From positions 1-53,304 of the IMG/VR virus record IMGVR_UViG_3300028840_002576: a stretch of DNA of 53,304 nucleotides; one strand, written 5' to 3'. The stretch's first letter is position 1. Each line of letters begins with the position of its first letter. This stretch comes from a virus. A program made the translations under genes and the position numbers. The notes below the pieces were generated by a model, which was not told the origin of the DNA, made no database searches, and saw only the letters and a program-made list of their open reading frames with translations. Shown here piece by piece: positions 1 to 53,304 of this stretch.

Positions 1-2
1 AT

Positions 3-308
3 GAGGTCGGCCTGGGTGACTCTTCCTTTCCGAAACAAAATGTAAACAAGATCCTCAATCGAGCCGTCAAGAAGTTTACCAAAAACTTTTACTTGATGGC
101 TACCATTCATTCTGCGGCAGTTCGCGGCTTCTCCTGCGATGATGCCATGGATATCGCTCAAAAGTCCTGTGATGCCGAGATAGATTCCGGCAAGACGCCA
201 GAGGAAATTTTAAGGGAGGTAGCAGATGTCAAAGCCGAAACCGATTTTTGTGGGAGTATTGACCAAAGAATCAGAAGAAGCGGACACGTCGATCGTTCTG
301 GATTCTAA
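3..308 (+). CDS. C-terminal part of an unknown protein (5' end outside window)
   Basis: This is the only forward frame open from the left edge; it reads to a stop at 306-308. The visible part (about 101 residues) is mixed-charge and helical-looking, with the text GKTPEEILREVAD near residue 68. I do not recognise the family. It overlaps the next gene by 83 bp, which is long for this genome, so its last 25 or so residues are an overprint of the NinB-like gene. Its position just before a recombination gene suggests a DNA metabolism role, but this is inference only. Confidence 0.5.
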   Translation, partial: EVGLGDSSFPKQNVNKILNRAVKKFTKNFYLMATIHSAAVRGFSCDDAMDIAQKSCDAEIDSGKTPEEILREVADVKAETDFCGSIDQRIRRSGHVDRSGF

Positions 309-693
309 TAGTCAAAAGGCATTTAATGAGCACGCCAAAAAATTCAAGAAAGGCGAGAAAGTAAAATTCTCGATTAGCAGATTGACAAAGAAAAAGATCA
401 GATCAGTTGAACAGAATAATTATTACTGGGGATGCGTCATTAAGATCCTCGCCGATGACCTCGGATATGTTGGGCCGAACGAGAAAGAGATCCTGCACGA
501 AGAGCTCAAGGCGATGTTTCTGGTTAAGCGCGGCAAGCTTGGCGTACCCTACGTCGAAAAAACATCAGCATTAGGAACGGATCTATTCGAAAGATACCTG
601 CAGGCGATCCGGGACTGGGCCGACGAATTCCAGAATATCAAGATCCCATTGCCGAATGAGGTAGAAAGTTCAGATACTTACACAAGAATCTAA
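226..693 (+). CDS. ninB: NinB-like recombination protein
   Basis: This 155-residue protein resembles the NinB family (lambda Orf-type recombination mediator, which helps load recombinase on SSB-coated single strands). The family signature is the middle text SVEQNNYYWG, followed by an acidic helical part, a 'TSALGTDLFERYLQAIRDWA' segment and a C-terminal IPLPNE. The start at 226 has a GGGAGG site six bases upstream. It is followed by the helicase loader and DnaB, so it probably belongs to a replication-recombination operon. Length fits the family. Confidence 0.75.
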   Translation: MSKPKPIFVGVLTKESEEADTSIVLDSNSQKAFNEHAKKFKKGEKVKFSISRLTKKKIRSVEQNNYYWGCVIKILADDLGYVGPNEKEILHEELKAMFLVKRGKLGVPYVEKTSALGTDLFERYLQAIRDWADEFQNIKIPLPNEVESSDTYTRI

Positions 694-709
694 AGGGGGA
701 ACTTTAAGG

Positions 710-1336
710 ATGGGTACTCAAACAGCTTCTTTAACTTACGATTTACTGCAGTTGATAAGCGATGATGACTTTGCTTCATTGGTACAACTTTCTGAATGGT
801 CTCAGCAAGATATCGAAGAAACCTTAAAGCTTATCATTAAGGTTGGTATGGATTCGATGGATTCAATTCGCTCGGCGATTGTTAAAGAGAAAAGAGAAAA
901 AGAAAGTAACCAAAGAAAAAGAGAAAAGAGAAATATAAAAAATAATTTATTATATAATATTAAAGAGCAGAAAGATATCTCAGTAAATTATAATACAAAT
1001 AATTTATCCCGCGATCCTAATCCAGAGCCCAAAAAATACGCCACTTCAATACCGAAGCGATGGGTTGACGACCGGGACAAGGGACGCATCACTGACTCGA
1101 AGTTGATCCAGTATGCGACCTCCAAAGGTTACGACTCGCATCGCATGAAGGAAGTATATTTCAGCTTCGTCGATCACAATCTTGCCAAAGGGAAAAAGTT
1201 TAAAGACTGGGTCCGGGCGTTTTACACCTGGATCAGGAATGATATAAAATTCCATGGGCCTCCGACTAAAGAGGCTACTTTGCCTGGAAGTGTGTTAAAA
1301 TCGTACAAAACGCTCAACCCTGAAGAGGTATTTTAA
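710..1336 (+). CDS. Replication protein, DnaT-like helicase loader candidate
   Basis: 208 residues. The N-terminal third is helical, the middle (about residues 60-100) is very Lys/Asn-rich and probably a flexible linker, and the C-terminal part contains a block like the DnaT/phage loader DNA-binding domain: 'PKRWVDDRDKGRI', then 'VYFSFVDHNLAKGKKFKDW' and 'RAFYTWIRNDIKF'. It ends two bases before the DnaB start, the usual place for a helicase loader. Start at 710 follows an AAAGGGGG site. A promoter-like element sits inside its 3' end (1272-1301). The loader role is inferred from the C-terminal block and context. Confidence 0.6.
   Translation: MGTQTASLTYDLLQLISDDDFASLVQLSEWSQQDIEETLKLIIKVGMDSMDSIRSAIVKEKREKESNQRKREKRNIKNNLLYNIKEQKDISVNYNTNNLSRDPNPEPKKYATSIPKRWVDDRDKGRITDSKLIQYATSKGYDSHRMKEVYFSFVDHNLAKGKKFKDWVRAFYTWIRNDIKFHGPPTKEATLPGSVLKSYKTLNPEEVF
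1272..1301 (+). promoter_or_regulatory. GGCTACTTTG-class promoter candidate before dnaB
   Basis: GCTACT at 1274-1279 lies 16 bp before TAAAAT (1296-1301), which is preceded by TG one base earlier (extended -10). This matches the four exact-spacing elements at 4056, 7214, 10608 and 20420. It lies inside the loader gene and points at the helicase gene starting at 1339. The -10 is weaker than in the other copies. Confidence 0.5.
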
Positions 1337-1338
1337 CC

Positions 1339-2754
1339 ATGACCCAGATCACAGACAAGCCAATGCCAAACGATGAGAATCTCGAAGAGTCGATACTGTC
1401 AACTTGTTTCGTTGCCGGCGACGACCTGGTCGAGATTCTCGACCTCATTGAACCTGATTACTTCTACAAGACAGCTTACAAGATAATCTTTCAGGCGATA
1501 GTTGACATATCCTTCAAGGCGAGATCGGTCGATCTTGTTTCAGTTGTTACGAGGCTGACCGACAAGAAGCTTCTCGAGAAAGCCGGGGGCGCCCTAAAGA
1601 TATCTCAGATAGTCGACGCTCCAATAGCGGTTGATATTGAATATTCCTGCAAGAAACTCGAAGAGAAATTTCTATACCGCAAGGCGATCGAATACTGCTA
1701 TGCCACAATCAAAAAATGTCAGCTTGGCCAGGATGAATTTGACGATGTTATTGATTACTTTGTTGATTCATCCCACAAGATTGCAGACGGGACCAAGGCC
1801 GGGGATCCTGTGATCAAGATGCAGGATGCCGTATTGGCCGCTGTGGATGTCTATGAAGATAGATTTAAAAACAAAAAAATAGTCACCGGTGTACCATCCG
1901 GAATTCACGACCTCGACTACATGACATCCGGCTTTCAGCCTGGGGACTTCACATTAATCGCAGCCAGGCCGGCAATGGGGAAAACAGCTTTCGCTTTAAA
2001 CATTATCCGGAACAATGCCAAGAAGAAAATCGGCGGACTATTTCATTCGCTCGAGATGCCGGTACAGCAGTTGATGGACCGGTGGGTCGCGATGGAAACA
2101 AGAATAAACGGGATGAAGGTCAGGGTCGGTGATTTCACGAAAGACGAATTCGCAAAGGTGACCGATGCCGTTCAAAGCTTTTATGACCTGCCAATATTCA
2201 TCGATGACCGTGGCGGCCTGAAGTTCTCTGAGATCCGGAAAACTATTCGCCGGCAGGTAAAGATCCATCCTGAAATCAAATATGTCATTATCGACCATAT
2301 CCAGCTTGTCCATGGCAACAACCCGGACAACCGGAACAACGAGCTTGATGAGATCTCAATGGGATTCAAAACCCTGGCAAAGGAATTAAGGATAGCGATC
2401 ATAGGCCTCGCTCAGTTAAATCGTGGGCTTGAAAACAGGAACAATCCATTCAAGCGGCCGAAGCTTTCCGACCTCCGGGACAGCGGCACCCTCGAGCAGA
2501 ATACTGACAACGTGATATTTATTTATCGCCCTGCGGTCTATGGCGACAATCTTAATCCAGAAAATCCAGAAGAGCAGGTCGAGATCAATGAGTCTGACTG
2601 CGAACTGATAATAGCTAAACAGCGCAATGGGATGAACGGTAAGGTGCGATGTAACTTTTTTGATAAAATCCAGACATTTACGAGTCAGATGAAATCTTCA
2701 CCTGACGAACTATATGTCAAGAAAAATGAGGAGAAAAAGCATGAGCATGAATAA
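1339..2754 (+). CDS. dnaB: Replicative DNA helicase, DnaB family
   Basis: 471 residues, the usual length for DnaB. The N-terminal domain (about 10-110) begins with the typical 'NLEESILSTCF' text. The RecA-like domain has Walker A ARPAMGKT at 209-216, SLEM at 237-240, Walker B VIIDHIQL at 316-323, LAQLNRGLE at 357-365 and the sensor/arginine-finger block DLRDSGTLEQ from 378. It unwinds the fork as a hexamer in the 5'-3' direction and would be loaded by the preceding protein. The acidic/Lys-rich C-terminus overlaps the next gene by 14 bp. Confidence 0.95.
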   Translation: MTQITDKPMPNDENLEESILSTCFVAGDDLVEILDLIEPDYFYKTAYKIIFQAIVDISFKARSVDLVSVVTRLTDKKLLEKAGGALKISQIVDAPIAVDIEYSCKKLEEKFLYRKAIEYCYATIKKCQLGQDEFDDVIDYFVDSSHKIADGTKAGDPVIKMQDAVLAAVDVYEDRFKNKKIVTGVPSGIHDLDYMTSGFQPGDFTLIAARPAMGKTAFALNIIRNNAKKKIGGLFHSLEMPVQQLMDRWVAMETRINGMKVRVGDFTKDEFAKVTDAVQSFYDLPIFIDDRGGLKFSEIRKTIRRQVKIHPEIKYVIIDHIQLVHGNNPDNRNNELDEISMGFKTLAKELRIAIIGLAQLNRGLENRNNPFKRPKLSDLRDSGTLEQNTDNVIFIYRPAVYGDNLNPENPEEQVEINESDCELIIAKQRNGMNGKVRCNFFDKIQTFTSQMKSSPDELYVKKNEEKKHEHE

Positions 2755-4051
2755 AACCGAAATGATTTTAAAGGCTTACAAAGAAGATAAACATTTTAAC
2801 CGTGGTGAATTCTCAGATGAGCACGACATTAATCGATGTTTCATATCCGAGGTTATTGGTAGGTACAAGAAATCCGCTGGCTTAAAAAACAAAGTGAAAT
2901 TCCAGGGGGCGGATCCCGGGAGTGAGAAGGAATCGAAACAAATGGCGAAGATCACCGAGACCATGGATTCAATCCAGGTTGAGACGCAGGGCAAGGATAT
3001 CCGGACGGCCGACGGCGCCCTCGAGTACTGCGGAGTCGATACGGACAAATGGGTCATCACGAAGAAAATAGTTAACTTTTGGGATCAGTCAAAAGATCAG
3101 CGGAACTGGCAGGTCAAGGTATGGTTGTCCCCTAAGGAAGAGAGCTCGGTCGAGGAAACAATCGACAGACTCATGGAGCGCATGCCGGAATTCAAATATA
3201 GCAAATTTGAACCTAAGTCGGTGGCGAGCGGCTGGGACAACTCCGGGAACATGGCGGTGATTGCAAACCTGGACGCTCACCTGGGCAAGTTAGCTTGGGA
3301 TGCCGAGACCGGACAGGGCGATTATGATCTCAATATCGCAATAGATGATTATAATCACGTAACCGAAACGAACCTCCAGCGATGCGCAATGTTTAAGCCA
3401 GAAAGGATCATGTTCGTAATTGGGCAGGACTTAATGCACGTCGAGAACATGGAAGGCGTGACCCCGAAAGGAAAGAACGTCCTTGATACAGATACCAGGC
3501 TGCCCAAGCTTCAGGATGCCGCGATAGATATCACGATCCAGAGCATAATGAAATGTCGAGCGTTGGCGCCAGTAGAGGTTATCCTCGTCCAGGGAAACCA
3601 TGATCAGACGTCCTCTTTATGGCTTGCCAAAGTTATCAAGGCGTGGTTCAGAAATGATAAACACGTAACGGTTGACGACACTCCCCGGCTGCGCAAGGCC
3701 CGGAGGTGGGGCAAATGCTTTATCGGCATGGCCCATGAAGTTATGCCGTCGAAGATGCCGTTCCAAGTTGCTGAATTTGCAGTACAATTCAAAGAGGATT
3801 GGGCTAAGTCAGAATATTATGAATGCCTATTCGGACACAAGCACAAGAAGAATGAATATCGCGTTGGCAGCCAGGCGACTCACGGCACAATGTTATTTAG
3901 ACAGTTGACCGCATTAAGCCCGATCGACTTCTGGCACTATGAAAATCTATTTGTCGATGCCGTCCCCGGTGGCGAGGCCCTTGTCTACAACAAGACAACC
4001 GGCTGCATCGCAAACTTTACTGAGTGGTGCTTTCACAAAAAATCAAAATAA
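2741..4051 (+). CDS. Metallophosphoesterase with N-terminal helix-turn-helix-like region
   Basis: 436 residues from the ATG at 2741, chosen because GAGGAG lies seven bases upstream; an in-frame ATG at 2714 has no such site. Residues 1-45 look like a small HTH. The C-terminal half is a calcineurin-like phosphoesterase: DAH 178-180, GQD 228-230 (usually GD), GNHD 285-288 and GHKHK 365-369, all metal ligands. Related phage proteins are often annotated as exonuclease or DNA-repair phosphoesterases. Position after dnaB supports a nucleic-acid substrate, but the substrate is not shown by the sequence. Confidence 0.85.
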   Translation: MSMNKTEMILKAYKEDKHFNRGEFSDEHDINRCFISEVIGRYKKSAGLKNKVKFQGADPGSEKESKQMAKITETMDSIQVETQGKDIRTADGALEYCGVDTDKWVITKKIVNFWDQSKDQRNWQVKVWLSPKEESSVEETIDRLMERMPEFKYSKFEPKSVASGWDNSGNMAVIANLDAHLGKLAWDAETGQGDYDLNIAIDDYNHVTETNLQRCAMFKPERIMFVIGQDLMHVENMEGVTPKGKNVLDTDTRLPKLQDAAIDITIQSIMKCRALAPVEVILVQGNHDQTSSLWLAKVIKAWFRNDKHVTVDDTPRLRKARRWGKCFIGMAHEVMPSKMPFQVAEFAVQFKEDWAKSEYYECLFGHKHKKNEYRVGSQATHGTMLFRQLTALSPIDFWHYENLFVDAVPGGEALVYNKTTGCIANFTEWCFHKKSK

Positions 4052-4053
4052 GC

Positions 4054-4083
4054 AGGCTACTTTGCTCCGGGTTGTGGTATAAT
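4054..4083 (+). promoter_or_regulatory. GGCTACTTTG-class promoter
   Basis: GCTACT at 4056-4061, a 16-bp spacer and TATAAT at 4078-4083 with TG one base before the hexamer (extended -10). It lies directly after the phosphoesterase stop and 26 bp before the next start. Nearly identical to the element at 7212-7241. Confidence 0.75.
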
Positions 4084-4109
4084 GTCTTTAAGCCAAACGG
4101 AGGATCGAC

Positions 4110-4388
4110 ATGGATAAAGACACTGTAATTCTACAATGCGAATCATGCCTGGACAAAACCGAAAGGCCGAGACTTAATTTATTCAATGGCCATTATCATT
4201 CCGATAGTGCCGAGTATGTTTGTGAAAAATGCCGTGGACACGTCCATGACGTAACGCATCGTGCCGGCGCTGTTTGTGCATCAGATATGGTTCTTTGTGA
4301 TATACAAGAGGATTTTATATCACCAGAATCACTACAACCGTGGAAAATATGGAAGGTTAACTCCAACTCAAGGGTTGGGAAACTCTAA
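4110..4388 (+). CDS. Small zinc-ribbon-like protein, unknown function
   Basis: 92 residues with two CxxC-type pairs (CESC near residue 10, CEKC near 37) and nearby His residues, which would fit one structural zinc site. GGAGG lies eight bases before the ATG. First gene after the promoter at 4054-4083 and just upstream of the exported protease. No enzymatic motif is visible; a nucleic-acid or protein-binding adaptor is possible. Confidence 0.65.
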   Translation: MDKDTVILQCESCLDKTERPRLNLFNGHYHSDSAEYVCEKCRGHVHDVTHRAGAVCASDMVLCDIQEDFISPESLQPWKIWKVNSNSRVGKL

Positions 4389-4401
4389 CAGGAGGAACAC
4401 A

Positions 4402-5145
4402 ATGAAAAACAAACTTTTTTCAATCTTAACAGCAGTTTGCATCACAATCGGCCTGGCAGCATTTTCAATGGCCGATGAGCCGGACGTTTTGCCAGATGGG
4501 CAACGTGCCTGCTACAATCAACCGGCAGTGGTTAACGAGATGCGTCTCGTGGTCGATGGATCAGATCCGCTGGTAAATCCGGATACCCACGCACTCAACA
4601 CCGAGAGTGCAGGCAAAGTATCCAACATGATGTACATCACTCCGAAAACGGTTGTTTTCAATCTTTTCTCAGGGATCTCGACAAGGGACTTTATCAACCT
4701 GAAAGACGATCTCAAGAAGCTTGAAGATTATACCGACAAAAGAGACGTCACGATGAACATCAATAGCCCGGGCGGATCCGCCTTTGATGGCCTTGCAATC
4801 GCCGGCTTGATCAAAGAGTACCGTGATAAGGGCTGGACAATTCGAGCTCACGCATACAGCATGGTAGCCAGCGCAGCCGTTCCGATCTATTCTGTATGCC
4901 GGCCGAGAGTTATAAATCCGGAGACCACGCTCATGGTTCACCAGGCGGCTATATGGAAATGGCCTGGACGAGAAACATCAGCGGATATCAAGTCCCAGGA
5001 TGCCATGATGGATATGTTGGGGACAAGATATATTAACTTGCTGGTTGAAAATTCCAATCTGTCCGCTGAAGAATGGAAGAAAAAAATCGACAAGACAACA
5101 TGGTTCACGCCTACGGAGGCCGAGGCCTGGGGTATGGTCGACTAA
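4402..5145 (+). CDS. Exported ClpP-fold serine protease
   Basis: 247 residues from the ATG at 4402, which follows AGGAGG by seven bases; an upstream in-frame ATG at 4261 would sit inside the previous gene and hide the signal peptide. Residues 1-24 form a Sec signal (Lys-rich start, hydrophobic core, Ala at cleavage). The rest is ClpP/SppA-like: SPGG oxyanion loop 122-125, Ser157 in MVASAAV, His180 in MVHQA and Asp230 before the WFTPTEA block, so the triad looks complete. Phage ClpP-like proteins are usually cytoplasmic head-maturation proteases next to the portal. This one is exported, sits among replication genes and lies 17 kb from the portal. A role in the periplasm or against envelope proteins is inferred. 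Confidence 0.85.
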   Translation: MKNKLFSILTAVCITIGLAAFSMADEPDVLPDGQRACYNQPAVVNEMRLVVDGSDPLVNPDTHALNTESAGKVSNMMYITPKTVVFNLFSGISTRDFINLKDDLKKLEDYTDKRDVTMNINSPGGSAFDGLAIAGLIKEYRDKGWTIRAHAYSMVASAAVPIYSVCRPRVINPETTLMVHQAAIWKWPGRETSADIKSQDAMMDMLGTRYINLLVENSNLSAEEWKKKIDKTTWFTPTEAEAWGMVD

Positions 5146-5151
5146 TCTAAA

Positions 5152-5269
5152 AGACCCGCATGTCAGGGGTGACGGGGAGGGCGGCTATAGACGCACCCGA
5201 GAACGACTCCCTGCGGGTCTCCATGCAGTTGTCTAAACCAAGGGGGTTGACCGAGTTGTCAACTCCCTT
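5152..5269 (+). other. Structured intergenic RNA candidate (three-way junction plus hairpin)
   Basis: A perfect 9-bp helix pairs 5152-5160 with 5212-5220. Inside it lie a GTCA/TGAC hairpin (about 5162-5173) and a GGGAG/CTCCC helix, giving a three-way-junction outline. A second hairpin pairs 5240-5251 with 5258-5269 (12 bp, one G-T, 6-base loop). No strong T-run follows, so this is not a clear terminator. It could be a structured 5' leader for the DUF1353 gene or a processed RNA. It matches no riboswitch I recognise. Confidence 0.5.
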
Positions 5270-5295
5270 GATTTATGCAACAGGAGGTAGTTAGA

Positions 5296-5688
5296 ATGAG
5301 CAGTTTTACAACACCGTTAATGCTTGAATATTTAGATGGGACCATATGGCGCCTGTCTAAACCATTCATCTATTATTCAGATCTTTGCGGAGAGGAAAAG
5401 CGGGAATGGATCCGGGTGCCTATGGGATTCATTACGGATTTTGCAAGCATACCGCAGATCCTCTGGATAATCGAGAGGCCCACAGGACTCCATGGCAAGG
5501 CCGCCGTCCTTCACGACTGGCTATATCAAAATGGCTTGTACACAAGGAAGGTTTGTGATATGATATTCAGAGAAGCGATGGAGGTCTCAGGGGTGGAACC
5601 CTGGCGCCGGGAAGCGATGTATTATGCTGTTAGAACTTTTTCTTCAAAATATTATAAAAAAAAGCTTGACAGCACTGAAATTGTTTAG
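5296..5688 (+). CDS. DUF1353 family phage protein
   Basis: 130 residues from the ATG at 5296, seven bases after CAGGAGG; an earlier in-frame ATG at 5275 lies before that site and is unlikely. The DUF1353 pattern is clear: 'VPMGFITDFASIP', then 'AAVLHDWLY', 'IFREAMEVSGV' and a C-terminal 'AMYYAVRTF'. The family is common in phages, often near lysis or tail genes, and its biochemical role is not established. Its 3' end carries the -35 of a sigma-70 promoter. Confidence 0.8.
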   Translation: MSSFTTPLMLEYLDGTIWRLSKPFIYYSDLCGEEKREWIRVPMGFITDFASIPQILWIIERPTGLHGKAAVLHDWLYQNGLYTRKVCDMIFREAMEVSGVEPWRREAMYYAVRTFSSKYYKKKLDSTEIV

Positions 5689-5694
5689 TAAGAT
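5666..5694 (+). promoter_or_regulatory. Sigma-70-type promoter for the non-coding region
   Basis: TTGACA at 5666-5671, 17-bp spacer, TAAGAT at 5689-5694. It overlaps the end of the DUF1353 gene and would start transcription near 5701, exactly where a long RNA helix begins. There is no gene for the next 370 bp, so its product is probably a non-coding RNA. Confidence 0.65.
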
Positions 5695-5701
5695 TAGAGT
5701 T

Positions 5702-5799
5702 AAATCAACGGGTCACTGTCAGTCAAGTCTGTTATAAATCCTGATGGCCTATAGCCGGTAGGAGCCCGGAGTAAACATCCGAACCATACCCGCTGATTT
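5702..5799 (+). ncRNA. Structured RNA domain closed by a long helix
   Basis: Positions 5702-5713 pair with 5788-5799 through 11 of 12 positions (one A-C mismatch), enclosing about 74 nt. The interior holds smaller self-complementary parts (GGC/GCC around 5747-5755). It begins about seven bases after the -10 of the promoter at 5666-5694, as expected for the 5' end of a transcript. No ORF with a ribosome site is present. The family is not recognised. Confidence 0.5.
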
Positions 5800-5808
5800 A
5801 AAAAGGGC

Positions 5809-6022
5809 GCTCCAGTAGCATCCTGGTTCGACAGCCTCTTTGCCGAGGGGCAAGCATGGTATTGAATCACATATCACGACGGCCGGCAAGCCTGACTGAT
5901 GAGTGATCGGCACAATACTGAATCGGGTTGTAAGGGAAGCCATTGACCGGCATGGGGTGACGGAAAAGCCCTCCGCTCAACCATGTTCGATAGGTCTGCA
6001 GGTTCGAAGCCTGCCTGGAGCA
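5809..6022 (+). ncRNA. tRNA-like / tmRNA-like RNA candidate
   Basis: The ends look like a tRNA: GCTCCAG (5809-5815) pairs perfectly with CTGGAGC (6015-6021), followed by A6022. Next to the 3' strand is a perfect T-arm (stem 5998-6002/6010-6014, loop TTCGAAG). The 5' side contains GGTTCGACAG and TGCCGAGGGGCAAGCATGG, resembling the D-loop and following segment of tmRNA (GGATTCGACG, TGCCGAGGGG). GCATGGT (5854-5860) can pair with ACCATGT (5980-5986), like helix P2. Against tmRNA: 214 nt is short, acceptor-to-D-loop spacing is longer than usual, no G3-U70 pair is seen, CCA is not encoded and no convincing tag ending in ALAA is found. Alternatives are a degenerate tmRNA, a tRNA 3' end used as attP, or a new tRNA-like RNA. 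Confidence 0.4.
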
Positions 6023-6036
6023 CATAAAAAAAATAC

Positions 6037-6064
6037 TTGACATTCAAATTTAATGATATATAAT
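6037..6064 (+). promoter_or_regulatory. Sigma-70-type promoter
   Basis: TTGACA at 6037-6042, 16-bp spacer, TATAAT at 6059-6064. The predicted start (about 6071) falls on the ATG of the next small ORF, so that ORF would be leaderless or the real first gene is the one at 6207. Confidence 0.7.
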
Positions 6065-6070
6065 TAAACC

Positions 6071-6214
6071 ATGAAGCGGAAAAAAATTCATAATAAAAAG
6101 CAGTCGGAACAGAAAAGCATATTCAGAATACCGACCGCCAAACCTACCGACTGGCACCGGGACAAGTCGAAATATACCAGGCGCCAAAAATACAGGGAGG
6201 ATTACAATGGATAA
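6071..6214 (+). CDS. Small basic phage protein (47 aa)
   Basis: 47 residues, strongly basic, starting MKRKK and ending with 'DWHRDKSKYTRRQKYRED', a text common in tiny conserved phage proteins of unknown role. No ribosome site precedes the ATG, and the promoter -10 ends six bases upstream, so translation would be leaderless or inefficient. It overlaps the next gene by 8 bp and carries that gene's GGGAGG site. Confidence 0.5.
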   Translation: MKRKKIHNKKQSEQKSIFRIPTAKPTDWHRDKSKYTRRQKYREDYNG

Positions 6215-6425
6215 TGAAAAAATCAAAAGGGCCAGGGAAGAGGCGATTTATAAGATCGGCGAGCTTATCGATAACGATGACTTTGGCGGCATGACCACCG
6301 GAATGTGTAAGGTTCTCGGAATTAGCATGGACCAATTTTTGATCTATGCCCAGATGCCGGCGCACAATCAGAGGAACATAATCGTCTCTTTGTGGGAACA
6401 ACTTTCTAAAGAACTTTATTCCTAA
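6207..6425 (+). CDS. Hypothetical protein (72 aa)
   Basis: 72 residues, mostly helical by composition, with an acidic middle ('ELIDNDDFGG') and no motif I recognise. GGGAGG nine bases before the ATG supports expression. First well-initiated gene after the promoter at 6037-6064; head of a run of small early-type genes. Confidence 0.6.
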   Translation: MDNEKIKRAREEAIYKIGELIDNDDFGGMTTGMCKVLGISMDQFLIYAQMPAHNQRNIIVSLWEQLSKELYS

Positions 6426-6442
6426 TAATAACGGGGGACAAA

Positions 6443-6652
6443 ATGATTAATATAGCCACAATCCAAACAAGCTATCCCAAAGAACTCGACCAGTTTATAA
6501 ATGAATTCTACAGTAAATACGACGATGTCGAGGTTATTGCCTATAAAACAAATCATGACGGCACCGGGAAGCACGGCAAAATTTATATTACCGTCACGTT
6601 AAAGGGTGAAATATCCGAATGGGGAGAATTAAAATGTACCGAGAAATTTTAA
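6443..6652 (+). CDS. Hypothetical protein (69 aa)
   Basis: 69 residues with an alternating beta-type C-terminal half ('KIYITVTLKG'). The first half ('YPKELDQFINEFYSKYDDVEVIAYKT') loosely resembles small phage/Cse60-like proteins, which I cannot confirm. An ACGGGGGA site precedes the ATG. Overlaps the next ORF by 19 bp. Confidence 0.55.
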   Translation: MINIATIQTSYPKELDQFINEFYSKYDDVEVIAYKTNHDGTGKHGKIYITVTLKGEISEWGELKCTEKF

Positions 6653-6792
6653 CGACACCGGCTGAGAGAGAGTACCGAGCCCTCAAAGAGCGAATCAAGA
6701 GAGAGGCGGAGCTACTGGATGAGCTTGGAAGGGAGAGAGAGGCTCTGGAGCTCGAGGAGATATATAAAATCATGCATGGGGAAACCGACTAA
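6634..6792 (+). CDS. Small charged helical protein (52 aa)
   Basis: 52 residues, almost entirely Glu/Arg/Lys/Leu with heptad-like spacing ('ALKERIKREAELLDELGRE'), so a short coiled coil is likely. GGGGAGAA eight bases before the ATG. Its stop overlaps the next start as TAATG, a translational-coupling arrangement. Function unknown. Confidence 0.55.
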   Translation: MYREILTTPAEREYRALKERIKREAELLDELGREREALELEEIYKIMHGETD

Positions 6793-7037
6793 TGCCGAAA
6801 GCTAAACAAAAAAAGAAAGTTAAGTCGAAGCCTGCCTGGGCCAGGTCCGAGAAAACTGAGGACTATATCGCATATATCGAGGACGATAAGACTAAAGTAT
6901 TGGCATTGCCAGAGCACAATTATCTTGAAATGAAAGCCTTGTGCGAAAGCTGCGGTCTAACCGTCCTCGGTGTATTTGTATCAACAAATCAAGTACTTGC
7001 AAGGCAGTACGCAGACTCAGTATTGAGAAAGGATTAA
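6792..7037 (+). CDS. Hypothetical protein (81 aa)
   Basis: 81 residues with a very basic N-terminus (Lys/Gln-rich first 15) followed by a small alpha-beta domain with a single Cys-x-x-Cys (CESC near residue 51). The start is coupled to the preceding stop. No family recognised. Confidence 0.55.
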   Translation: MPKAKQKKKVKSKPAWARSEKTEDYIAYIEDDKTKVLALPEHNYLEMKALCESCGLTVLGVFVSTNQVLARQYADSVLRKD

Positions 7038-7039
7038 TT

Positions 7040-7213
7040 ATGAAGGATGAAATCGTAATCGAGAAGTGTATCCATCAGATCAACAGGCCTAACGCCTGCA
7101 CTACGACCGGATTCAACCAGGATGGTCGAGGTGACTGCAGGGTATGTGAGCCGCATCCGGATAATAAATATTGCACCCACTTTCATCCTGTTAAATTTTC
7201 TTGTGATATATAG
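7040..7213 (+). CDS. Small Cys-rich protein (57 aa)
   Basis: 57 residues with seven cysteines spread through the chain plus several His, suggesting one or two zinc sites (CRVC near 34, then CTH, SC). Begins three bases after the previous stop. The promoter at 7212-7241 starts right at its stop codon. Function unknown. Confidence 0.55.
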   Translation: MKDEIVIEKCIHQINRPNACTTTGFNQDGRGDCRVCEPHPDNKYCTHFHPVKFSCDI

Positions 7214-7241
7214 GCTACTTTGCTCCAGCTTGTGATATAAT
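7212..7241 (+). promoter_or_regulatory. GGCTACTTTG-class promoter
   Basis: GCTACT at 7214-7219, 16-bp spacer, TATAAT at 7236-7241 with a TG extended -10. It drives the membrane protein, SSB and resolvase block. Nearly identical to 4054-4083 from GGCTACTTTGCTCC onward. Confidence 0.75.
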
Positions 7242-7270
7242 GTATTTAAAAGCTTGGGGAGAATGAGACT

Positions 7271-7609
7271 ATGCTCGAATCAATATTCTATTTATCACTT
7301 TTAGGGGTTGCAAGTTTTTTTCAAAATATGATGTTCACGCTGGTATCCAGATCGAGAAATTCAGCGGATCCAGCGTATCATCGTAAGTGTGCCTGGGGGT
7401 CAAATGGCATATGGTTTATCTGCCAGATCCTCATAGTTAAAAACGTATGGGCTTCGATTCACAATGGGAATTGGACCTATGCTATCATTGCCGGCGTGAT
7501 CTATTCCTTATCGACAACCGAGGGATCCGTTATGATGATGAAACGGCTTCTCAAGACCGAGAAAGGTATTAGACGGGTCGGCGCAAAAATAAACTCAGAG
7601 GAGAAATAA
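7271..7609 (+). CDS. Small membrane protein (112 aa)
   Basis: 112 residues with three likely membrane segments: about 2-24 ('FYLSLLGVASFFQNMMFTL'), 44-60 ('NGIWFICQILIVKN') and 68-85 ('YAIIAGVIYSLST'), then a basic cytoplasmic tail. The layout resembles small phage inner-membrane proteins of unknown role. First gene of the operon that continues into SSB. Confidence 0.65.
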   Translation: MLESIFYLSLLGVASFFQNMMFTLVSRSRNSADPAYHRKCAWGSNGIWFICQILIVKNVWASIHNGNWTYAIIAGVIYSLSTTEGSVMMMKRLLKTEKGIRRVGAKINSEEK

Positions 7610-7613
7610 TATC

Positions 7614-8048
7614 ATGAACACTTTCAATGAAGTAACAGGAATTTTTTGTCTTGGCCAGGATCCGGATCTTAGGTATACTCCGAGCGGCGTTGCCGTGGCG
7701 AGCTTTTCCGGCGCCTCAAATCACAGCTACAAGAAAGACGGTGAATGGGAGCAGGAAACCGAGTGGACGAATTTTACCGTCTGGTCGAAACAGGCCGAGC
7801 GTGTTGGCGAAATGCTCAAAAAGGGTAGCCTGGTATATATTGCCGGCCGCCTGAAAACCGATAAGTGGGAAGACAAAGAGGGGAACACCCGCTATTCGAC
7901 CAAGGTTATTGTCAGGAAGATCGAATTCCTTGCCAATTACAACAAGCCCGAGGGTGGATATCAACCGAAGGACGAGGACGTCCCCGGTGATTACAATCGC
8001 CAGAGCCCTGCAGCATCAAATTCAGTTGACGATGATATTCCTTTCTAA
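7614..8048 (+). CDS. ssb: Single-stranded DNA-binding protein
   Basis: 144 residues. The OB-fold region (about 1-105) has the family order: 'GRLG'-like start region, 'VASFSGASNHSYKKDGEW' beta hairpin, 'EWTNFTVWSKQAERVGEMLKKGSLVYIAGRL', then 'YSTKVIVRKIEFL'. A Pro/Gly/Asn-rich linker leads to the acidic tip DDDIPF, which in SSBs docks partner proteins. It coats ssDNA at the fork and would work with the DnaB, NinB-like and RuvC-like proteins here. Confidence 0.93.
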   Translation: MNTFNEVTGIFCLGQDPDLRYTPSGVAVASFSGASNHSYKKDGEWEQETEWTNFTVWSKQAERVGEMLKKGSLVYIAGRLKTDKWEDKEGNTRYSTKVIVRKIEFLANYNKPEGGYQPKDEDVPGDYNRQSPAASNSVDDDIPF

Positions 8049-8057
8049 GGTGCTGAA

Positions 8058-8591
8058 ATGATTAAGGTTCCAAATATGACATTGGCAATCGATCCCGGCC
8101 CGAAAGAGTCGGGATGGGTTGTTATAACCGACGACTTCAAACCGGTCATGTTCGACAAGGAAAAGAACAGCGCCATCCTTGCCCGAATGGACTGGTTTAA
8201 GGCTTCTATATCTGATGCCGTAATTGAGAAACCAGTGTGCATGAAATGGTCAGGCGCCAGTTTATCCGATACTGCAATAGTGGCTGGGATCTTCGCCGGC
8301 ATCTTAACTCTTAACGAATGCTTGCCCGTTTATCTGATTAATCGGGCGAAGGTAAGGGGGAAACTTAGTGGTAAAAACAGGGGGGACGCCGGAGTCATTG
8401 CCGAGTTGACCCGTCGCTTCTCCCCTGGGGTCTCTAATAAAGGTAAGGGGACCAAAGAAGAGCCAGGATTTTTTTACGGATTCAAAGACGATATCTGGCA
8501 GGCCTTTGCTGTAGGGGTTGTTTTGAAAGACCTGCTGAACGGTAACGCTAAAGATAAAAAATATATCGAGGACGGGAGGATCAAGATATGA
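8058..8591 (+). CDS. RuvC-fold Holliday-junction resolvase-like nuclease
   Basis: 177 residues. RNase-H fold signature: first strand 'LAIDPGPKESGWVVI' with Asp12, second acidic residue Glu57 in AVIEKP, a basic patch with 'RAKVRGKLSGKNRGDAGVI' and the last acidic pair Asp144-Asp145 in KDDIWQAFAVG. These are the metal ligands expected for cutting branched DNA before packaging. It directly follows SSB and overlaps the next gene by 4 bp. Confidence 0.8.
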   Translation: MIKVPNMTLAIDPGPKESGWVVITDDFKPVMFDKEKNSAILARMDWFKASISDAVIEKPVCMKWSGASLSDTAIVAGIFAGILTLNECLPVYLINRAKVRGKLSGKNRGDAGVIAELTRRFSPGVSNKGKGTKEEPGFFYGFKDDIWQAFAVGVVLKDLLNGNAKDKKYIEDGRIKI

Positions 8592-9022
8592 CAGTCGATA
8601 GAGATGACGGAACACTGAGGACATTTGCATCCGGGGCGACCAGGGACACCGCCACCGGCAAGCTGGACATGGAGGGCTTCACGCATCCGATGGTTGAAAA
8701 GCAGTTCGCGAAATACATGAACATGCATCGATATCAATCAGACGGATCTCTTCGCGATAGCGATAATTGGCAAAAGGGAATTGACCTGGAGGCCTATGCA
8801 AAATCGCTGCGCCGGCATCACGATGATTTTTGGGCCGGCCATCGTGGATTCGAAAGCGAAAACGGCATGATTGCAGATCTATGCGGCATCCTGTTTAACG
8901 CCCGGGGGTATCTGTTTGAGATCTTGAAGGCCAGGGGCTTTGAGTTGCAGGAATTCGATAACGGCGATCCAATTCCTGAGAAAGTCGAGATGTTTAAAAG
9001 GCTGTCCGATGAAGCCAAATAG
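8588..9022 (+). CDS. dATP/dGTP diphosphohydrolase-like protein (N-terminal domain family)
   Basis: 144 residues matching the phage family with 'SGATRDTATGKLDMEGF' (residues 16-31), 'SDNWQKGI' (58-65), 'RHHDDFWAGHRG' (76-87) and 'DLCGILFNARGYL' (97-109). The all-alpha MazG-like family includes cyanophage MazZ, which trims dATP/dGTP to monophosphates. His/Glu/Asp residues in these blocks would bind metal and triphosphate. No PurZ-like synthetase is visible in this window, so I do not infer a 2-aminoadenine genome. Nucleotide-pool control is the safer reading. Confidence 0.75.
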   Translation: MTVDRDDGTLRTFASGATRDTATGKLDMEGFTHPMVEKQFAKYMNMHRYQSDGSLRDSDNWQKGIDLEAYAKSLRRHHDDFWAGHRGFESENGMIADLCGILFNARGYLFEILKARGFELQEFDNGDPIPEKVEMFKRLSDEAK

Positions 9023-9635
9023 GAAAGAGTATATTGTCCGGGACAAGCCGAACCCTTGCCCTGAGTGTCCATCATATAAAACATGCCGTAAATTGTGTGA
9101 GAAGGCCGAGCGGTGGGTTGATCAGGACAGTATTGGATCCAGTTCAAACGTGCTGCTCGAGAACGCTGGGAACGGAAGGGCTCTTTATGAAATGGGAGGG
9201 GACTTCCTGGACTTTGCACTTATGACAAATGATCCATCCAGAAACGCAATGGATTCAAGCGCATCCCAGGACGCCTGGGAAAAGATCCGCTGGATGAGAC
9301 TATCCGACAAGGTCACGAGGTTTATCTATTCTTATTATATGCTCGGGAAGAGGATCCGGGACATCGCTATAGAAGAGAACGCATCGTCACAGGCTATTGA
9401 CAAGCGGCATGTCCAGGCAAAGGCATCCATTAGAAATAGGCTAAAGAGGATCTCCAAGTGGGAGGCCTCCAGGGAATCAATGAATTTTAGATCAATTAAT
9501 CATTATGATATGGCCGCATTATTTTTTGGATATTTTTATCCCAGGCGCATCGTGTCAAGGATAGTTGGGGCTCATATTTCAACGGTAATGGCAGAGGTTG
9601 ATAGTAAAATCAGTACCTTAGATCAAAAGCGATAA
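9009..9635 (+). CDS. Sigma-region-4-like DNA-binding regulator
   Basis: 208 residues from the ATG at 9009 (AAAAGG upstream), overlapping the previous stop. The N-terminus has a Cys cluster CPECPSYKTCRKLC (about 16-29), likely a zinc knuckle. Residues about 115-165 look like sigma-70 region 4: a helix pair 'RLSDKVTRFIYSYYMLGKRIRDIAIEENASS' and a recognition helix 'QAIDKRHVQAKASIRNRL'. A second HTH-like segment follows ('RRIVSRIVGAHISTVMAEV'). I infer a phage transcription factor. It lies immediately upstream of the first 24-bp late-type motif and may act on the non-standard promoters. Specificity is not shown. Confidence 0.6.
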   Translation: MKPNRKEYIVRDKPNPCPECPSYKTCRKLCEKAERWVDQDSIGSSSNVLLENAGNGRALYEMGGDFLDFALMTNDPSRNAMDSSASQDAWEKIRWMRLSDKVTRFIYSYYMLGKRIRDIAIEENASSQAIDKRHVQAKASIRNRLKRISKWEASRESMNFRSINHYDMAALFFGYFYPRRIVSRIVGAHISTVMAEVDSKISTLDQKR

Positions 9636-9638
9636 TGC

Positions 9639-9662
9639 TCGACATGCTGTATATTGTAGAGG
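9639..9662 (+). promoter_or_regulatory. 24-bp late-type motif, copy 1
   Basis: TCGACA, a 12-bp conserved interior (TGCTGTATATTG) and TAGAGG. It lies just after the sigma-like gene, 9 bp before the next ATG, so a transcript starting here would have an extremely short leader. Confidence 0.5.
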
Positions 9663-9671
9663 AGATACAGT

Positions 9672-10241
9672 ATGGAAGAGTTAAGCGAAACATTAGACAA
9701 TGATCATTTTCATAAATTCGTAACATATTCAAAACTATGGATAAAGCATCTCGGCCTCGGGGACTGGGAGATTAGGTACCTGTTCTGCGAGGCCGAAGAG
9801 GATTCACCGAGGGCCTCAGCGGAAATCGTCGACATCAATAATCGATTAGTATTTATCACGTTATACGATGACTGGGATATTAAACCTACCTGCCTGAACC
9901 TGAAGCGTGTGTCCTTGCACGAGGTCCTGGAAGTCCTATTGTCAGACTTCTGGCTACTGGCAGCAAACAGGGATGATTTTTCAGCGGCAAGGCTCGACCG
10001 GGAGAATCATCGAGTCATCCGGCGCCTTGAAAACTTTGTGGAGGGTATTCATGAGGGGGAAATCGATATTCGCGAAATTGGAAACGGAGAGGGATCCGAA
10101 ATACCTGAAGTTGATAACGACCCTGCCGTGCCTGGTAGTCGATTGCACGGTATCAAATTACTTGCCGGACGATGGATTAATCGCCTATCACCATTTAAGA
10201 GGCCTTGGCCTTGGCGGCGGGATGTCGATCAAGCCGAGTGA
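9672..10241 (+). CDS. Zincin-like protein with overprinted C-terminus
   Basis: 189 residues. The first ~127 follow a phage family with 'WIKHLGLGDWEIRYL', a beta hairpin 'NRLVFITLYDDW' and a helix 'SLHEVLEVLLSDFW', where HEVLE occupies the place of HExxH; the second His is Glu here, so catalysis is doubtful. It continues with 'ENHRVIRRLENFVEGI'. Beyond that point the frame overlaps the HNH gene by 191 bp and the last ~62 residues have no family features. GAGGAG precedes the ATG by nine bases. Confidence 0.6.
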   Translation: MEELSETLDNDHFHKFVTYSKLWIKHLGLGDWEIRYLFCEAEEDSPRASAEIVDINNRLVFITLYDDWDIKPTCLNLKRVSLHEVLEVLLSDFWLLAANRDDFSAARLDRENHRVIRRLENFVEGIHEGEIDIREIGNGEGSEIPEVDNDPAVPGSRLHGIKLLAGRWINRLSPFKRPWPWRRDVDQAE

Positions 10242-10386
10242 TTATTACACGATTCCGCTATGTGATAAGCACCATAAATTAATACATCAATCAGGGCTCA
10301 GTGCAATAAACCTTGACATGGTGTACATATTGAAATTTATTTCTGGAAACCTAATCAATTATATTACAAACCTCAGAGGAGAATGA
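10051..10386 (+). CDS. HNH-type nuclease, DUF968/Ref-like
   Basis: 111 residues from the ATG at 10051 (GGAGG seven bases upstream). 'RDPKYLKLITTLPCLVVDC' is the typical start of DUF968/Ref-like phage HNH proteins; then 'YHHLRGLGLGGG', 'DYYTIPLCDKHHKLIHQ' supply the paired Cys and the His residues of the beta-beta-alpha metal finger. Likely a recombination or DNA-repair nuclease, fitting the neighbouring SSB and resolvase. Starts inside the previous gene in another frame. Confidence 0.75.
   Translation: MRGKSIFAKLETERDPKYLKLITTLPCLVVDCTVSNYLPDDGLIAYHHLRGLGLGGGMSIKPSDYYTIPLCDKHHKLIHQSGLSAINLDMVYILKFISGNLINYITNLRGE
10313..10336 (+). promoter_or_regulatory. 24-bp late-type motif, copy 2 (inside HNH gene)
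   Basis: TTGACA, 12-bp interior TGGTGTACATAT, then TGAAAT. The interior matches the family very well although the last hexamer is poor. It lies near the 3' end of the HNH gene, about 50 bp before the small repeat protein at 10389. Confidence 0.45.
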
Positions 10387-10388
10387 TC

Positions 10389-10538
10389 ATGAACCCGAAG
10401 AAAAATGAATTGAAATCAAAGAGCGAATTCCCCGGATCTGCCGGCAAAGGCAAATTGCCCAACGCCGAAAGTATCAAACCGAAACAGGAATTCCCTGGAA
10501 GTGCCGGCAAGGGAAGCTTGCCGAAGTCGAACAGCTAA
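10389..10538 (+). CDS. Small Lys-rich protein with two internal peptide repeats (49 aa)
   Basis: 49 residues with two copies of a 14-residue unit, KSEFPGSAGKGKLP and KQEFPGSAGKGSLP, separated by a 10-residue spacer. The DNA of the copies differs at many third positions, suggesting the peptide is under selection. Highly basic and probably disordered. GAGGAG lies upstream, overlapping the HNH stop. A strong terminator follows. Function unknown. Confidence 0.55.
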   Translation: MNPKKNELKSKSEFPGSAGKGKLPNAESIKPKQEFPGSAGKGSLPKSNS

Positions 10539-10564
10539 TCAGCACCGAACACAAAACCATGGAA

Positions 10565-10605
10565 GAGGGGACTTGAAATTTTTTTCGGTCCCCTCGTGTT
10601 TTTTA
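10565..10605 (+). terminator. Rho-independent terminator
   Basis: GAGGGGAC (10565-10572) pairs perfectly with GTCCCCTC (10588-10595), 15-base loop, followed by GTGTTTTTT. Ends the SSB-resolvase-HNH block; a new promoter starts three bases later. Confidence 0.85.
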
Positions 10606-10635
10606 AGGCTACTTTGATCAGAACTATGGTATAAT
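10606..10635 (+). promoter_or_regulatory. GGCTACTTTG-class promoter
   Basis: GCTACT at 10608-10613, 16-bp spacer, TATAAT at 10630-10635 with extended TG. Directly behind the terminator, driving the terminase small-subunit operon. Confidence 0.75.
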
Positions 10636-10667
10636 GTATTTAAAACGTCAAGGGGAGATATAGAACA

Positions 10668-10799
10668 ATGGCCGAGAACATGATGAATTCCGAGCATAAA
10701 GCGACAAATAAAAATTATCGCGACAATTACGATCGGATATTCCGCAACAACAAGGGGGACAAAAATGATCGAACGCGCAAGAATGGTAAAAAAGGATAG
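10668..10799 (+). CDS. Small Asn/Lys-rich protein (43 aa)
   Basis: 43 residues, rich in Asn, Lys and Arg, no hydrophobic core, so probably disordered. AGGGGAGA precedes the ATG by 11 bases. First gene after the promoter; overlaps the next gene by 35 bp and contains its ribosome site. It may serve mainly as a leader ORF. Confidence 0.45.
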   Translation: MAENMMNSEHKATNKNYRDNYDRIFRNNKGDKNDRTRKNGKKG

Positions 10800-11022
10800 T
10801 ATCGATTACGACCACGAAGAAACCCGTCCTATGTGCGAAGGCTGCGAAAGCCTGTATGCTGGCGGGAGGATCCTAACCGGCTGGAAATGCATGGCCTATG
10901 CATCCAGGCCGTCCATGTACGTTCGAGCCAATGAATGCCCGAGAAATTCCAGGGCTCGCCGTCCGGCATGGCAGAAAGTTCGCGTTGGGCAAGGCCGTAC
11001 CTCTCAGGGAGGTAACCGATAA
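10765..11022 (+). CDS. Small zinc-ribbon-like protein (85 aa)
   Basis: 85 residues with CEGC (about 24-27), KC (about 42) and ECPRN (about 57), a four-Cys pattern fitting one zinc ribbon, then an Arg-rich tail. AAGGGGGA lies upstream of the ATG. Its stop overlaps the terminase small subunit start (TAATGA). Confidence 0.55.
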   Translation: MIERARMVKKDSIDYDHEETRPMCEGCESLYAGGRILTGWKCMAYASRPSMYVRANECPRNSRARRPAWQKVRVGQGRTSQGGNR

Positions 11023-11648
11023 TGAACACCGGGATGACACTGGATGAAATCAGGGATGCCATTAGAAAGGTAGCCCTGAAACTATCCATTCCGCATAAAC
11101 GCTTTGCCGATGAATGGCTTGCCAATGGAAACAACGGGACGAAAGCATATCTCGCAATATTCAACACGAACAAGCCAGCGGTTGCCGGGACAGGGGCGCA
11201 TAAATTATTGCGCCGGTCTGACATAAAATCTTATATCGATCTGTGCAAACAATTCACCACCGACGAACTATTAAACCACCTTGCAGTAACAAAGAACCGT
11301 ATCATGGATGAAGAGGCTAAACTCGCATTTATTGATATCCGGAAAATGTTTGACGTCGAAGGCAATTTCCTTCCGCCTCATCTATGGCCTGAGGAGATTG
11401 CCAGGGCGGCCGCAGGGGTTGAGATCGATAAGAAGTGGGACTCCGAGCAGAACAAATGGCAATACAAATATAGAATCAAGCTTAATGACAAGGGCCGCGC
11501 ACTGAAACGCCTCGAGGACTGTCTGGGGATGACAAAGGCGCCAGAGTTAACCGATAAGCACGCCGACGTATTTAAGGGATTCCTTCATGCGATCGACGGA
11601 GAGACCCGGGGAAAGCTCCCCAGCGAATTGGAGGACGACGATGACTGA
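11022..11648 (+). CDS. terS: Terminase small subunit
   Basis: 208 residues. The N-terminal HTH domain has the Terminase_2 pattern: 'HKRFADEWLANGNNGTKAYLAIF' then 'GTGAHKLLRRSDIKSYI'. The middle ('RIMDEEAKLAFIDIRKMFD') is the usual oligomerisation region, and the tail is acidic. TerS recognises the packaging site and recruits TerL. Unusually, the large subunit is about 7.2 kb downstream, not adjacent. Confidence 0.85.
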   Translation: MNTGMTLDEIRDAIRKVALKLSIPHKRFADEWLANGNNGTKAYLAIFNTNKPAVAGTGAHKLLRRSDIKSYIDLCKQFTTDELLNHLAVTKNRIMDEEAKLAFIDIRKMFDVEGNFLPPHLWPEEIARAAAGVEIDKKWDSEQNKWQYKYRIKLNDKGRALKRLEDCLGMTKAPELTDKHADVFKGFLHAIDGETRGKLPSELEDDDD

Positions 11649-11712
11649 TATCGGCATGGCCGTTGTTTTTGTTGCTGTAATATTTATACTATTTTTATTC
11701 GAAAGGAAATAA
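11641..11712 (+). CDS. Single-span membrane microprotein (23 aa)
   Basis: 23 residues: a short polar start, about 16 hydrophobic residues (VVFVAVIFILFLF) and ERK. It overlaps the TerS end by 8 bp; a second in-frame ATG exists at 11656. No strong ribosome site, so coupling to TerS would be needed. May be chance, but the clean transmembrane composition is notable. Confidence 0.35.
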   Translation: MTDIGMAVVFVAVIFILFLFERK

Positions 11713-11713
11713 A

Positions 11714-11908
11714 ATGGCCTACAAAACCAAGATCGTATGTGATCGAAACAATTGCTCGAATACTAAAGATACCGCCCATGGAGTCCTACCTGACGGCTGG
11801 GGCATTACCGTTCACCTTAAACATCTCTGCAAGAACTGTAACGATAAGCTCGCAACCATGGAGCTCGAGCACGCAAGAAAGCTCCAGGACTTTTTTTCAG
11901 AAAAATAA
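11714..11908 (+). CDS. Small zinc-ribbon protein (64 aa)
   Basis: 64 residues; Cys at about 9 and 14 and CKNC at about 39-42 form a plausible zinc ribbon, followed by a charged helix. The pattern resembles small phage zinc-ribbon proteins. AAAGGAAA overlaps the preceding stop. Confidence 0.6.
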   Translation: MAYKTKIVCDRNNCSNTKDTAHGVLPDGWGITVHLKHLCKNCNDKLATMELEHARKLQDFFSEK

Positions 11909-11916
11909 AAAAACAC

Positions 11917-11944
11917 TTGACATCACCTGAGAATGGTTTATAAT
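11917..11944 (+). promoter_or_regulatory. Sigma-70-type promoter
   Basis: TTGACA 11917-11922, 16-bp spacer, TATAAT 11939-11944: near-consensus. Lies right after the zinc-ribbon gene and drives the gene at 11982. Confidence 0.75.
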
Positions 11945-11981
11945 TGTAATTAACAGTCAACAAAAACCTGGAGGCAAAATT

Positions 11982-12122
11982 ATGACCGAGAGAACAAACG
12001 CATTCGCAGAGGTACAAAGACTGCTAAACCAATTGGAGAGGGCGACGAACCTCGGGCATGAGCATGAGGTCCAGGCGGCCAGAATTCAAATCCTAAGAAT
12101 AATCAACATTTTAACCAATTAA
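11982..12122 (+). CDS. Small helical protein (46 aa)
   Basis: 46 residues, probably one or two helices ('EVQRLLNQLERATNLGHEHEVQAARIQILRIINIL'). GGAGG eight bases before the ATG, and a strong promoter upstream. Unknown function. Confidence 0.6.
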   Translation: MTERTNAFAEVQRLLNQLERATNLGHEHEVQAARIQILRIINILTN

Positions 12123-12132
12123 GGGGGGCGAG

Positions 12133-12408
12133 ATGTTGACATCCACTTTCAAACCATCAGCAGCAAATTATACTCACTATATCGAGACCGAGCTCGGCGA
12201 AGAGATCGAGCTCACTGTCTATTTCGACTTTCAGCCAGAGGAAAAAATGACCTGGGACTATCCGGGCTGTCCTGCAGATGCCGAGGTCACCGAGGTACTC
12301 ATCGCCGGCACGTCAATCGAAGTGTGCCTGATGCCTGACGAGGAAGCCAGTGTTGTAGAGAGCATTCTTGACAGTTCATACCATAGAGATTATAGGAATT
12401 TTTCATAA
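12133..12408 (+). CDS. Conserved phage hypothetical protein (91 aa)
   Basis: 91 residues, beta-rich, containing 'YIETELGEEIELTVYFDFQPEE' and 'DYPGCPADAEVTEV', a text seen in small conserved phage proteins of unknown role. GGGGGCGAG site upstream. Overlaps the next start by one base. Confidence 0.6.
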   Translation: MLTSTFKPSAANYTHYIETELGEEIELTVYFDFQPEEKMTWDYPGCPADAEVTEVLIAGTSIEVCLMPDEEASVVESILDSSYHRDYRNFS

Positions 12409-12686
12409 TGATATTCAAAGTAAAGAAATCGACCATAGGCGAATATAACGGAGGGGTGACCTCTGGCAACTCCAATTGCTATTACAAGGGATCCTCGGTT
12501 TGCTGGATTGTTTCAGATAACAATATTGATTATATTGCATTGACCCGCAAACAAGATGCAATTGCCATGGCGGAATATTTTAACAAAATAAACTGGGATA
12601 GGCAAGGCGACCCTTTAATAGTATTTAAAAATCAATTAATACACATAGGCGATTTTGAAACGGTTGAAAAAATAAAAGAACTTTAA
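12408..12686 (+). CDS. Hypothetical protein (92 aa)
   Basis: 92 residues, mixed alpha-beta, no motif recognised. Starts on the last base of the previous gene (TAATG), suggesting coupling. The promoter at 12695-12723 follows it. Confidence 0.55.
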   Translation: MIFKVKKSTIGEYNGGVTSGNSNCYYKGSSVCWIVSDNNIDYIALTRKQDAIAMAEYFNKINWDRQGDPLIVFKNQLIHIGDFETVEKIKEL

Positions 12687-12694
12687 AAAAACGC

Positions 12695-12723
12695 TTGACA
12701 AGGTCAGATCTGTTTGATACAAT
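12695..12723 (+). promoter_or_regulatory. Sigma-70-type promoter
   Basis: TTGACA 12695-12700, 17-bp spacer, TACAAT 12718-12723. Drives the gene at 12755 and probably the duplicated-leader genes beyond. Confidence 0.75.
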
Positions 12724-12754
12724 ATACTTAAACACTCAAACAGGGAGATAAAAA

Positions 12755-12973
12755 ATGAAGAACACAAAGCAAGGGACAATCGGATACGACGGAAGAACAA
12801 ACGACTGGTTTATTAAATTCACCGACACCAGCGACCTGATGGCTGCAGCCAGGCGTGAACGGAGAACCATCAGCATTTATGGTGGATTCTTTTCCAGGGA
12901 AAGCGCCGAGGTCTACTGCGAACAGAATAGGATCACTGTTAAAAATCCGATTATCACCGACGCCATCATCTAA
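12755..12973 (+). CDS. Hypothetical protein (72 aa)
   Basis: 72 residues, alpha-beta, no recognised motif ('GYDGRTNDWFIKFTDTSDL' start, one Cys). GGGAG before the ATG. The first copy of the structured leader begins four bases after its stop. Confidence 0.55.
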   Translation: MKNTKQGTIGYDGRTNDWFIKFTDTSDLMAAARRERRTISIYGGFFSRESAEVYCEQNRITVKNPIITDAII

Positions 12974-12977
12974 ATTA

Positions 12978-13029
12978 TCTCTGCGATCGGAGATCCCGGG
13001 GATCGGCGACGGTCCCCTAACCTTAACAA
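12978..13029 (+). repeat. Structured leader repeat, copy A
   Basis: 52-nt element, 50/52 identical to 13215-13266. It contains TCTC/GAGA flanking CGATCG, then GGGGA/TCCCC around a 10-nt loop, so two small hairpins. The last copy-A base is ten bases before the ATG at 13040; the Shine-Dalgarno GGGAG lies between. Confidence 0.8.
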
Positions 13030-13039
13030 GGGAGAAAAA

Positions 13040-13201
13040 ATGAACAGCATGACAATGAAAGAAATGTTGGACAGGGTGCGGGACAGGAAAGCGAACTTCC
13101 TTTATGGTTGTCCCTATTCAAAACTGTTAACGAATCACAAGGATTGTGTGGACGCTGTCATTAGGGTCGATTTCGACCATTACATGAAAAATCAGGACTA
13201 A
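13040..13201 (+). CDS. Small protein behind leader A (53 aa)
   Basis: 53 residues, moderately basic, two Cys, no recognised motif ('MKEMLDRVRDRKANFLYGCPYSKLL'). GGGAG five bases before the ATG. Preceded by the structured leader repeat, like the unrelated gene at 13280. Confidence 0.55.
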   Translation: MNSMTMKEMLDRVRDRKANFLYGCPYSKLLTNHKDCVDAVIRVDFDHYMKNQD

Positions 13202-13214
13202 ATGTTCAATTACG

Positions 13215-13266
13215 TCTCTGCGATCGGAGACTCCGGGGATCGGCGACGGTCCCCTAACCTTAACAA
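13215..13266 (+). repeat. Structured leader repeat, copy B
   Basis: Second copy, differing from copy A only by TC/CT at two adjacent positions. Ends 13 bases before the ATG at 13280. The flanks and downstream coding sequences are not similar, so the element itself is conserved. Confidence 0.8.
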
Positions 13267-13279
13267 TGGAAGGCAGACC

Positions 13280-13723
13280 ATGAAATACTTAGTAAGATCA
13301 AAAGTCAACAGGAAGATGGTCGAGTCGGATTCACCGTACAATGCGGTCAAATCAGTGTACACCGACTATGAGATTGGATTCTGCTCCCGCCTGGGAAACA
13401 GCTTCACCTATATGGTTGAGAAATCGGAGCTCACCGAATTCACCCAGTACGAGGTTAAGGTTTACGAAATTGACGAGGACAAACGCGAAAAGCATTGCTG
13501 TTTCAAAGAATTAAATATCAGCGGCAGATGCATCGCTAATTGCCATATGGCGAAAGTTGACATGGACTGCACTGGGGCAACAGGCCTCACGGCGGACTAT
13601 GACAGCCGGCATGAAGTGAGGGTATCTATGGGGCATATTGACGGAAGGACCTTGCCGGCGCCAGAAAACAAGGTCGAGAAAGATACCGAAGTTGAACTGG
13701 GGCGACGTTATTCACCTTATTAA
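13280..13723 (+). CDS. Hypothetical protein behind leader B (147 aa)
   Basis: 147 residues from the ATG at 13280, after GGAAGG; an in-frame ATG at 13202 would place the leader repeat inside the gene and is rejected. The N-terminal half is alpha-beta ('KYLVRSKVNRKMVESDSPYNAVKSVY'), the middle has four Cys. No family recognised. Confidence 0.55.
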   Translation: MKYLVRSKVNRKMVESDSPYNAVKSVYTDYEIGFCSRLGNSFTYMVEKSELTEFTQYEVKVYEIDEDKREKHCCFKELNISGRCIANCHMAKVDMDCTGATGLTADYDSRHEVRVSMGHIDGRTLPAPENKVEKDTEVELGRRYSPY

Positions 13724-13751
13724 TGAACTATTAAACATGGAGGGTACTAAA

Positions 13752-14006
13752 ATGAATTCAATTCAATCTGTATTTTGGGGACCGACGGAAGCCTCGGAAT
13801 CTTTTATTCGACTCACAAGCTCGAATGAGATCGAGAAAGCTACCGAGGCACGCAGGAGTCTGAAGGATCTTAACAGCGCGAAGGCCATAACCACCGCAAG
13901 GCTATTCGGCAAGGACTGGGTCCGGATCGAACACTGGGATGGAGCCGTAAAGCTGGTAAACATGGACCACGTAATTGACATGGAGGTGACTGGCTTTGGC
14001 AAGTAA
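13752..14006 (+). CDS. Hypothetical protein (84 aa)
   Basis: 84 residues from the ATG at 13752, seven bases after GGAGGG. Small alpha-beta protein without recognised motifs ('RLFGKDWVRIEHWDGAVKLVNMDHV'). Overlaps the next TTG-initiated gene by 11 bp. Confidence 0.55.
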   Translation: MNSIQSVFWGPTEASESFIRLTSSNEIEKATEARRSLKDLNSAKAITTARLFGKDWVRIEHWDGAVKLVNMDHVIDMEVTGFGK

Positions 14007-14199
14007 GAAACCAGCGAAACCACCGGCAAAGGACCGATGGGAATTCATCCAGCATCACCGACATCCTGACACCGGGAATTATGTAACAACTATCTGGTAT
14101 GACAGGAAATCAAGGAAGTTCGAGTCGGTCCTTTCTGACATTGACAATGTGAAATTTGATACAATCGAAGAGGCTAAGGGCTTTTTAAATCGGCAATAA
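13996..14199 (+). CDS. Hypothetical protein with TTG start (67 aa)
   Basis: 67 residues; the TTG at 13996 is favoured because GGAGG lies nine bases upstream. Lys/Pro-rich N-terminus, then a compact aromatic-rich domain ('FIQHHRHPDTGNYVTTIWYDRKS'). Unknown function. Confidence 0.5.
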   Translation: MASKKPAKPPAKDRWEFIQHHRHPDTGNYVTTIWYDRKSRKFESVLSDIDNVKFDTIEEAKGFLNRQ

Positions 14200-14222
14200 C
14201 GCCAAAGAAATCTTAATGACGG

Positions 14223-14253
14223 AGGCTACTCTGATGGCAAAATGTGTTATAAT
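14223..14253 (+). promoter_or_regulatory. GGCTACT-class promoter, weaker copy
   Basis: GCTACT at 14225-14230, TATAAT at 14248-14253 with extended TG, but the spacer is 17 and TTTG is CTG. It overlaps the ribosome site and start of the gene at 14234, so it can only serve the gene at 14404 or a later start. Confidence 0.4.
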
Positions 14254-14404
14254 GTTCGAAGGAACATACAGCGGGAATGTAATTCGAGTTCCCGACAAAA
14301 TGGCAAGGGACATCGTCCATGAAGGGCGAGGGGAATATGCATCGAAGCAGGCCTGGAAAGATGCCGGCCGCAGCAAAATCAAAAAGGAAGGGAGCAAGGT
14401 CTAA
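14234..14404 (+). CDS. Small phage protein (56 aa)
   Basis: 56 residues from the ATG at 14234 (GGAGG nine bases upstream). 'RVPDKMARDIVHEGRGEYASKQAWKDA' is a text common to small phage proteins of unknown role, with a basic C-terminal tail. Shares one base with the next gene. Confidence 0.55.
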   Translation: MAKCVIMFEGTYSGNVIRVPDKMARDIVHEGRGEYASKQAWKDAGRSKIKKEGSKV

Positions 14405-14910
14405 TGAAATCCTATCTTTGTTCAGAGTGTGGCGCCAATAGTGAAGACAGTCATCCGGGTTGGTGCCGTACAGGTAAAAATGAGAAGGAATTGTACGATT
14501 ACCTGCGTAAATCGCGAGCCAAGAAAGTTGATGTAAATAAGGCGCTTGCAGAGCTTCAGGGTCAGGTGATATCTCTCCTGAAGCTTGGTAACAGGACAGA
14601 CATCAAACTCCTCGAGCTCGAAGACGAAAACCGTGGGCTCAAAAGGGATCTACAGACAGCAAATTCATGTATTTCCATATTAAATGAGCAAGTTGCAGAT
14701 CTCAGTCGTAAGGTCAATACCCATATCGGTAATGACTTCAGGGTGGATCCGGACGGAGAGACCTGTGGAGAATGCGGCAACCCTCTTAATAACCACTTGA
14801 GGGAATGCTTATTTTATGACAAGATGACGCCTGCGCATCAATGTTTTACATGCCAGCAATATCGAGAATGTTTCAGCGGCATTGACAGCGAGTGTATTTT
14901 TAGTAAGTAA
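14404..14910 (+). CDS. Zinc-finger/coiled-coil protein (168 aa)
   Basis: 168 residues. CSEC (6-9) starts an N-terminal zinc site; about 45-110 is a long coiled coil ('LELEDENRGLKRDLQTANSC'); about 122-166 has CGEC, then further Cys (CFTCQQYREC) suggesting two more zinc sites. Architecture suggests a DNA- or protein-binding adaptor. No family recognised. Confidence 0.55.
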   Translation: MKSYLCSECGANSEDSHPGWCRTGKNEKELYDYLRKSRAKKVDVNKALAELQGQVISLLKLGNRTDIKLLELEDENRGLKRDLQTANSCISILNEQVADLSRKVNTHIGNDFRVDPDGETCGECGNPLNNHLRECLFYDKMTPAHQCFTCQQYRECFSGIDSECIFSK

Positions 14911-14919
14911 CTTTTTTTA

Positions 14920-14943
14920 TTGACATAATGTGCATAGTATAAC
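14920..14943 (+). promoter_or_regulatory. 24-bp late-type motif, copy 3
   Basis: TTGACA, interior TAATGTGCATAG, TATAAC. Lies ten bases after the preceding stop and 30 bp before the metallopeptidase start. Confidence 0.65.
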
Positions 14944-14973
14944 CAATAACTTTAACCTGGGGAGGATTTAAAA

Positions 14974-15810
14974 ATGAGCGAGAGTATCTTTTCAAAAGCC
15001 GATTCGTCGGTCTATTCAGAATTCCTTGACCTGGTCGAAAAAGTATTTCCGGAGCTATCCGGCTTCTCATTCGGCCTATTATTCCGCAGCAAAATGAAAA
15101 AGTCCCGGGGCAACCTGGTACTGGCAGAAATCTGCCTGCCAACAAAGCTGATGTCTTTCTTTGCAAAGAATGACGCCGGCAATCCGTATGATTATCTGAT
15201 GATCATCGACGAGATGGCCTGGGCCTGCGCCACTGCAGCAGACCGCACCCGCATCGTCCGCCATGAACTCCGACACGTCTTTGTTGACGAAAAGGGAAAT
15301 CCGAAACTGGTCGATCACGACTTTGCAGATTTTCATATCGAGGTCGAGCTCAACAGCGACGCTCCTATGTGGGGCTCAAATCTGGCAGAGGTCACCATGG
15401 CCGGCTACAAGCAGGTGAAGGACGGACAAAAGGATCCTCGGCAGAACAGAGCGGACGCCGAGGACCTGAAGCCAGTCACCAAAGAGCCGCAACGCCAGAC
15501 GCAGATCGAATCTGCAATTAAATCAGGCGTTAAGAAAGGAATGAATGACCTGAAGGGCAAGGCTGGGGATATTCCTTTGAAGACCGCCTCACAGCGAGCC
15601 AGGGACAAATACTTTGACCGATCGAAATCGGTTATGGAAAACCTCGAGGACAAGGGGCTCGTGAAACCGACAGGCGGCATCGACAGTCTGGAGGATGTTT
15701 ATGTAGATGACGGCGGCACAGGTGACTTTGTACCGAACCCGACCATCAACACCGGTAAATCTCTTGAGGAAATCGCGAAAGAGAAAGGCCTATTGGGGGA
15801 AACAGCGTAA
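14974..15810 (+). CDS. Phage metallopeptidase (HExxH)
   Basis: 278 residues. The domain at about 1-125 matches the 'putative phage metallopeptidase' family: 'NLVLAEICLPTKLM', then 'RIVRHELRHVF' with HELRH at 97-101, and the third ligand region 'KLVDHDFADFHIEVE' (112-124). The C-terminal 140 residues are Lys/Asp-rich and low-complexity, likely a tail for partner binding. Start follows a strong CTGGGGAGGA site. Cytoplasmic; substrate unknown. Confidence 0.75.
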   Translation: MSESIFSKADSSVYSEFLDLVEKVFPELSGFSFGLLFRSKMKKSRGNLVLAEICLPTKLMSFFAKNDAGNPYDYLMIIDEMAWACATAADRTRIVRHELRHVFVDEKGNPKLVDHDFADFHIEVELNSDAPMWGSNLAEVTMAGYKQVKDGQKDPRQNRADAEDLKPVTKEPQRQTQIESAIKSGVKKGMNDLKGKAGDIPLKTASQRARDKYFDRSKSVMENLEDKGLVKPTGGIDSLEDVYVDDGGTGDFVPNPTINTGKSLEEIAKEKGLLGETA

Positions 15811-15818
15811 ATTAATCA

Positions 15819-15843
15819 GGCGTCCTGGACAGTCCGGGGCGCC
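15819..15843 (+). other. Intergenic hairpin
   Basis: GGCGTCC (15819-15825) pairs with GGGCGCC (15837-15843), including one G-T. No T-run follows, so an RNA-stability or weak termination element is more likely than a full terminator. Confidence 0.4.
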
Positions 15844-15866
15844 GCAACCATCCTACAGGGGGGACA

Positions 15867-16184
15867 ATGATCAAATTCATCCTACAATTAATTCTGATGA
15901 TTATAACATTTTGCATCCTGACATACGCAACTATTGTCCGGGCCGATGACTGTTCTCCCATGTACCTCCGGAACCATACCTTTCAATCTAATGGCTATTA
16001 CGAAGAGAACGGAACCGTCAAGTTTTACTGGGCGGCCAAGGATTATGATGGCGACGGCGAGATGGACGCCTATTTCCAAATATATAAGCTAATTACATTA
16101 ACAAGGGCGGACCTGTGTATTCGACCGTTAACAAATGAGCAGTTAAACAAACTAATATCTGGGAGGATTAAAAAAAATGATTAA
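15867..16184 (+). CDS. Exported small protein with Ca-loop-like motif (105 aa)
   Basis: 105 residues. Residues 1-26 form a Sec signal peptide (Lys, long hydrophobic core, VRADD at the cleavage). The mature part contains DYDGDGEMD (about 59-67), the DxDxDG calcium-binding loop of EF-hand/dockerin type, and two Cys. Exported by the host and probably periplasmic. Overlaps the next exported protein gene by 8 bp; the two probably act together. Confidence 0.6.
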   Translation: MIKFILQLILMIITFCILTYATIVRADDCSPMYLRNHTFQSNGYYEENGTVKFYWAAKDYDGDGEMDAYFQIYKLITLTRADLCIRPLTNEQLNKLISGRIKKND

Positions 16185-17163
16185 AAGATTACTTTTATCA
16201 ACATTATCGGCATTGCTAATAATCTCAGCACCTTGTATTGCAAAAACTGGAATCGTCAGCGTCAGCGAACCATATTCAGCAACCTGGCTGACCGATGCGA
16301 GCCAAGAGGATTCTTTGAATAAAATAAGCGCATTACGGACAGCATTGTCTGTTACGCAGACACCGACAGACGAAAGACACGTAACGTATGCCATGAACAT
16401 TATCAATGATCCTGCAAATGCGATCTGGCCGGTAGGATCGAAAAGCTGTTTATCTTCAGCGACCGCGCTATATACCGACATCGACACCGCTCTCGCCGGT
16501 AACAACTCTTATAACCTGAAAATCGAGAACACCGGCTGGATGGGGATACCGAGGGCTCATTACACGGTTGTAATGGAGCCGACCGACAGTATCGGGCCAA
16601 GCATTTCTTTTGATAGATATTCTGGCGTCGCGATGAATATAATTGAAACTGTGTACACAACAAAGAAGATGGAGAACCCTGTTACCGGGATCCGGGATAA
16701 TTCTATTGTGTATATAACAACAAAGGTGGAGGATCCTGAGGCTACCCTGGATGAATGGGAAGCCACCGTTGGACCGATTACGCCGGAAGATCCTGTAAAT
16801 TGCCTGCTAAACGACCCAATAAACGGGACCGAGTGCTCAGTTGACGGAACAAATATAGTTGTCCTTCCAGGCCTGATGCCCGATATAGAGGCAGCCAAGA
16901 GCCGTCTGGATACTGCTGTGTATTCAGTAACCGACGGCCATCCCTGCGGAACAAGCATATCAAAGGCCTATTTCCCCAACGGTTGTTTAATGACCATGGG
17001 ACCGTGCGAAGGTATCAAGGGCGGTCTTGGAATGGGATGTGACTTTGCCGCAGAATTCGGAATCGATTATCTATCAAGATGCGTATGGGACAAAAACTAC
17101 GTCAACCTAACCTATTACCTTATTGCGTATCAAGAGACGGCCGGCAATCAAACCTGTGAATAA
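16177..17163 (+). CDS. Exported Cys-rich protein (328 aa)
   Basis: 328 residues with a clear signal peptide (about 1-22, ending APCIA-K). The mature chain is beta-rich with about nine Cys, concentrated in the last 90 residues (HPC, NGC, GPC, MGC, SRC), suggesting disulfide bonds after export. No enzyme motif is visible. GGGAGG upstream lies in the previous gene's tail. Could be a superinfection, envelope or host-interaction factor; I cannot assign it. Confidence 0.6.
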   Translation: MIKRLLLSTLSALLIISAPCIAKTGIVSVSEPYSATWLTDASQEDSLNKISALRTALSVTQTPTDERHVTYAMNIINDPANAIWPVGSKSCLSSATALYTDIDTALAGNNSYNLKIENTGWMGIPRAHYTVVMEPTDSIGPSISFDRYSGVAMNIIETVYTTKKMENPVTGIRDNSIVYITTKVEDPEATLDEWEATVGPITPEDPVNCLLNDPINGTECSVDGTNIVVLPGLMPDIEAAKSRLDTAVYSVTDGHPCGTSISKAYFPNGCLMTMGPCEGIKGGLGMGCDFAAEFGIDYLSRCVWDKNYVNLTYYLIAYQETAGNQTCE

Positions 17164-17177
17164 GAGAGGACACTGAC

Positions 17178-17372
17178 ATGGGTGCTAAATACCCGGTACC
17201 TTTAATATTTAGGAACCAGAACCGAATCATGCGATGCCCGTTTTGTAATTGGACGGGAACCGCGATCGACATCGTCCGTTCACAGGGAACAGATACAAAT
17301 GTGATATTCCTTTGTCCGGATTGTGAATTACAAGAATACAGGGAGAATCAAAAGCATGATAAACACAATTAA
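17178..17372 (+). CDS. Zinc-ribbon protein (64 aa)
   Basis: 64 residues with CPFC (about 21-24) and CPDC (about 49-52), a classic two-CxxC zinc ribbon. Could bind DNA/RNA or act as an adaptor. GAGAGGA before the ATG. Overlaps the next start by 17 bp. Confidence 0.6.
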   Translation: MGAKYPVPLIFRNQNRIMRCPFCNWTGTAIDIVRSQGTDTNVIFLCPDCELQEYRENQKHDKHN

Positions 17373-17553
17373 GGCCTTCTTTTTACTCCTGGGATCCTGG
17401 ATCGAAAACATCCGCCTCCAGGCTGCCAGGTCCGTTTACAAGAGATCGATCTATCACGATCGGAAATCTGTGATGCACTGGCCCTTTCCATGGCGCCGGT
17501 ATCACAAAACCATGTCATATCTGCTCGCCAGATTAGGCAACATCATTTATTAG
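17356..17553 (+). CDS. Small basic, amphipathic protein (65 aa)
   Basis: 65 residues from the ATG at 17356. One hydrophobic stretch near the start ('IKAFFLLLGSWI') followed by a very basic, aromatic region; may be membrane-associated. Weak ribosome site inside the previous gene. Confidence 0.5.
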   Translation: MINTIKAFFLLLGSWIENIRLQAARSVYKRSIYHDRKSVMHWPFPWRRYHKTMSYLLARLGNIIY

Positions 17554-17563
17554 GAGGATCACC

Positions 17564-17848
17564 ATGACACAAGCAACACATAAACTCGACGAAGAGTTGT
17601 TCAACAGTCCATTTGCACGCTTCAATATTGATACCATTAACAAAATGCTCCCTTTCAACCTGGTGGGTTGTGTCAAGAATATCACCCAAAGAAGGTCCGA
17701 AAGGTTATTTGGCAGTATGATAAGTGTTGACCTGGAACAACCAGATGGAAGTGTGGAGTCCATAGAGTTCCAAGTACCTAAAATGACTCTATTTATGGAC
17801 GTTTTTAGCTACATCGTCAAGCAGATAATTGAGCATTTCGATGAATAA
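17564..17848 (+). CDS. Hypothetical protein (94 aa)
   Basis: 94 residues, alpha-beta ('GSMISVDLEQPDGSVESIEFQVPK' resembles a beta sandwich edge), acidic C-terminus. AGGAGG six bases before the ATG. No family recognised. Confidence 0.55.
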   Translation: MTQATHKLDEELFNSPFARFNIDTINKMLPFNLVGCVKNITQRRSERLFGSMISVDLEQPDGSVESIEFQVPKMTLFMDVFSYIVKQIIEHFDE

Positions 17849-17931
17849 AGGCAGTTAAACTGGGTGAATTCTCAAATAGGATGGGCTTATTTGAGGAAAA
17901 CCTCAAACCTATAACAAGGGAGATTTGTATT

Positions 17932-18666
17932 ATGCATTCAGCTATTTGTAAAAAATGTGGAAATGAGTGGTTGTTAAATGGAAAGAAAGGCGGTCCATGT
18001 TGCGACTGTGACTGTTATTACCTCGGGATAGCCCTGGAGGCCGAATTGATAGCCATCAAGGCTGCGGCAAGTGACCGGGATGAGTTGTCATCCATGACCC
18101 TGGACGCTATGACCAGGTACGCAGAGTCCTTCAGGTATACGTTCATCGTCGAACACGACATGGAGGATGATCTCGAATTCGGCGCTCGGGTCCGGTCGAT
18201 CGATATCGAGGAGGAGGATAATGGCTGCGGCATGCTCGAGGAGGATGACGACATTGCTGGCGACATTATTTGCGACAGGTGCGAAAAGCATGTACCTGTT
18301 TGGAAAAGGCCCGGACAGGACGATGACGTAGCGCAAATGGATCACGTTGCCAATAAGCTTGGCTGGGGTCGGATCAAGGATGACGACGGCGACGACTGGG
18401 ATCTGTGTCCTGTATGCCTGCGGTTCTTTGATGATCTCAGGAGCCAGACATCCGATATGTTCCAGGACTTCTTTAACGGACATATCGAGAACGGCCGGCT
18501 GCAGGTAAAGGCAATCTCGACGCAGGACATTCCTGAGTACCTGAAGAATGAGACCTGCGATAATTGCGATAGTCTAAAGGATTGCGTCAGGAACTTTTAC
18601 GAGGTTAACAATTTTTTTGACCTTGACGATTGCAAGAATAACTGCGACAGTTGCAAATGTAAATAG
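17932..18666 (+). CDS. Acidic multi-zinc-finger protein (244 aa)
   Basis: 244 residues from the ATG at 17932 (GGGAG upstream); an in-frame ATG at 17881 lacks a site. Three Cys clusters: CKKC...CCDCDC (about 6-30), CDRC...CPVC (about 117-163) and CDNC...CKNNCDSCKC at the C-terminus. The middle is very acidic (EEEDNGCGMLEEDDD). Several structural zinc sites are likely. It may be a protein-protein scaffold or nucleic-acid mimic; no family recognised. Confidence 0.55.
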   Translation: MHSAICKKCGNEWLLNGKKGGPCCDCDCYYLGIALEAELIAIKAAASDRDELSSMTLDAMTRYAESFRYTFIVEHDMEDDLEFGARVRSIDIEEEDNGCGMLEEDDDIAGDIICDRCEKHVPVWKRPGQDDDVAQMDHVANKLGWGRIKDDDGDDWDLCPVCLRFFDDLRSQTSDMFQDFFNGHIENGRLQVKAISTQDIPEYLKNETCDNCDSLKDCVRNFYEVNNFFDLDDCKNNCDSCKCK

Positions 18667-18696
18667 CATTTGTAATAAATAAAGCATGTTACGATA

Positions 18697-18725
18697 GCCT
18701 GGGCCTTTCATGAGGGGGTCCAGGC
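18697..18725 (+). other. Hairpin after the multi-zinc-finger gene
   Basis: GCCTGG (18697-18702) pairs with CCAGGC (18720-18725), 17-base loop. Lacks a T-run, so termination is uncertain; it separates the small-gene block from the repeat array. Confidence 0.4.
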
Positions 18726-18731
18726 ATTCGT

Positions 18732-18890
18732 ATATGTAATAAAAGAAGCTACTTACGTACCATTTGTAAGTGATATGTAATAATAAAAGCTACTTACGTA
18801 TCATTCACAAAGGATATGTAATAATAAAAGCTACTTACACAGAATCAAATGGGGATCAAATAAAAATGTCTAATGATAAAAGCTACTTCG
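18732..18890 (+). repeat. 41-bp direct repeat array with GCTACTT cores, upstream of terL
   Basis: GCTACTT occurs at 18748, 18789, 18830 and 18882. The first three units are exactly 41 bp apart and share ATATGTAATAATAAAAGCTACTTAC; the fourth, 52 bp further, lies inside the first codons of terL (TAATGATAAAAGCTACTT). 41 bp is close to four helical turns, so bound proteins would line up on one face. It may be a packaging (pac) site, a regulator array or an origin; the sequence alone does not decide. Confidence 0.75.
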
Positions 18891-20401
18891 AAGAGATTGC
18901 CGGCAAGCTAAAAGATCAGCGTTGGCGACTTAACCATTTATATAAGATAGTTACGGACAAAGGACAGGTCGAAACCTTTAAAATGCGTCTCGCTCAGAAG
19001 CTATTGTATTTGAGCATGCACTACCTTAATATCGTACTGAAGAGCCGGCAGCACGGCATAACTACCTTTATTTGTTTGTTTTTCCTGGATACCTGCATGT
19101 TCAACAGCAACACGCACGCATGTATCATCGCCCATAACAAGGATGACGCCAAAGACTTCTTCAGCAAAAAGATTATGTTCGCATACAATAGCCTGCCAGA
19201 GTTGCTCCGGGAGAATATCGTTGCGAAGAGGGCCTCAACATCAGAGCTCCTGTTCAGTAATGGGTCATCTATCAGGGTCACCACCTCCGGCCGATCAGGG
19301 ACATATCAGCTTGTCCATGTATCTGAATTCGGTAAGATCTGCGCCAAGTATCCTCACAAGGCGGAGGAGATCATCACCGGTACCCTGAACGCGATCCACG
19401 CCGGCCAGATGGTATTCATCGAGTCTACCGCTGAAGGCCGGGAGGGTAAATTCTATGAGATGAGCACCGAGGCCGAGAAGTTAAAGAAGGCCCGGACGGA
19501 GCTAACAAAGCTTGACTGGAAATTCTTTTTCTTTGGATGGATGGACAACCCTCTGAATCAGTTAGAGACGAAAGATGCCAGGAGGGTGCCGATACCGCAA
19601 AGGTTTAAAGAATATTTCGAGAAGGTAGAGGCCAGGCTGCGTAGGATCATACCGATTGAGTTCAAGGCATGGTATGTTAAGAAGGAACGTGACCAGGGCG
19701 ATCTGATGTTCCGGGAGCACCCGAGCACGCCTGAAGAGGCCTTCATGCAGTCGATCAAGGGAGTCTATTATTCAACTCAATTCACATTCCTGCGGTCGCA
19801 CAACAGGATCACAAATGTACCTCATCATCCTGATTATACAGTCGATACATGGTGGGACCTGGGGTTCAATGACATTAACGCGATCTGGTTCATCCAGACC
19901 ATCGGCCGTGAGATCCGGGTCATCAATTACTATGCGAACTATGGCGAGGGCCTCGGGCATTATGCGCAGTATTTAAAGGACCTTGCAACTAAACTCAAGT
20001 ATAAATATGGGATCCATTATACGCCTCACGACATCGGGGTCCACGACTATTCGATCGGCCGTACCAGGCAGGCACTTGCAATGGACTATGGCCTGAAGCT
20101 GAAGAGGGTTGATAGGCTATCGATCGACTCCGGCATCGAGGCTGTCCGGAAGCTCCTCCCTCAGTGTGTATTCGACATCGAGAACTGTGACGAAGGCATC
20201 AAGGCCCTGGAGGCCTATCGGAAAGAATGGGATGAGAAAAAAGCTACTTACAGGGACAAGCCGTACCATGACTGGGCATCAAACGGGGCGGATGCATTCA
20301 GGACCGGGGCAACAGTCCATCCATTCACAAAGGTCAACTTCGAGCAGGTCGGCATGCAGCTTGTCCCCAAGGCACCACCGAATCCAAAGGCCTGGACATA
20401 A
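18866..20401 (+). CDS. terL: Terminase large subunit
   Basis: 511 residues from the ATG at 18866; the open frame extends upstream through the repeat array but has no ribosome site there. ATPase: Walker A-like KSRQHGITT 59-67, Walker B LVHVSEFGK 149-157, motif III ESTAEG 186-191. Nuclease (RNase-H fold): Asp331 in WWDLG, Asp389 in PHDIG and Asp476 in GADAFR supply the metal site. Together with TerS it cuts and packages DNA through the portal. A further GCTACTT lies at 20243 inside the gene. Confidence 0.93.
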   Translation: MSNDKSYFEEIAGKLKDQRWRLNHLYKIVTDKGQVETFKMRLAQKLLYLSMHYLNIVLKSRQHGITTFICLFFLDTCMFNSNTHACIIAHNKDDAKDFFSKKIMFAYNSLPELLRENIVAKRASTSELLFSNGSSIRVTTSGRSGTYQLVHVSEFGKICAKYPHKAEEIITGTLNAIHAGQMVFIESTAEGREGKFYEMSTEAEKLKKARTELTKLDWKFFFFGWMDNPLNQLETKDARRVPIPQRFKEYFEKVEARLRRIIPIEFKAWYVKKERDQGDLMFREHPSTPEEAFMQSIKGVYYSTQFTFLRSHNRITNVPHHPDYTVDTWWDLGFNDINAIWFIQTIGREIRVINYYANYGEGLGHYAQYLKDLATKLKYKYGIHYTPHDIGVHDYSIGRTRQALAMDYGLKLKRVDRLSIDSGIEAVRKLLPQCVFDIENCDEGIKALEAYRKEWDEKKATYRDKPYHDWASNGADAFRTGATVHPFTKVNFEQVGMQLVPKAPPNPKAWT

Positions 20402-20417
20402 TTTTTTTCATTTAAAG

Positions 20418-20447
20418 AGGCTACTTTGCTCGAGACTGTGTTATGAT
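20418..20447 (+). promoter_or_regulatory. GGCTACTTTG-class promoter after terL
   Basis: GCTACT 20420-20425, 16-bp spacer, TATGAT 20442-20447 with extended TG. Predicted start near 20454, before the GGAGG of the gene at 20492. Confidence 0.65.
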
Positions 20448-20491
20448 TAGTTTAGATGACAACAACAACCTATAACATGGAGGGCGATCAA

Positions 20492-20677
20492 ATGGAAAGA
20501 CCGAGCTACGTTGGCAACAAATTCACGGCAGAATACAGAATGAATGATGACACTGTATGCCAAATCTCTTTTGTGGCAATGGATGAGATCAGGGCCAGGG
20601 AAGTGGCGAAGGAAATCGGCGTCAGCTATCTGTCCGGTAAATATCGTCACATTGCCATCAGGGAGGGGGACATCTAA
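20492..20677 (+). CDS. Hypothetical protein (61 aa)
   Basis: 61 residues from the ATG at 20492 (GGAGG eight bases upstream; an in-frame ATG at 20456 lies before that site). Small alpha-beta protein ('VCQISFVAMDEIRAREVAKEIGVSYL'). Unknown. Confidence 0.55.
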   Translation: MERPSYVGNKFTAEYRMNDDTVCQISFVAMDEIRAREVAKEIGVSYLSGKYRHIAIREGDI

Positions 20678-20678
20678 G

Positions 20679-20933
20679 ATGGGGAGAATTGCCGGAGTTA
20701 AACACGTCAAGGGACAGCACGCCGGCCTCGAGAATGCCCTCGGTATCGATCCAAAGCTGTTCAATGTGATATTCACTTTGATCACCGGATCACCGACACT
20801 GGGCTCTGGCCACAAGCTTAAAATTGATCTATGGGATTGTCCGGAAGGGATCCGTTGCTTCAGGGACATCCTGTTCAAACCTACAACCTATCCGAAAAGA
20901 ACACCTAAACGTATGAGGGGATCTTCGAGATGA
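20679..20933 (+). CDS. Hypothetical protein (84 aa)
   Basis: 84 residues starting one base after the previous stop, with AGGGGG upstream. Basic C-terminus ('YPKRTPKRMRGSSR'). No motif recognised. Overlaps the next start by 4 bp (ATGA). Confidence 0.5.
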   Translation: MGRIAGVKHVKGQHAGLENALGIDPKLFNVIFTLITGSPTLGSGHKLKIDLWDCPEGIRCFRDILFKPTTYPKRTPKRMRGSSR

Positions 20934-21163
20934 GAAACTGCACCGCACCAGGAAAAAATTGCATGTGTCGAGTCCACGCCCACGACGTCTTTAAATGCGT
21001 CAAGAGCTCTAACGAGCATTGCACGCTTAAAGTGGCGGCCGATAATTTCCTTGAATTCATGAACAACCTGAGCCTGGATGAGCTCAACCTGATTGAAAGG
21101 TATATTAAATTGAGGGAGGCCTGGGATGACAAAGGACAGCGCCCGACGATTCGGCTTCTGTAA
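20930..21163 (+). CDS. Small Cys-containing protein (77 aa)
   Basis: 77 residues, five Cys in the first 31 (CTAPGKNCMC, KC, HC), suggesting a zinc knuckle, then a helical half ('LSLDELNLIERYIKLRE'). Coupled to the previous gene by ATGA. Confidence 0.5.
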   Translation: MRNCTAPGKNCMCRVHAHDVFKCVKSSNEHCTLKVAADNFLEFMNNLSLDELNLIERYIKLREAWDDKGQRPTIRLL

Positions 21164-21389
21164 ACATTGCGCAGCCTTCGACAGGCACCAGCAGGAACCG
21201 AGATGCGGGGTTGTGAATAGCGATCCGATCAATTGCCTCCTGGACAAGGAAACAATCGAGCGATGGCGATCAGAGCACGGCCTCTGCGGTACGGTGAAAG
21301 CTTCGCCGGCTAAAGAGGCCTTTGGCAAGAGTGAGCATATTAAACGGCGCAGAGGCGCCTGGGGTGAATCTAAATACAAGGGAGAATGA
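21126..21389 (+). CDS. Small Cys-containing protein (87 aa)
   Basis: 87 residues; CKHC (12-15), C27 and C38 could form one zinc site, followed by C54 and a basic tail. GGGAGG seven bases before the ATG. Overlaps the previous gene by 38 bp. Confidence 0.5.
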   Translation: MTKDSARRFGFCKHCAAFDRHQQEPRCGVVNSDPINCLLDKETIERWRSEHGLCGTVKASPAKEAFGKSEHIKRRRGAWGESKYKGE

Positions 21390-21391
21390 TC

Positions 21392-21784
21392 ATGGAAAAA
21401 GTCAAAAGATATGCAGTGTCTTTGGTAACTCGGGGCGGATACGATGACAATATTAAGGTCAATACGATTATGGCCTTTTGCCGGTCCGCCGAGGAGGCTA
21501 TCGGGATCGCTGTGAAGCAGGAGGCGAACATGACCCACGACAACCTGAACATCATTGCCTTTGATGTTGCAGTTGATCATGGCGACGAATACCTGGATGA
21601 AGCCAGGCGGTATTACCTGCAGAACGGCAGGAAAAAGATTGCCACGATTAAACATATCCGCGATCTTTCCGGGAACAGTATCACCGGCAAGATGGGCCTG
21701 AAGGACGCCAAGGTCATGGTGGAGGAGGTCATTGACGCAATCGAAGATGAGGAGGTCGACGGTGACAAATTCGGAGCGTTATAA
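21392..21784 (+). CDS. Hypothetical protein (130 aa)
   Basis: 130 residues from the ATG at 21392 (GGGAG eight bases upstream; the ATG at 21386 overlaps that site). The alpha-beta N-terminal half ('RYAVSLVTRGGYDDNIKVNTIMAFCRSAEEAIGIAV') resembles small phage proteins with one ferredoxin-like fold; the C-terminus 'KMGLKDAKVMVEEVIDAIE' looks like the ribosomal L7/L12 C-terminal helix ('GLKEAK') seen in some phage proteins. Function unknown. Confidence 0.5.
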   Translation: MEKVKRYAVSLVTRGGYDDNIKVNTIMAFCRSAEEAIGIAVKQEANMTHDNLNIIAFDVAVDHGDEYLDEARRYYLQNGRKKIATIKHIRDLSGNSITGKMGLKDAKVMVEEVIDAIEDEEVDGDKFGAL

Positions 21785-22106
21785 TATCGAGTTTATCAAA
21801 CCATTTGTCAGTATACCCGGACCTAAAGCCTCCGGGTTATCACTTGAACAATGCCTGGATTTTATGCATCATATGGAGCCCAGGACGTCTGGCTGGGAAC
21901 GGGTAATCACCAGGGACATCTATGGAAGGTGCCGGCATTGCAAGGCGCATTGTGGGTATGTCCGGATCCCAGCAAACCTTACATCGTACAGGGACATGAG
22001 GCTGCAGTCTGAAAGCGAACGGGACATGAAGACGGTCGAATTCCATTGCGAGGCCTGCGGGACCTTTACAAGGGTTGCGTACCAGGACCCTATCGCATTA
22101 ATGTAA
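21762..22106 (+). CDS. Zinc-ribbon protein with GTG start (114 aa)
   Basis: 114 residues; GTG at 21762 is supported by GGAGG six bases upstream. CRHCKAHC (about 57-64) and CEAC (about 96-99) form a zinc ribbon. Overlaps the previous gene by 23 bp. Unknown function. Confidence 0.5.
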   Translation: MTNSERYNIEFIKPFVSIPGPKASGLSLEQCLDFMHHMEPRTSGWERVITRDIYGRCRHCKAHCGYVRIPANLTSYRDMRLQSESERDMKTVEFHCEACGTFTRVAYQDPIALM

Positions 22107-22122
22107 AAACATCATAAACATC

Positions 22123-22146
22123 TTGACATGCTGTACATTCCAAGGG
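22123..22146 (+). promoter_or_regulatory. 24-bp late-type motif, copy 4, before the portal operon
   Basis: TTGACA, interior TGCTGTACATTC, then CAAGGG (no TATAA). Placed after a stop and just before the gene at 22160 and the portal. Confidence 0.55.
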
Positions 22147-22159
22147 GAGAGGTATTTCT

Positions 22160-22483
22160 ATGCTTGGAAAAAATGTCAGGATGTCCTCAAAAGATTTTCA
22201 ACCATTCTTACCGGATCATAAAGAGGGCTACCTCGAGCTTGAGCAGATCAGGCCCGGGGTTGTCTCTTGTCCATTCTGCGGAATCCTGATTGACATGAAG
22301 AACAATGCGTCAGTTAAGTCCTGCCATGAGGCTATCATGGTGATGTCTACGGACTCATGGGCCTCGGCGCCAATATGCAGTTGCCCTGGAGTGTGGGCGG
22401 TCTATTCGCCGAAAGAGGGGAAGTGGGCGGCAAGATATAATGCAAAGAAATCAAAGGGTTGGAGTAACCCTGAAGGAGAATAA
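22160..22483 (+). CDS. Zinc-ribbon protein before the portal (107 aa)
   Basis: 107 residues; CPFC (about 37-40), C51 and CSC (about 73-75) make a plausible zinc site in a beta-rich chain. Two bases before the portal start, so co-translated. Function unknown. Confidence 0.55.
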   Translation: MLGKNVRMSSKDFQPFLPDHKEGYLELEQIRPGVVSCPFCGILIDMKNNASVKSCHEAIMVMSTDSWASAPICSCPGVWAVYSPKEGKWAARYNAKKSKGWSNPEGE

Positions 22484-22485
22484 AG

Positions 22486-24651
22486 ATGGCGGAAAGATTG
22501 GGATCGACGTTAAACCCTGGGCAGCCGGCAATATCAGATCACAGTGGCATGGTCCGGATGATAGGAAATAAAGAGCTCGACCAGATCAACAGCAAGGAGA
22601 AGAAGGACGATAAGCTTCAGCAGAAGCCGGAGCTCATAGGAATTGTTTCTCACCTCTCTATGTTATGGGAAGCCGCGAAGAACGCTAAATGGAATATTGA
22701 CGATCGACTGGCAGGATGCGCAAGAAAGCGCAAGGGTATTTATGAGCCGGAGGACCTATCGGCTATCCGGGAATTCGGCGGATCCGAGATATACATGATG
22801 CTAACCAATGTCAAGACCAGGTCAATCGAATCTCAGATCAAGGATATCATATTACCGGCCGGGGAGAAGCCCTGGGGTATCGATCCAACAGCGGTCCCGG
22901 ATATACCAAAGGAAGTTGTTGAGCGGGTTGTCAATGGACTGAAACAAGAATTGATAGAGATTATGAGCGTATTCGGCCCTGGGCTCGAGATCACGCCCGA
23001 GATGGTCGATATCCGCATGGCAGAGCTAATGGATGAAGCCAGGGCGGAGATCCGGAAGGTATCAAGGAACCAGTGCACAGATGCAGAGGCCTCCGTCGAG
23101 GACCTGCTCCAGGAGGGTGGGTTCTATGACGAACTCGCTGATTTTATTAAAGATTTCTCCACTTACCTTACAGCCTTTATCAGAGGGCCTTTCGTATTGA
23201 ATGAGCGGCAGCTTGTATGGAAGCAAGGACCGGATGGCAAATCCTTTCCTGATTACGAGAGCAAGCCTGTCATGAAATATAAGAGGGTATCACCTTTCGA
23301 TATCTATCCTGCGCCGGCAGCCAAGAACCTAAATGATGGATACCTGTTTGAGCGCATGCGGATCCGGCCGGCAGACCTGCAGAAAATGAAAGAATCGGAA
23401 GGCTTCAGCAAGATAGCGGTCGAAGCCACCTTGACCTCCCACAGGGGCGGATATCTTACGAACTGGTTGTGGACCGACCAGGAGAGGGCAAACCTCGAGG
23501 GAAGGCCTCAGGAGATCACAGATCCTACCTCAGTCATCGAGTGCTTACTATTTCATGGTGACATACCGGCCAGGTTACTGGCAGAATTCGGTATCAAGCA
23601 TGACGGAGATATATCAGACTCGGTCCCGGTTGCGGCCCTAATTTGCGGCAATCGTTGCCTCATGCTTCGAGTTAATCAGCACCCGCTGGGATGGAAGCCC
23701 TACTATGGCGCAAGCTTCGATCCTTCAGCAGACTCTATATGGGGCATGGCGCCGCCAGAACTGATGGAAGACTGCCAGCGTATGTGTAACGCTTCAGCCA
23801 GGGCGATGGCAAACAACATGGGTATTGCCTCTGGGCCTCAGGTCGAAGTCTTCAAGGATCGGATATCACCGCAGGAAGATGCGGAACGTATGTGGCCCTG
23901 GAAGGTATGGAAAACAGAAAGCGATCCGGCAGGAGGCGGCAAGCCTGCAATCAATTTCTATCAACCGAGTCTTGTTACCAGTCAGTTGATGGAGATATTC
24001 AATTTCTTTTACAACCAGGCCGGCGAACAACTTGGCGTGCCAGCATATGACCAGGGATCCGCAACAGGAAATGTCGGAGGCGCCGGCCAGACGGCCCACG
24101 GCCTCGCGATGTTAATGACGGCATCATCCAAGATTATGAAGGACGCGATCGGCTACATCGATCGAAACGTCATCAAGAAAGTTGTTTTCCAGACATGGCT
24201 ATATGCGATCACCTCCGGAAAGATGGAATACTCCGGGGATATCAATATCGTTGCCAGGGCCTCTGAGTATTTAATTATCGCTGAACAACTCCAGGCCAGG
24301 CGCCAGGAATTCTTAGCGTTCACGAACAATCCAGTTGACCTTTCAATTGTAGGCGTCGACGGAAGGGCCAAGGTCCTCCGCGAGACAGTCAAGTCCCTGA
24401 AGATGGACGGGGACGACATTATCCCACCTGAATGGGAGATTAACGCAGCGCAAGGCCAGTTGCCAGGCCAGATGGGCATGCCAGGGATGGAAGGGATGCC
24501 AGGACCGGGAGGTCCTCAGGGAGGCGGAGGCGGACCGCAGCCAGGCCAGGATTTATCAGAAAAACCAGTAGCAGATCAACCACCAGCTTATGAGGAGCCT
24601 ATCGGAGGGAAGCCACCGGTTGTGCCTCTTGAGCGAATGGCTAATATGTAA
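22486..24651 (+). CDS. Portal protein
   Basis: 721 residues, the size of P22-like/podoviral portals. Shared text includes 'SPFDIYPAPAAKNLNDGYLFERMRI' (portal stem/wing region), 'QHPLGWKPYYGASF' and 'GMAPPELMEDCQRMCNASARAMANNMG', followed by the long helix region and a Gly/Pro/Gln-rich tail (about 655-700). Twelve copies form the ring at the packaging vertex, docking TerL and later the adaptor and nozzle proteins. Strong AGGAG site upstream. Confidence 0.85.
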   Translation: MAERLGSTLNPGQPAISDHSGMVRMIGNKELDQINSKEKKDDKLQQKPELIGIVSHLSMLWEAAKNAKWNIDDRLAGCARKRKGIYEPEDLSAIREFGGSEIYMMLTNVKTRSIESQIKDIILPAGEKPWGIDPTAVPDIPKEVVERVVNGLKQELIEIMSVFGPGLEITPEMVDIRMAELMDEARAEIRKVSRNQCTDAEASVEDLLQEGGFYDELADFIKDFSTYLTAFIRGPFVLNERQLVWKQGPDGKSFPDYESKPVMKYKRVSPFDIYPAPAAKNLNDGYLFERMRIRPADLQKMKESEGFSKIAVEATLTSHRGGYLTNWLWTDQERANLEGRPQEITDPTSVIECLLFHGDIPARLLAEFGIKHDGDISDSVPVAALICGNRCLMLRVNQHPLGWKPYYGASFDPSADSIWGMAPPELMEDCQRMCNASARAMANNMGIASGPQVEVFKDRISPQEDAERMWPWKVWKTESDPAGGGKPAINFYQPSLVTSQLMEIFNFFYNQAGEQLGVPAYDQGSATGNVGGAGQTAHGLAMLMTASSKIMKDAIGYIDRNVIKKVVFQTWLYAITSGKMEYSGDINIVARASEYLIIAEQLQARRQEFLAFTNNPVDLSIVGVDGRAKVLRETVKSLKMDGDDIIPPEWEINAAQGQLPGQMGMPGMEGMPGPGGPQGGGGGPQPGQDLSEKPVADQPPAYEEPIGGKPPVVPLERMANM

Positions 24652-24674
24652 AATAAAACAAGGAGGTTATACCA

Positions 24675-24839
24675 ATGGCAGACAATTCAAAAGTGAAATA
24701 CGTGACGAAGTCAACCGACTTGGATCCTGAAACCGGGAAGCCCAAGAAAAAGAAGACCACGGCTGGATCCTACAGCAAGCCCAGACGCAAAGGGTATGAA
24801 GACATGCTTAAAGAAGCCGGCACGGTCAGAGGTAAATAA
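24675..24839 (+). CDS. Small Lys-rich protein (54 aa)
   Basis: 54 residues, very basic ('PKKKKTTAGSYSKPRRKGYEDML'), probably disordered. AGGAGG nine bases before the ATG. Located between portal and fibre genes; a virion-associated basic peptide is possible. Confidence 0.55.
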   Translation: MADNSKVKYVTKSTDLDPETGKPKKKKTTAGSYSKPRRKGYEDMLKEAGTVRGK

Positions 24840-24875
24840 TAGGACCGATTAGATTTTATAAACCAGGAGGAACAA

Positions 24876-25058
24876 ATGGATAAGAGCAAAATGGCGAAAG
24901 CCGACACGACAGTTCATTACAATATGTTCGCCGGCGACGACGGCCGAAACAAGATGTCGAGATGCCTGCAGGATCACTGCAAGTGCGGAAAGGAATGTTA
25001 TTGCCTTCCGGATTGTGGATCTGTATCAAATGATCCGCTTGACATCGATGAGAACTAA
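24876..25058 (+). CDS. Small Cys-rich protein (60 aa)
   Basis: 60 residues with six Cys in 'CLQDHCKCGKECYCLPDC', a dense metal-binding or redox cluster. AGGAGG seven bases upstream. Unknown function. Confidence 0.55.
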   Translation: MDKSKMAKADTTVHYNMFAGDDGRNKMSRCLQDHCKCGKECYCLPDCGSVSNDPLDIDEN

Positions 25059-25062
25059 ACTC

Positions 25063-25086
25063 TTGACATATCGAGCATATTATAAA
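25063..25086 (+). promoter_or_regulatory. 24-bp late-type motif, copy 5
   Basis: TTGACA, interior TATCGAGCATAT, TATAAA. Five bases after the previous stop, before the TTG-start gene at 25110. Confidence 0.65.
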
Positions 25087-25109
25087 CTATGAGCCTGGGG
25101 AGGCATTAA

Positions 25110-25427
25110 TTGAATTACGATTTACCATTAGACAATGATGTAGCAAAGGCCGTTTATGCCCTCGGTAGATTCGACGCTGAATACGCCGGCGATTATCGGG
25201 CATTTAATAAGTTGCTGAATTACCTCAACAAAAAGGTTCAGTCAGGTGCGCTAAATGTTTGCACCGAGCAGCATAGGGACCAGAGGGATGACAGCAAGGC
25301 CTTCGACCGGGGATACGTTAAAGGCGTTCATACAGTTGTAAAATTCCTTCTCGAGTCATACAGTCATGGCGAGGAATTATTGTACACGAACGAGCCAAAA
25401 AACCCAGTCACAAAAAGGATAGTATAA
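25110..25427 (+). CDS. Hypothetical protein with TTG start (105 aa)
   Basis: 105 residues; TTG is supported by GGGGAGG seven bases upstream. Helical, charged; one Cys; 'DRGYVKGVHTVVKFLLESY' near the C-terminus. Shares one base with the next ATG (TAATG). Role unknown; position suggests a virion or assembly protein. Confidence 0.5.
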   Translation: MNYDLPLDNDVAKAVYALGRFDAEYAGDYRAFNKLLNYLNKKVQSGALNVCTEQHRDQRDDSKAFDRGYVKGVHTVVKFLLESYSHGEELLYTNEPKNPVTKRIV

Positions 25428-25921
25428 TGGCAAAACTGTATCATATCTTTTTCATAGCACAAAAGCAGCAGTTCAATGTCGCAGGAACCGACTATTATGC
25501 ATGGGTAATCAACTCCGAAGGGGTTGATTACTATTTCATGGAGCCCGGAGATGATAGGCCGGATGGGTATCCCGTTAGGAATATAGTAAAGGTTATGGCA
25601 TCCTCAGGATCAAATGACATGCTATATTACGTTACAAATAACAGTCAGGTCGCATTAGCATGCACAAACGCAAGTGAATTTGCGGGTGGAAGCGACACGA
25701 CAACCGCTTCCGCCTGGATATCATTTTTATCGCTAAGCTTTCTCGGCGAGGCCGCGCATTCCCAGTTCGCAAACGGAGCAGCAGCTAAATTGGTTATTCC
25801 ATGTAGGTGGAAAGACGGAGGTAACTGGGTAAATGGTACCCTCGGAGATTGGATATTAGCAGGAAGTCCAATGTCCGGATTTCATGCCGACGTGTCCGTA
25901 TCGATCTTTGGAGCAAAATAA
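25427..25921 (+). CDS. Probable virion-associated protein (164 aa)
   Basis: 164 residues, beta-rich and Gly/Ser/Thr-rich, no charge clusters, directly coupled to the lectin-like protein. This composition is usual for fibre or decoration proteins. No family recognised. Confidence 0.5.
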   Translation: MAKLYHIFFIAQKQQFNVAGTDYYAWVINSEGVDYYFMEPGDDRPDGYPVRNIVKVMASSGSNDMLYYVTNNSQVALACTNASEFAGGSDTTTASAWISFLSLSFLGEAAHSQFANGAAAKLVIPCRWKDGGNWVNGTLGDWILAGSPMSGFHADVSVSIFGAK

Positions 25922-28123
25922 ATGCAAAAAATAGTAGATATTAATACCAAAGAGGCAACATCAGATAAAATTGGCGGACTTACATCGCCATCATTATTAA
26001 GATCATCAAGCGCAACCTATCTCGACAAATACGGTGTATTGCGGACGTCTCACGGTACCAGGGATCAAATAATAAATACGTCTGCACAGAACGACTTAGG
26101 TAATGCGAATTGGGATTTGAATGTAAGGGCGGCAAACTCTGATGGCAATGAACTTATAGCTAATACAGAAAATAACTATCACGGTGTTGGCCTAAACAAT
26201 TTAACTTCAGCTTATTGTTCTTACATATTTAGCGGTGAGTTTAAACAAGGCGCTGTCCCTTTCGTATTTTTAAGGTTATTATCCGTAGGTGATGCTTATT
26301 TCAATCTTTCTAATGGAACAATTGGAACCGTTGATAACGCCACCACTTACGGACCTATCGATCAAGGTGATGGTTGGTATCGTTGTGCTATTATAGTGAC
26401 TGCCACCGCAGACAATCAGGACTTTTATATTTACGCGGCAGATACTGGAGAAGATAGAACATATGAGGGCGATAATTCGACCCCTTCCATATACGCCCGA
26501 AATATGATGATCGAAGAGATCCCATCTGAAAACACTTACGGACCAGAGCTTATAACAAATGGCGACTTTACAGCTTGGACCGGTGATGACCCGGATGACT
26601 GGATAGTGGATGCCGAGGACGGAAGCAACTATATAACTGAACACGTTGACGGTGCCAGATTGGTAAGTGATGCTTCTGCTGCACTTTATATGCGACAAAC
26701 TGCCACGACCACGGCCGGGAAATGGTATGAAGTATCTATAACTGTTTCTAACTATGTCGAGGGAGATGTCAGGTTTGGATGGGATGACGAGAGTAATGCA
26801 AATCTTGGAGTTACCGGAAACGGAACCTACAAGATGTTGAGGCTGGCCACAGATACCGGATCAACCGTAAGACTTTTTCGAGACAATAGCGGTGCAACAG
26901 ATCTTGTCTATTCTGAGGTATCCGTTAAAGAAATTCCAGACTATGCAGTATCCGCACCCAGCGACTACGTCAATTCAGACACGATACCAGCAGAAACACG
27001 AATAACGGAAGACGGTTTGCTAATTGAGGGTCAAGGGATCAATTTAATTGATTATAGCAATGATTTTTCAAATTGGTCTAAAGGTGCAAATGTTACTGTT
27101 ACCTCAGATGCCGCTATTGGCCCAGACGGAACAGTATCAGCGTCAAAGTATAATATATCAGCAGCGTCTGGTAGATCAGTAGAGGCATTCATTGGTGGAA
27201 ATGCCGCGAGTAGAACAATGACGTTTAGTTTATGGGTGTACTCTGAAGCGGCAACCACTCTTACCGTTCGTTTTAGACGAGACGATGGTATATCGGACGG
27301 AGCGTTCACCTCGCAACCTGTAGGAGGTACAGGAAAGTGGACAAGGTACTCTTGGACTCATACCTATAGTGCGAATTCAACTTATCAATACTCTCCATAC
27401 TTCTTTGATGACTCCGGGAATACCGGGGATATGTTTTACTTTTATGGTGCACAATTAGAAGAAACACCATATGCAACCAGTTATATACCGACCAACGGCG
27501 CGCCTACAGTTCGTTTGACTGAGGCCTCCGACGATGCAGATCTAAACGGGTATACCTGGACTACAGGATCTGGGGTAAGTGCGGCTCTTGCGGATGCCGG
27601 GACAGCTATAATTGAGTGGAAGGCATTGCAGGATTATGATGCAGTAGATACGACATTCAGGGGAATACTGAAGTTTGACGACGACACAAGCATTACAAGG
27701 TTTATTTATTTCGATTCGACCGAGGGAAAGATAAAGGCCTATGACGGGACTAATAATCCAGAGCAGAATAACATCGACTGGTCTGAAGGCGATAATGTAA
27801 TTTCGGTTGTAAGGTGGGACGAAAACCTCGATCCGCCTAACGGTATATTTGGCATGAGAAATAAATTAAACTCTGATTGGGATGCAGGCGACACGCCAGT
27901 AGATACAGCCTTTGACGGTGGATTTACTGACGATGGTGTGACAAGGGTTGCGTTCAATAATGAATTACCAATTGTAATAAGTCGGATTGTCATATACAAT
28001 GACTATCTTACCGACGAGGATATCGAGAGCGAAATTTGGACACTGGCGGGAGGCCATGGGTGGGGTAAAAGGCGATTCGGTCAAAGACGATGGAAAAAAA
28101 TATTGTCACCATGGCATTATTAG
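25922..28123 (+). CDS. Large fibre/decoration protein with lectin-like domains
   Basis: 733 residues. It contains two or three jelly-roll/CBM-like modules: about 50-200 ('NDLGNANWDLN' to 'IYARNMMIEEIP'), about 205-345 ('ELITNGDFTAWTGDDPDDW' to 'SEVSVKEIP') and about 375-520 ('DYSNDFSNWSKGANVTV' to 'EETPYATSYIPT'). The last ~180 residues look like a concanavalin-A/LamG-type domain ending 'IVIYNDYLTDEDIE'. These modules are typical of phage head fibres or tail fibres that bind glycans. Start lies immediately after the previous stop. Confidence 0.7.
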   Translation: MQKIVDINTKEATSDKIGGLTSPSLLRSSSATYLDKYGVLRTSHGTRDQIINTSAQNDLGNANWDLNVRAANSDGNELIANTENNYHGVGLNNLTSAYCSYIFSGEFKQGAVPFVFLRLLSVGDAYFNLSNGTIGTVDNATTYGPIDQGDGWYRCAIIVTATADNQDFYIYAADTGEDRTYEGDNSTPSIYARNMMIEEIPSENTYGPELITNGDFTAWTGDDPDDWIVDAEDGSNYITEHVDGARLVSDASAALYMRQTATTTAGKWYEVSITVSNYVEGDVRFGWDDESNANLGVTGNGTYKMLRLATDTGSTVRLFRDNSGATDLVYSEVSVKEIPDYAVSAPSDYVNSDTIPAETRITEDGLLIEGQGINLIDYSNDFSNWSKGANVTVTSDAAIGPDGTVSASKYNISAASGRSVEAFIGGNAASRTMTFSLWVYSEAATTLTVRFRRDDGISDGAFTSQPVGGTGKWTRYSWTHTYSANSTYQYSPYFFDDSGNTGDMFYFYGAQLEETPYATSYIPTNGAPTVRLTEASDDADLNGYTWTTGSGVSAALADAGTAIIEWKALQDYDAVDTTFRGILKFDDDTSITRFIYFDSTEGKIKAYDGTNNPEQNNIDWSEGDNVISVVRWDENLDPPNGIFGMRNKLNSDWDAGDTPVDTAFDGGFTDDGVTRVAFNNELPIVISRIVIYNDYLTDEDIESEIWTLAGGHGWGKRRFGQRRWKKILSPWHY

Positions 28124-28192
28124 AAGTACGAGGCATTTAACCTCAATCATACAAGACCGCCATCCCGAGCGGTATAGAAAAGGAGATTTATC

Positions 28193-28588
28193 ATGGGTTG
28201 GAGAGAAGACGTAAAAATAGGAGTCGGTCGCATTAGCGAACTGTACCTCGGAACAGGCAATGGCGATATGGGAACGAAAGTTACCACCACGCCTGCGAAC
28301 CTGAACCTTGTTACTACAGGCGTTGCCGCTGGTTACAAAGTAGCCAGAGGTACCGTGAGCGCGACAGCTTCAAAAGCAGTTGCAACCGGTCTAACCACCA
28401 TTCTCGGTTTTGCCCTGTCAGTCAATGGAGCCACCGCGACGCTGGTAAACGCAGCGCCTCAGTTGTCAGGAGCCATATCTGGCGGAACCTTGACCGTTTA
28501 CCGTTGGAAGCATACCGGTCCTTCGACAGCCACGCTGATTGCTGCCACCACTGGCGGATCAGTTGCGTGGGTAGCCGTAGGAACCTAA
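28193..28588 (+). CDS. Probable decoration/structural protein (131 aa)
   Basis: 131 residues, Ala/Gly/Thr-rich and beta-rich ('GTVSATASKAVATGLTTILGFALSVNGATATLVNA'), resembling small immunoglobulin-like or fibre-tip proteins encoded beside phage head genes. AAGGAGA eight bases upstream. Followed by a strong hairpin. No specific family assigned. Confidence 0.5.
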   Translation: MGWREDVKIGVGRISELYLGTGNGDMGTKVTTTPANLNLVTTGVAAGYKVARGTVSATASKAVATGLTTILGFALSVNGATATLVNAAPQLSGAISGGTLTVYRWKHTGPSTATLIAATTGGSVAWVAVGT

Positions 28589-28596
28589 TCAACTAA

Positions 28597-28629
28597 TATG
28601 GGGACAATGGATAATCCGGCGTCCCCATA
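28597..28629 (+). terminator. Hairpin, possible terminator
   Basis: TATGGGGAC (28597-28605) pairs perfectly with GTCCCCATA (28621-28629), 15-base loop, followed by AATTTAACC. The T-run is weak. It separates the fibre genes from the glycosyltransferase-sulfotransferase pair. Confidence 0.45.
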
Positions 28630-28655
28630 AATTTAACCTGGGGAGGAACAATACA

Positions 28656-29699
28656 ATGAAAAAGCTTAATATCTGCATGGTCTCATTTCATGGGTGTATA
28701 CGTGTTTTTAAAGAGACCCATATCCTGCAACAGGCCGGTCACACGGTCCACCACCTCGCAATGTCAGAAACTTTCGGATGGAATAAATACGAAACGCATA
28801 CCCTTTACGCGGACGAAGCCAGCGGCATCAGGGCGGTACAGATGCTCGACAATGCCGGCATCGATATATTCCACGTACACAATGAGCCTGACTGGATTGT
28901 ATCAATGGTCCGGAAGGGAACCGACAAGCCTATCGTCTATGACATCCACGACCTCGAACACCTTCGACACTCAGGAGGCCCTGACGAGCACGAATTAAAC
29001 GCTGTCCGCGATTGTGACGCTGTCATCCATACGTCAAGATATACTCAGGCCCAGTACGATAAGACCCATGGCCCGAAAAAAATCGACGGCATAGTATTGC
29101 CTAAGGTCCCCCGGGACTTTCTGGTACCAGAAAAGATGGCAAAGGCCTATGCACCGCATACCCTTGTTTATCAGGGAGGCCTCGCAGAGCAGGAGCAAAG
29201 ACACTACGGATCTGATGGTATTATGTACGAGAACTATCGATACTATGTTCAGATGGTATCCGGGATGGCCCTATGTGGATTCCAGTCCTTTTTATTTTCA
29301 GCCAGCACGCTGGTCGGCGGAGTCTATGAGGGAGCAGGCGCCATTGTCTTTCCGGCACAACCATGGATCACCTTATTAAAGGCGATCAGTCCCTATCAAA
29401 TAGGATTCGTCGGAGCAACAACGCATTGTGATCTGATGCAGTATTCAAGCCCAAACAAGCTATTTGAATACATAGCGGCCGGAGTTGTACCGGTTGTAAT
29501 GTATGCAAAGCACGCCGCAGAGATCACCGAGAACCTCGGTTGCGGAATTGTCCTGGACGTTGCGAACCCGATACAGGGACAGCTTGACCAGGACGAGATC
29601 ATAGAAAAACACAACCGCTTATTAGAGATCCGCGAATCGATTGTCATGGAGGATGAGCTTCCTGTCATCGAAGAGATCTATCAGCAATTATTATCCTAA
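28656..29699 (+). CDS. GT-B fold glycosyltransferase
   Basis: 347 residues. The N-terminal Rossmann half starts 'KLNICMVSFHG', with 'IDIFHVHNEPDWIV' and 'PIVYDIHDLEHL', typical of GT4-type enzymes. The C-terminal half carries 'SPNKLFEYIAAGVVPVV' (265-281), where the Glu-containing nucleotide-sugar motif of GT-B enzymes lies. It transfers a sugar from a nucleotide donor in the cytoplasm; acceptor unknown. It is followed by a sulfotransferase 12 bp downstream, so the product may be a sulfated glycan on the virion or on a host surface polymer. Confidence 0.8.
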   Translation: MKKLNICMVSFHGCIRVFKETHILQQAGHTVHHLAMSETFGWNKYETHTLYADEASGIRAVQMLDNAGIDIFHVHNEPDWIVSMVRKGTDKPIVYDIHDLEHLRHSGGPDEHELNAVRDCDAVIHTSRYTQAQYDKTHGPKKIDGIVLPKVPRDFLVPEKMAKAYAPHTLVYQGGLAEQEQRHYGSDGIMYENYRYYVQMVSGMALCGFQSFLFSASTLVGGVYEGAGAIVFPAQPWITLLKAISPYQIGFVGATTHCDLMQYSSPNKLFEYIAAGVVPVVMYAKHAAEITENLGCGIVLDVANPIQGQLDQDEIIEKHNRLLEIRESIVMEDELPVIEEIYQQLLS

Positions 29700-29711
29700 G
29701 GGGGGATTATC

Positions 29712-30401
29712 ATGGAGCAGTGGACACATATCGTAGGATTCACCAGGGGCGGAACTTCATGGATCAAAACGATCCTATCTAATCACCCGGAGATTACATC
29801 GGCACCAGGCGAGAACGTGATATTTCGGGATGAGAATAGGTGGCATGGAATAGAGCAAATGTTAATAGATGAATTCGGAAAACAGATGTATAAATTCCGC
29901 TTACACCTCTTAACCAAGGCGCCTCTTGATATGATGCACCTGGATCGATGGCAATTATGCTGCAGCCAGGCCAATATAGTTGTGATGATGAGGGATCCTC
30001 GAGATTGTGTGGCCTCTCATCACTTTGGCGATAGGCCATGGATGAACAAGGGCCAGAACGCAACGCCTCACGGTGTAATGGAGAAACTGAAGAAGTACCT
30101 CCTCCGGGCAGAGCCGTTCTTTACGTGTGACAACTTGACGGTTGTTAAATACGAGGATCTGCATATGGCACCGCTCGCAACTCTCGAGCACCTATTTAAA
30201 AACATGGGCATCGATAGCCGGCCAGAGGTAGTTGAATATTGCCATCAGAAATCTCGGTTTGAAGCCAGGACAGGCCGGAAGCCCGGGACCGAGGATCCTA
30301 TGGCTCATTTACGCAAGGGAATTATGGGGGACTGGAAGAGGATGGACTATGATTTTTCCCCATACAACGAATTTATCCGAGACTGCGGGTATGAAATATG
30401 A
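29712..30401 (+). CDS. PAPS-dependent sulfotransferase
   Basis: 229 residues with the full set of sulfotransferase motifs: 5'-phosphosulfate loop GFTRGGTSWIKT (9-20), 3'-phosphate motif RDPRDCVAS (94-102), the 'VVKYEDL' strand (144-150) and the C-terminal RKGIMGDW loop (201-208) that contacts PAPS. His104 or nearby residues may be the base. It would sulfate a hydroxyl, most likely on the glycan made by the neighbouring glycosyltransferase (inference). AAGGGGGA upstream. Cytosolic, no membrane anchor. Confidence 0.88.
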   Translation: MEQWTHIVGFTRGGTSWIKTILSNHPEITSAPGENVIFRDENRWHGIEQMLIDEFGKQMYKFRLHLLTKAPLDMMHLDRWQLCCSQANIVVMMRDPRDCVASHHFGDRPWMNKGQNATPHGVMEKLKKYLLRAEPFFTCDNLTVVKYEDLHMAPLATLEHLFKNMGIDSRPEVVEYCHQKSRFEARTGRKPGTEDPMAHLRKGIMGDWKRMDYDFSPYNEFIRDCGYEI

Positions 30402-30549
30402 AGTATTCAAGCTACTTATGCGCAATTGCAAGCATTGTCAATGCTATGCGCAGGACTTAAAATACTGTTATTGTTTACAAAAATTTATATTCCAAATGGG
30501 AGGAGAGGAAAAATGCAAGAAAATCAGCAAGATACTAAAAGAATCATAA
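30391..30549 (+). CDS. Small Cys-rich protein (52 aa)
   Basis: 52 residues from the ATG at 30391 with six Cys ('NCKHCQCYAQDLKYCYC'), a dense possible metal site. Overlaps the sulfotransferase end by 11 bp; ribosome site weak. GCTACTT occurs at 30411. Uncertain. Confidence 0.4.
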   Translation: MKYEVFKLLMRNCKHCQCYAQDLKYCYCLQKFIFQMGGEEKCKKISKILKES

Positions 30550-30755
30550 CACCGGAACAGATCAAACAGGGCGAATGTATGGACAAGATCAATACGATCC
30601 TGCATCAATATAACATGGCTCTTGTTCCCATCTTCAAATTCGACGGCGTCCGCCTGGATGCCAGGGTTGCCATTACAGAAAGGCCGAAGCTTGGACCGGA
30701 CGGAATGCCCTTGCCGCCTGCACCGACACCTTGCATGAAGGGAGGCGCCAAATAA
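30513..30755 (+). CDS. Small hypothetical protein (80 aa)
   Basis: 80 residues from the ATG at 30513, just after GGGAGGAGAGG. N-terminal helix ('PEQIKQGECMDKINTILHQY'), a short beta part, then a Pro-rich end ('GPDGMPLPPAPTP'). Similar small phage proteins with 'ALVPIFKFDG' are of unknown role. Coupled to the next gene (TAATG). Confidence 0.5.
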   Translation: MQENQQDTKRIITPEQIKQGECMDKINTILHQYNMALVPIFKFDGVRLDARVAITERPKLGPDGMPLPPAPTPCMKGGAK

Positions 30756-31153
30756 TGCCGGAATATCTCGAGGATATTAAAAAGGACTTCGAGGATAATT
30801 ATGAAGAGGTCCGGAAGCAATGCAAACCGATCACCTTTGATTCTGTTTTGTGGGCCAGGGAGTATAGAATGCACTCTATGAACAAGGGCCTGGATAAGCT
30901 GGGATTCAATCCAATGAATATCATGAACAATGCGACGACTCAGGAAATCGCAGAGGAGATGATCAACCAGGCATTAATCAAGAACGGTATCCATATCGAA
31001 GACTGGTCAGACAAGGAATGTGAGGAAGAGAAGAGAGGCCTCTACATCTTTAAGAATGGAGAGCTTGTATACTTTATCTCACATATCGAACAGAGTAACA
31101 ATATGATCGGAAAGAAAACTTTTACGGTCAGAACAAATATTGTTGTCAATTAA
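30755..31153 (+). CDS. Hypothetical protein (132 aa)
   Basis: 132 residues, acidic, alpha-beta; no motif recognised ('MPEYLEDIKKDFEDNYEEVRKQC'). The start is coupled to the previous stop. Followed by a 155-bp intergenic stretch holding GCTACTT (31159) and a late-type motif. Confidence 0.5.
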   Translation: MPEYLEDIKKDFEDNYEEVRKQCKPITFDSVLWAREYRMHSMNKGLDKLGFNPMNIMNNATTQEIAEEMINQALIKNGIHIEDWSDKECEEEKRGLYIFKNGELVYFISHIEQSNNMIGKKTFTVRTNIVVN

Positions 31154-31210
31154 ATTCAGCTACTTATGAATTTTTTATGGGGTGGAGCATTAAGAAACCG
31201 TATTTTATAG

Positions 31211-31234
31211 TTGACATATTGTATAACTATAAAA
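31211..31234 (+). promoter_or_regulatory. 24-bp late-type motif, copy 6, before scaffold and coat
   Basis: TTGACA, interior TATTGTATAACT, ATAAAA (TATAAA if shifted one base). Leaves a leader of about 70 nt before the scaffold ATG at 31309. GCTACTT at 31159 lies 52 bp upstream. Confidence 0.65.
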
Positions 31235-31308
31235 GGTATTTGTATTTGGACTCCTGGATTCAGTAATTGAACACCGCGACTATATCGCGACTCATGGAGG
31301 GAGCAATC

Positions 31309-32298
31309 ATGCCGAAACAAGAAGACCTGTCAAACGTACCAGCATCAGTCTTGAAGCAGCAACGAGACGCAGAACGAAAGATAGAGGCTCTTACATCCGA
31401 ACCGACTCCGGACCCAGTCCAGAACACCGAACCGAATCAGAGCCCGGAACCAACGACCGAACAAGAACCGGTTAAGACCGAGAATCAAGAGCCGGTCAAG
31501 CAAGTTGTCGAGCCTGCCATCGTGGATGATCAAACATCCGGGCAGTGGGAACACAAGTACAAAGTTCTCCAGGGCAAATACGACAAGGAAGTCGGGGATC
31601 TTCGTGGCGAAGTTGCAAGCCTAAAGTCAATGATGGAGCGCCAGACAAAAATCATCGATGGTCTCGAATCATCGAATAACAATGCGCCGGAGAAATCAAT
31701 TGATCTTGAAGACCTGGATCTCGAAGCCTACGAAGGATGGGGCGATGAGATGAAACCTTTAGTAACACAGGTCAACACGCTAAAAGCAATTATCAAGGAC
31801 CAGGCCGCCGTTATCGATGGATTGAGATCAAATCCTCAGGCTGACGACAGCATCACAGAGAGAATCAATTCACTCGAGTCAGAATCAAGAGAGGCCCGGG
31901 TATCCAAATACCTCGAGACCCTTGATAACACAATCAACGGAAACTGGCGACAGTTAAATGTCGATGCCGGTTTTAACGCATGGCTGAACGAATCAGATCC
32001 AATGTCCATGATGGTCAGAAGGAATCTGTTAGAGGCAGCCGCCGAGAATCTCCGGGGCGCCCAGGTAGCGAGCATCTTTAATCAGTATATCGGCTCGCAG
32101 GGGAAATCACAGAGCAAGGTATCAGTGGCAAGCGAATTGCCAGACGGAAGCGGCTCAGGCGACGATACACCGGCGCCGAAAGCTTCAGTCACAGAAGCAG
32201 ACGTAAAGAAAGCCCAGCAGGACTTTATTCGTGGTCGGATCACCGAGGACGAATATGACAAGGTCTATGCTAAGTTCCAAAGAACACTTAGGAGGTAA
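31309..32298 (+). CDS. Scaffold protein
   Basis: 329 residues from the ATG at 31309 (GGAGGGAG upstream). Pro/Glu/Thr-rich N-terminal third (about 28-65), a long coiled coil (about 80-125 and 165-205) and a charged C-terminal helix region. This composition, directly before the coat gene, is typical of phage scaffolding proteins that guide procapsid assembly and leave the head. The last two sense codons are AGG AGG, just before the coat gene's regulatory hairpin. Confidence 0.75.
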   Translation: MPKQEDLSNVPASVLKQQRDAERKIEALTSEPTPDPVQNTEPNQSPEPTTEQEPVKTENQEPVKQVVEPAIVDDQTSGQWEHKYKVLQGKYDKEVGDLRGEVASLKSMMERQTKIIDGLESSNNNAPEKSIDLEDLDLEAYEGWGDEMKPLVTQVNTLKAIIKDQAAVIDGLRSNPQADDSITERINSLESESREARVSKYLETLDNTINGNWRQLNVDAGFNAWLNESDPMSMMVRRNLLEAAAENLRGAQVASIFNQYIGSQGKSQSKVSVASELPDGSGSGDDTPAPKASVTEADVKKAQQDFIRGRITEDEYDKVYAKFQRTLRR

Positions 32299-32310
32299 AT
32301 ATCCTAAACG

Positions 32311-32360
32311 GATAATAGCCTCCTGAAAAGAATAACAAATTTAATTAGGAGGCTATTATC
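32311..32360 (+). promoter_or_regulatory. RBS-sequestering hairpin of the coat gene
   Basis: GATAATAGCCTCCT (32311-32324) is a perfect 14-bp complement of AGGAGGCTATTATC (32347-32360), loop 22 nt. The right arm contains the AGGAGG Shine-Dalgarno and ends directly at the coat ATG (32361). In the RNA the ribosome site would be fully paired, so coat translation must need opening, RNA processing, or ribosomes arriving from the scaffold gene. Confidence 0.85.
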
Positions 32361-33281
32361 ATGGCTATTTCAGTTGCACCAGGAACACCCCAATATAGTG
32401 GGAATTTCATCCCGGAAATATGGTCCGGCAAACTGCTTGTAAAGTTTTATGCCGCCACCGTTTCCGCCGCCATTTGTAACACCGATTATGAAGGCGAAAT
32501 CAAAGACGTAGGTGACAAAGTTCAGGTCCGCACCGTTCCTGATATCGTTATCCGCGATTACGTCAAAAATCAATCCCTGCAGATCCAACGACCCGACTCT
32601 CCCAAGAAAGAGATGCCGATCGACAAAGCCAAATATTTCAACTTTATTTGTGACGACATCGACAAGCATCAGACCGACGTGTCCTTGATGGACTCTTGGA
32701 GCCGCGACGCTTCACAGCAGATGAAAGTCACGGTCGACGAGGAATTCCTTGGCGATGTTTACTCCGATGCCCACGCCTCGAATAAAGGCATCACCGCTGG
32801 CGTCAAGTCCGGCGACATCGATCTCGGAACTACCGGAGATCCTGCAATCATAACGAAAGCCAGTGTCCTCGACTTCTTGGTCGACGTTGGAACCGTTATG
32901 GACGAACAGAACTTACCCGAGGAATCTCGGTATGCCGTAATTCCGCCTTGGATGGCCGGCATGATAAAGAAATCCGATCTCAAAGACGCTTCACTCGCCG
33001 GCGACGGCACAAGCATAATGAGAAACGGACGGATAGGCATGATCGACCGCCTGGTCATCTACGTATCCAACCTGTTAACCTCCGCCACCGACGGCGCCTA
33101 TACCGCTTACCATGCAATCGCTGGTCACAAAGCCGGTATCTCTTGGGCTGCCCAGATGACGAAGATGGAAAGTCTTCGAGCGGAGTCCACCTTTGGCACC
33201 TTGGTTCGTGGCCTGAACGTGTACGGATACAAAGTACTGAAGACCGAAGCCCTCTGCGACCTTTATATCGCGAGAGGATAA
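32361..33281 (+). CDS. Major capsid protein
   Basis: 306 residues, matching the P22-coat/HK97-fold type found in podo-like phages: 'FIPEIWSGKLLVKFYAATVSAAICNTDYEGEIKDVGDKVQVR' near the start, 'IRDYVKNQSLQIQRPD', 'DVSLMDSWSRDASQQMKVTVDEEF', 'RYAVIPPWMAGMIKKSD' and 'AYHAIAGHKAGISWAAQMTKMES'. It follows the scaffold and is preceded by the SD-masking hairpin. No signal or protease site is obvious. Codon third positions appear somewhat richer in C than in neighbours, as expected for a highly made protein (visual impression only). Confidence 0.9.
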   Translation: MAISVAPGTPQYSGNFIPEIWSGKLLVKFYAATVSAAICNTDYEGEIKDVGDKVQVRTVPDIVIRDYVKNQSLQIQRPDSPKKEMPIDKAKYFNFICDDIDKHQTDVSLMDSWSRDASQQMKVTVDEEFLGDVYSDAHASNKGITAGVKSGDIDLGTTGDPAIITKASVLDFLVDVGTVMDEQNLPEESRYAVIPPWMAGMIKKSDLKDASLAGDGTSIMRNGRIGMIDRLVIYVSNLLTSATDGAYTAYHAIAGHKAGISWAAQMTKMESLRAESTFGTLVRGLNVYGYKVLKTEALCDLYIARG

Positions 33282-33310
33282 TTAGCGTACCCCCGCTCCC
33301 CCCAGGCGTT

Positions 33311-33344
33311 CCGGTGACCGTGACCTCTGAACTCCGGTCACCGG
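33311..33344 (+). other. Perfect 9-bp hairpin after the coat gene
   Basis: CCGGTGACC (33311-33319) pairs with GGTCACCGG (33336-33344), 16-base loop. No T-run follows; probably an RNA-stabilising or partial attenuation element between coat and the next virion gene. Confidence 0.5.
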
Positions 33345-33407
33345 ATAAACTAAAAGGGGACGGAACAATTTAAAATTAACAAAATCATTTTAAGGAGATT
33401 TTTAATC

Positions 33408-33908
33408 ATGGCTGAATATCAATTTATCGGAGAGAGCAACGCAGTGGCTTACGAAGCCCCCGGCTACGTGGTTATGAAGAAATATGTTGACGTTGCCGCT
33501 CTTATCGCAGCTCCGCAGATGCTCGCTTTAGCCTCTGCGCCGAACACCCCGCTTACGTCTTTCACCGGCTTCGCGGCCGCTGACGTAGTGAATCTATTCC
33601 ATGTACCCGCTGGATTCGTCGCTCGTATGGCCGGCATGTACGTGCAGTCCGCTGACACCAACGCCGCCACCATCGCGCTGGGTATTGGTGGAGCAACCGC
33701 AGCTTTCATGGCCGCCACCGCTATCAACAGTACCGGCGCCACCATCACAGTTGTTGGCGATGCCTATGGTGCCAACTCGCTGATGGCCAAAGAATTTGTG
33801 GCAAATGACACGGTCGACGCCCTGCTCGCATCAGCGACGGCTATCGATGCCAAAATTCACTTTTTCTTGGAAGGCTACAAGGCTTTTGATATCACTTCCG
33901 TAGTGTAA
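33408..33908 (+). CDS. Probable head decoration protein (166 aa)
   Basis: 166 residues, Ala/Val/Thr-rich, beta-rich, few charges; likely surface or cement protein of the head from its place straight after the coat gene. AAGGAGA ten bases upstream. A terminator closes the coat-decoration transcript. Confidence 0.6.
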   Translation: MAEYQFIGESNAVAYEAPGYVVMKKYVDVAALIAAPQMLALASAPNTPLTSFTGFAAADVVNLFHVPAGFVARMAGMYVQSADTNAATIALGIGGATAAFMAATAINSTGATITVVGDAYGANSLMAKEFVANDTVDALLASATAIDAKIHFFLEGYKAFDITSVV

Positions 33909-33917
33909 CCATAAACC

Positions 33918-33941
33918 TTGACATGTTGTATATTTTAAAAG
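33918..33941 (+). promoter_or_regulatory. 24-bp late-type motif, copy 7, overlapping a terminator
   Basis: TTGACA, interior TGTTGTATATTT, TAAAAG. Its last hexamer overlaps the first arm of the terminator at 33937-33978. A transcript starting about 6-7 bases later would lack that arm and escape termination. Confidence 0.6.
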
Positions 33942-33978
33942 GGACTTACCCGATCTCTATCAGGGAGGTCCCTTTTTT
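33937..33978 (+). terminator. Rho-independent terminator of the coat operon
   Basis: AAAAGGGAC (33937-33945) pairs perfectly with GTCCCTTTT (33968-33976), followed by a T-run. Strong terminator between head and connector genes. Confidence 0.85.
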
Positions 33979-34008
33979 ACTTAACAAAATAAACCTGGGG
34001 AGGATGTT

Positions 34009-34584
34009 ATGAAAGAAGTAGATAAATCAGAAAATCTATGGCTATTACAAACCTATGACAACGGGGACTTTCATATTTATGGATGGACGCCGGCACTCGC
34101 GAAAAAGAACCTGCGGCCAATCACCGATGAACAAGCGAACCATTTGATGCAGCTTATCAGGTCGAAGCGAAACAATGTAAAATATGTCGATGATCCCGGG
34201 GATCTCTTCATGACACAGGAAGAACTCTCGAAGCTTATCAAGGTAAAGCCGAGGGCCGACATGGAGGACGATATCGAGGACGACGACGAAAATACTCGCG
34301 AACTCATTAAGTCAGTGGTTAAAACAGACAAAGTAGATGAGCCAAAGAATCTTGATGAAGTTCGCGACATCAATATCTCGCAGGAGGATATCATGGCCGC
34401 AGAGTTGAAGGCCATACAGGCATTCAAGCACAAATCTTCCCTCGAGAAACATATGCTTGAAAAGTATCAACTCGAAATTCCGCCAGGACGCTTCTCGGTT
34501 ATGAAGGCCCTCGCGAACAAAATGATTACCGATCTCGCTAAAGAGAACCGGTTGTACATGGTTGATGGCCTGATCGAAGCTTAA
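34009..34584 (+). CDS. Hypothetical head/connector-region protein (191 aa)
   Basis: 191 residues: a small N-terminal beta domain ('NLWLLQTYDNGDFHIYGWTPALAKKNLRPI'), a very acidic middle (EDDIEDDDEN, about 85-94) and a helical C-terminus. CTGGGGAGGA upstream. Lies between decoration protein and head-tail adaptor, so probably a head-completion or assembly factor. Confidence 0.5.
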   Translation: MKEVDKSENLWLLQTYDNGDFHIYGWTPALAKKNLRPITDEQANHLMQLIRSKRNNVKYVDDPGDLFMTQEELSKLIKVKPRADMEDDIEDDDENTRELIKSVVKTDKVDEPKNLDEVRDINISQEDIMAAELKAIQAFKHKSSLEKHMLEKYQLEIPPGRFSVMKALANKMITDLAKENRLYMVDGLIEA

Positions 34585-34596
34585 TAGGAGGAACAG

Positions 34597-35349
34597 ATGG
34601 CAAGCAAGGACGTATCAGACTATCGAGACGAGGTGAGCTTTTATATAAAGAACGCCACCAAATCAACAAATACAACCTTTATCGATAAACAAATAGTCCG
34701 GATCCTGCGTGACTTTTGCAAGGACACCTGGATCTGGCGCTATGATCTTACCGAAATAGACGTAGTCGCCGACCAGGCGAACTATACCTTATCACTACCC
34801 ACGACCGACGGCGCCGCAGAATTGGTAATGGTCGACTGGGTCAAGTACAAATCCGATGGGCTCGATGATGATCAATACACCTACGTCGAGCCTATTAATC
34901 TATTGACCGAAGAAATACCGTCAGGGACCTCGAAGTTCTCCGGTGGATTCGTGGAGAGCTCCGGGAACGCACCGCAAGTATTCTGGGTTGATCCTGACGA
35001 CACCCTATGGATCAAACCGACTCCGAATTCCACAGCAGCAGGCACCGCAAATATGAAGGTCAAAGTCATTGTTATGCCGGCATTGACCGCCACGAAGGCG
35101 CCGATCTTTCTATACAACGACTGGCTGGAAGTAATTGCAAAGGGAGTTGCCGCCAGGGTATGCAATATGGCCGGCGAGCGATGGTATGATCCGAAGCTTT
35201 CTGACAGGTATAGAATGCAGTACGAACAAGCCAAGACCGATGAGGCCGAGGCCCAGAGATGGCAGGGCAAGAACAGGAAGCAGATGGTCATCAGACCTCA
35301 TAAGGCTTACACCGGTGGGGCAAGATCATTTTCAAGGGGAGTCTTTTAA
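34597..35349 (+). CDS. Head-tail adaptor protein
   Basis: 250 residues. Family features: 'WIWRYDLTEIDVVADQANYTLSLP', 'QVFWVDPDDTLWIKPTPNS', 'MKVKVIVMPALTATKAPIFLYNDWLEVIAKGVAARVCNMAGERWYD' and a helical C-terminus. This matches the phage adaptor group (dodecameric ring below the portal in podo-like virions). Overlaps the next gene by 1 bp (TAATG). Confidence 0.75.
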   Translation: MASKDVSDYRDEVSFYIKNATKSTNTTFIDKQIVRILRDFCKDTWIWRYDLTEIDVVADQANYTLSLPTTDGAAELVMVDWVKYKSDGLDDDQYTYVEPINLLTEEIPSGTSKFSGGFVESSGNAPQVFWVDPDDTLWIKPTPNSTAAGTANMKVKVIVMPALTATKAPIFLYNDWLEVIAKGVAARVCNMAGERWYDPKLSDRYRMQYEQAKTDEAEAQRWQGKNRKQMVIRPHKAYTGGARSFSRGVF

Positions 35350-37856
35350 TGAACGAAGTCCCTCAAAAAAGATACTCGATTAACAGATCCGGATCCGCGC
35401 CGGCAGCCGGAGGAGTCAATACATATCACGACAAGCCTACCCTGGAGCTCGGAGGATATTCGAACGCTGAGAACGTCCGGATCCATGGTACAGCACTCGA
35501 GATGCGCGGAGGTCTCACGCCTCACAACAAGACAGCAGAGGCATCAGCTATAAATAACTTATATTCTTACAAATGTGATCGAAATGCAGCTATTAGCTTC
35601 TTTGCCCAGCTTGCCGATGGGGACGTTCTCGAAGCAGATGAGAAGCCACCGACAACCGCAGGGTCAAACGACTTTGGCGATGTTGTCATGGATTATAGCG
35701 CACTGAAGGGCAATGCCTCCGGGGCAACCTTGTTACCGGCATCCTTCGCAAAGAACGACGACACCTTGATACATTCAAATGGAATGATGCAGCATGTTAT
35801 CTGGCCAGGCCCAGATGCAGCGCCGAGAGCAGTCTACTGGCAGAACTCAGCAGCAACACCGGTCAGGGTCAATGATGGAGGGGTTGATTATAGCAACCTA
35901 TTGACCGACAACGAGAACACCGACGAGACCCCGACCTTGACGTATACCGTCGCGAACTATGACGGACTCTATATCTGTACTGACTTCAAGGCTAATTCAT
36001 TCACATTTAATCTTGGATCAGTGGTTGCCAATGGGACGACGACCGCAAAGATCCAGAGCTTTAACGGTACCGGATTCACAGACGCAACGACCGGGACCGA
36101 TGGAACCAGCGGCCTCCAGCAGGATGGAACCTTTACCTTTACCGCTGCGGCCGGGGAAGTTCCAACCTTCATGTTTGGTATGTCAGGATACTGGTATCGA
36201 CTATATATCAGCGCAGGCGATGCAACAGAAACACTTCGATTTGTCGAGGTCTCGTACACCGGGGCATGGCAGACGATCGAAAACGTGATGGACCATTATC
36301 CATATTCAGTTGTAGAGGTAGCGGTCGAAGGCGCCACAGCAGCAGAATACAGGACATATGCAGCCTCGGTTGTAGATATATCGAGCCTTCCAACAGGCGA
36401 CTATGTCTATGTCGCAACGACAGATATGGCGTGGGCTCTTCAATTCGACGTAGGATCAACACCGAATACCACCGCTTCCACAACTATATCCGCTGTGGAA
36501 TTGTGGACAAACGCCTCCGGGTGGGCCGCAGTATCGGGACTCGAGGACGGAACCGCTGGCATGTCTCAATCAGGGGTTGTATCCTGGATCCGATCTGATT
36601 ATGACAAGCAATCTTTTAATGGTTCAAGCAACCACCTATACTGGCTACGCTTCAAGTTTGATGATGATATATCAGCAGAAACAACCTTTGGCGTCCAGGC
36701 AATCAGTTATTTTGATATCGAGAATCTCGGGACGACAGGCCTAATATCGACATCGTGGAAGGATCGTGGCGTTTATTCCTTTGGAAAGTTCCCGAGAGAT
36801 TTATATGTGTCGAGAAAGAGCCGACCGAATATATTGAATGGAGATGACTTTGCGATCCTTTCACCTGGGGACGGCCGCAGGAACCCTGCAGTCGCTTGCC
36901 AATCATTCCATAATGAGCTCATGGTATGGCAACGGGAGGAAGGCACGCAGGGTGGATGCCTAACGGTATTCGAAGGTTATTCTCCGTCAACCTTTGGAAA
37001 GCTTGTGCTATCAACAAAAATAGGATCCTTTTCCCAGAAGTCAACCTGCATAATGGATGGAGCCCTATTGACGACCAGGACCGACGAGACGGCCCAGACG
37101 CTCGCATTTTTCATTTCTCATTATGGCGTGTTCATGTCTGATGGTCGAGTTGTCAAGATGATATCCGAACCGATACAGAATTATTTTGAGCCAGGACGGT
37201 CAGAGTGCATTACCCGGGGACAAGAGAATAAAATGTGGATAGGCATCGACTCTGCAAAGAAGGTCCTCCGGCTGGGACTGGTATCCGGATCCGGGGCAAC
37301 AAAGCCGAACGTATTCCCGGTCTATGATCTAATGTCCGGAATGTGGTCCTTTGATGTATTCCCGACAGGCGCCGACGGGACCGGTATATATCCGACCTGT
37401 TTCGCCGAGGTCGAGGCTAACTCTGGTGATATATTTAGTCTACAGTATATGGGCGATGACTACGGACGTGTATACAAAAGTGACAATTCAATCACCTATG
37501 ACCAGGCCAATGCAACGGCGGTCTATATTACATGCAAGACTCGTGCCGAATTCAGTAATGGCGGAAACCTCCTGGATCTCAGGGAAGTCACATTGAGAGG
37601 TGGAGCCAATTCGGATTACACCTTAACAAAGAAAATTTATGTCAATAACGTATTAGACTCGAATGAGACCGAGACCTTCACAATGTCAGATGCAGACTCC
37701 GGAAGCACATACCGCGAGCGCATACTCGAGAGGGCTTATACTGAATTCCATTTATCATTAGAGTTGTCCTGGGTGGATGCAGAAAGTGGAGGGAACGCCG
37801 CACCGTCAATGTATGATATTATATACGACCTCGGTGCAGAGCCGAAGAAACGGTAA
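35349..37856 (+). CDS. Nozzle/stopper-like tail protein (835 aa)
   Basis: 835 residues, beta-rich. Starts 'AGGVNTYHDKPTLELGGYSNAENVRIHGTALEMRGG', the text of phage tail nozzle/stabilisation proteins (P22 gp10-like and T7 gp12-like), and later 'MWQREEGTQGG'-type propeller blades and 'GVFMSDG'. About 120-450 contain two inserted beta modules with Gly/Thr repeats. It probably closes the portal-adaptor channel and forms the tail tube end. Coupled to adaptor and following gene. Confidence 0.65.
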   Translation: MNEVPQKRYSINRSGSAPAAGGVNTYHDKPTLELGGYSNAENVRIHGTALEMRGGLTPHNKTAEASAINNLYSYKCDRNAAISFFAQLADGDVLEADEKPPTTAGSNDFGDVVMDYSALKGNASGATLLPASFAKNDDTLIHSNGMMQHVIWPGPDAAPRAVYWQNSAATPVRVNDGGVDYSNLLTDNENTDETPTLTYTVANYDGLYICTDFKANSFTFNLGSVVANGTTTAKIQSFNGTGFTDATTGTDGTSGLQQDGTFTFTAAAGEVPTFMFGMSGYWYRLYISAGDATETLRFVEVSYTGAWQTIENVMDHYPYSVVEVAVEGATAAEYRTYAASVVDISSLPTGDYVYVATTDMAWALQFDVGSTPNTTASTTISAVELWTNASGWAAVSGLEDGTAGMSQSGVVSWIRSDYDKQSFNGSSNHLYWLRFKFDDDISAETTFGVQAISYFDIENLGTTGLISTSWKDRGVYSFGKFPRDLYVSRKSRPNILNGDDFAILSPGDGRRNPAVACQSFHNELMVWQREEGTQGGCLTVFEGYSPSTFGKLVLSTKIGSFSQKSTCIMDGALLTTRTDETAQTLAFFISHYGVFMSDGRVVKMISEPIQNYFEPGRSECITRGQENKMWIGIDSAKKVLRLGLVSGSGATKPNVFPVYDLMSGMWSFDVFPTGADGTGIYPTCFAEVEANSGDIFSLQYMGDDYGRVYKSDNSITYDQANATAVYITCKTRAEFSNGGNLLDLREVTLRGGANSDYTLTKKIYVNNVLDSNETETFTMSDADSGSTYRERILERAYTEFHLSLELSWVDAESGGNAAPSMYDIIYDLGAEPKKR

Positions 37857-39181
37857 TGAAGGATTATTCAAGAAAATCCTATATATCAACAAATCCTTAC
37901 CCGGAATACATGAAGGTCAATCCGAGTAAGGCAATCTGGAATACCATCCTTGAGGTGTACCCGTTCCTGTCAGAGTTTTCTCAGAGTCAATTGGGATCAT
38001 TCGATCGATCGGTTGAGGATTACCTGCGACAGTCGGAAAGGAAAAAGCCTTATAACGGCAGGCCATTCGAAATGATGGAGGACGAATTCGAGGGATTTCC
38101 AGGTATTTGGCCGGATCTTCCTCCAGGAGAATTCGACTTTCCATGGTCGACTCCGGGCAATTTACCAACCCCAGACACGTTTACCGGTGGCGCCGCTCAC
38201 TTCTCGGTCAATATCCAATACTGCTATTGCGAGGGCGGCGGACAAGAGGTGACGGCCAGGGGGTCCCAGAATATCCTATCAGTTTCTCCAGAGGTAGGAT
38301 CCATTGACGGAATAGTTGTGCAGAATGCAAGGACATGGGTATTCACATACACCGCTCCTGCGGAGGTATTCGGGGCAGTCGAATTCACTGTAAAGATGGT
38401 GGACCCTACAACAGGACTCGTCGGAAATGCGACTGACAGTATTATTAAATGCTCGACATCTTCATGCTGCGATGATGTCGACGAGATGACCTGGGATAGC
38501 TCAACGAGCGCATCAACGATCAATAGGGAAACAAGCGCAACGGTAGCGGTCCAGGACGGAAGAGGTACTTATACGTGGTCTGTTTCAGGTACCGACGTCA
38601 CCCTCGAGAACGAGACAACAACAGGGACATCCAATACCCTTATTGCCGGCGCCTCAGCGTGCGGAACGGCAGTAATAACGGTTGAGGATGGTTGCGAGAC
38701 GGTTGTTACCGGGGAGGTGCGAGTAGTCGAAGGGAGCTCATGGCAGCAGGAAGGCGGAGATCCTAATTGCTGTATGGGTGGGAATACCGCATACGCAGGC
38801 GGACCCCAGCCAGGAACAGGGTCATATACCCAGACGGTAACCTCTGGAGGAACAAGGCAGAGCGAAACAGTGGCAGGCCCTTCAACAGGAGGCGGATGTA
38901 CCAGTTGTGGGGCTGCGTGTGCGACTGGAGCGGATAATTTCTGTTTAACATGGGGGTCATATAGAAATAATAGTTCGCCGCTATGTTTTAATGGATTTTC
39001 AGGATACTACCCAACACTGCCTCAGTCATCTCCAGATGGATGTTACTGTGCGGATCACGGTGCGAGCCAGTGCGCCGGTGGATCAGGCAGGCAGTGTACG
39101 CCGGCAAACGAAACTGTTTATATAGCGCACAAATATGTTGTTACAAGCCAGGTATGCGAAAAATGGAAATGCAATCCATAA
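37856..39181 (+). CDS. Cys-rich virion protein with Ig-like domain (441 aa)
   Basis: 441 residues. About 1-95 is a Pro/Phe/Glu-rich adaptor part ('FSQSQLGSFDRSVEDYLRQ'). About 110-305 looks like two Ig-like folds ('FSVNIQYCYC' to 'DGCETVVTGEVRVVEG'). The last 130 are Gly/Ser/Cys-rich. About 22 Cys, including CC and YCYC pairs, are unusual for a phage structural protein; disulfides or metal sites would be expected outside the cytoplasm. Likely a tail-tip or surface protein. Confidence 0.55.
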   Translation: MKDYSRKSYISTNPYPEYMKVNPSKAIWNTILEVYPFLSEFSQSQLGSFDRSVEDYLRQSERKKPYNGRPFEMMEDEFEGFPGIWPDLPPGEFDFPWSTPGNLPTPDTFTGGAAHFSVNIQYCYCEGGGQEVTARGSQNILSVSPEVGSIDGIVVQNARTWVFTYTAPAEVFGAVEFTVKMVDPTTGLVGNATDSIIKCSTSSCCDDVDEMTWDSSTSASTINRETSATVAVQDGRGTYTWSVSGTDVTLENETTTGTSNTLIAGASACGTAVITVEDGCETVVTGEVRVVEGSSWQQEGGDPNCCMGGNTAYAGGPQPGTGSYTQTVTSGGTRQSETVAGPSTGGGCTSCGAACATGADNFCLTWGSYRNNSSPLCFNGFSGYYPTLPQSSPDGCYCADHGASQCAGGSGRQCTPANETVYIAHKYVVTSQVCEKWKCNP

Positions 39182-39190
39182 GGGGGAATC

Positions 39191-39673
39191 ATGGGATTAT
39201 CGGATAAAAGATTTACAGAGATAGCGAATTTATTTAGCGTATTTACGTTCAGCATGATGCAGGGATTTGTGCAAATGTCTAACATGCTGAAAAAACATGG
39301 AATAAGACCGGAAGAGATTGACGAGTACGTTCAAGAAAACCGGGAAGCCATGAATCAGGGCGTAAATTTCAACAGGGATTACATGCAGGGAAAAATCAAA
39401 ATGAAGACATGCCCGAAGTGCGGCGGCGTTATGGAGCTCGAGACGGTTAATACGTGTAAAGGAAATCAGGTACCAGGCGGATTTAAAAGTGTCTATACCT
39501 GCTCGAGATATACAGAGTGCGGCCATCAGATGTTCAGTAAAAATTCAGTGGCAATTGAACAGTATAAACACTGGAAAAAGATCGGCGCATTTGATAAGTA
39601 TCGACAGAAGCGACAGAGGACGCACAACGGACCAGCGATCAATGTTGAGAAGGAAATGGCTAAAGTCAAATAA
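39191..39673 (+). CDS. Zinc-ribbon protein (160 aa)
   Basis: 160 residues: helical N-terminal half ('FTFSMMQGFVQMSNMLKKHGI'), then CPKCGG (about 75-80) and later Cys at about 89, 104 and 110, giving a topoisomerase-type zinc ribbon ('CSRYTECGHQMFSKN'). Basic C-terminus. Located among virion genes; may bind DNA during packaging or ejection. Function unknown. Confidence 0.55.
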   Translation: MGLSDKRFTEIANLFSVFTFSMMQGFVQMSNMLKKHGIRPEEIDEYVQENREAMNQGVNFNRDYMQGKIKMKTCPKCGGVMELETVNTCKGNQVPGGFKSVYTCSRYTECGHQMFSKNSVAIEQYKHWKKIGAFDKYRQKRQRTHNGPAINVEKEMAKVK

Positions 39674-39676
39674 ATC

Positions 39677-39700
39677 ACGACATGATGTACATATTATAAG
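39677..39700 (+). promoter_or_regulatory. 24-bp late-type motif, copy 8, before internal virion genes
   Basis: ACGACA, interior TGATGTACATAT, TATAAG. Starts three bases after the preceding stop; 20 bp before the ATG at 39721. Confidence 0.65.
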
Positions 39701-39720
39701 CTAATTACAGGAGTTAAAAA

Positions 39721-40629
39721 ATGGCAGATACATGGTATGAATCTAAATCAGCGCCGTCACCAAAAGGGGAGTTTACCCCCGTTAACGTCTCGCAATATAC
39801 AACGGGTGGAACGATGGACGACTACAAGGGATGGGGGACATCATACGGCGGGAACAGATCGACATCTTTTGCCCAGCCAAGAGCGGATTATTTGCAGCAA
39901 GCTATTGATATTTATGACAGATATAACCAACAGCAATCATCTCGTAGCTCTGGTGGGGATGGTGAGGTGTATGTAACTAATTACCCATCAACCTTTAAGA
40001 CCGGTCAATCCGCTGATGAGAATCTTGGACAGCGCGGAGGAGGCGCCTATACCAGGGGAGGGCAGCCGGCATTTCAGAGGACAATCCAGCCTCTTCAGGC
40101 GGTCGAAGTACCAGAGGCTCCAGAGTTCAAGGCAAGAAAATATAAGCCGCCAGAGGAAGATCCGAGAGTCTACTCGAAGGCCAGGGACGAAGCAATGGGT
40201 CCGGGCCTCCGGGCTCTGCGGGAAGGCACCAGGGAGGCGATCTCAACATCTCAATCTCTTGACAATCCGAATGCCAGAGGCCTTTTTATAAAACAGGCCC
40301 TCCAGGGCTACGGCTCAGGTCTCGAGGGCGTATCTTCCGCAGCCGGCAAGGAAGCCAGATCGGTTGCCGGCGCAAAGAGAGCAGAGCAGCTAAACATTTA
40401 CAATACAAAATACCAGGCCAGATCAGCGGCCGACAAAATAAATTATCAGGCTAAGGTTAACCAGATGGCCCAGGACTTCGCCCAGCAACAGCAAATAGCC
40501 CAGGCGAACTATCAGATGCAATTCAATACGGATCCTCGTTTTAAACTGCCCGGAGATACAGGGGCAACAGGAAGCAACTTCGTAAAGGGATTCGGATGGA
40601 AAAAAGCCACTGGTAACTTTTATATGTAA
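39721..40629 (+). CDS. Internal virion (ejection) protein candidate (302 aa)
   Basis: 302 residues. Gly/Gln/Ser-rich N-terminal half, then a helical block 'KARDEAMGPGLRALREGTREAISTSQSLDNPNARGLFIKQALQGYGSGLEGVSSAAG' and an Ala/Gln coiled-coil end ('MAQDFAQQQQIAQANYQ'). This layout is common in small internal virion proteins of podo-like phages, encoded just before large ejected proteins. Confidence 0.6.
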   Translation: MADTWYESKSAPSPKGEFTPVNVSQYTTGGTMDDYKGWGTSYGGNRSTSFAQPRADYLQQAIDIYDRYNQQQSSRSSGGDGEVYVTNYPSTFKTGQSADENLGQRGGGAYTRGGQPAFQRTIQPLQAVEVPEAPEFKARKYKPPEEDPRVYSKARDEAMGPGLRALREGTREAISTSQSLDNPNARGLFIKQALQGYGSGLEGVSSAAGKEARSVAGAKRAEQLNIYNTKYQARSAADKINYQAKVNQMAQDFAQQQQIAQANYQMQFNTDPRFKLPGDTGATGSNFVKGFGWKKATGNFYM

Positions 40630-40640
40630 AGAGGATAAAA

Positions 40641-41597
40641 ATGGCAGCTAATTACTCAACAAACCCGACAAACCCCACAAATCAAAACGGCGGAGTGTTG
40701 CCGGCAGATATGCAGGGTCAACAAGGAATGGTACCTCCCCCGGGTGGCATGCAGAATCCCAAGAGTATTAGGGACTATGTTGCCGCAGCCAGGTCAGCTA
40801 AAGCAGTTCCTACGTTTACAAATGTTCCGGAAACGCCAGGATTCTTTATAGATGATAGGCAGCAGTCCGGAGCTATACCAGAGGGACCTCAGAGCGAATA
40901 CGAGTCAATACCTTTCGCCGAGCGTATCAAAATGGATCCATGGAAAAGAGCACAATCGAGAGTCCAGACAATGCTACCTGAACTATGGGAAGCAACCTTT
41001 CCTGGATACCAGCAGGGCGCCACGCTATCGAACGACCAGATGGCCCAGTGGAATAAGGTGGTCCAGAATTTAACCGCGAATCTAATTAAGCATTATGACA
41101 AGCAATTCGAATGGTCCATGAAAAACGAAATGAAGAACGCAGAGACCAGAGAGAAGGATAAGAAATTCTGGCAGTCGAAATTTGTCGATGCACAGTTGAG
41201 AGGACAGCCTGTACGGAAGCCAGACGGAAGCCCGATGACGGAGGCCGAGTTTGTCAATGAGAGATTATCCGCAGCAGATGAGATGAGATTCAAAGAGGAC
41301 GTTACTAAACAGGAAAGGATCTCGTCACAGGCAACGGAGAACCTGACTCCCGGAACCGTAACCAAGGCCATGAAGAAGAACCCTAATCTTGCCAGGGCGA
41401 TACGCCTGCAGATCCGGACCTTCGTGGAGGATGGCGTCGGCCGGAAGCTCAATGACGATGAATACCGGCAGCTAATGAAAAACCCGGATGCCCAGGACCT
41501 TATCAACGAGGCATCTAAGGACGCAGTTGATTATTACTCTGACAAGATCATGGAGGAGTTATCCGGAAAAACTCAGGGAATGGAAGTACCTGAATAA
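40641..41597 (+). CDS. Internal virion protein candidate (318 aa)
   Basis: 318 residues: Asn/Pro/Gln-rich start, then mostly helical and charged ('FEWSMKNEMKNAETREKDKKFWQSKFVDAQL'). Lies between another ejection-type protein and the giant polyvalent protein. No enzyme motif. Likely packaged in the head with its neighbours (inference). Confidence 0.5.
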   Translation: MAANYSTNPTNPTNQNGGVLPADMQGQQGMVPPPGGMQNPKSIRDYVAAARSAKAVPTFTNVPETPGFFIDDRQQSGAIPEGPQSEYESIPFAERIKMDPWKRAQSRVQTMLPELWEATFPGYQQGATLSNDQMAQWNKVVQNLTANLIKHYDKQFEWSMKNEMKNAETREKDKKFWQSKFVDAQLRGQPVRKPDGSPMTEAEFVNERLSAADEMRFKEDVTKQERISSQATENLTPGTVTKAMKKNPNLARAIRLQIRTFVEDGVGRKLNDDEYRQLMKNPDAQDLINEASKDAVDYYSDKIMEELSGKTQGMEVPE

Positions 41598-41603
41598 CAG
41601 AAA

Positions 41604-41637
41604 TCACGCACTATAACATCCAGAGTGTTAGCGTGCA
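41604..41637 (+). other. Hairpin before the giant gene
   Basis: CACGC plus TAACA (about 41606-41619) pair with TGTTA plus GCGTG (about 41627-41636), with a small bulge. It may slow transcription or protect the start of the giant mRNA. No T-run. Confidence 0.4.
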
Positions 41638-41667
41638 ACACTAAATCACTCTTTAGGGAGACAACAA

Positions 41668-44600
41668 ATGGCAGACGAAACACCGAAAATGGATTGGAGC
41701 ATTTTGCTTCAGGATGATGAACCAATTTCAGAAACACCGGCAGTACCAGAGTTGCCGGAACAACCCCAGCAGGAACAGACCTGGGGATCCATTGCTAATC
41801 AAGATTGGTCGGAAGTGGATCCGGTTGACCCTGCTATCCCCGCCGAGCCTGCGCCTTTTTCCTCTGAATATGAGGGGTGGAAGGCTATTAAGGAAGGCAC
41901 GAAAGCACTCCCTAAATATTTCTCTCAAATTCCAAAATCTATTCAAGAAACAAGGAAAGAACTGTTCGACAAGATTGGAGCAGTTGATCCGGTTGAAGCT
42001 ATGCCAGAGGGCGTTCAGGATTTTATGGGCGCCATTGATATAGCCAGAAACCCGCTGGCAGGCCTCGGCAAGCTACTTTCCTATGGCGATGAGCAGGGCT
42101 TCTTTGATGCAGATCAGGATTACGCGAAACGCAAAGAGAATAAAGACACCTATACAAAATACTTTGAAGATCTCACCCAGATGGGACCCCAGACAATCCT
42201 GAACTATGTTGCTGGTGGTATCGGAGGATGGGCCGGCGTCGCAGCAACCGCAGGCGGCCAGATCTACGGTGGATCATATATGAATTTCCGTGAAAAAGGC
42301 AACACTCCCATGGAGTCCATGGCCCTTGCCCTCACCGACACAGCAATCCAGTTGCCGATTGAAGTCCTATTGACAACCGCTATTATCAAAGGTCCCAAGG
42401 GTGCGATGAACCTCGGCAAAAAGCTTCCAGGTGGAAATAAGATATTTACAAATATCGAGAAGGGCCTCAAGACAAAATTTAAGAACGGCGAGAAGTTCGC
42501 CCAGTTTGCGGACAGCTATGCCGGTAGAATTCTCGGCGGTGGTATGGCAGAAGGAGCCGAGGAATTCGTCCAGAGTCTCTCCGGGATCCTGACGGAGCTC
42601 GCCGGCCAGTGGCTTCGAGACGAAGAGATTACCGCGGAAGGAATACGAAAACTCATCAAAGAGAAAACATCAGAGGGCCTATGGTCCGCTCTGGTTGCAT
42701 TCCCCCTCGGTGGTCTCGGTGGTGGCGTTGGTAAAGTTCTCGAGCCAGTCAAGGACAAAAAGGATCCTAACGATAATATCATTCCTGATGCCGGCAAGCC
42801 TGCTATCAATCCGGATCCGGCGACTGAGAAAATCGATGCGGCCAATATCCTCGAGGAGGCCGGCAAGCGATGGCTGGAAGAGGAAGAGGCAGCCGCAGGA
42901 GCTCCCCCGGTAGATGAAACCCAGATAGAGATAGGTCCTGATACCGTTATCGGTGGACCCCAGGAGATCGGTCCGGACACGGTGATCGGTGGTCCCGCTC
43001 AAGACTTTTCAGTAATTGCTGAAGAGCCCGAAACCACTGAAAGATTCAGAGTTGAAACAACCCCGGATCATCCAGCCGCAGAGTTCTATGGCCTGAAAAA
43101 GGGCGATAAGAAACACGCCATATCTATTACAGATAAGGAATCCCCTGCATACAAAGCGACCTTTGTGGCCGAGATGGGCAAAGAGGATGTAGCTATCGCC
43201 AAGAAGGAAATGGAATTCCAGGCCGGCAAGCGCGACGAGGAAGGCTTTATTAATACCTGGATGGCTAACCCGGAAGCTCGGCCGTGGTGGGCATCAAAGC
43301 AGAAGCCGGTTGAATTGAAATCCTACAGCACAGACCTTGAGCAGATATATAACGACTCCATCATGCAGCGTGGGGACCTGAGCATGAGAGAGGAATCATA
43401 TGCAGTCAACAGCTTCAGGGAGTTAATTGAAGAAGATACAGGCGCATCAGACATTTATGGCGATGACTTTATATCTCAGATGAAGGATGAAGAGCTCCGT
43501 CCGGCCCAACGTGCTTGGAAAAATATAATCGAGAAATTTTTTGATCGACCTGTGTTCTATGTAAAAGAGAGCGAGGCCTCCAAGAATGACATGGCAAGTC
43601 CGGTAAAGCAATACAGGGCTGCAGCAAACCCAGTCCAGGGAGCAGTAATCTTATTCGACAACCAGACAGCGGCAAACGTCGGAAGCATGTTCCACGAACT
43701 AACCCACAACATGCGCAAGACAGCGCCACAACTTTACGGAAAGTTACACAAGTTTATCCAGGAGAACGTTGATAAACAGAGCGACGCATTCAAGAGGCTC
43801 GAGCGTGCGGTCAGGAAGGCCTATGGTGGGCGTGACCGTGAGGGACTAATTCAAGAGGAGATCAATACCGCTATCATTACGGACCTTGTAAAGGGTGACG
43901 TATTCCAGGGGGAATTGTTTCGTAAGCTAAAGGCCCAGGACCCCGGAACATTCGAACGCCTTGCAAAGCATATAAAAAATGCTCTCAAAAAATTAGTTGA
44001 ATACATTACCAGGCATAGGAACAAGCCAGGGTATGCAGCACTCCTGAACGATGTTAAAAAAGCGGAGAAAGAAATCGCAAACATCTTTGCAGAATTCCAG
44101 GCTGAAACGCAAAAGGGACCGTGGGTGAGAGGTATGTCGGTTGCAGCCATTAAAAGAAATTCTGAAACCCTTATGCTCGAGCTCAAGAAAGACCAGACAA
44201 TAAATAATAAATTCACCTCCAAGATGGTCGACACAATAAGCAAGAAATTACAGGGTACCGGTGACGCCGGCCAGATGAGAGCGACAATAGAATCATGGAT
44301 CATGAAGGGCGAGATCAAGGAAGAGGAGTATCGATGGTCCGGGCTCGATGAATTCCTGATGTCCTGGGAATTGGCAAACGGCAAAAAGAAAATAACGAAA
44401 GACCGTATCCTGCAGCACATTGCCGAGAACGCCGTCCAGATCGAGGAGGATATTAGGTCAACCACAGGCGAAGATGTTGAGAAAATCGATATACCACAGG
44501 CGGAGGAGGATATCGCCAAGATAGAGTACTACCTGAAGGATTCGTATGGCATAACGCTGCGAAAGGAATTCAGGGGTAACAATCAACCATATTTCAATGA

Positions 44601-47600
44601 GATAATGTTCAAGGATTATGACGAAGACACAAAGCCTTATTACCTTACAGATCCAGGGATAAAAGCAGTTATACTCGAGAAAGCCGGCGAAGAAGCACTT
44701 GAGTTTGTTAATAATGCGGTAAAAACCCAGACAGAGGTTAGTGACTATCGCGCCTTTCTTTACACAAGAGGTGAGGGCGGAGTTTTATACCAAGGTTATG
44801 TTGCAGAGGGTCCTTATAAATCATATTCAGAAGTTCTCTTGTCTGTACCAAATATCGACGACATGGATGGCGGCCATTGGAGGAAGAACAAAAAAGTTAT
44901 CGCCCACGCGAGGGTAACGGAAAGAACTCATCCTGATGGAGATGAAATATTTCATGTCGACGAGATCCAGAGCGACCTACATCAAAGGGGCAGGGTCCAT
45001 GGATACCGTTCAGAGAAGGAAAAAATAAAAGAACTCCCAGAAGGATCTCGAGTTGAACAAATCCCGGTAGTCGGAAAAAGGGCCGGACGCTGGAGAGTAG
45101 AACTCCCGGCTGGAACTAAGACGCAGTACGGTGGATATATATTCAATGGAGACACAAGGGACGAGGCGATACAGAGCGCCCTTGATGAGATGAATCAATT
45201 CCAAAATAAACAGGCTCCTGACGCACCATTCAAGAAGGGCTGGGAGTTACTCGTATTAAAGAGAATGGTCCGAATGGCTGCAGACCAAAACAAGGCTGCG
45301 ATTACGTGGGACATAGGACAGAACCAGGCTGACCGTTATGACCTCAGGAAATTTGTGAAAGAGGTGGGATACTCTATCTCCACTGAGAACTTATGGGCCT
45401 ATGACGATAATGATACAGAGGTTATCAGTGAAGATGTCGAAGTCGATGAGCTTGATAAAATTAAAGAGTATCTCGGCGAAGAGGTAGGCCAAAGACTCAT
45501 AGACAAGATCGAATCGAGGAAGTGGGAACGTGGAGAATACACTACAACCTTTGACGAGGACGAGGGAAAATGGGTGCTTGTAGATCCAAACGGAGAACTG
45601 TTTCACGACCAGGGTGGTGACCTCTTAACATTCGACGAGGAGTATGAGGCCCGTGAAACCCTTGAAGAGTTCCTGGATAGATCCGATGAGCGTGAGGGTG
45701 GCGTTCGCATTAGAGGGCTCGAGCTTGAAACCGGTGGCGAAGGTATGATTGGCTTTTATGACAAGAAGCTTCCTGCCATTGCCAATAAATTCTTTGGTAA
45801 AAAGAAATGGGGCAATTCAAAGGTATTCAAGACAAAGCTTGACGGAACAAGTGAAAATGAAATCGTAAAGCCAGACGTTTATGTTGACGGCGTCCTTGTT
45901 ACAGACAGAAACCTCAACCGGTTCATCAGAAATTTTGAGGATGAGGATATCGACTTCATGATAAAAGAGGCGATTGAGTGGAGGGAAAAGACGACAACAT
46001 ATTCTGCTCATGAACTGAGGGATGATATAGTCAAGTACCTCGAAGGCCTAAAAGAAAAAGGCTCAACGATTGAATGGAAGAATCCGGAAACACAGTTCGA
46101 AGTATGGGCTCTGCCTATAACAAAACAAATGAAGAAAGCTTCGCAAGAGGGCTTGATGCCTCTGTTCCAGAAGAAGCTTGATGTCGACACCAACAAGACA
46201 GCAGGCCCGGAGCTTGCCGCCAGTGCTATTGAGAATGCAGTACTTGGAGTTGGTGAGGTTAAGATAGACAGCGGTGACTTTGCTTCAGGAGATATGCTTA
46301 GGAGTATAGGCTTCGAAAGCACAAGGGCCGGCAATTATAAATTTGACAGGAGGATACCGAAAGATGTTGATATCATTAAAGGACTGTACAAGGCTTCTTG
46401 GAATACAGACCTCGAATCTAATCGGGCCGCAAAGATCGTTCTTGATAAGATCTCTCAGCAGCTTAATAAACAGAAGAGGACGGAACTGGGTCGAGAAGAA
46501 CAGAAGCGAGGTAAGGAAACGCTTAAAGAATACCTTAACGACTCTTGGGAAACCCACAGCATAGCGTCAAAGGAAACCAGTAAGGGTGACCTTCGTGCGA
46601 CAAAGAATATATTGTTAAGGCCAAATGGAGTGAAGTCCGGAAAGGGCCGGCAGTTGATGGTACAGGTATCGAACAACTTCGCCAGGGAAGAAGCGACACA
46701 AATGGGCGACAGTTATTTTGACACCCTATACTCAAAACGAGAGGGATACGACCGTCCATCAGACTTTTGGGAAGTTCCTGAATGGATGGGGCGCCTCGCT
46801 AAATCTATGCCCAAAGCAGACGTCTATGTGGTAAGAAATATTGCAGAGGCAAAGAAGTTTATTGAGCAGGCCGGATATGGCGACAATATTTTCTTCAGTG
46901 CAATGGATGCAAATAAGGACGTCATCAAAACAATTATATCCGATTACAGTGGCAAGGTTAAGATCGGTGGTTATACGGATCCTAATTACTTTGGAAAGAA
47001 AGCAACCTTCCTCGGTAGCCCGGAAGAGGCCGCCCAGTCAGTCGGAGTTGAATTTAAGCCTGGAGTTGATTACAGACATTTCAAGGGTACGAAAACGATA
47101 CCAAGGCTCGAGATGTCCAGGGGATGCCGGCACAAGTGCGCATTCTGCACGGTAGAGAAATCGATAGTTGCCGCAACCGATGAGCAGATCGATGATCAAC
47201 TCGAGAACTTCAAGTCACTGGATTACAAGCTTGTTTATCTGAATGACAAGACCTTTGGCCAGGCAAAGAACTTCGAGAAGCTAATCGATATCAAGAAGAA
47301 GATCGAAGCTGTCAATCCTAATTTCCAGGGATTCATAATCCAGACAACAGCACCACAGTTCTTAAAAATGAGCGATAGCTTTCTCCGGGAGTCCGGCATT
47401 AAGTTTGTCGAGCTCGGAGCAGAGACTATCAATGATGATATCCTCGCCAAGATAAATAAGCCGCACAGGGTAGCTCATATAGAGAAGGCCGCCGAGAAGA
47501 TCCGTAGGCTCAAGATGAACTTTGTCCCCAATATCATGGTTGGCCTTGCAGGAGTTGACAAGGGAAAGCTCTGGACAGAGACCATCAAAACATATGGGAA

Positions 47601-50600
47601 CACCCTCAAATTCTTAAAGAAGCATAAGGATATTGTTTCTCACGTCAATGTATATGTTCTTGCAACATACGAAGGCACCGCCCTTCATGAACAACTCGGA
47701 ACCAATGAAGTGGACTCCGATGAAAACGTCATTGAAAAGTCATGGCTGAAAAATCAAAAGCTTCATGAGAAATTTTATGGCGATGTTCTGGAATACGGAA
47801 CACAGCAATTAAATGAACAAAGAGATCTTGGCGAACTAACAAATGAAGAGATCGAAAAGATGTCTTTCGAGGAGAGGGCTAAATTAATCCTCGGACCAGA
47901 TGCAAGCTTTGACGACATTGACAAACTTGCCGGACAGGCAAAGGATGTTGTTGACAGCTTGACGCCAGACCTGCAGAAAGATATCGAGGATGATATCAAG
48001 AAAGGCGCCAAGGCTGAAGGTGAGCCAGGTACCGAGTCTTATCAAAAGGGACAGTATCAAATATTCGAAATAGCCAGCAAGGCAAAGGGCCTAAAGAAGG
48101 TCCGGAAATATCTTGAAACAGTCGACGAGATGAATGGGCTTCCGGTTACACCAGAGCTTATAGAGAATCTCGGAAGGCTTGCAGACAAGCTATCTTCAGA
48201 CAGAAAGCGAGCAAACAAATTCAAGAAAGTTATACAATATCGAGACGAACTTGCTACAGGAAAGGCAACTCTCAATGATCCAGAATTCGTGAAGAAGTGC
48301 GAGAAGGTAGGAGGTATCCAGCCCTACACCGTGAGACATACCGCTGACAACTTCTTTATAGGTCGGAATATGCGGTATGGTAAATTCGAGGAAGCCGGAA
48401 AGCTATCTATATTCGACACTGGTGACCAGGGGAAGACGACAAAGAAATCGTATATCGATCCTGTCACTGGCCGTACAAAGTATATAGAGAAGAGATACGA
48501 CTCTGAGGGCAACAGGCTTATTGAGGCGCCAATATTCTCAACCGATCGAGCGACCAGGCTGAAGCAGATCAAAAAGATTGTGCTTAAAAATAAGCAATAC
48601 CAGTCATGGTATCAGAACTGGAAAGACTTTATGTGGCAGTTCATAAAGAATGATGTTGACGAGACGAAGTTAAAGAGGATTATAACCATATCCGGCATGC
48701 TCGGCGCAGGCAAATCGCCACAATCACAGCAGGCTATATGGGCCGAAACAATCAATCAACTCGAGCATGGCATGAGGCCTCGTAAAGTTGCCGGCCAAGA
48801 GCTTCCAAAGATCATGGATATCTGGAATGGTAAATATGATGAGCTCCTCGGGAAGACCGATGATGAAAGTATTGCCGAGATCCAGGCAACATTCGGCAGA
48901 AAGATAGGGCCTTACCTGGCAGCCGCGATGGATCCTAATAGTCCTAATGTTCTTGTTCTTGATAGGCATATGCCGAAGGGATGGGGATATAACGTCCTCG
49001 CAACAAAGGATAACCCCCAAGGTGGATGGAATATGCATCCCGCAGTTGAAGCAGAAATATCAAGGGACATATTTGAGGTGGCAAAGGACCTGAAGATTTC
49101 AGTTGCAGGAGTACAGGCCGCATTATGGTTTGACTTCAGAACCCCTGCGGCAGACGTCTCTGACATAGTCGAGCTCTCACAGGTGCAGCCAGGTAAAAAT
49201 GTTCCGTTCGTATTTCACAAGCAGACATTTCCGGATCCTGGAGTTGGTATTCATTACAAAAAAACTCCGATGAAGCCAGGCGATTATGTTGTTGGTGCGT
49301 CAGCAGATGGAAAGGTTAAATATAATTCATACTCAATGACAGATATTGGAGAACGCATCGCCAGAGGTACTAAGGACTGGCCCTATCAACCGGTTGTCTA
49401 TATGTACACTCCAGGCGCAAGGCCGGAGACCTCTGTTCGAGGTGGCGGACGCAAGGGATATACCTTTAAATTTTCGAATCAGAGAATTTATGATGGAGTC
49501 AACGACCCATATAAATACTGGGATACCGCCAGGAGAGAGCACAAGGAGTCTCCAGAGGCCTCACTGACAAACATCTTTCTCACGCTCGTAAAGAGAACGG
49601 ATCAATACGATGGCGCACTTGTTACGCCGGCTCACGGTGACAAGCCATGGATGATGATTTTCGACCAGGCCGCTGTAGACGACTTTCCGGAATTAACGAA
49701 CGTCGGCATCTCAGATATCGTCGAATCTATCGAGGGGAAAAGGGATGTTGTCAGGGCAACCAAGTCGATGGCAAGCAGGGCGAAACAGTTTGAAAAGTAC
49801 CTTAAATGGGTAAAGGATCATGGTAGGAAATATAGCGAGGTAACCATAGAAAGATCTTATTATTCACTTGCCAGGTTCGAGGGTGCAACAAGTGGACAGC
49901 ATGAGCCAGGTATCGGCTTAAAGCTTGATGGTCCATTGAGATCACAGAGAGCTTATCTTGCTGAAGTCGCAATATCAAGAGGACAGCGCGAAGCATACTT
50001 GATTCACGAACCGCGAACGGAAATGGACTATCCGGACTACATTGACTGGTCAGAGGCAAAGATGTTTATATTCAAGGCCATCAATGAATACAATGAAAAT
50101 CCGGAGAAGCTTGCCAAAGACCTTTCTGCAGCAGGCTTGAAGGAATTCAATATAGTAATGTCCCCGTCTTCAGGGATACTGACTATCGAGCAAGTTGTGT
50201 TCTCAGATGAGAATGCAAAGCAGATGGCAGATATCATGGAGAAGTTCGCAGACAAGGGACATCCCCACAACCAGGTAAAAACAATCCATACCGAGGTTAT
50301 CACAGATGAGTCTGGTATGGAAATGATAAAGGAATACTGGGGAAATAAAAAAGGCGAGGAGATTATAGAAAATGCCAAAGAAAGAGGAGAAAAATACCAA
50401 GAAGGATTACGTCGCAGAGTTGATAAGCAGAGGGCTTCTCAGAGAAAAGACACCGGAGATAAAAAACCTAAAGGGTCAGACGATTCTGGACTTGGGACAG
50501 ACCTCCAGGTCAGAGTAGACGACAAGAAGACTCAAGAGGTTCTTGACCGTGTAGGCAGGAACCCTGTAAAAACTATCGACACAATTAAAGAAAAGCTTGA

Positions 50601-53052
50601 CTATAAGCCAGGGAAATTCACGACCTCGTATATCGATAAGCTTCATCCGCTAAAGATGTATGCCGGCGCGAAGTCCTCGAGCTACATGCAGCACAGGTCT
50701 ATACCAGGCGTGCAGTCCTCTATTAATGCAATGATGGAGCACGGTACACTGAAGATGGACAAGTCGGGAGTATTGACGACGGACACAAAAGGCAAGGGCT
50801 TCATACCATTCCTGAAGTCTCTGAAGGGTGATAGCGACAAATTCTTTTATTGGTTAATAGCCCAGAGGGATCAGGCCAGGGAAAAAAGAGACTCGAAATA
50901 TAAACCCATGTTCACGCAAGAGGAACGAAATCGCATATTTTCTTGGACAGGAAAACGGTCGAAAACAGGAAAATCATGGGGCGAGGTTAATGCTGAATTC
51001 AGAAAGTTCAATGACTCAGTCCTGCAGGTAGGCATCGATTCAGGCCTCCTGGATCCGGCGATGGTCGCACAGTTCAGGGATCAATTCTATATTCCGTTTT
51101 ACCGTATATTCGAGGATGAGAATACGACCGCTGAATTTATCAAGGCGCCTGTCAATACAAAGAAGATCATTGCGGCTCAGATCAAAAAGCTGAAGGGATC
51201 TAAGAAAAAGATCGGGGATCCGCTCGAGAATATTCTCGCGAACTGGTCGCACCTTATCAAGCAGTCCATGGCTAACAGTGCCAGGCGATCGTCCTTCAGG
51301 GAATTACAGGACGTATTAACAGAAAACCTGGAGCCGGCAGTTGAAGCGGTACCGTGGAGCGAGACCGTGATATTCAAGTCCGGTGACGATGGAAAAACAA
51401 CATTCGTATACCCGAAGGACAACGTCGAGGTTCTTGGATTTAAAGACAAGGGCAAGACCCAGTTCTTCAAGGTGAATGATCCGGAACTGTTTCAGGCCCT
51501 ATCGCTTCAGAATAACATGAGATTGCCGGCATGGTTGTCAGCGATCCTCGGGGCTCCAAAGGCTCTGTTAACATTCGGTGCCACAATAACGCCGAGCTTT
51601 ATCGCAGCAAATGCAACTCGGGACACGTTGCACACATACACAATAAGCAAGGGATTTAAGCCTTTCTGGGATACCATGAAGGGATTCTATAAAACACTGG
51701 TCAAGGATCAGGACTATGTTGAATATATGGCATCCGGGAATTCATTTGTTGGTAGTTATGTGAAAGCCGAGACCCCGGAAAAATTCTCCAAGTACGCAAA
51801 AAAGATTGCCAAGAAAGAGGGACAGGGCGCACTCCGCAGGATACTGAGCTCACCTTCAAAGCTCTGGAGATTCTGGGAGGGATTTACAGAGGCTTCAGAA
51901 AATGCAACGAGATTAGCCCTATATTCGAAGAGGCGTGCAGAGGGATACAGTATCCTTGAATCATCCTTCGAAGCCCGGGACATAATGGACTTTCAAAAGA
52001 AAGGCGCCAGTCCGGTCATCCAATATTTGATCGCGACAATTCCATTCCTGAATGCCAGGATCCAGGGACTCGCACGCATGGGCTCTGCAATGGCGGAGAA
52101 TCCAAAGATGTATGCATTAAAGGGCGCCTCGGTCGCAATGGCATCAATTGCACTATGGGCCGCCTTCGCAGATGACGATCGATACAAAGAGCTCGAGGAC
52201 TGGGAACGGTTTTCATATTACCATTTCTGGATCGGTGATAAGCATTTCAGAATTCCTAAACCATTTGAGACCGGCGTTATCTGGTCATCAGCATGGACAG
52301 CCGCAGCAGACGTGATCAAGGGCAACAACGAGGCCAAGCATATTACCAGGTTTATTGGTGCCGCTCTTCTTGATACGTTCGCATTCAACCCAGTTCCGCA
52401 GGCAGCCAGGCCAATACTCGAACAGTACATGAACAAGGTATTTTTCACTGGCAGACCGATTGAGTCTATGGGTATGCAATATAAAGAGCCGGCAAATAGA
52501 TATTATCCATGGGATAGTGAATCAGCTATCGTCCTGGGCAAGGCTCTTGGCGTATCTCCCAAGAGGATCCAGGCCCTTATCCGGGGGTATCTGGCAGGCC
52601 TCGGTATGGGAATCATGGGTGCCGCTGATATCATGGTTAGACAATTTGGCGAATGGCCTGAACGTCCGGAATCTGGAATAGAGTCATATCCGATGATCGG
52701 CAGATTTGTCAGGTCAACACCGAACAGATACTCAAGATATCAGAGTGAATTCTATGACATATACGACGAACTTAATCTATTACATAAGAAAGTTAGAGAC
52801 GCTGATGCGGAGGGTGACTTTGCCGGCGCCGAGGAGATCCGGAAGGCGAACCAGAAAAAATTCGAAGCATTCCCACAGGCTAAGATTATTCGCCGGAATC
52901 TTGCACGCATACGAAAAAACACTCTTGCAATATGGAAAGACAAAACAATGAGCGCCGAAAATAAACGCGAGGAGCTCGACAGATTAACAACTAAAAGGAA
53001 TACCCAGGTCAAAGAATTTTATGACTGGTATAAGAAAGCTATAAACTCTTGA
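41668..53052 (+). CDS. Giant polyvalent virion protein with zincin and radical-SAM domains (3,794 aa)
   Basis: 11.4 kb in one frame, over a fifth of the window. In order: acidic/Pro linker; hydrophobic Gly-rich segment (about 179-245), fitting membrane or ejection use; zincin-like peptidase with HELTH at 676-680; a polyvalent-type domain with EIQSD at 1099-1103 and end block 'LPITKQMKKASQEGLMPLF' (about 1480-1505); B12-binding-like region (about 1730-1800); radical-SAM domain with CxxxCxxC at Cys1820, 1824 and 1827; a domain with GMLGAGKS (2343-2350), LDRH (2431-2434) and GVQAALWF (from 2481); an ART-like polyvalent domain starting 'VGIHY' (about 2526-2670); and a C-terminal LPD38-like part (about 3300-3470, 'ARDIMDFQKKG', 'IPFLNARIQGL'). 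Polyvalent proteins of this kind are thought to be injected with the DNA to act on the new host. A fused radical-SAM enzyme is not one I know from such proteins. GGGAG precedes the ATG. Confidence 0.85.
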   Translation: MADETPKMDWSILLQDDEPISETPAVPELPEQPQQEQTWGSIANQDWSEVDPVDPAIPAEPAPFSSEYEGWKAIKEGTKALPKYFSQIPKSIQETRKELFDKIGAVDPVEAMPEGVQDFMGAIDIARNPLAGLGKLLSYGDEQGFFDADQDYAKRKENKDTYTKYFEDLTQMGPQTILNYVAGGIGGWAGVAATAGGQIYGGSYMNFREKGNTPMESMALALTDTAIQLPIEVLLTTAIIKGPKGAMNLGKKLPGGNKIFTNIEKGLKTKFKNGEKFAQFADSYAGRILGGGMAEGAEEFVQSLSGILTELAGQWLRDEEITAEGIRKLIKEKTSEGLWSALVAFPLGGLGGGVGKVLEPVKDKKDPNDNIIPDAGKPAINPDPATEKIDAANILEEAGKRWLEEEEAAAGAPPVDETQIEIGPDTVIGGPQEIGPDTVIGGPAQDFSVIAEEPETTERFRVETTPDHPAAEFYGLKKGDKKHAISITDKESPAYKATFVAEMGKEDVAIAKKEMEFQAGKRDEEGFINTWMANPEARPWWASKQKPVELKSYSTDLEQIYNDSIMQRGDLSMREESYAVNSFRELIEEDTGASDIYGDDFISQMKDEELRPAQRAWKNIIEKFFDRPVFYVKESEASKNDMASPVKQYRAAANPVQGAVILFDNQTAANVGSMFHELTHNMRKTAPQLYGKLHKFIQENVDKQSDAFKRLERAVRKAYGGRDREGLIQEEINTAIITDLVKGDVFQGELFRKLKAQDPGTFERLAKHIKNALKKLVEYITRHRNKPGYAALLNDVKKAEKEIANIFAEFQAETQKGPWVRGMSVAAIKRNSETLMLELKKDQTINNKFTSKMVDTISKKLQGTGDAGQMRATIESWIMKGEIKEEEYRWSGLDEFLMSWELANGKKKITKDRILQHIAENAVQIEEDIRSTTGEDVEKIDIPQAEEDIAKIEYYLKDSYGITLRKEFRGNNQPYFNEIMFKDYDEDTKPYYLTDPGIKAVILEKAGEEALEFVNNAVKTQTEVSDYRAFLYTRGEGGVLYQGYVAEGPYKSYSEVLLSVPNIDDMDGGHWRKNKKVIAHARVTERTHPDGDEIFHVDEIQSDLHQRGRVHGYRSEKEKIKELPEGSRVEQIPVVGKRAGRWRVELPAGTKTQYGGYIFNGDTRDEAIQSALDEMNQFQNKQAPDAPFKKGWELLVLKRMVRMAADQNKAAITWDIGQNQADRYDLRKFVKEVGYSISTENLWAYDDNDTEVISEDVEVDELDKIKEYLGEEVGQRLIDKIESRKWERGEYTTTFDEDEGKWVLVDPNGELFHDQGGDLLTFDEEYEARETLEEFLDRSDEREGGVRIRGLELETGGEGMIGFYDKKLPAIANKFFGKKKWGNSKVFKTKLDGTSENEIVKPDVYVDGVLVTDRNLNRFIRNFEDEDIDFMIKEAIEWREKTTTYSAHELRDDIVKYLEGLKEKGSTIEWKNPETQFEVWALPITKQMKKASQEGLMPLFQKKLDVDTNKTAGPELAASAIENAVLGVGEVKIDSGDFASGDMLRSIGFESTRAGNYKFDRRIPKDVDIIKGLYKASWNTDLESNRAAKIVLDKISQQLNKQKRTELGREEQKRGKETLKEYLNDSWETHSIASKETSKGDLRATKNILLRPNGVKSGKGRQLMVQVSNNFAREEATQMGDSYFDTLYSKREGYDRPSDFWEVPEWMGRLAKSMPKADVYVVRNIAEAKKFIEQAGYGDNIFFSAMDANKDVIKTIISDYSGKVKIGGYTDPNYFGKKATFLGSPEEAAQSVGVEFKPGVDYRHFKGTKTIPRLEMSRGCRHKCAFCTVEKSIVAATDEQIDDQLENFKSLDYKLVYLNDKTFGQAKNFEKLIDIKKKIEAVNPNFQGFIIQTTAPQFLKMSDSFLRESGIKFVELGAETINDDILAKINKPHRVAHIEKAAEKIRRLKMNFVPNIMVGLAGVDKGKLWTETIKTYGNTLKFLKKHKDIVSHVNVYVLATYEGTALHEQLGTNEVDSDENVIEKSWLKNQKLHEKFYGDVLEYGTQQLNEQRDLGELTNEEIEKMSFEERAKLILGPDASFDDIDKLAGQAKDVVDSLTPDLQKDIEDDIKKGAKAEGEPGTESYQKGQYQIFEIASKAKGLKKVRKYLETVDEMNGLPVTPELIENLGRLADKLSSDRKRANKFKKVIQYRDELATGKATLNDPEFVKKCEKVGGIQPYTVRHTADNFFIGRNMRYGKFEEAGKLSIFDTGDQGKTTKKSYIDPVTGRTKYIEKRYDSEGNRLIEAPIFSTDRATRLKQIKKIVLKNKQYQSWYQNWKDFMWQFIKNDVDETKLKRIITISGMLGAGKSPQSQQAIWAETINQLEHGMRPRKVAGQELPKIMDIWNGKYDELLGKTDDESIAEIQATFGRKIGPYLAAAMDPNSPNVLVLDRHMPKGWGYNVLATKDNPQGGWNMHPAVEAEISRDIFEVAKDLKISVAGVQAALWFDFRTPAADVSDIVELSQVQPGKNVPFVFHKQTFPDPGVGIHYKKTPMKPGDYVVGASADGKVKYNSYSMTDIGERIARGTKDWPYQPVVYMYTPGARPETSVRGGGRKGYTFKFSNQRIYDGVNDPYKYWDTARREHKESPEASLTNIFLTLVKRTDQYDGALVTPAHGDKPWMMIFDQAAVDDFPELTNVGISDIVESIEGKRDVVRATKSMASRAKQFEKYLKWVKDHGRKYSEVTIERSYYSLARFEGATSGQHEPGIGLKLDGPLRSQRAYLAEVAISRGQREAYLIHEPRTEMDYPDYIDWSEAKMFIFKAINEYNENPEKLAKDLSAAGLKEFNIVMSPSSGILTIEQVVFSDENAKQMADIMEKFADKGHPHNQVKTIHTEVITDESGMEMIKEYWGNKKGEEIIENAKERGEKYQEGLRRRVDKQRASQRKDTGDKKPKGSDDSGLGTDLQVRVDDKKTQEVLDRVGRNPVKTIDTIKEKLDYKPGKFTTSYIDKLHPLKMYAGAKSSSYMQHRSIPGVQSSINAMMEHGTLKMDKSGVLTTDTKGKGFIPFLKSLKGDSDKFFYWLIAQRDQAREKRDSKYKPMFTQEERNRIFSWTGKRSKTGKSWGEVNAEFRKFNDSVLQVGIDSGLLDPAMVAQFRDQFYIPFYRIFEDENTTAEFIKAPVNTKKIIAAQIKKLKGSKKKIGDPLENILANWSHLIKQSMANSARRSSFRELQDVLTENLEPAVEAVPWSETVIFKSGDDGKTTFVYPKDNVEVLGFKDKGKTQFFKVNDPELFQALSLQNNMRLPAWLSAILGAPKALLTFGATITPSFIAANATRDTLHTYTISKGFKPFWDTMKGFYKTLVKDQDYVEYMASGNSFVGSYVKAETPEKFSKYAKKIAKKEGQGALRRILSSPSKLWRFWEGFTEASENATRLALYSKRRAEGYSILESSFEARDIMDFQKKGASPVIQYLIATIPFLNARIQGLARMGSAMAENPKMYALKGASVAMASIALWAAFADDDRYKELEDWERFSYYHFWIGDKHFRIPKPFETGVIWSSAWTAAADVIKGNNEAKHITRFIGAALLDTFAFNPVPQAARPILEQYMNKVFFTGRPIESMGMQYKEPANRYYPWDSESAIVLGKALGVSPKRIQALIRGYLAGLGMGIMGAADIMVRQFGEWPERPESGIESYPMIGRFVRSTPNRYSRYQSEFYDIYDELNLLHKKVRDADAEGDFAGAEEIRKANQKKFEAFPQAKIIRRNLARIRKNTLAIWKDKTMSAENKREELDRLTTKRNTQVKEFYDWYKKAINS

Positions 53053-53072
53053 CATAGTGAGTATTCTATAAG
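53049..53072 (+). promoter_or_regulatory. 24-bp late-type motif, copy 9
   Basis: TTGACA (sharing bases with the giant gene's stop), interior TAGTGAGTATTC, TATAAG. 25 bp before the ATG at 53098. Confidence 0.65.
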
Positions 53073-53097
53073 ATTAAAATAAAGAAGGAGTAAAATC

Positions 53098-53304
53098 ATG
53101 GCCAGTTTTATTTCAGTTATAAAAGTTTTCAACGCGAAAGCGATCACACAAAATACCGCTGCAAATTATATTCTCGACCTAAGCCGTTATAATTGCGAGG
53201 GATTCTTTTCGATGCAGATCGAAATCGCTGGTGCCGGTAACGTGACCTTGACATATTCATTGTCAAATGATGGCACGAATTACATCACGCCGTCAGGAAC
53301 AGCA
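53098..53304 (+). CDS. N-terminal part of a probable virion protein (cut by window end)
   Basis: 69 codons visible, no stop. The beta-rich start 'ASFISVIKVFNAKAITQNTAANYILDLSRY' with 'GNVTLTYSLSNDGTNYITP' is typical of small phage structural proteins. AAGGAG upstream and a late-type motif in front. The 3' end is outside the window. Confidence 0.6.
   Translation, partial: MASFISVIKVFNAKAITQNTAANYILDLSRYNCEGFFSMQIEIAGAGNVTLTYSLSNDGTNYITPSGTA

Follow-up and report, generated by a model that had tools for sequence, protein, structure and literature searches.

A 3,794-residue protein of an uncultivated phage, of the kind thought to be injected with the DNA, contained a complete radical-SAM enzyme domain, as judged from its sequence and predicted structure. 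The same enzyme family recurred in about 75 other phage sequences and was repeatedly accompanied by DUF7178, a protein that resembles a DNA-repair glycosylase. This pairing, which is new here, suggests chemistry on DNA bases at the start of infection.

Architecture of the giant open reading frame

The window is the whole IMG/VR record analysed (IMGVR_UViG_3300028840_002576, 53,304 nucleotides). Its genes included a DnaB helicase, a ClpP-like protease, terminase subunits, a portal/head-tail connector, a major head protein, and tail proteins. The giant ORF followed the structural genes as the last gene of that module. It started with ATG, was preceded by the ribosome-binding site AGGGAG, had no internal stop, and showed continuous coding composition along its whole length. 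The following features were assigned, all on the + strand:

41655..41660 (+), ribosome-binding site AGGGAG
41668..53052 (+), giant polyvalent protein ORF, 3,794 aa
43693..43707 (+), HELTH zincin-type motif, residues 676-680
46585..47910 (+), radical-SAM module, residues 1640-2081, the cassette conserved across phages
46645..47103 (+), predicted Rossmann-like region before the barrel (about residues 1660-1812), resembling a degenerate B12-binding domain
47110..47847 (+), radical-SAM barrel (about residues 1815-2060)
47125..47148 (+), CX3CX2C cluster-binding motif, Cys1820, Cys1824, and Cys1827
48601..49146 (+), DUF7178-like domain, OGG2-type DNA glycosylase/lyase-like (about residues 2312-2493)
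48901..48903 (+), Lys2412, candidate catalytic lysine of the glycosylase-like domain
48961..48963 (+), Asp2432, candidate catalytic aspartate
50599..53049 (+), C-terminal scaffold module, residues 2978-3794
52174..52668 (+), LPD38 domain, residues 3503-3667

Pfam Radical_SAM matched residues 1815-1965 with an E-value of 3e-13 (50.7 bits against a cut-off of 29.5), and LPD38 (PF18857) matched residues 3503-3667 with an E-value of 3.4e-38. The protein had only four cysteines, three of which formed the motif CRHKCAFC at 1820-1827, while the fourth lay at 2211, outside the module. With an LPD-type domain and the radical-SAM and DUF7178-like domains on one long phage chain, the ORF fits the polyvalent proteins.

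The observation made in the sequence-only reading, a radical-SAM core built into a polyvalent protein, was confirmed. Two conditions had been named that would have overturned it, the absence of the barrel and an assembly join of two separate genes, and neither was found. The barrel was present in the model, and independent assemblies carried the same fusion (L001 at 83% identity, L002 and L003 at 51-53%, and dozens more). Some details required correction. The "several polyvalent-protein domains" of that reading reduced by Pfam to LPD38 plus the HELTH motif, with no other match in residues 1-1639 or 2621-3111, and to these we added the DUF7178-like domain. HELTH was also present in L001, but no Pfam peptidase family was detected, so a zincin is not established. 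The "B12-binding-like region" is a predicted Rossmann-like region, and only 3 of 41 relatives touched Pfam B12-binding, with a best E-value of 1e-3.

The C-terminal 800 aa were homologous to giant proteins of isolated phages, with 28-30% identity to the C-termini of those of PTXU04 (podovirus) and phiARM81mr. A 3,190-aa Aeromonas phage protein annotated as virion structural was among the matches. In Escherichia phage PTXU04 the homologue is gp25 (28% identity), the last long gene of the structural cluster. Its authors call it a putative polyvalent protein, and its knock-down strongly reduces plaque formation (PMC11879866). In contrast to the window protein, gp25 is 2,197 aa long and has no cysteine at all, so it has no radical-SAM triad, and no homology was detected outside the C-terminal module. 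Peptide fingerprinting of PTXU04 particles clearly assigned gp7, gp10, gp11, and gp12 only (PMC6563267), so packaging of gp25 is not shown. Gene position and homology to an annotated virion protein are only consistent with injection of the window protein.

The 2017 survey of polyvalent proteins of phages and conjugative elements (Iyer et al. 2017, PMC5512222) describes proteins that share with this ORF great length, an LPD38 domain, several unrelated activities on one chain, variable scaffolds, and predicted injection. The word "radical" does not occur in its main text, and to our knowledge no case of a radical-SAM domain in such a protein has been described.

The radical-SAM family

A first scan gave three viral relatives, an alignment gave 46, and a deeper alignment gave 68 contigs. 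Two further scans added only six new contigs, so the set of about 75 IMG/VR contigs is near saturation. All 41 distinct sequences of the alignment matched Pfam Radical_SAM and shared many invariant residues beyond the three invariant cysteines. The family was found only in viral contigs here. No match to the radical-SAM domain was found in isolate phages by tblastn with three queries. Bacterial species genomes gave one weak generic hit, although that scan used two patterns close to the window sequence, so distant prophage copies could be missed. Plasmids gave only generic barrel hits covering under half of the query. No full-length relative was found in the bacterial species genomes, isolate phages, or plasmids searched. 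No PHROG matched the radical-SAM module of the window protein, and a weak unnamed one matched in 13 of 41 relatives.

The AlphaFold model of the domain was confident (pLDDT 91.8, pTM 0.87). Its closest solved folds by Foldseek were radical-SAM enzymes (best E 4e-13), namely MtaB, AprD4, RimO, MiaB, OxsB, MgmA, and TsrM, with which it shared a barrel with an N-terminal Rossmann-like region at 11-15% identity. For the window domain no NCBIfam cut-off was reached, and the nearest families were PhpK-, HpnJ-, and RimO/MiaB-like, far below cut-off. RimO, MiaB, and MtaB, which are among the nearest folds and sequences, act on ribosomal protein S12 and tRNA, so it is possible that the domain, once injected, modifies a host protein or RNA (for instance a ribosomal protein, tRNA, or defence factor), with DUF7178 as an independent tool on the same chain. 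This is close to the expectation of the sequence-only reading. Polyvalent proteins join unrelated activities by definition (PMC5512222), and many members lack DUF7178. However, a methylthiotransferase identity was rejected, as the three more cysteines in the N-terminal domain needed for a second cluster were absent, no TRAM domain was detected, and TIGR00089 scored 29 bits against a cut-off of 251. The recurrent partner is also DNA-glycosylase-like, not RNA-binding. We consider this alternative less likely than a DNA substrate, but it remains serious.

A B12-dependent radical-SAM methyltransferase, in which the Rossmann-like region would bind cobalamin and the enzyme would methylate an unactivated carbon or phosphorus on an unknown substrate, is unlikely but possible. 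The NCBIfam relatives include PhpK, HpnJ, and other B12-type families, and OxsB, TsrM, and MgmA are among the structural neighbours. However, the B12-binding match was weak and rare, and AprD4, which gave the best TM-score, is not known to be cobalamin-dependent. The AprD4-like fold and the chemical diversity of radical-SAM enzymes would also allow small-molecule or nucleotide chemistry unrelated to DNA, such as a modified nucleotide, antibiotic-like compound, or peptide product. This is more doubtful still, as no biosynthetic genes were recognised beside stand-alone copies, and the neighbours that could be read were phage DNA-metabolism and polyvalent-type genes.

Thirty-nine distinct giant ORFs, taken as those above 1,000 aa (range 1,100-5,000 aa), carried the module. 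All-against-all BLASTP showed roughly 32-66% identity over the module in the comparisons listed, whereas little else was shared by all. The flanks fell into 21 N-terminal and 16 C-terminal scaffold groups, so the module is a shuffled cassette. About 22 further loci encoded the enzyme as a stand-alone gene of roughly 400 aa. The tree needed three changes between fused and stand-alone forms, so fusion is old and not a recent accident. In L001 a domain of about 130 residues (protein residues about 2070-2205) was inserted in a loop of the radical-SAM barrel without breaking the frame. It had no Pfam match, and an ART reading of this insert was not supported by Pfam.

Cysteine content

The CX3CX2C triad was kept in all 39 giants. 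In 16 of them these were the only cysteines in the whole protein, and 36 had six or fewer. Controls with the same C-terminal LPD38 scaffold but no radical-SAM domain had a median of zero cysteines, and 40 of 72 had none. Stand-alone versions usually carried more, 3-13 in about 400 aa. One radical-SAM giant (L027:6437-14827) went against the cysteine-poor rule, with 63 cysteines and a DnaJ-type zinc-finger domain. Whatever causes giant proteins to lose cysteine, the three cluster ligands are spared, which is hard to explain unless the cluster is used. We infer that the purging reflects virion storage or ejection. A dead or purely structural domain, or an assembly join, is contradicted by the invariant triad, its sparing, the independent assemblies, and the continuous coding signal, and nothing was found in its favour. 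The window also encodes two cysteine-rich proteins at 17881-18666 and 37856-39181 (7.3% and 4.5% Cys), in a phage whose giant protein has 0.1%.

The DUF7178 partner

In loci L044 and L045 the stand-alone radical-SAM gene was followed by a gene of Pfam DUF7178 (E 2e-38 and 4e-34). A DUF7178-like domain also lay downstream of the radical-SAM module in many giants, including the window protein. The window domain itself was below Pfam detection. It was assigned through L003, a homologue that matched Pfam DUF7178 at E 6e-5, and through an iterated profile in which the window protein was a hit (E 4e-4).

Two tests guarded against circularity. Among 80 giants gathered only by their C-terminus, the four with the radical-SAM domain were the same four with DUF7178, although that profile had been trained on some of them. 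A profile built only from ten proteins of unrelated isolate phages then found DUF7178 in 13 of 39 radical-SAM giants and 0 of 76 controls (Fisher p 1.7e-7). Several DUF7178-bearing giants are related to each other and the statistics were not corrected for phylogeny, so this test overstates independence. About two thirds of the giants showed no DUF7178 with the independent profile, and many stand-alone loci lacked it. DUF7178 genes lay close to 7 of 20 stand-alone genes, and were encoded nearby in 8 stand-alone loci. Two loci found afterwards, L259 and L285, showed the pairing again. Typical polyvalent domains (zincin, JAB, ART) also occur in these phages, so the co-occurrence may reflect a shared toolbox rather than one pathway. 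DUF7178 relatives occurred in 96 isolate-phage records, the collection in which no radical-SAM relative was detectable by tblastn.

A literature search found no paper that names DUF7178, and its function is undescribed, although one phage annotation already calls a member N-glycosylase/DNA lyase. Lys and Asp about 20 residues apart (Lys2412 and Asp2432 in the window protein) were invariant in 22 divergent sequences and in 10 isolate-phage proteins, like the catalytic pair of OGG/EndoIII glycosylases. The six best PDB sequence matches were 8-oxoguanine/N-glycosylase DNA lyases (E 0.01-0.4). The AlphaFold model of the window domain (pLDDT 81.8) was helical, and Foldseek ranked OGG2 8-oxoguanine DNA glycosylase/lyases, of HhH-GPD fold, first with probability 0.99-1.00, but with E-values of only 0.07-0.2. 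The similarity to OGG2 is weak by E-value (sequence 0.01-0.02, Foldseek 0.07). The 5-PmdU glycinyltransferase of phage thymidine hypermodification (8z2n) was a further weak structural match. In those pathways a radical-SAM enzyme and a glycosylase-fold transferase act on phage DNA. However, no kinase or other pathway gene was recognised among the window genes scanned, and these enzymes are not known to be virion-borne.

Proposed function

The most economical account, to which we give a probability of about 0.45, is a virion-type (probably ejected) polyvalent protein that carries a phage-specific radical-SAM enzyme and, downstream in the same chain, an OGG2-like DNA glycosylase/lyase domain. 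In this view the three cysteines would bind one [4Fe-4S] cluster that cleaves SAM to a 5'-deoxyadenosyl radical. The radical enzyme would repair or modify a base in DNA, and the glycosylase-like domain would recognise or process the same class of base, so that the incoming phage genome (or host DNA) is treated as soon as both enter the cell. Where the genes stand alone, the pair would be made inside the cell. Our data establish the fusion, the conserved catalytic residues, the predicted folds, and the repeated pairing with DUF7178, whereas cluster binding, SAM cleavage and base excision, DNA as the substrate, and delivery in the virion are inferred. No closest relative of the radical-SAM enzyme is known to act on DNA. 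In the boldest form of this account, phages inject with their DNA a two-part enzyme made of a new radical-SAM family and an OGG2-like glycosylase/lyase, which repairs or chemically marks the genome on arrival. Such radical chemistry on DNA carried in a virion is not excluded but doubtful.

The interpretation offered by the sequence-only reading was partly supported. A complete radical-SAM enzyme built into a polyvalent protein holds, injection is consistent with the data, and no result here supports an anaerobic host. That reading expected chemical modification of a host target, but the partner domain and the gene neighbours (DUF7178, DNA adenine methylase, primase) point more towards DNA. The finding adds a new class of catalysis to phage polyvalent proteins and a new radical-SAM family. 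The cysteine pattern is a clean evolutionary argument that the iron-sulfur site is used even in scaffolds that shun cysteine. The pairing with DUF7178, which is present in dozens of cultured phages, gives both families a testable hypothesis of DNA-base repair or modification at the moment of entry.

Neighbourhood of the stand-alone genes

In one lineage the stand-alone radical-SAM genes lay directly downstream of a D12-class DNA adenine methylase (L111:1256-2059 and L113:7195-7992), and L112 carried the same gene pair as L111. By our reading of the sequences, L044 had primase- and SSB-like genes and L045 a primase-like gene. L044:4208-7081 resembled an "exploded" polyvalent locus, in which a SprT-like zincin, radical SAM, DUF7178, and a JAB/RadC-like gene stood side by side as separate genes. 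A small family of about 90 residues recurred near stand-alone radical-SAM and DUF7178 genes (L044:7568-7870, L095:6824-7105, L102:2541-2801, and L106:9426-9704), with no Pfam match for the L106 member.
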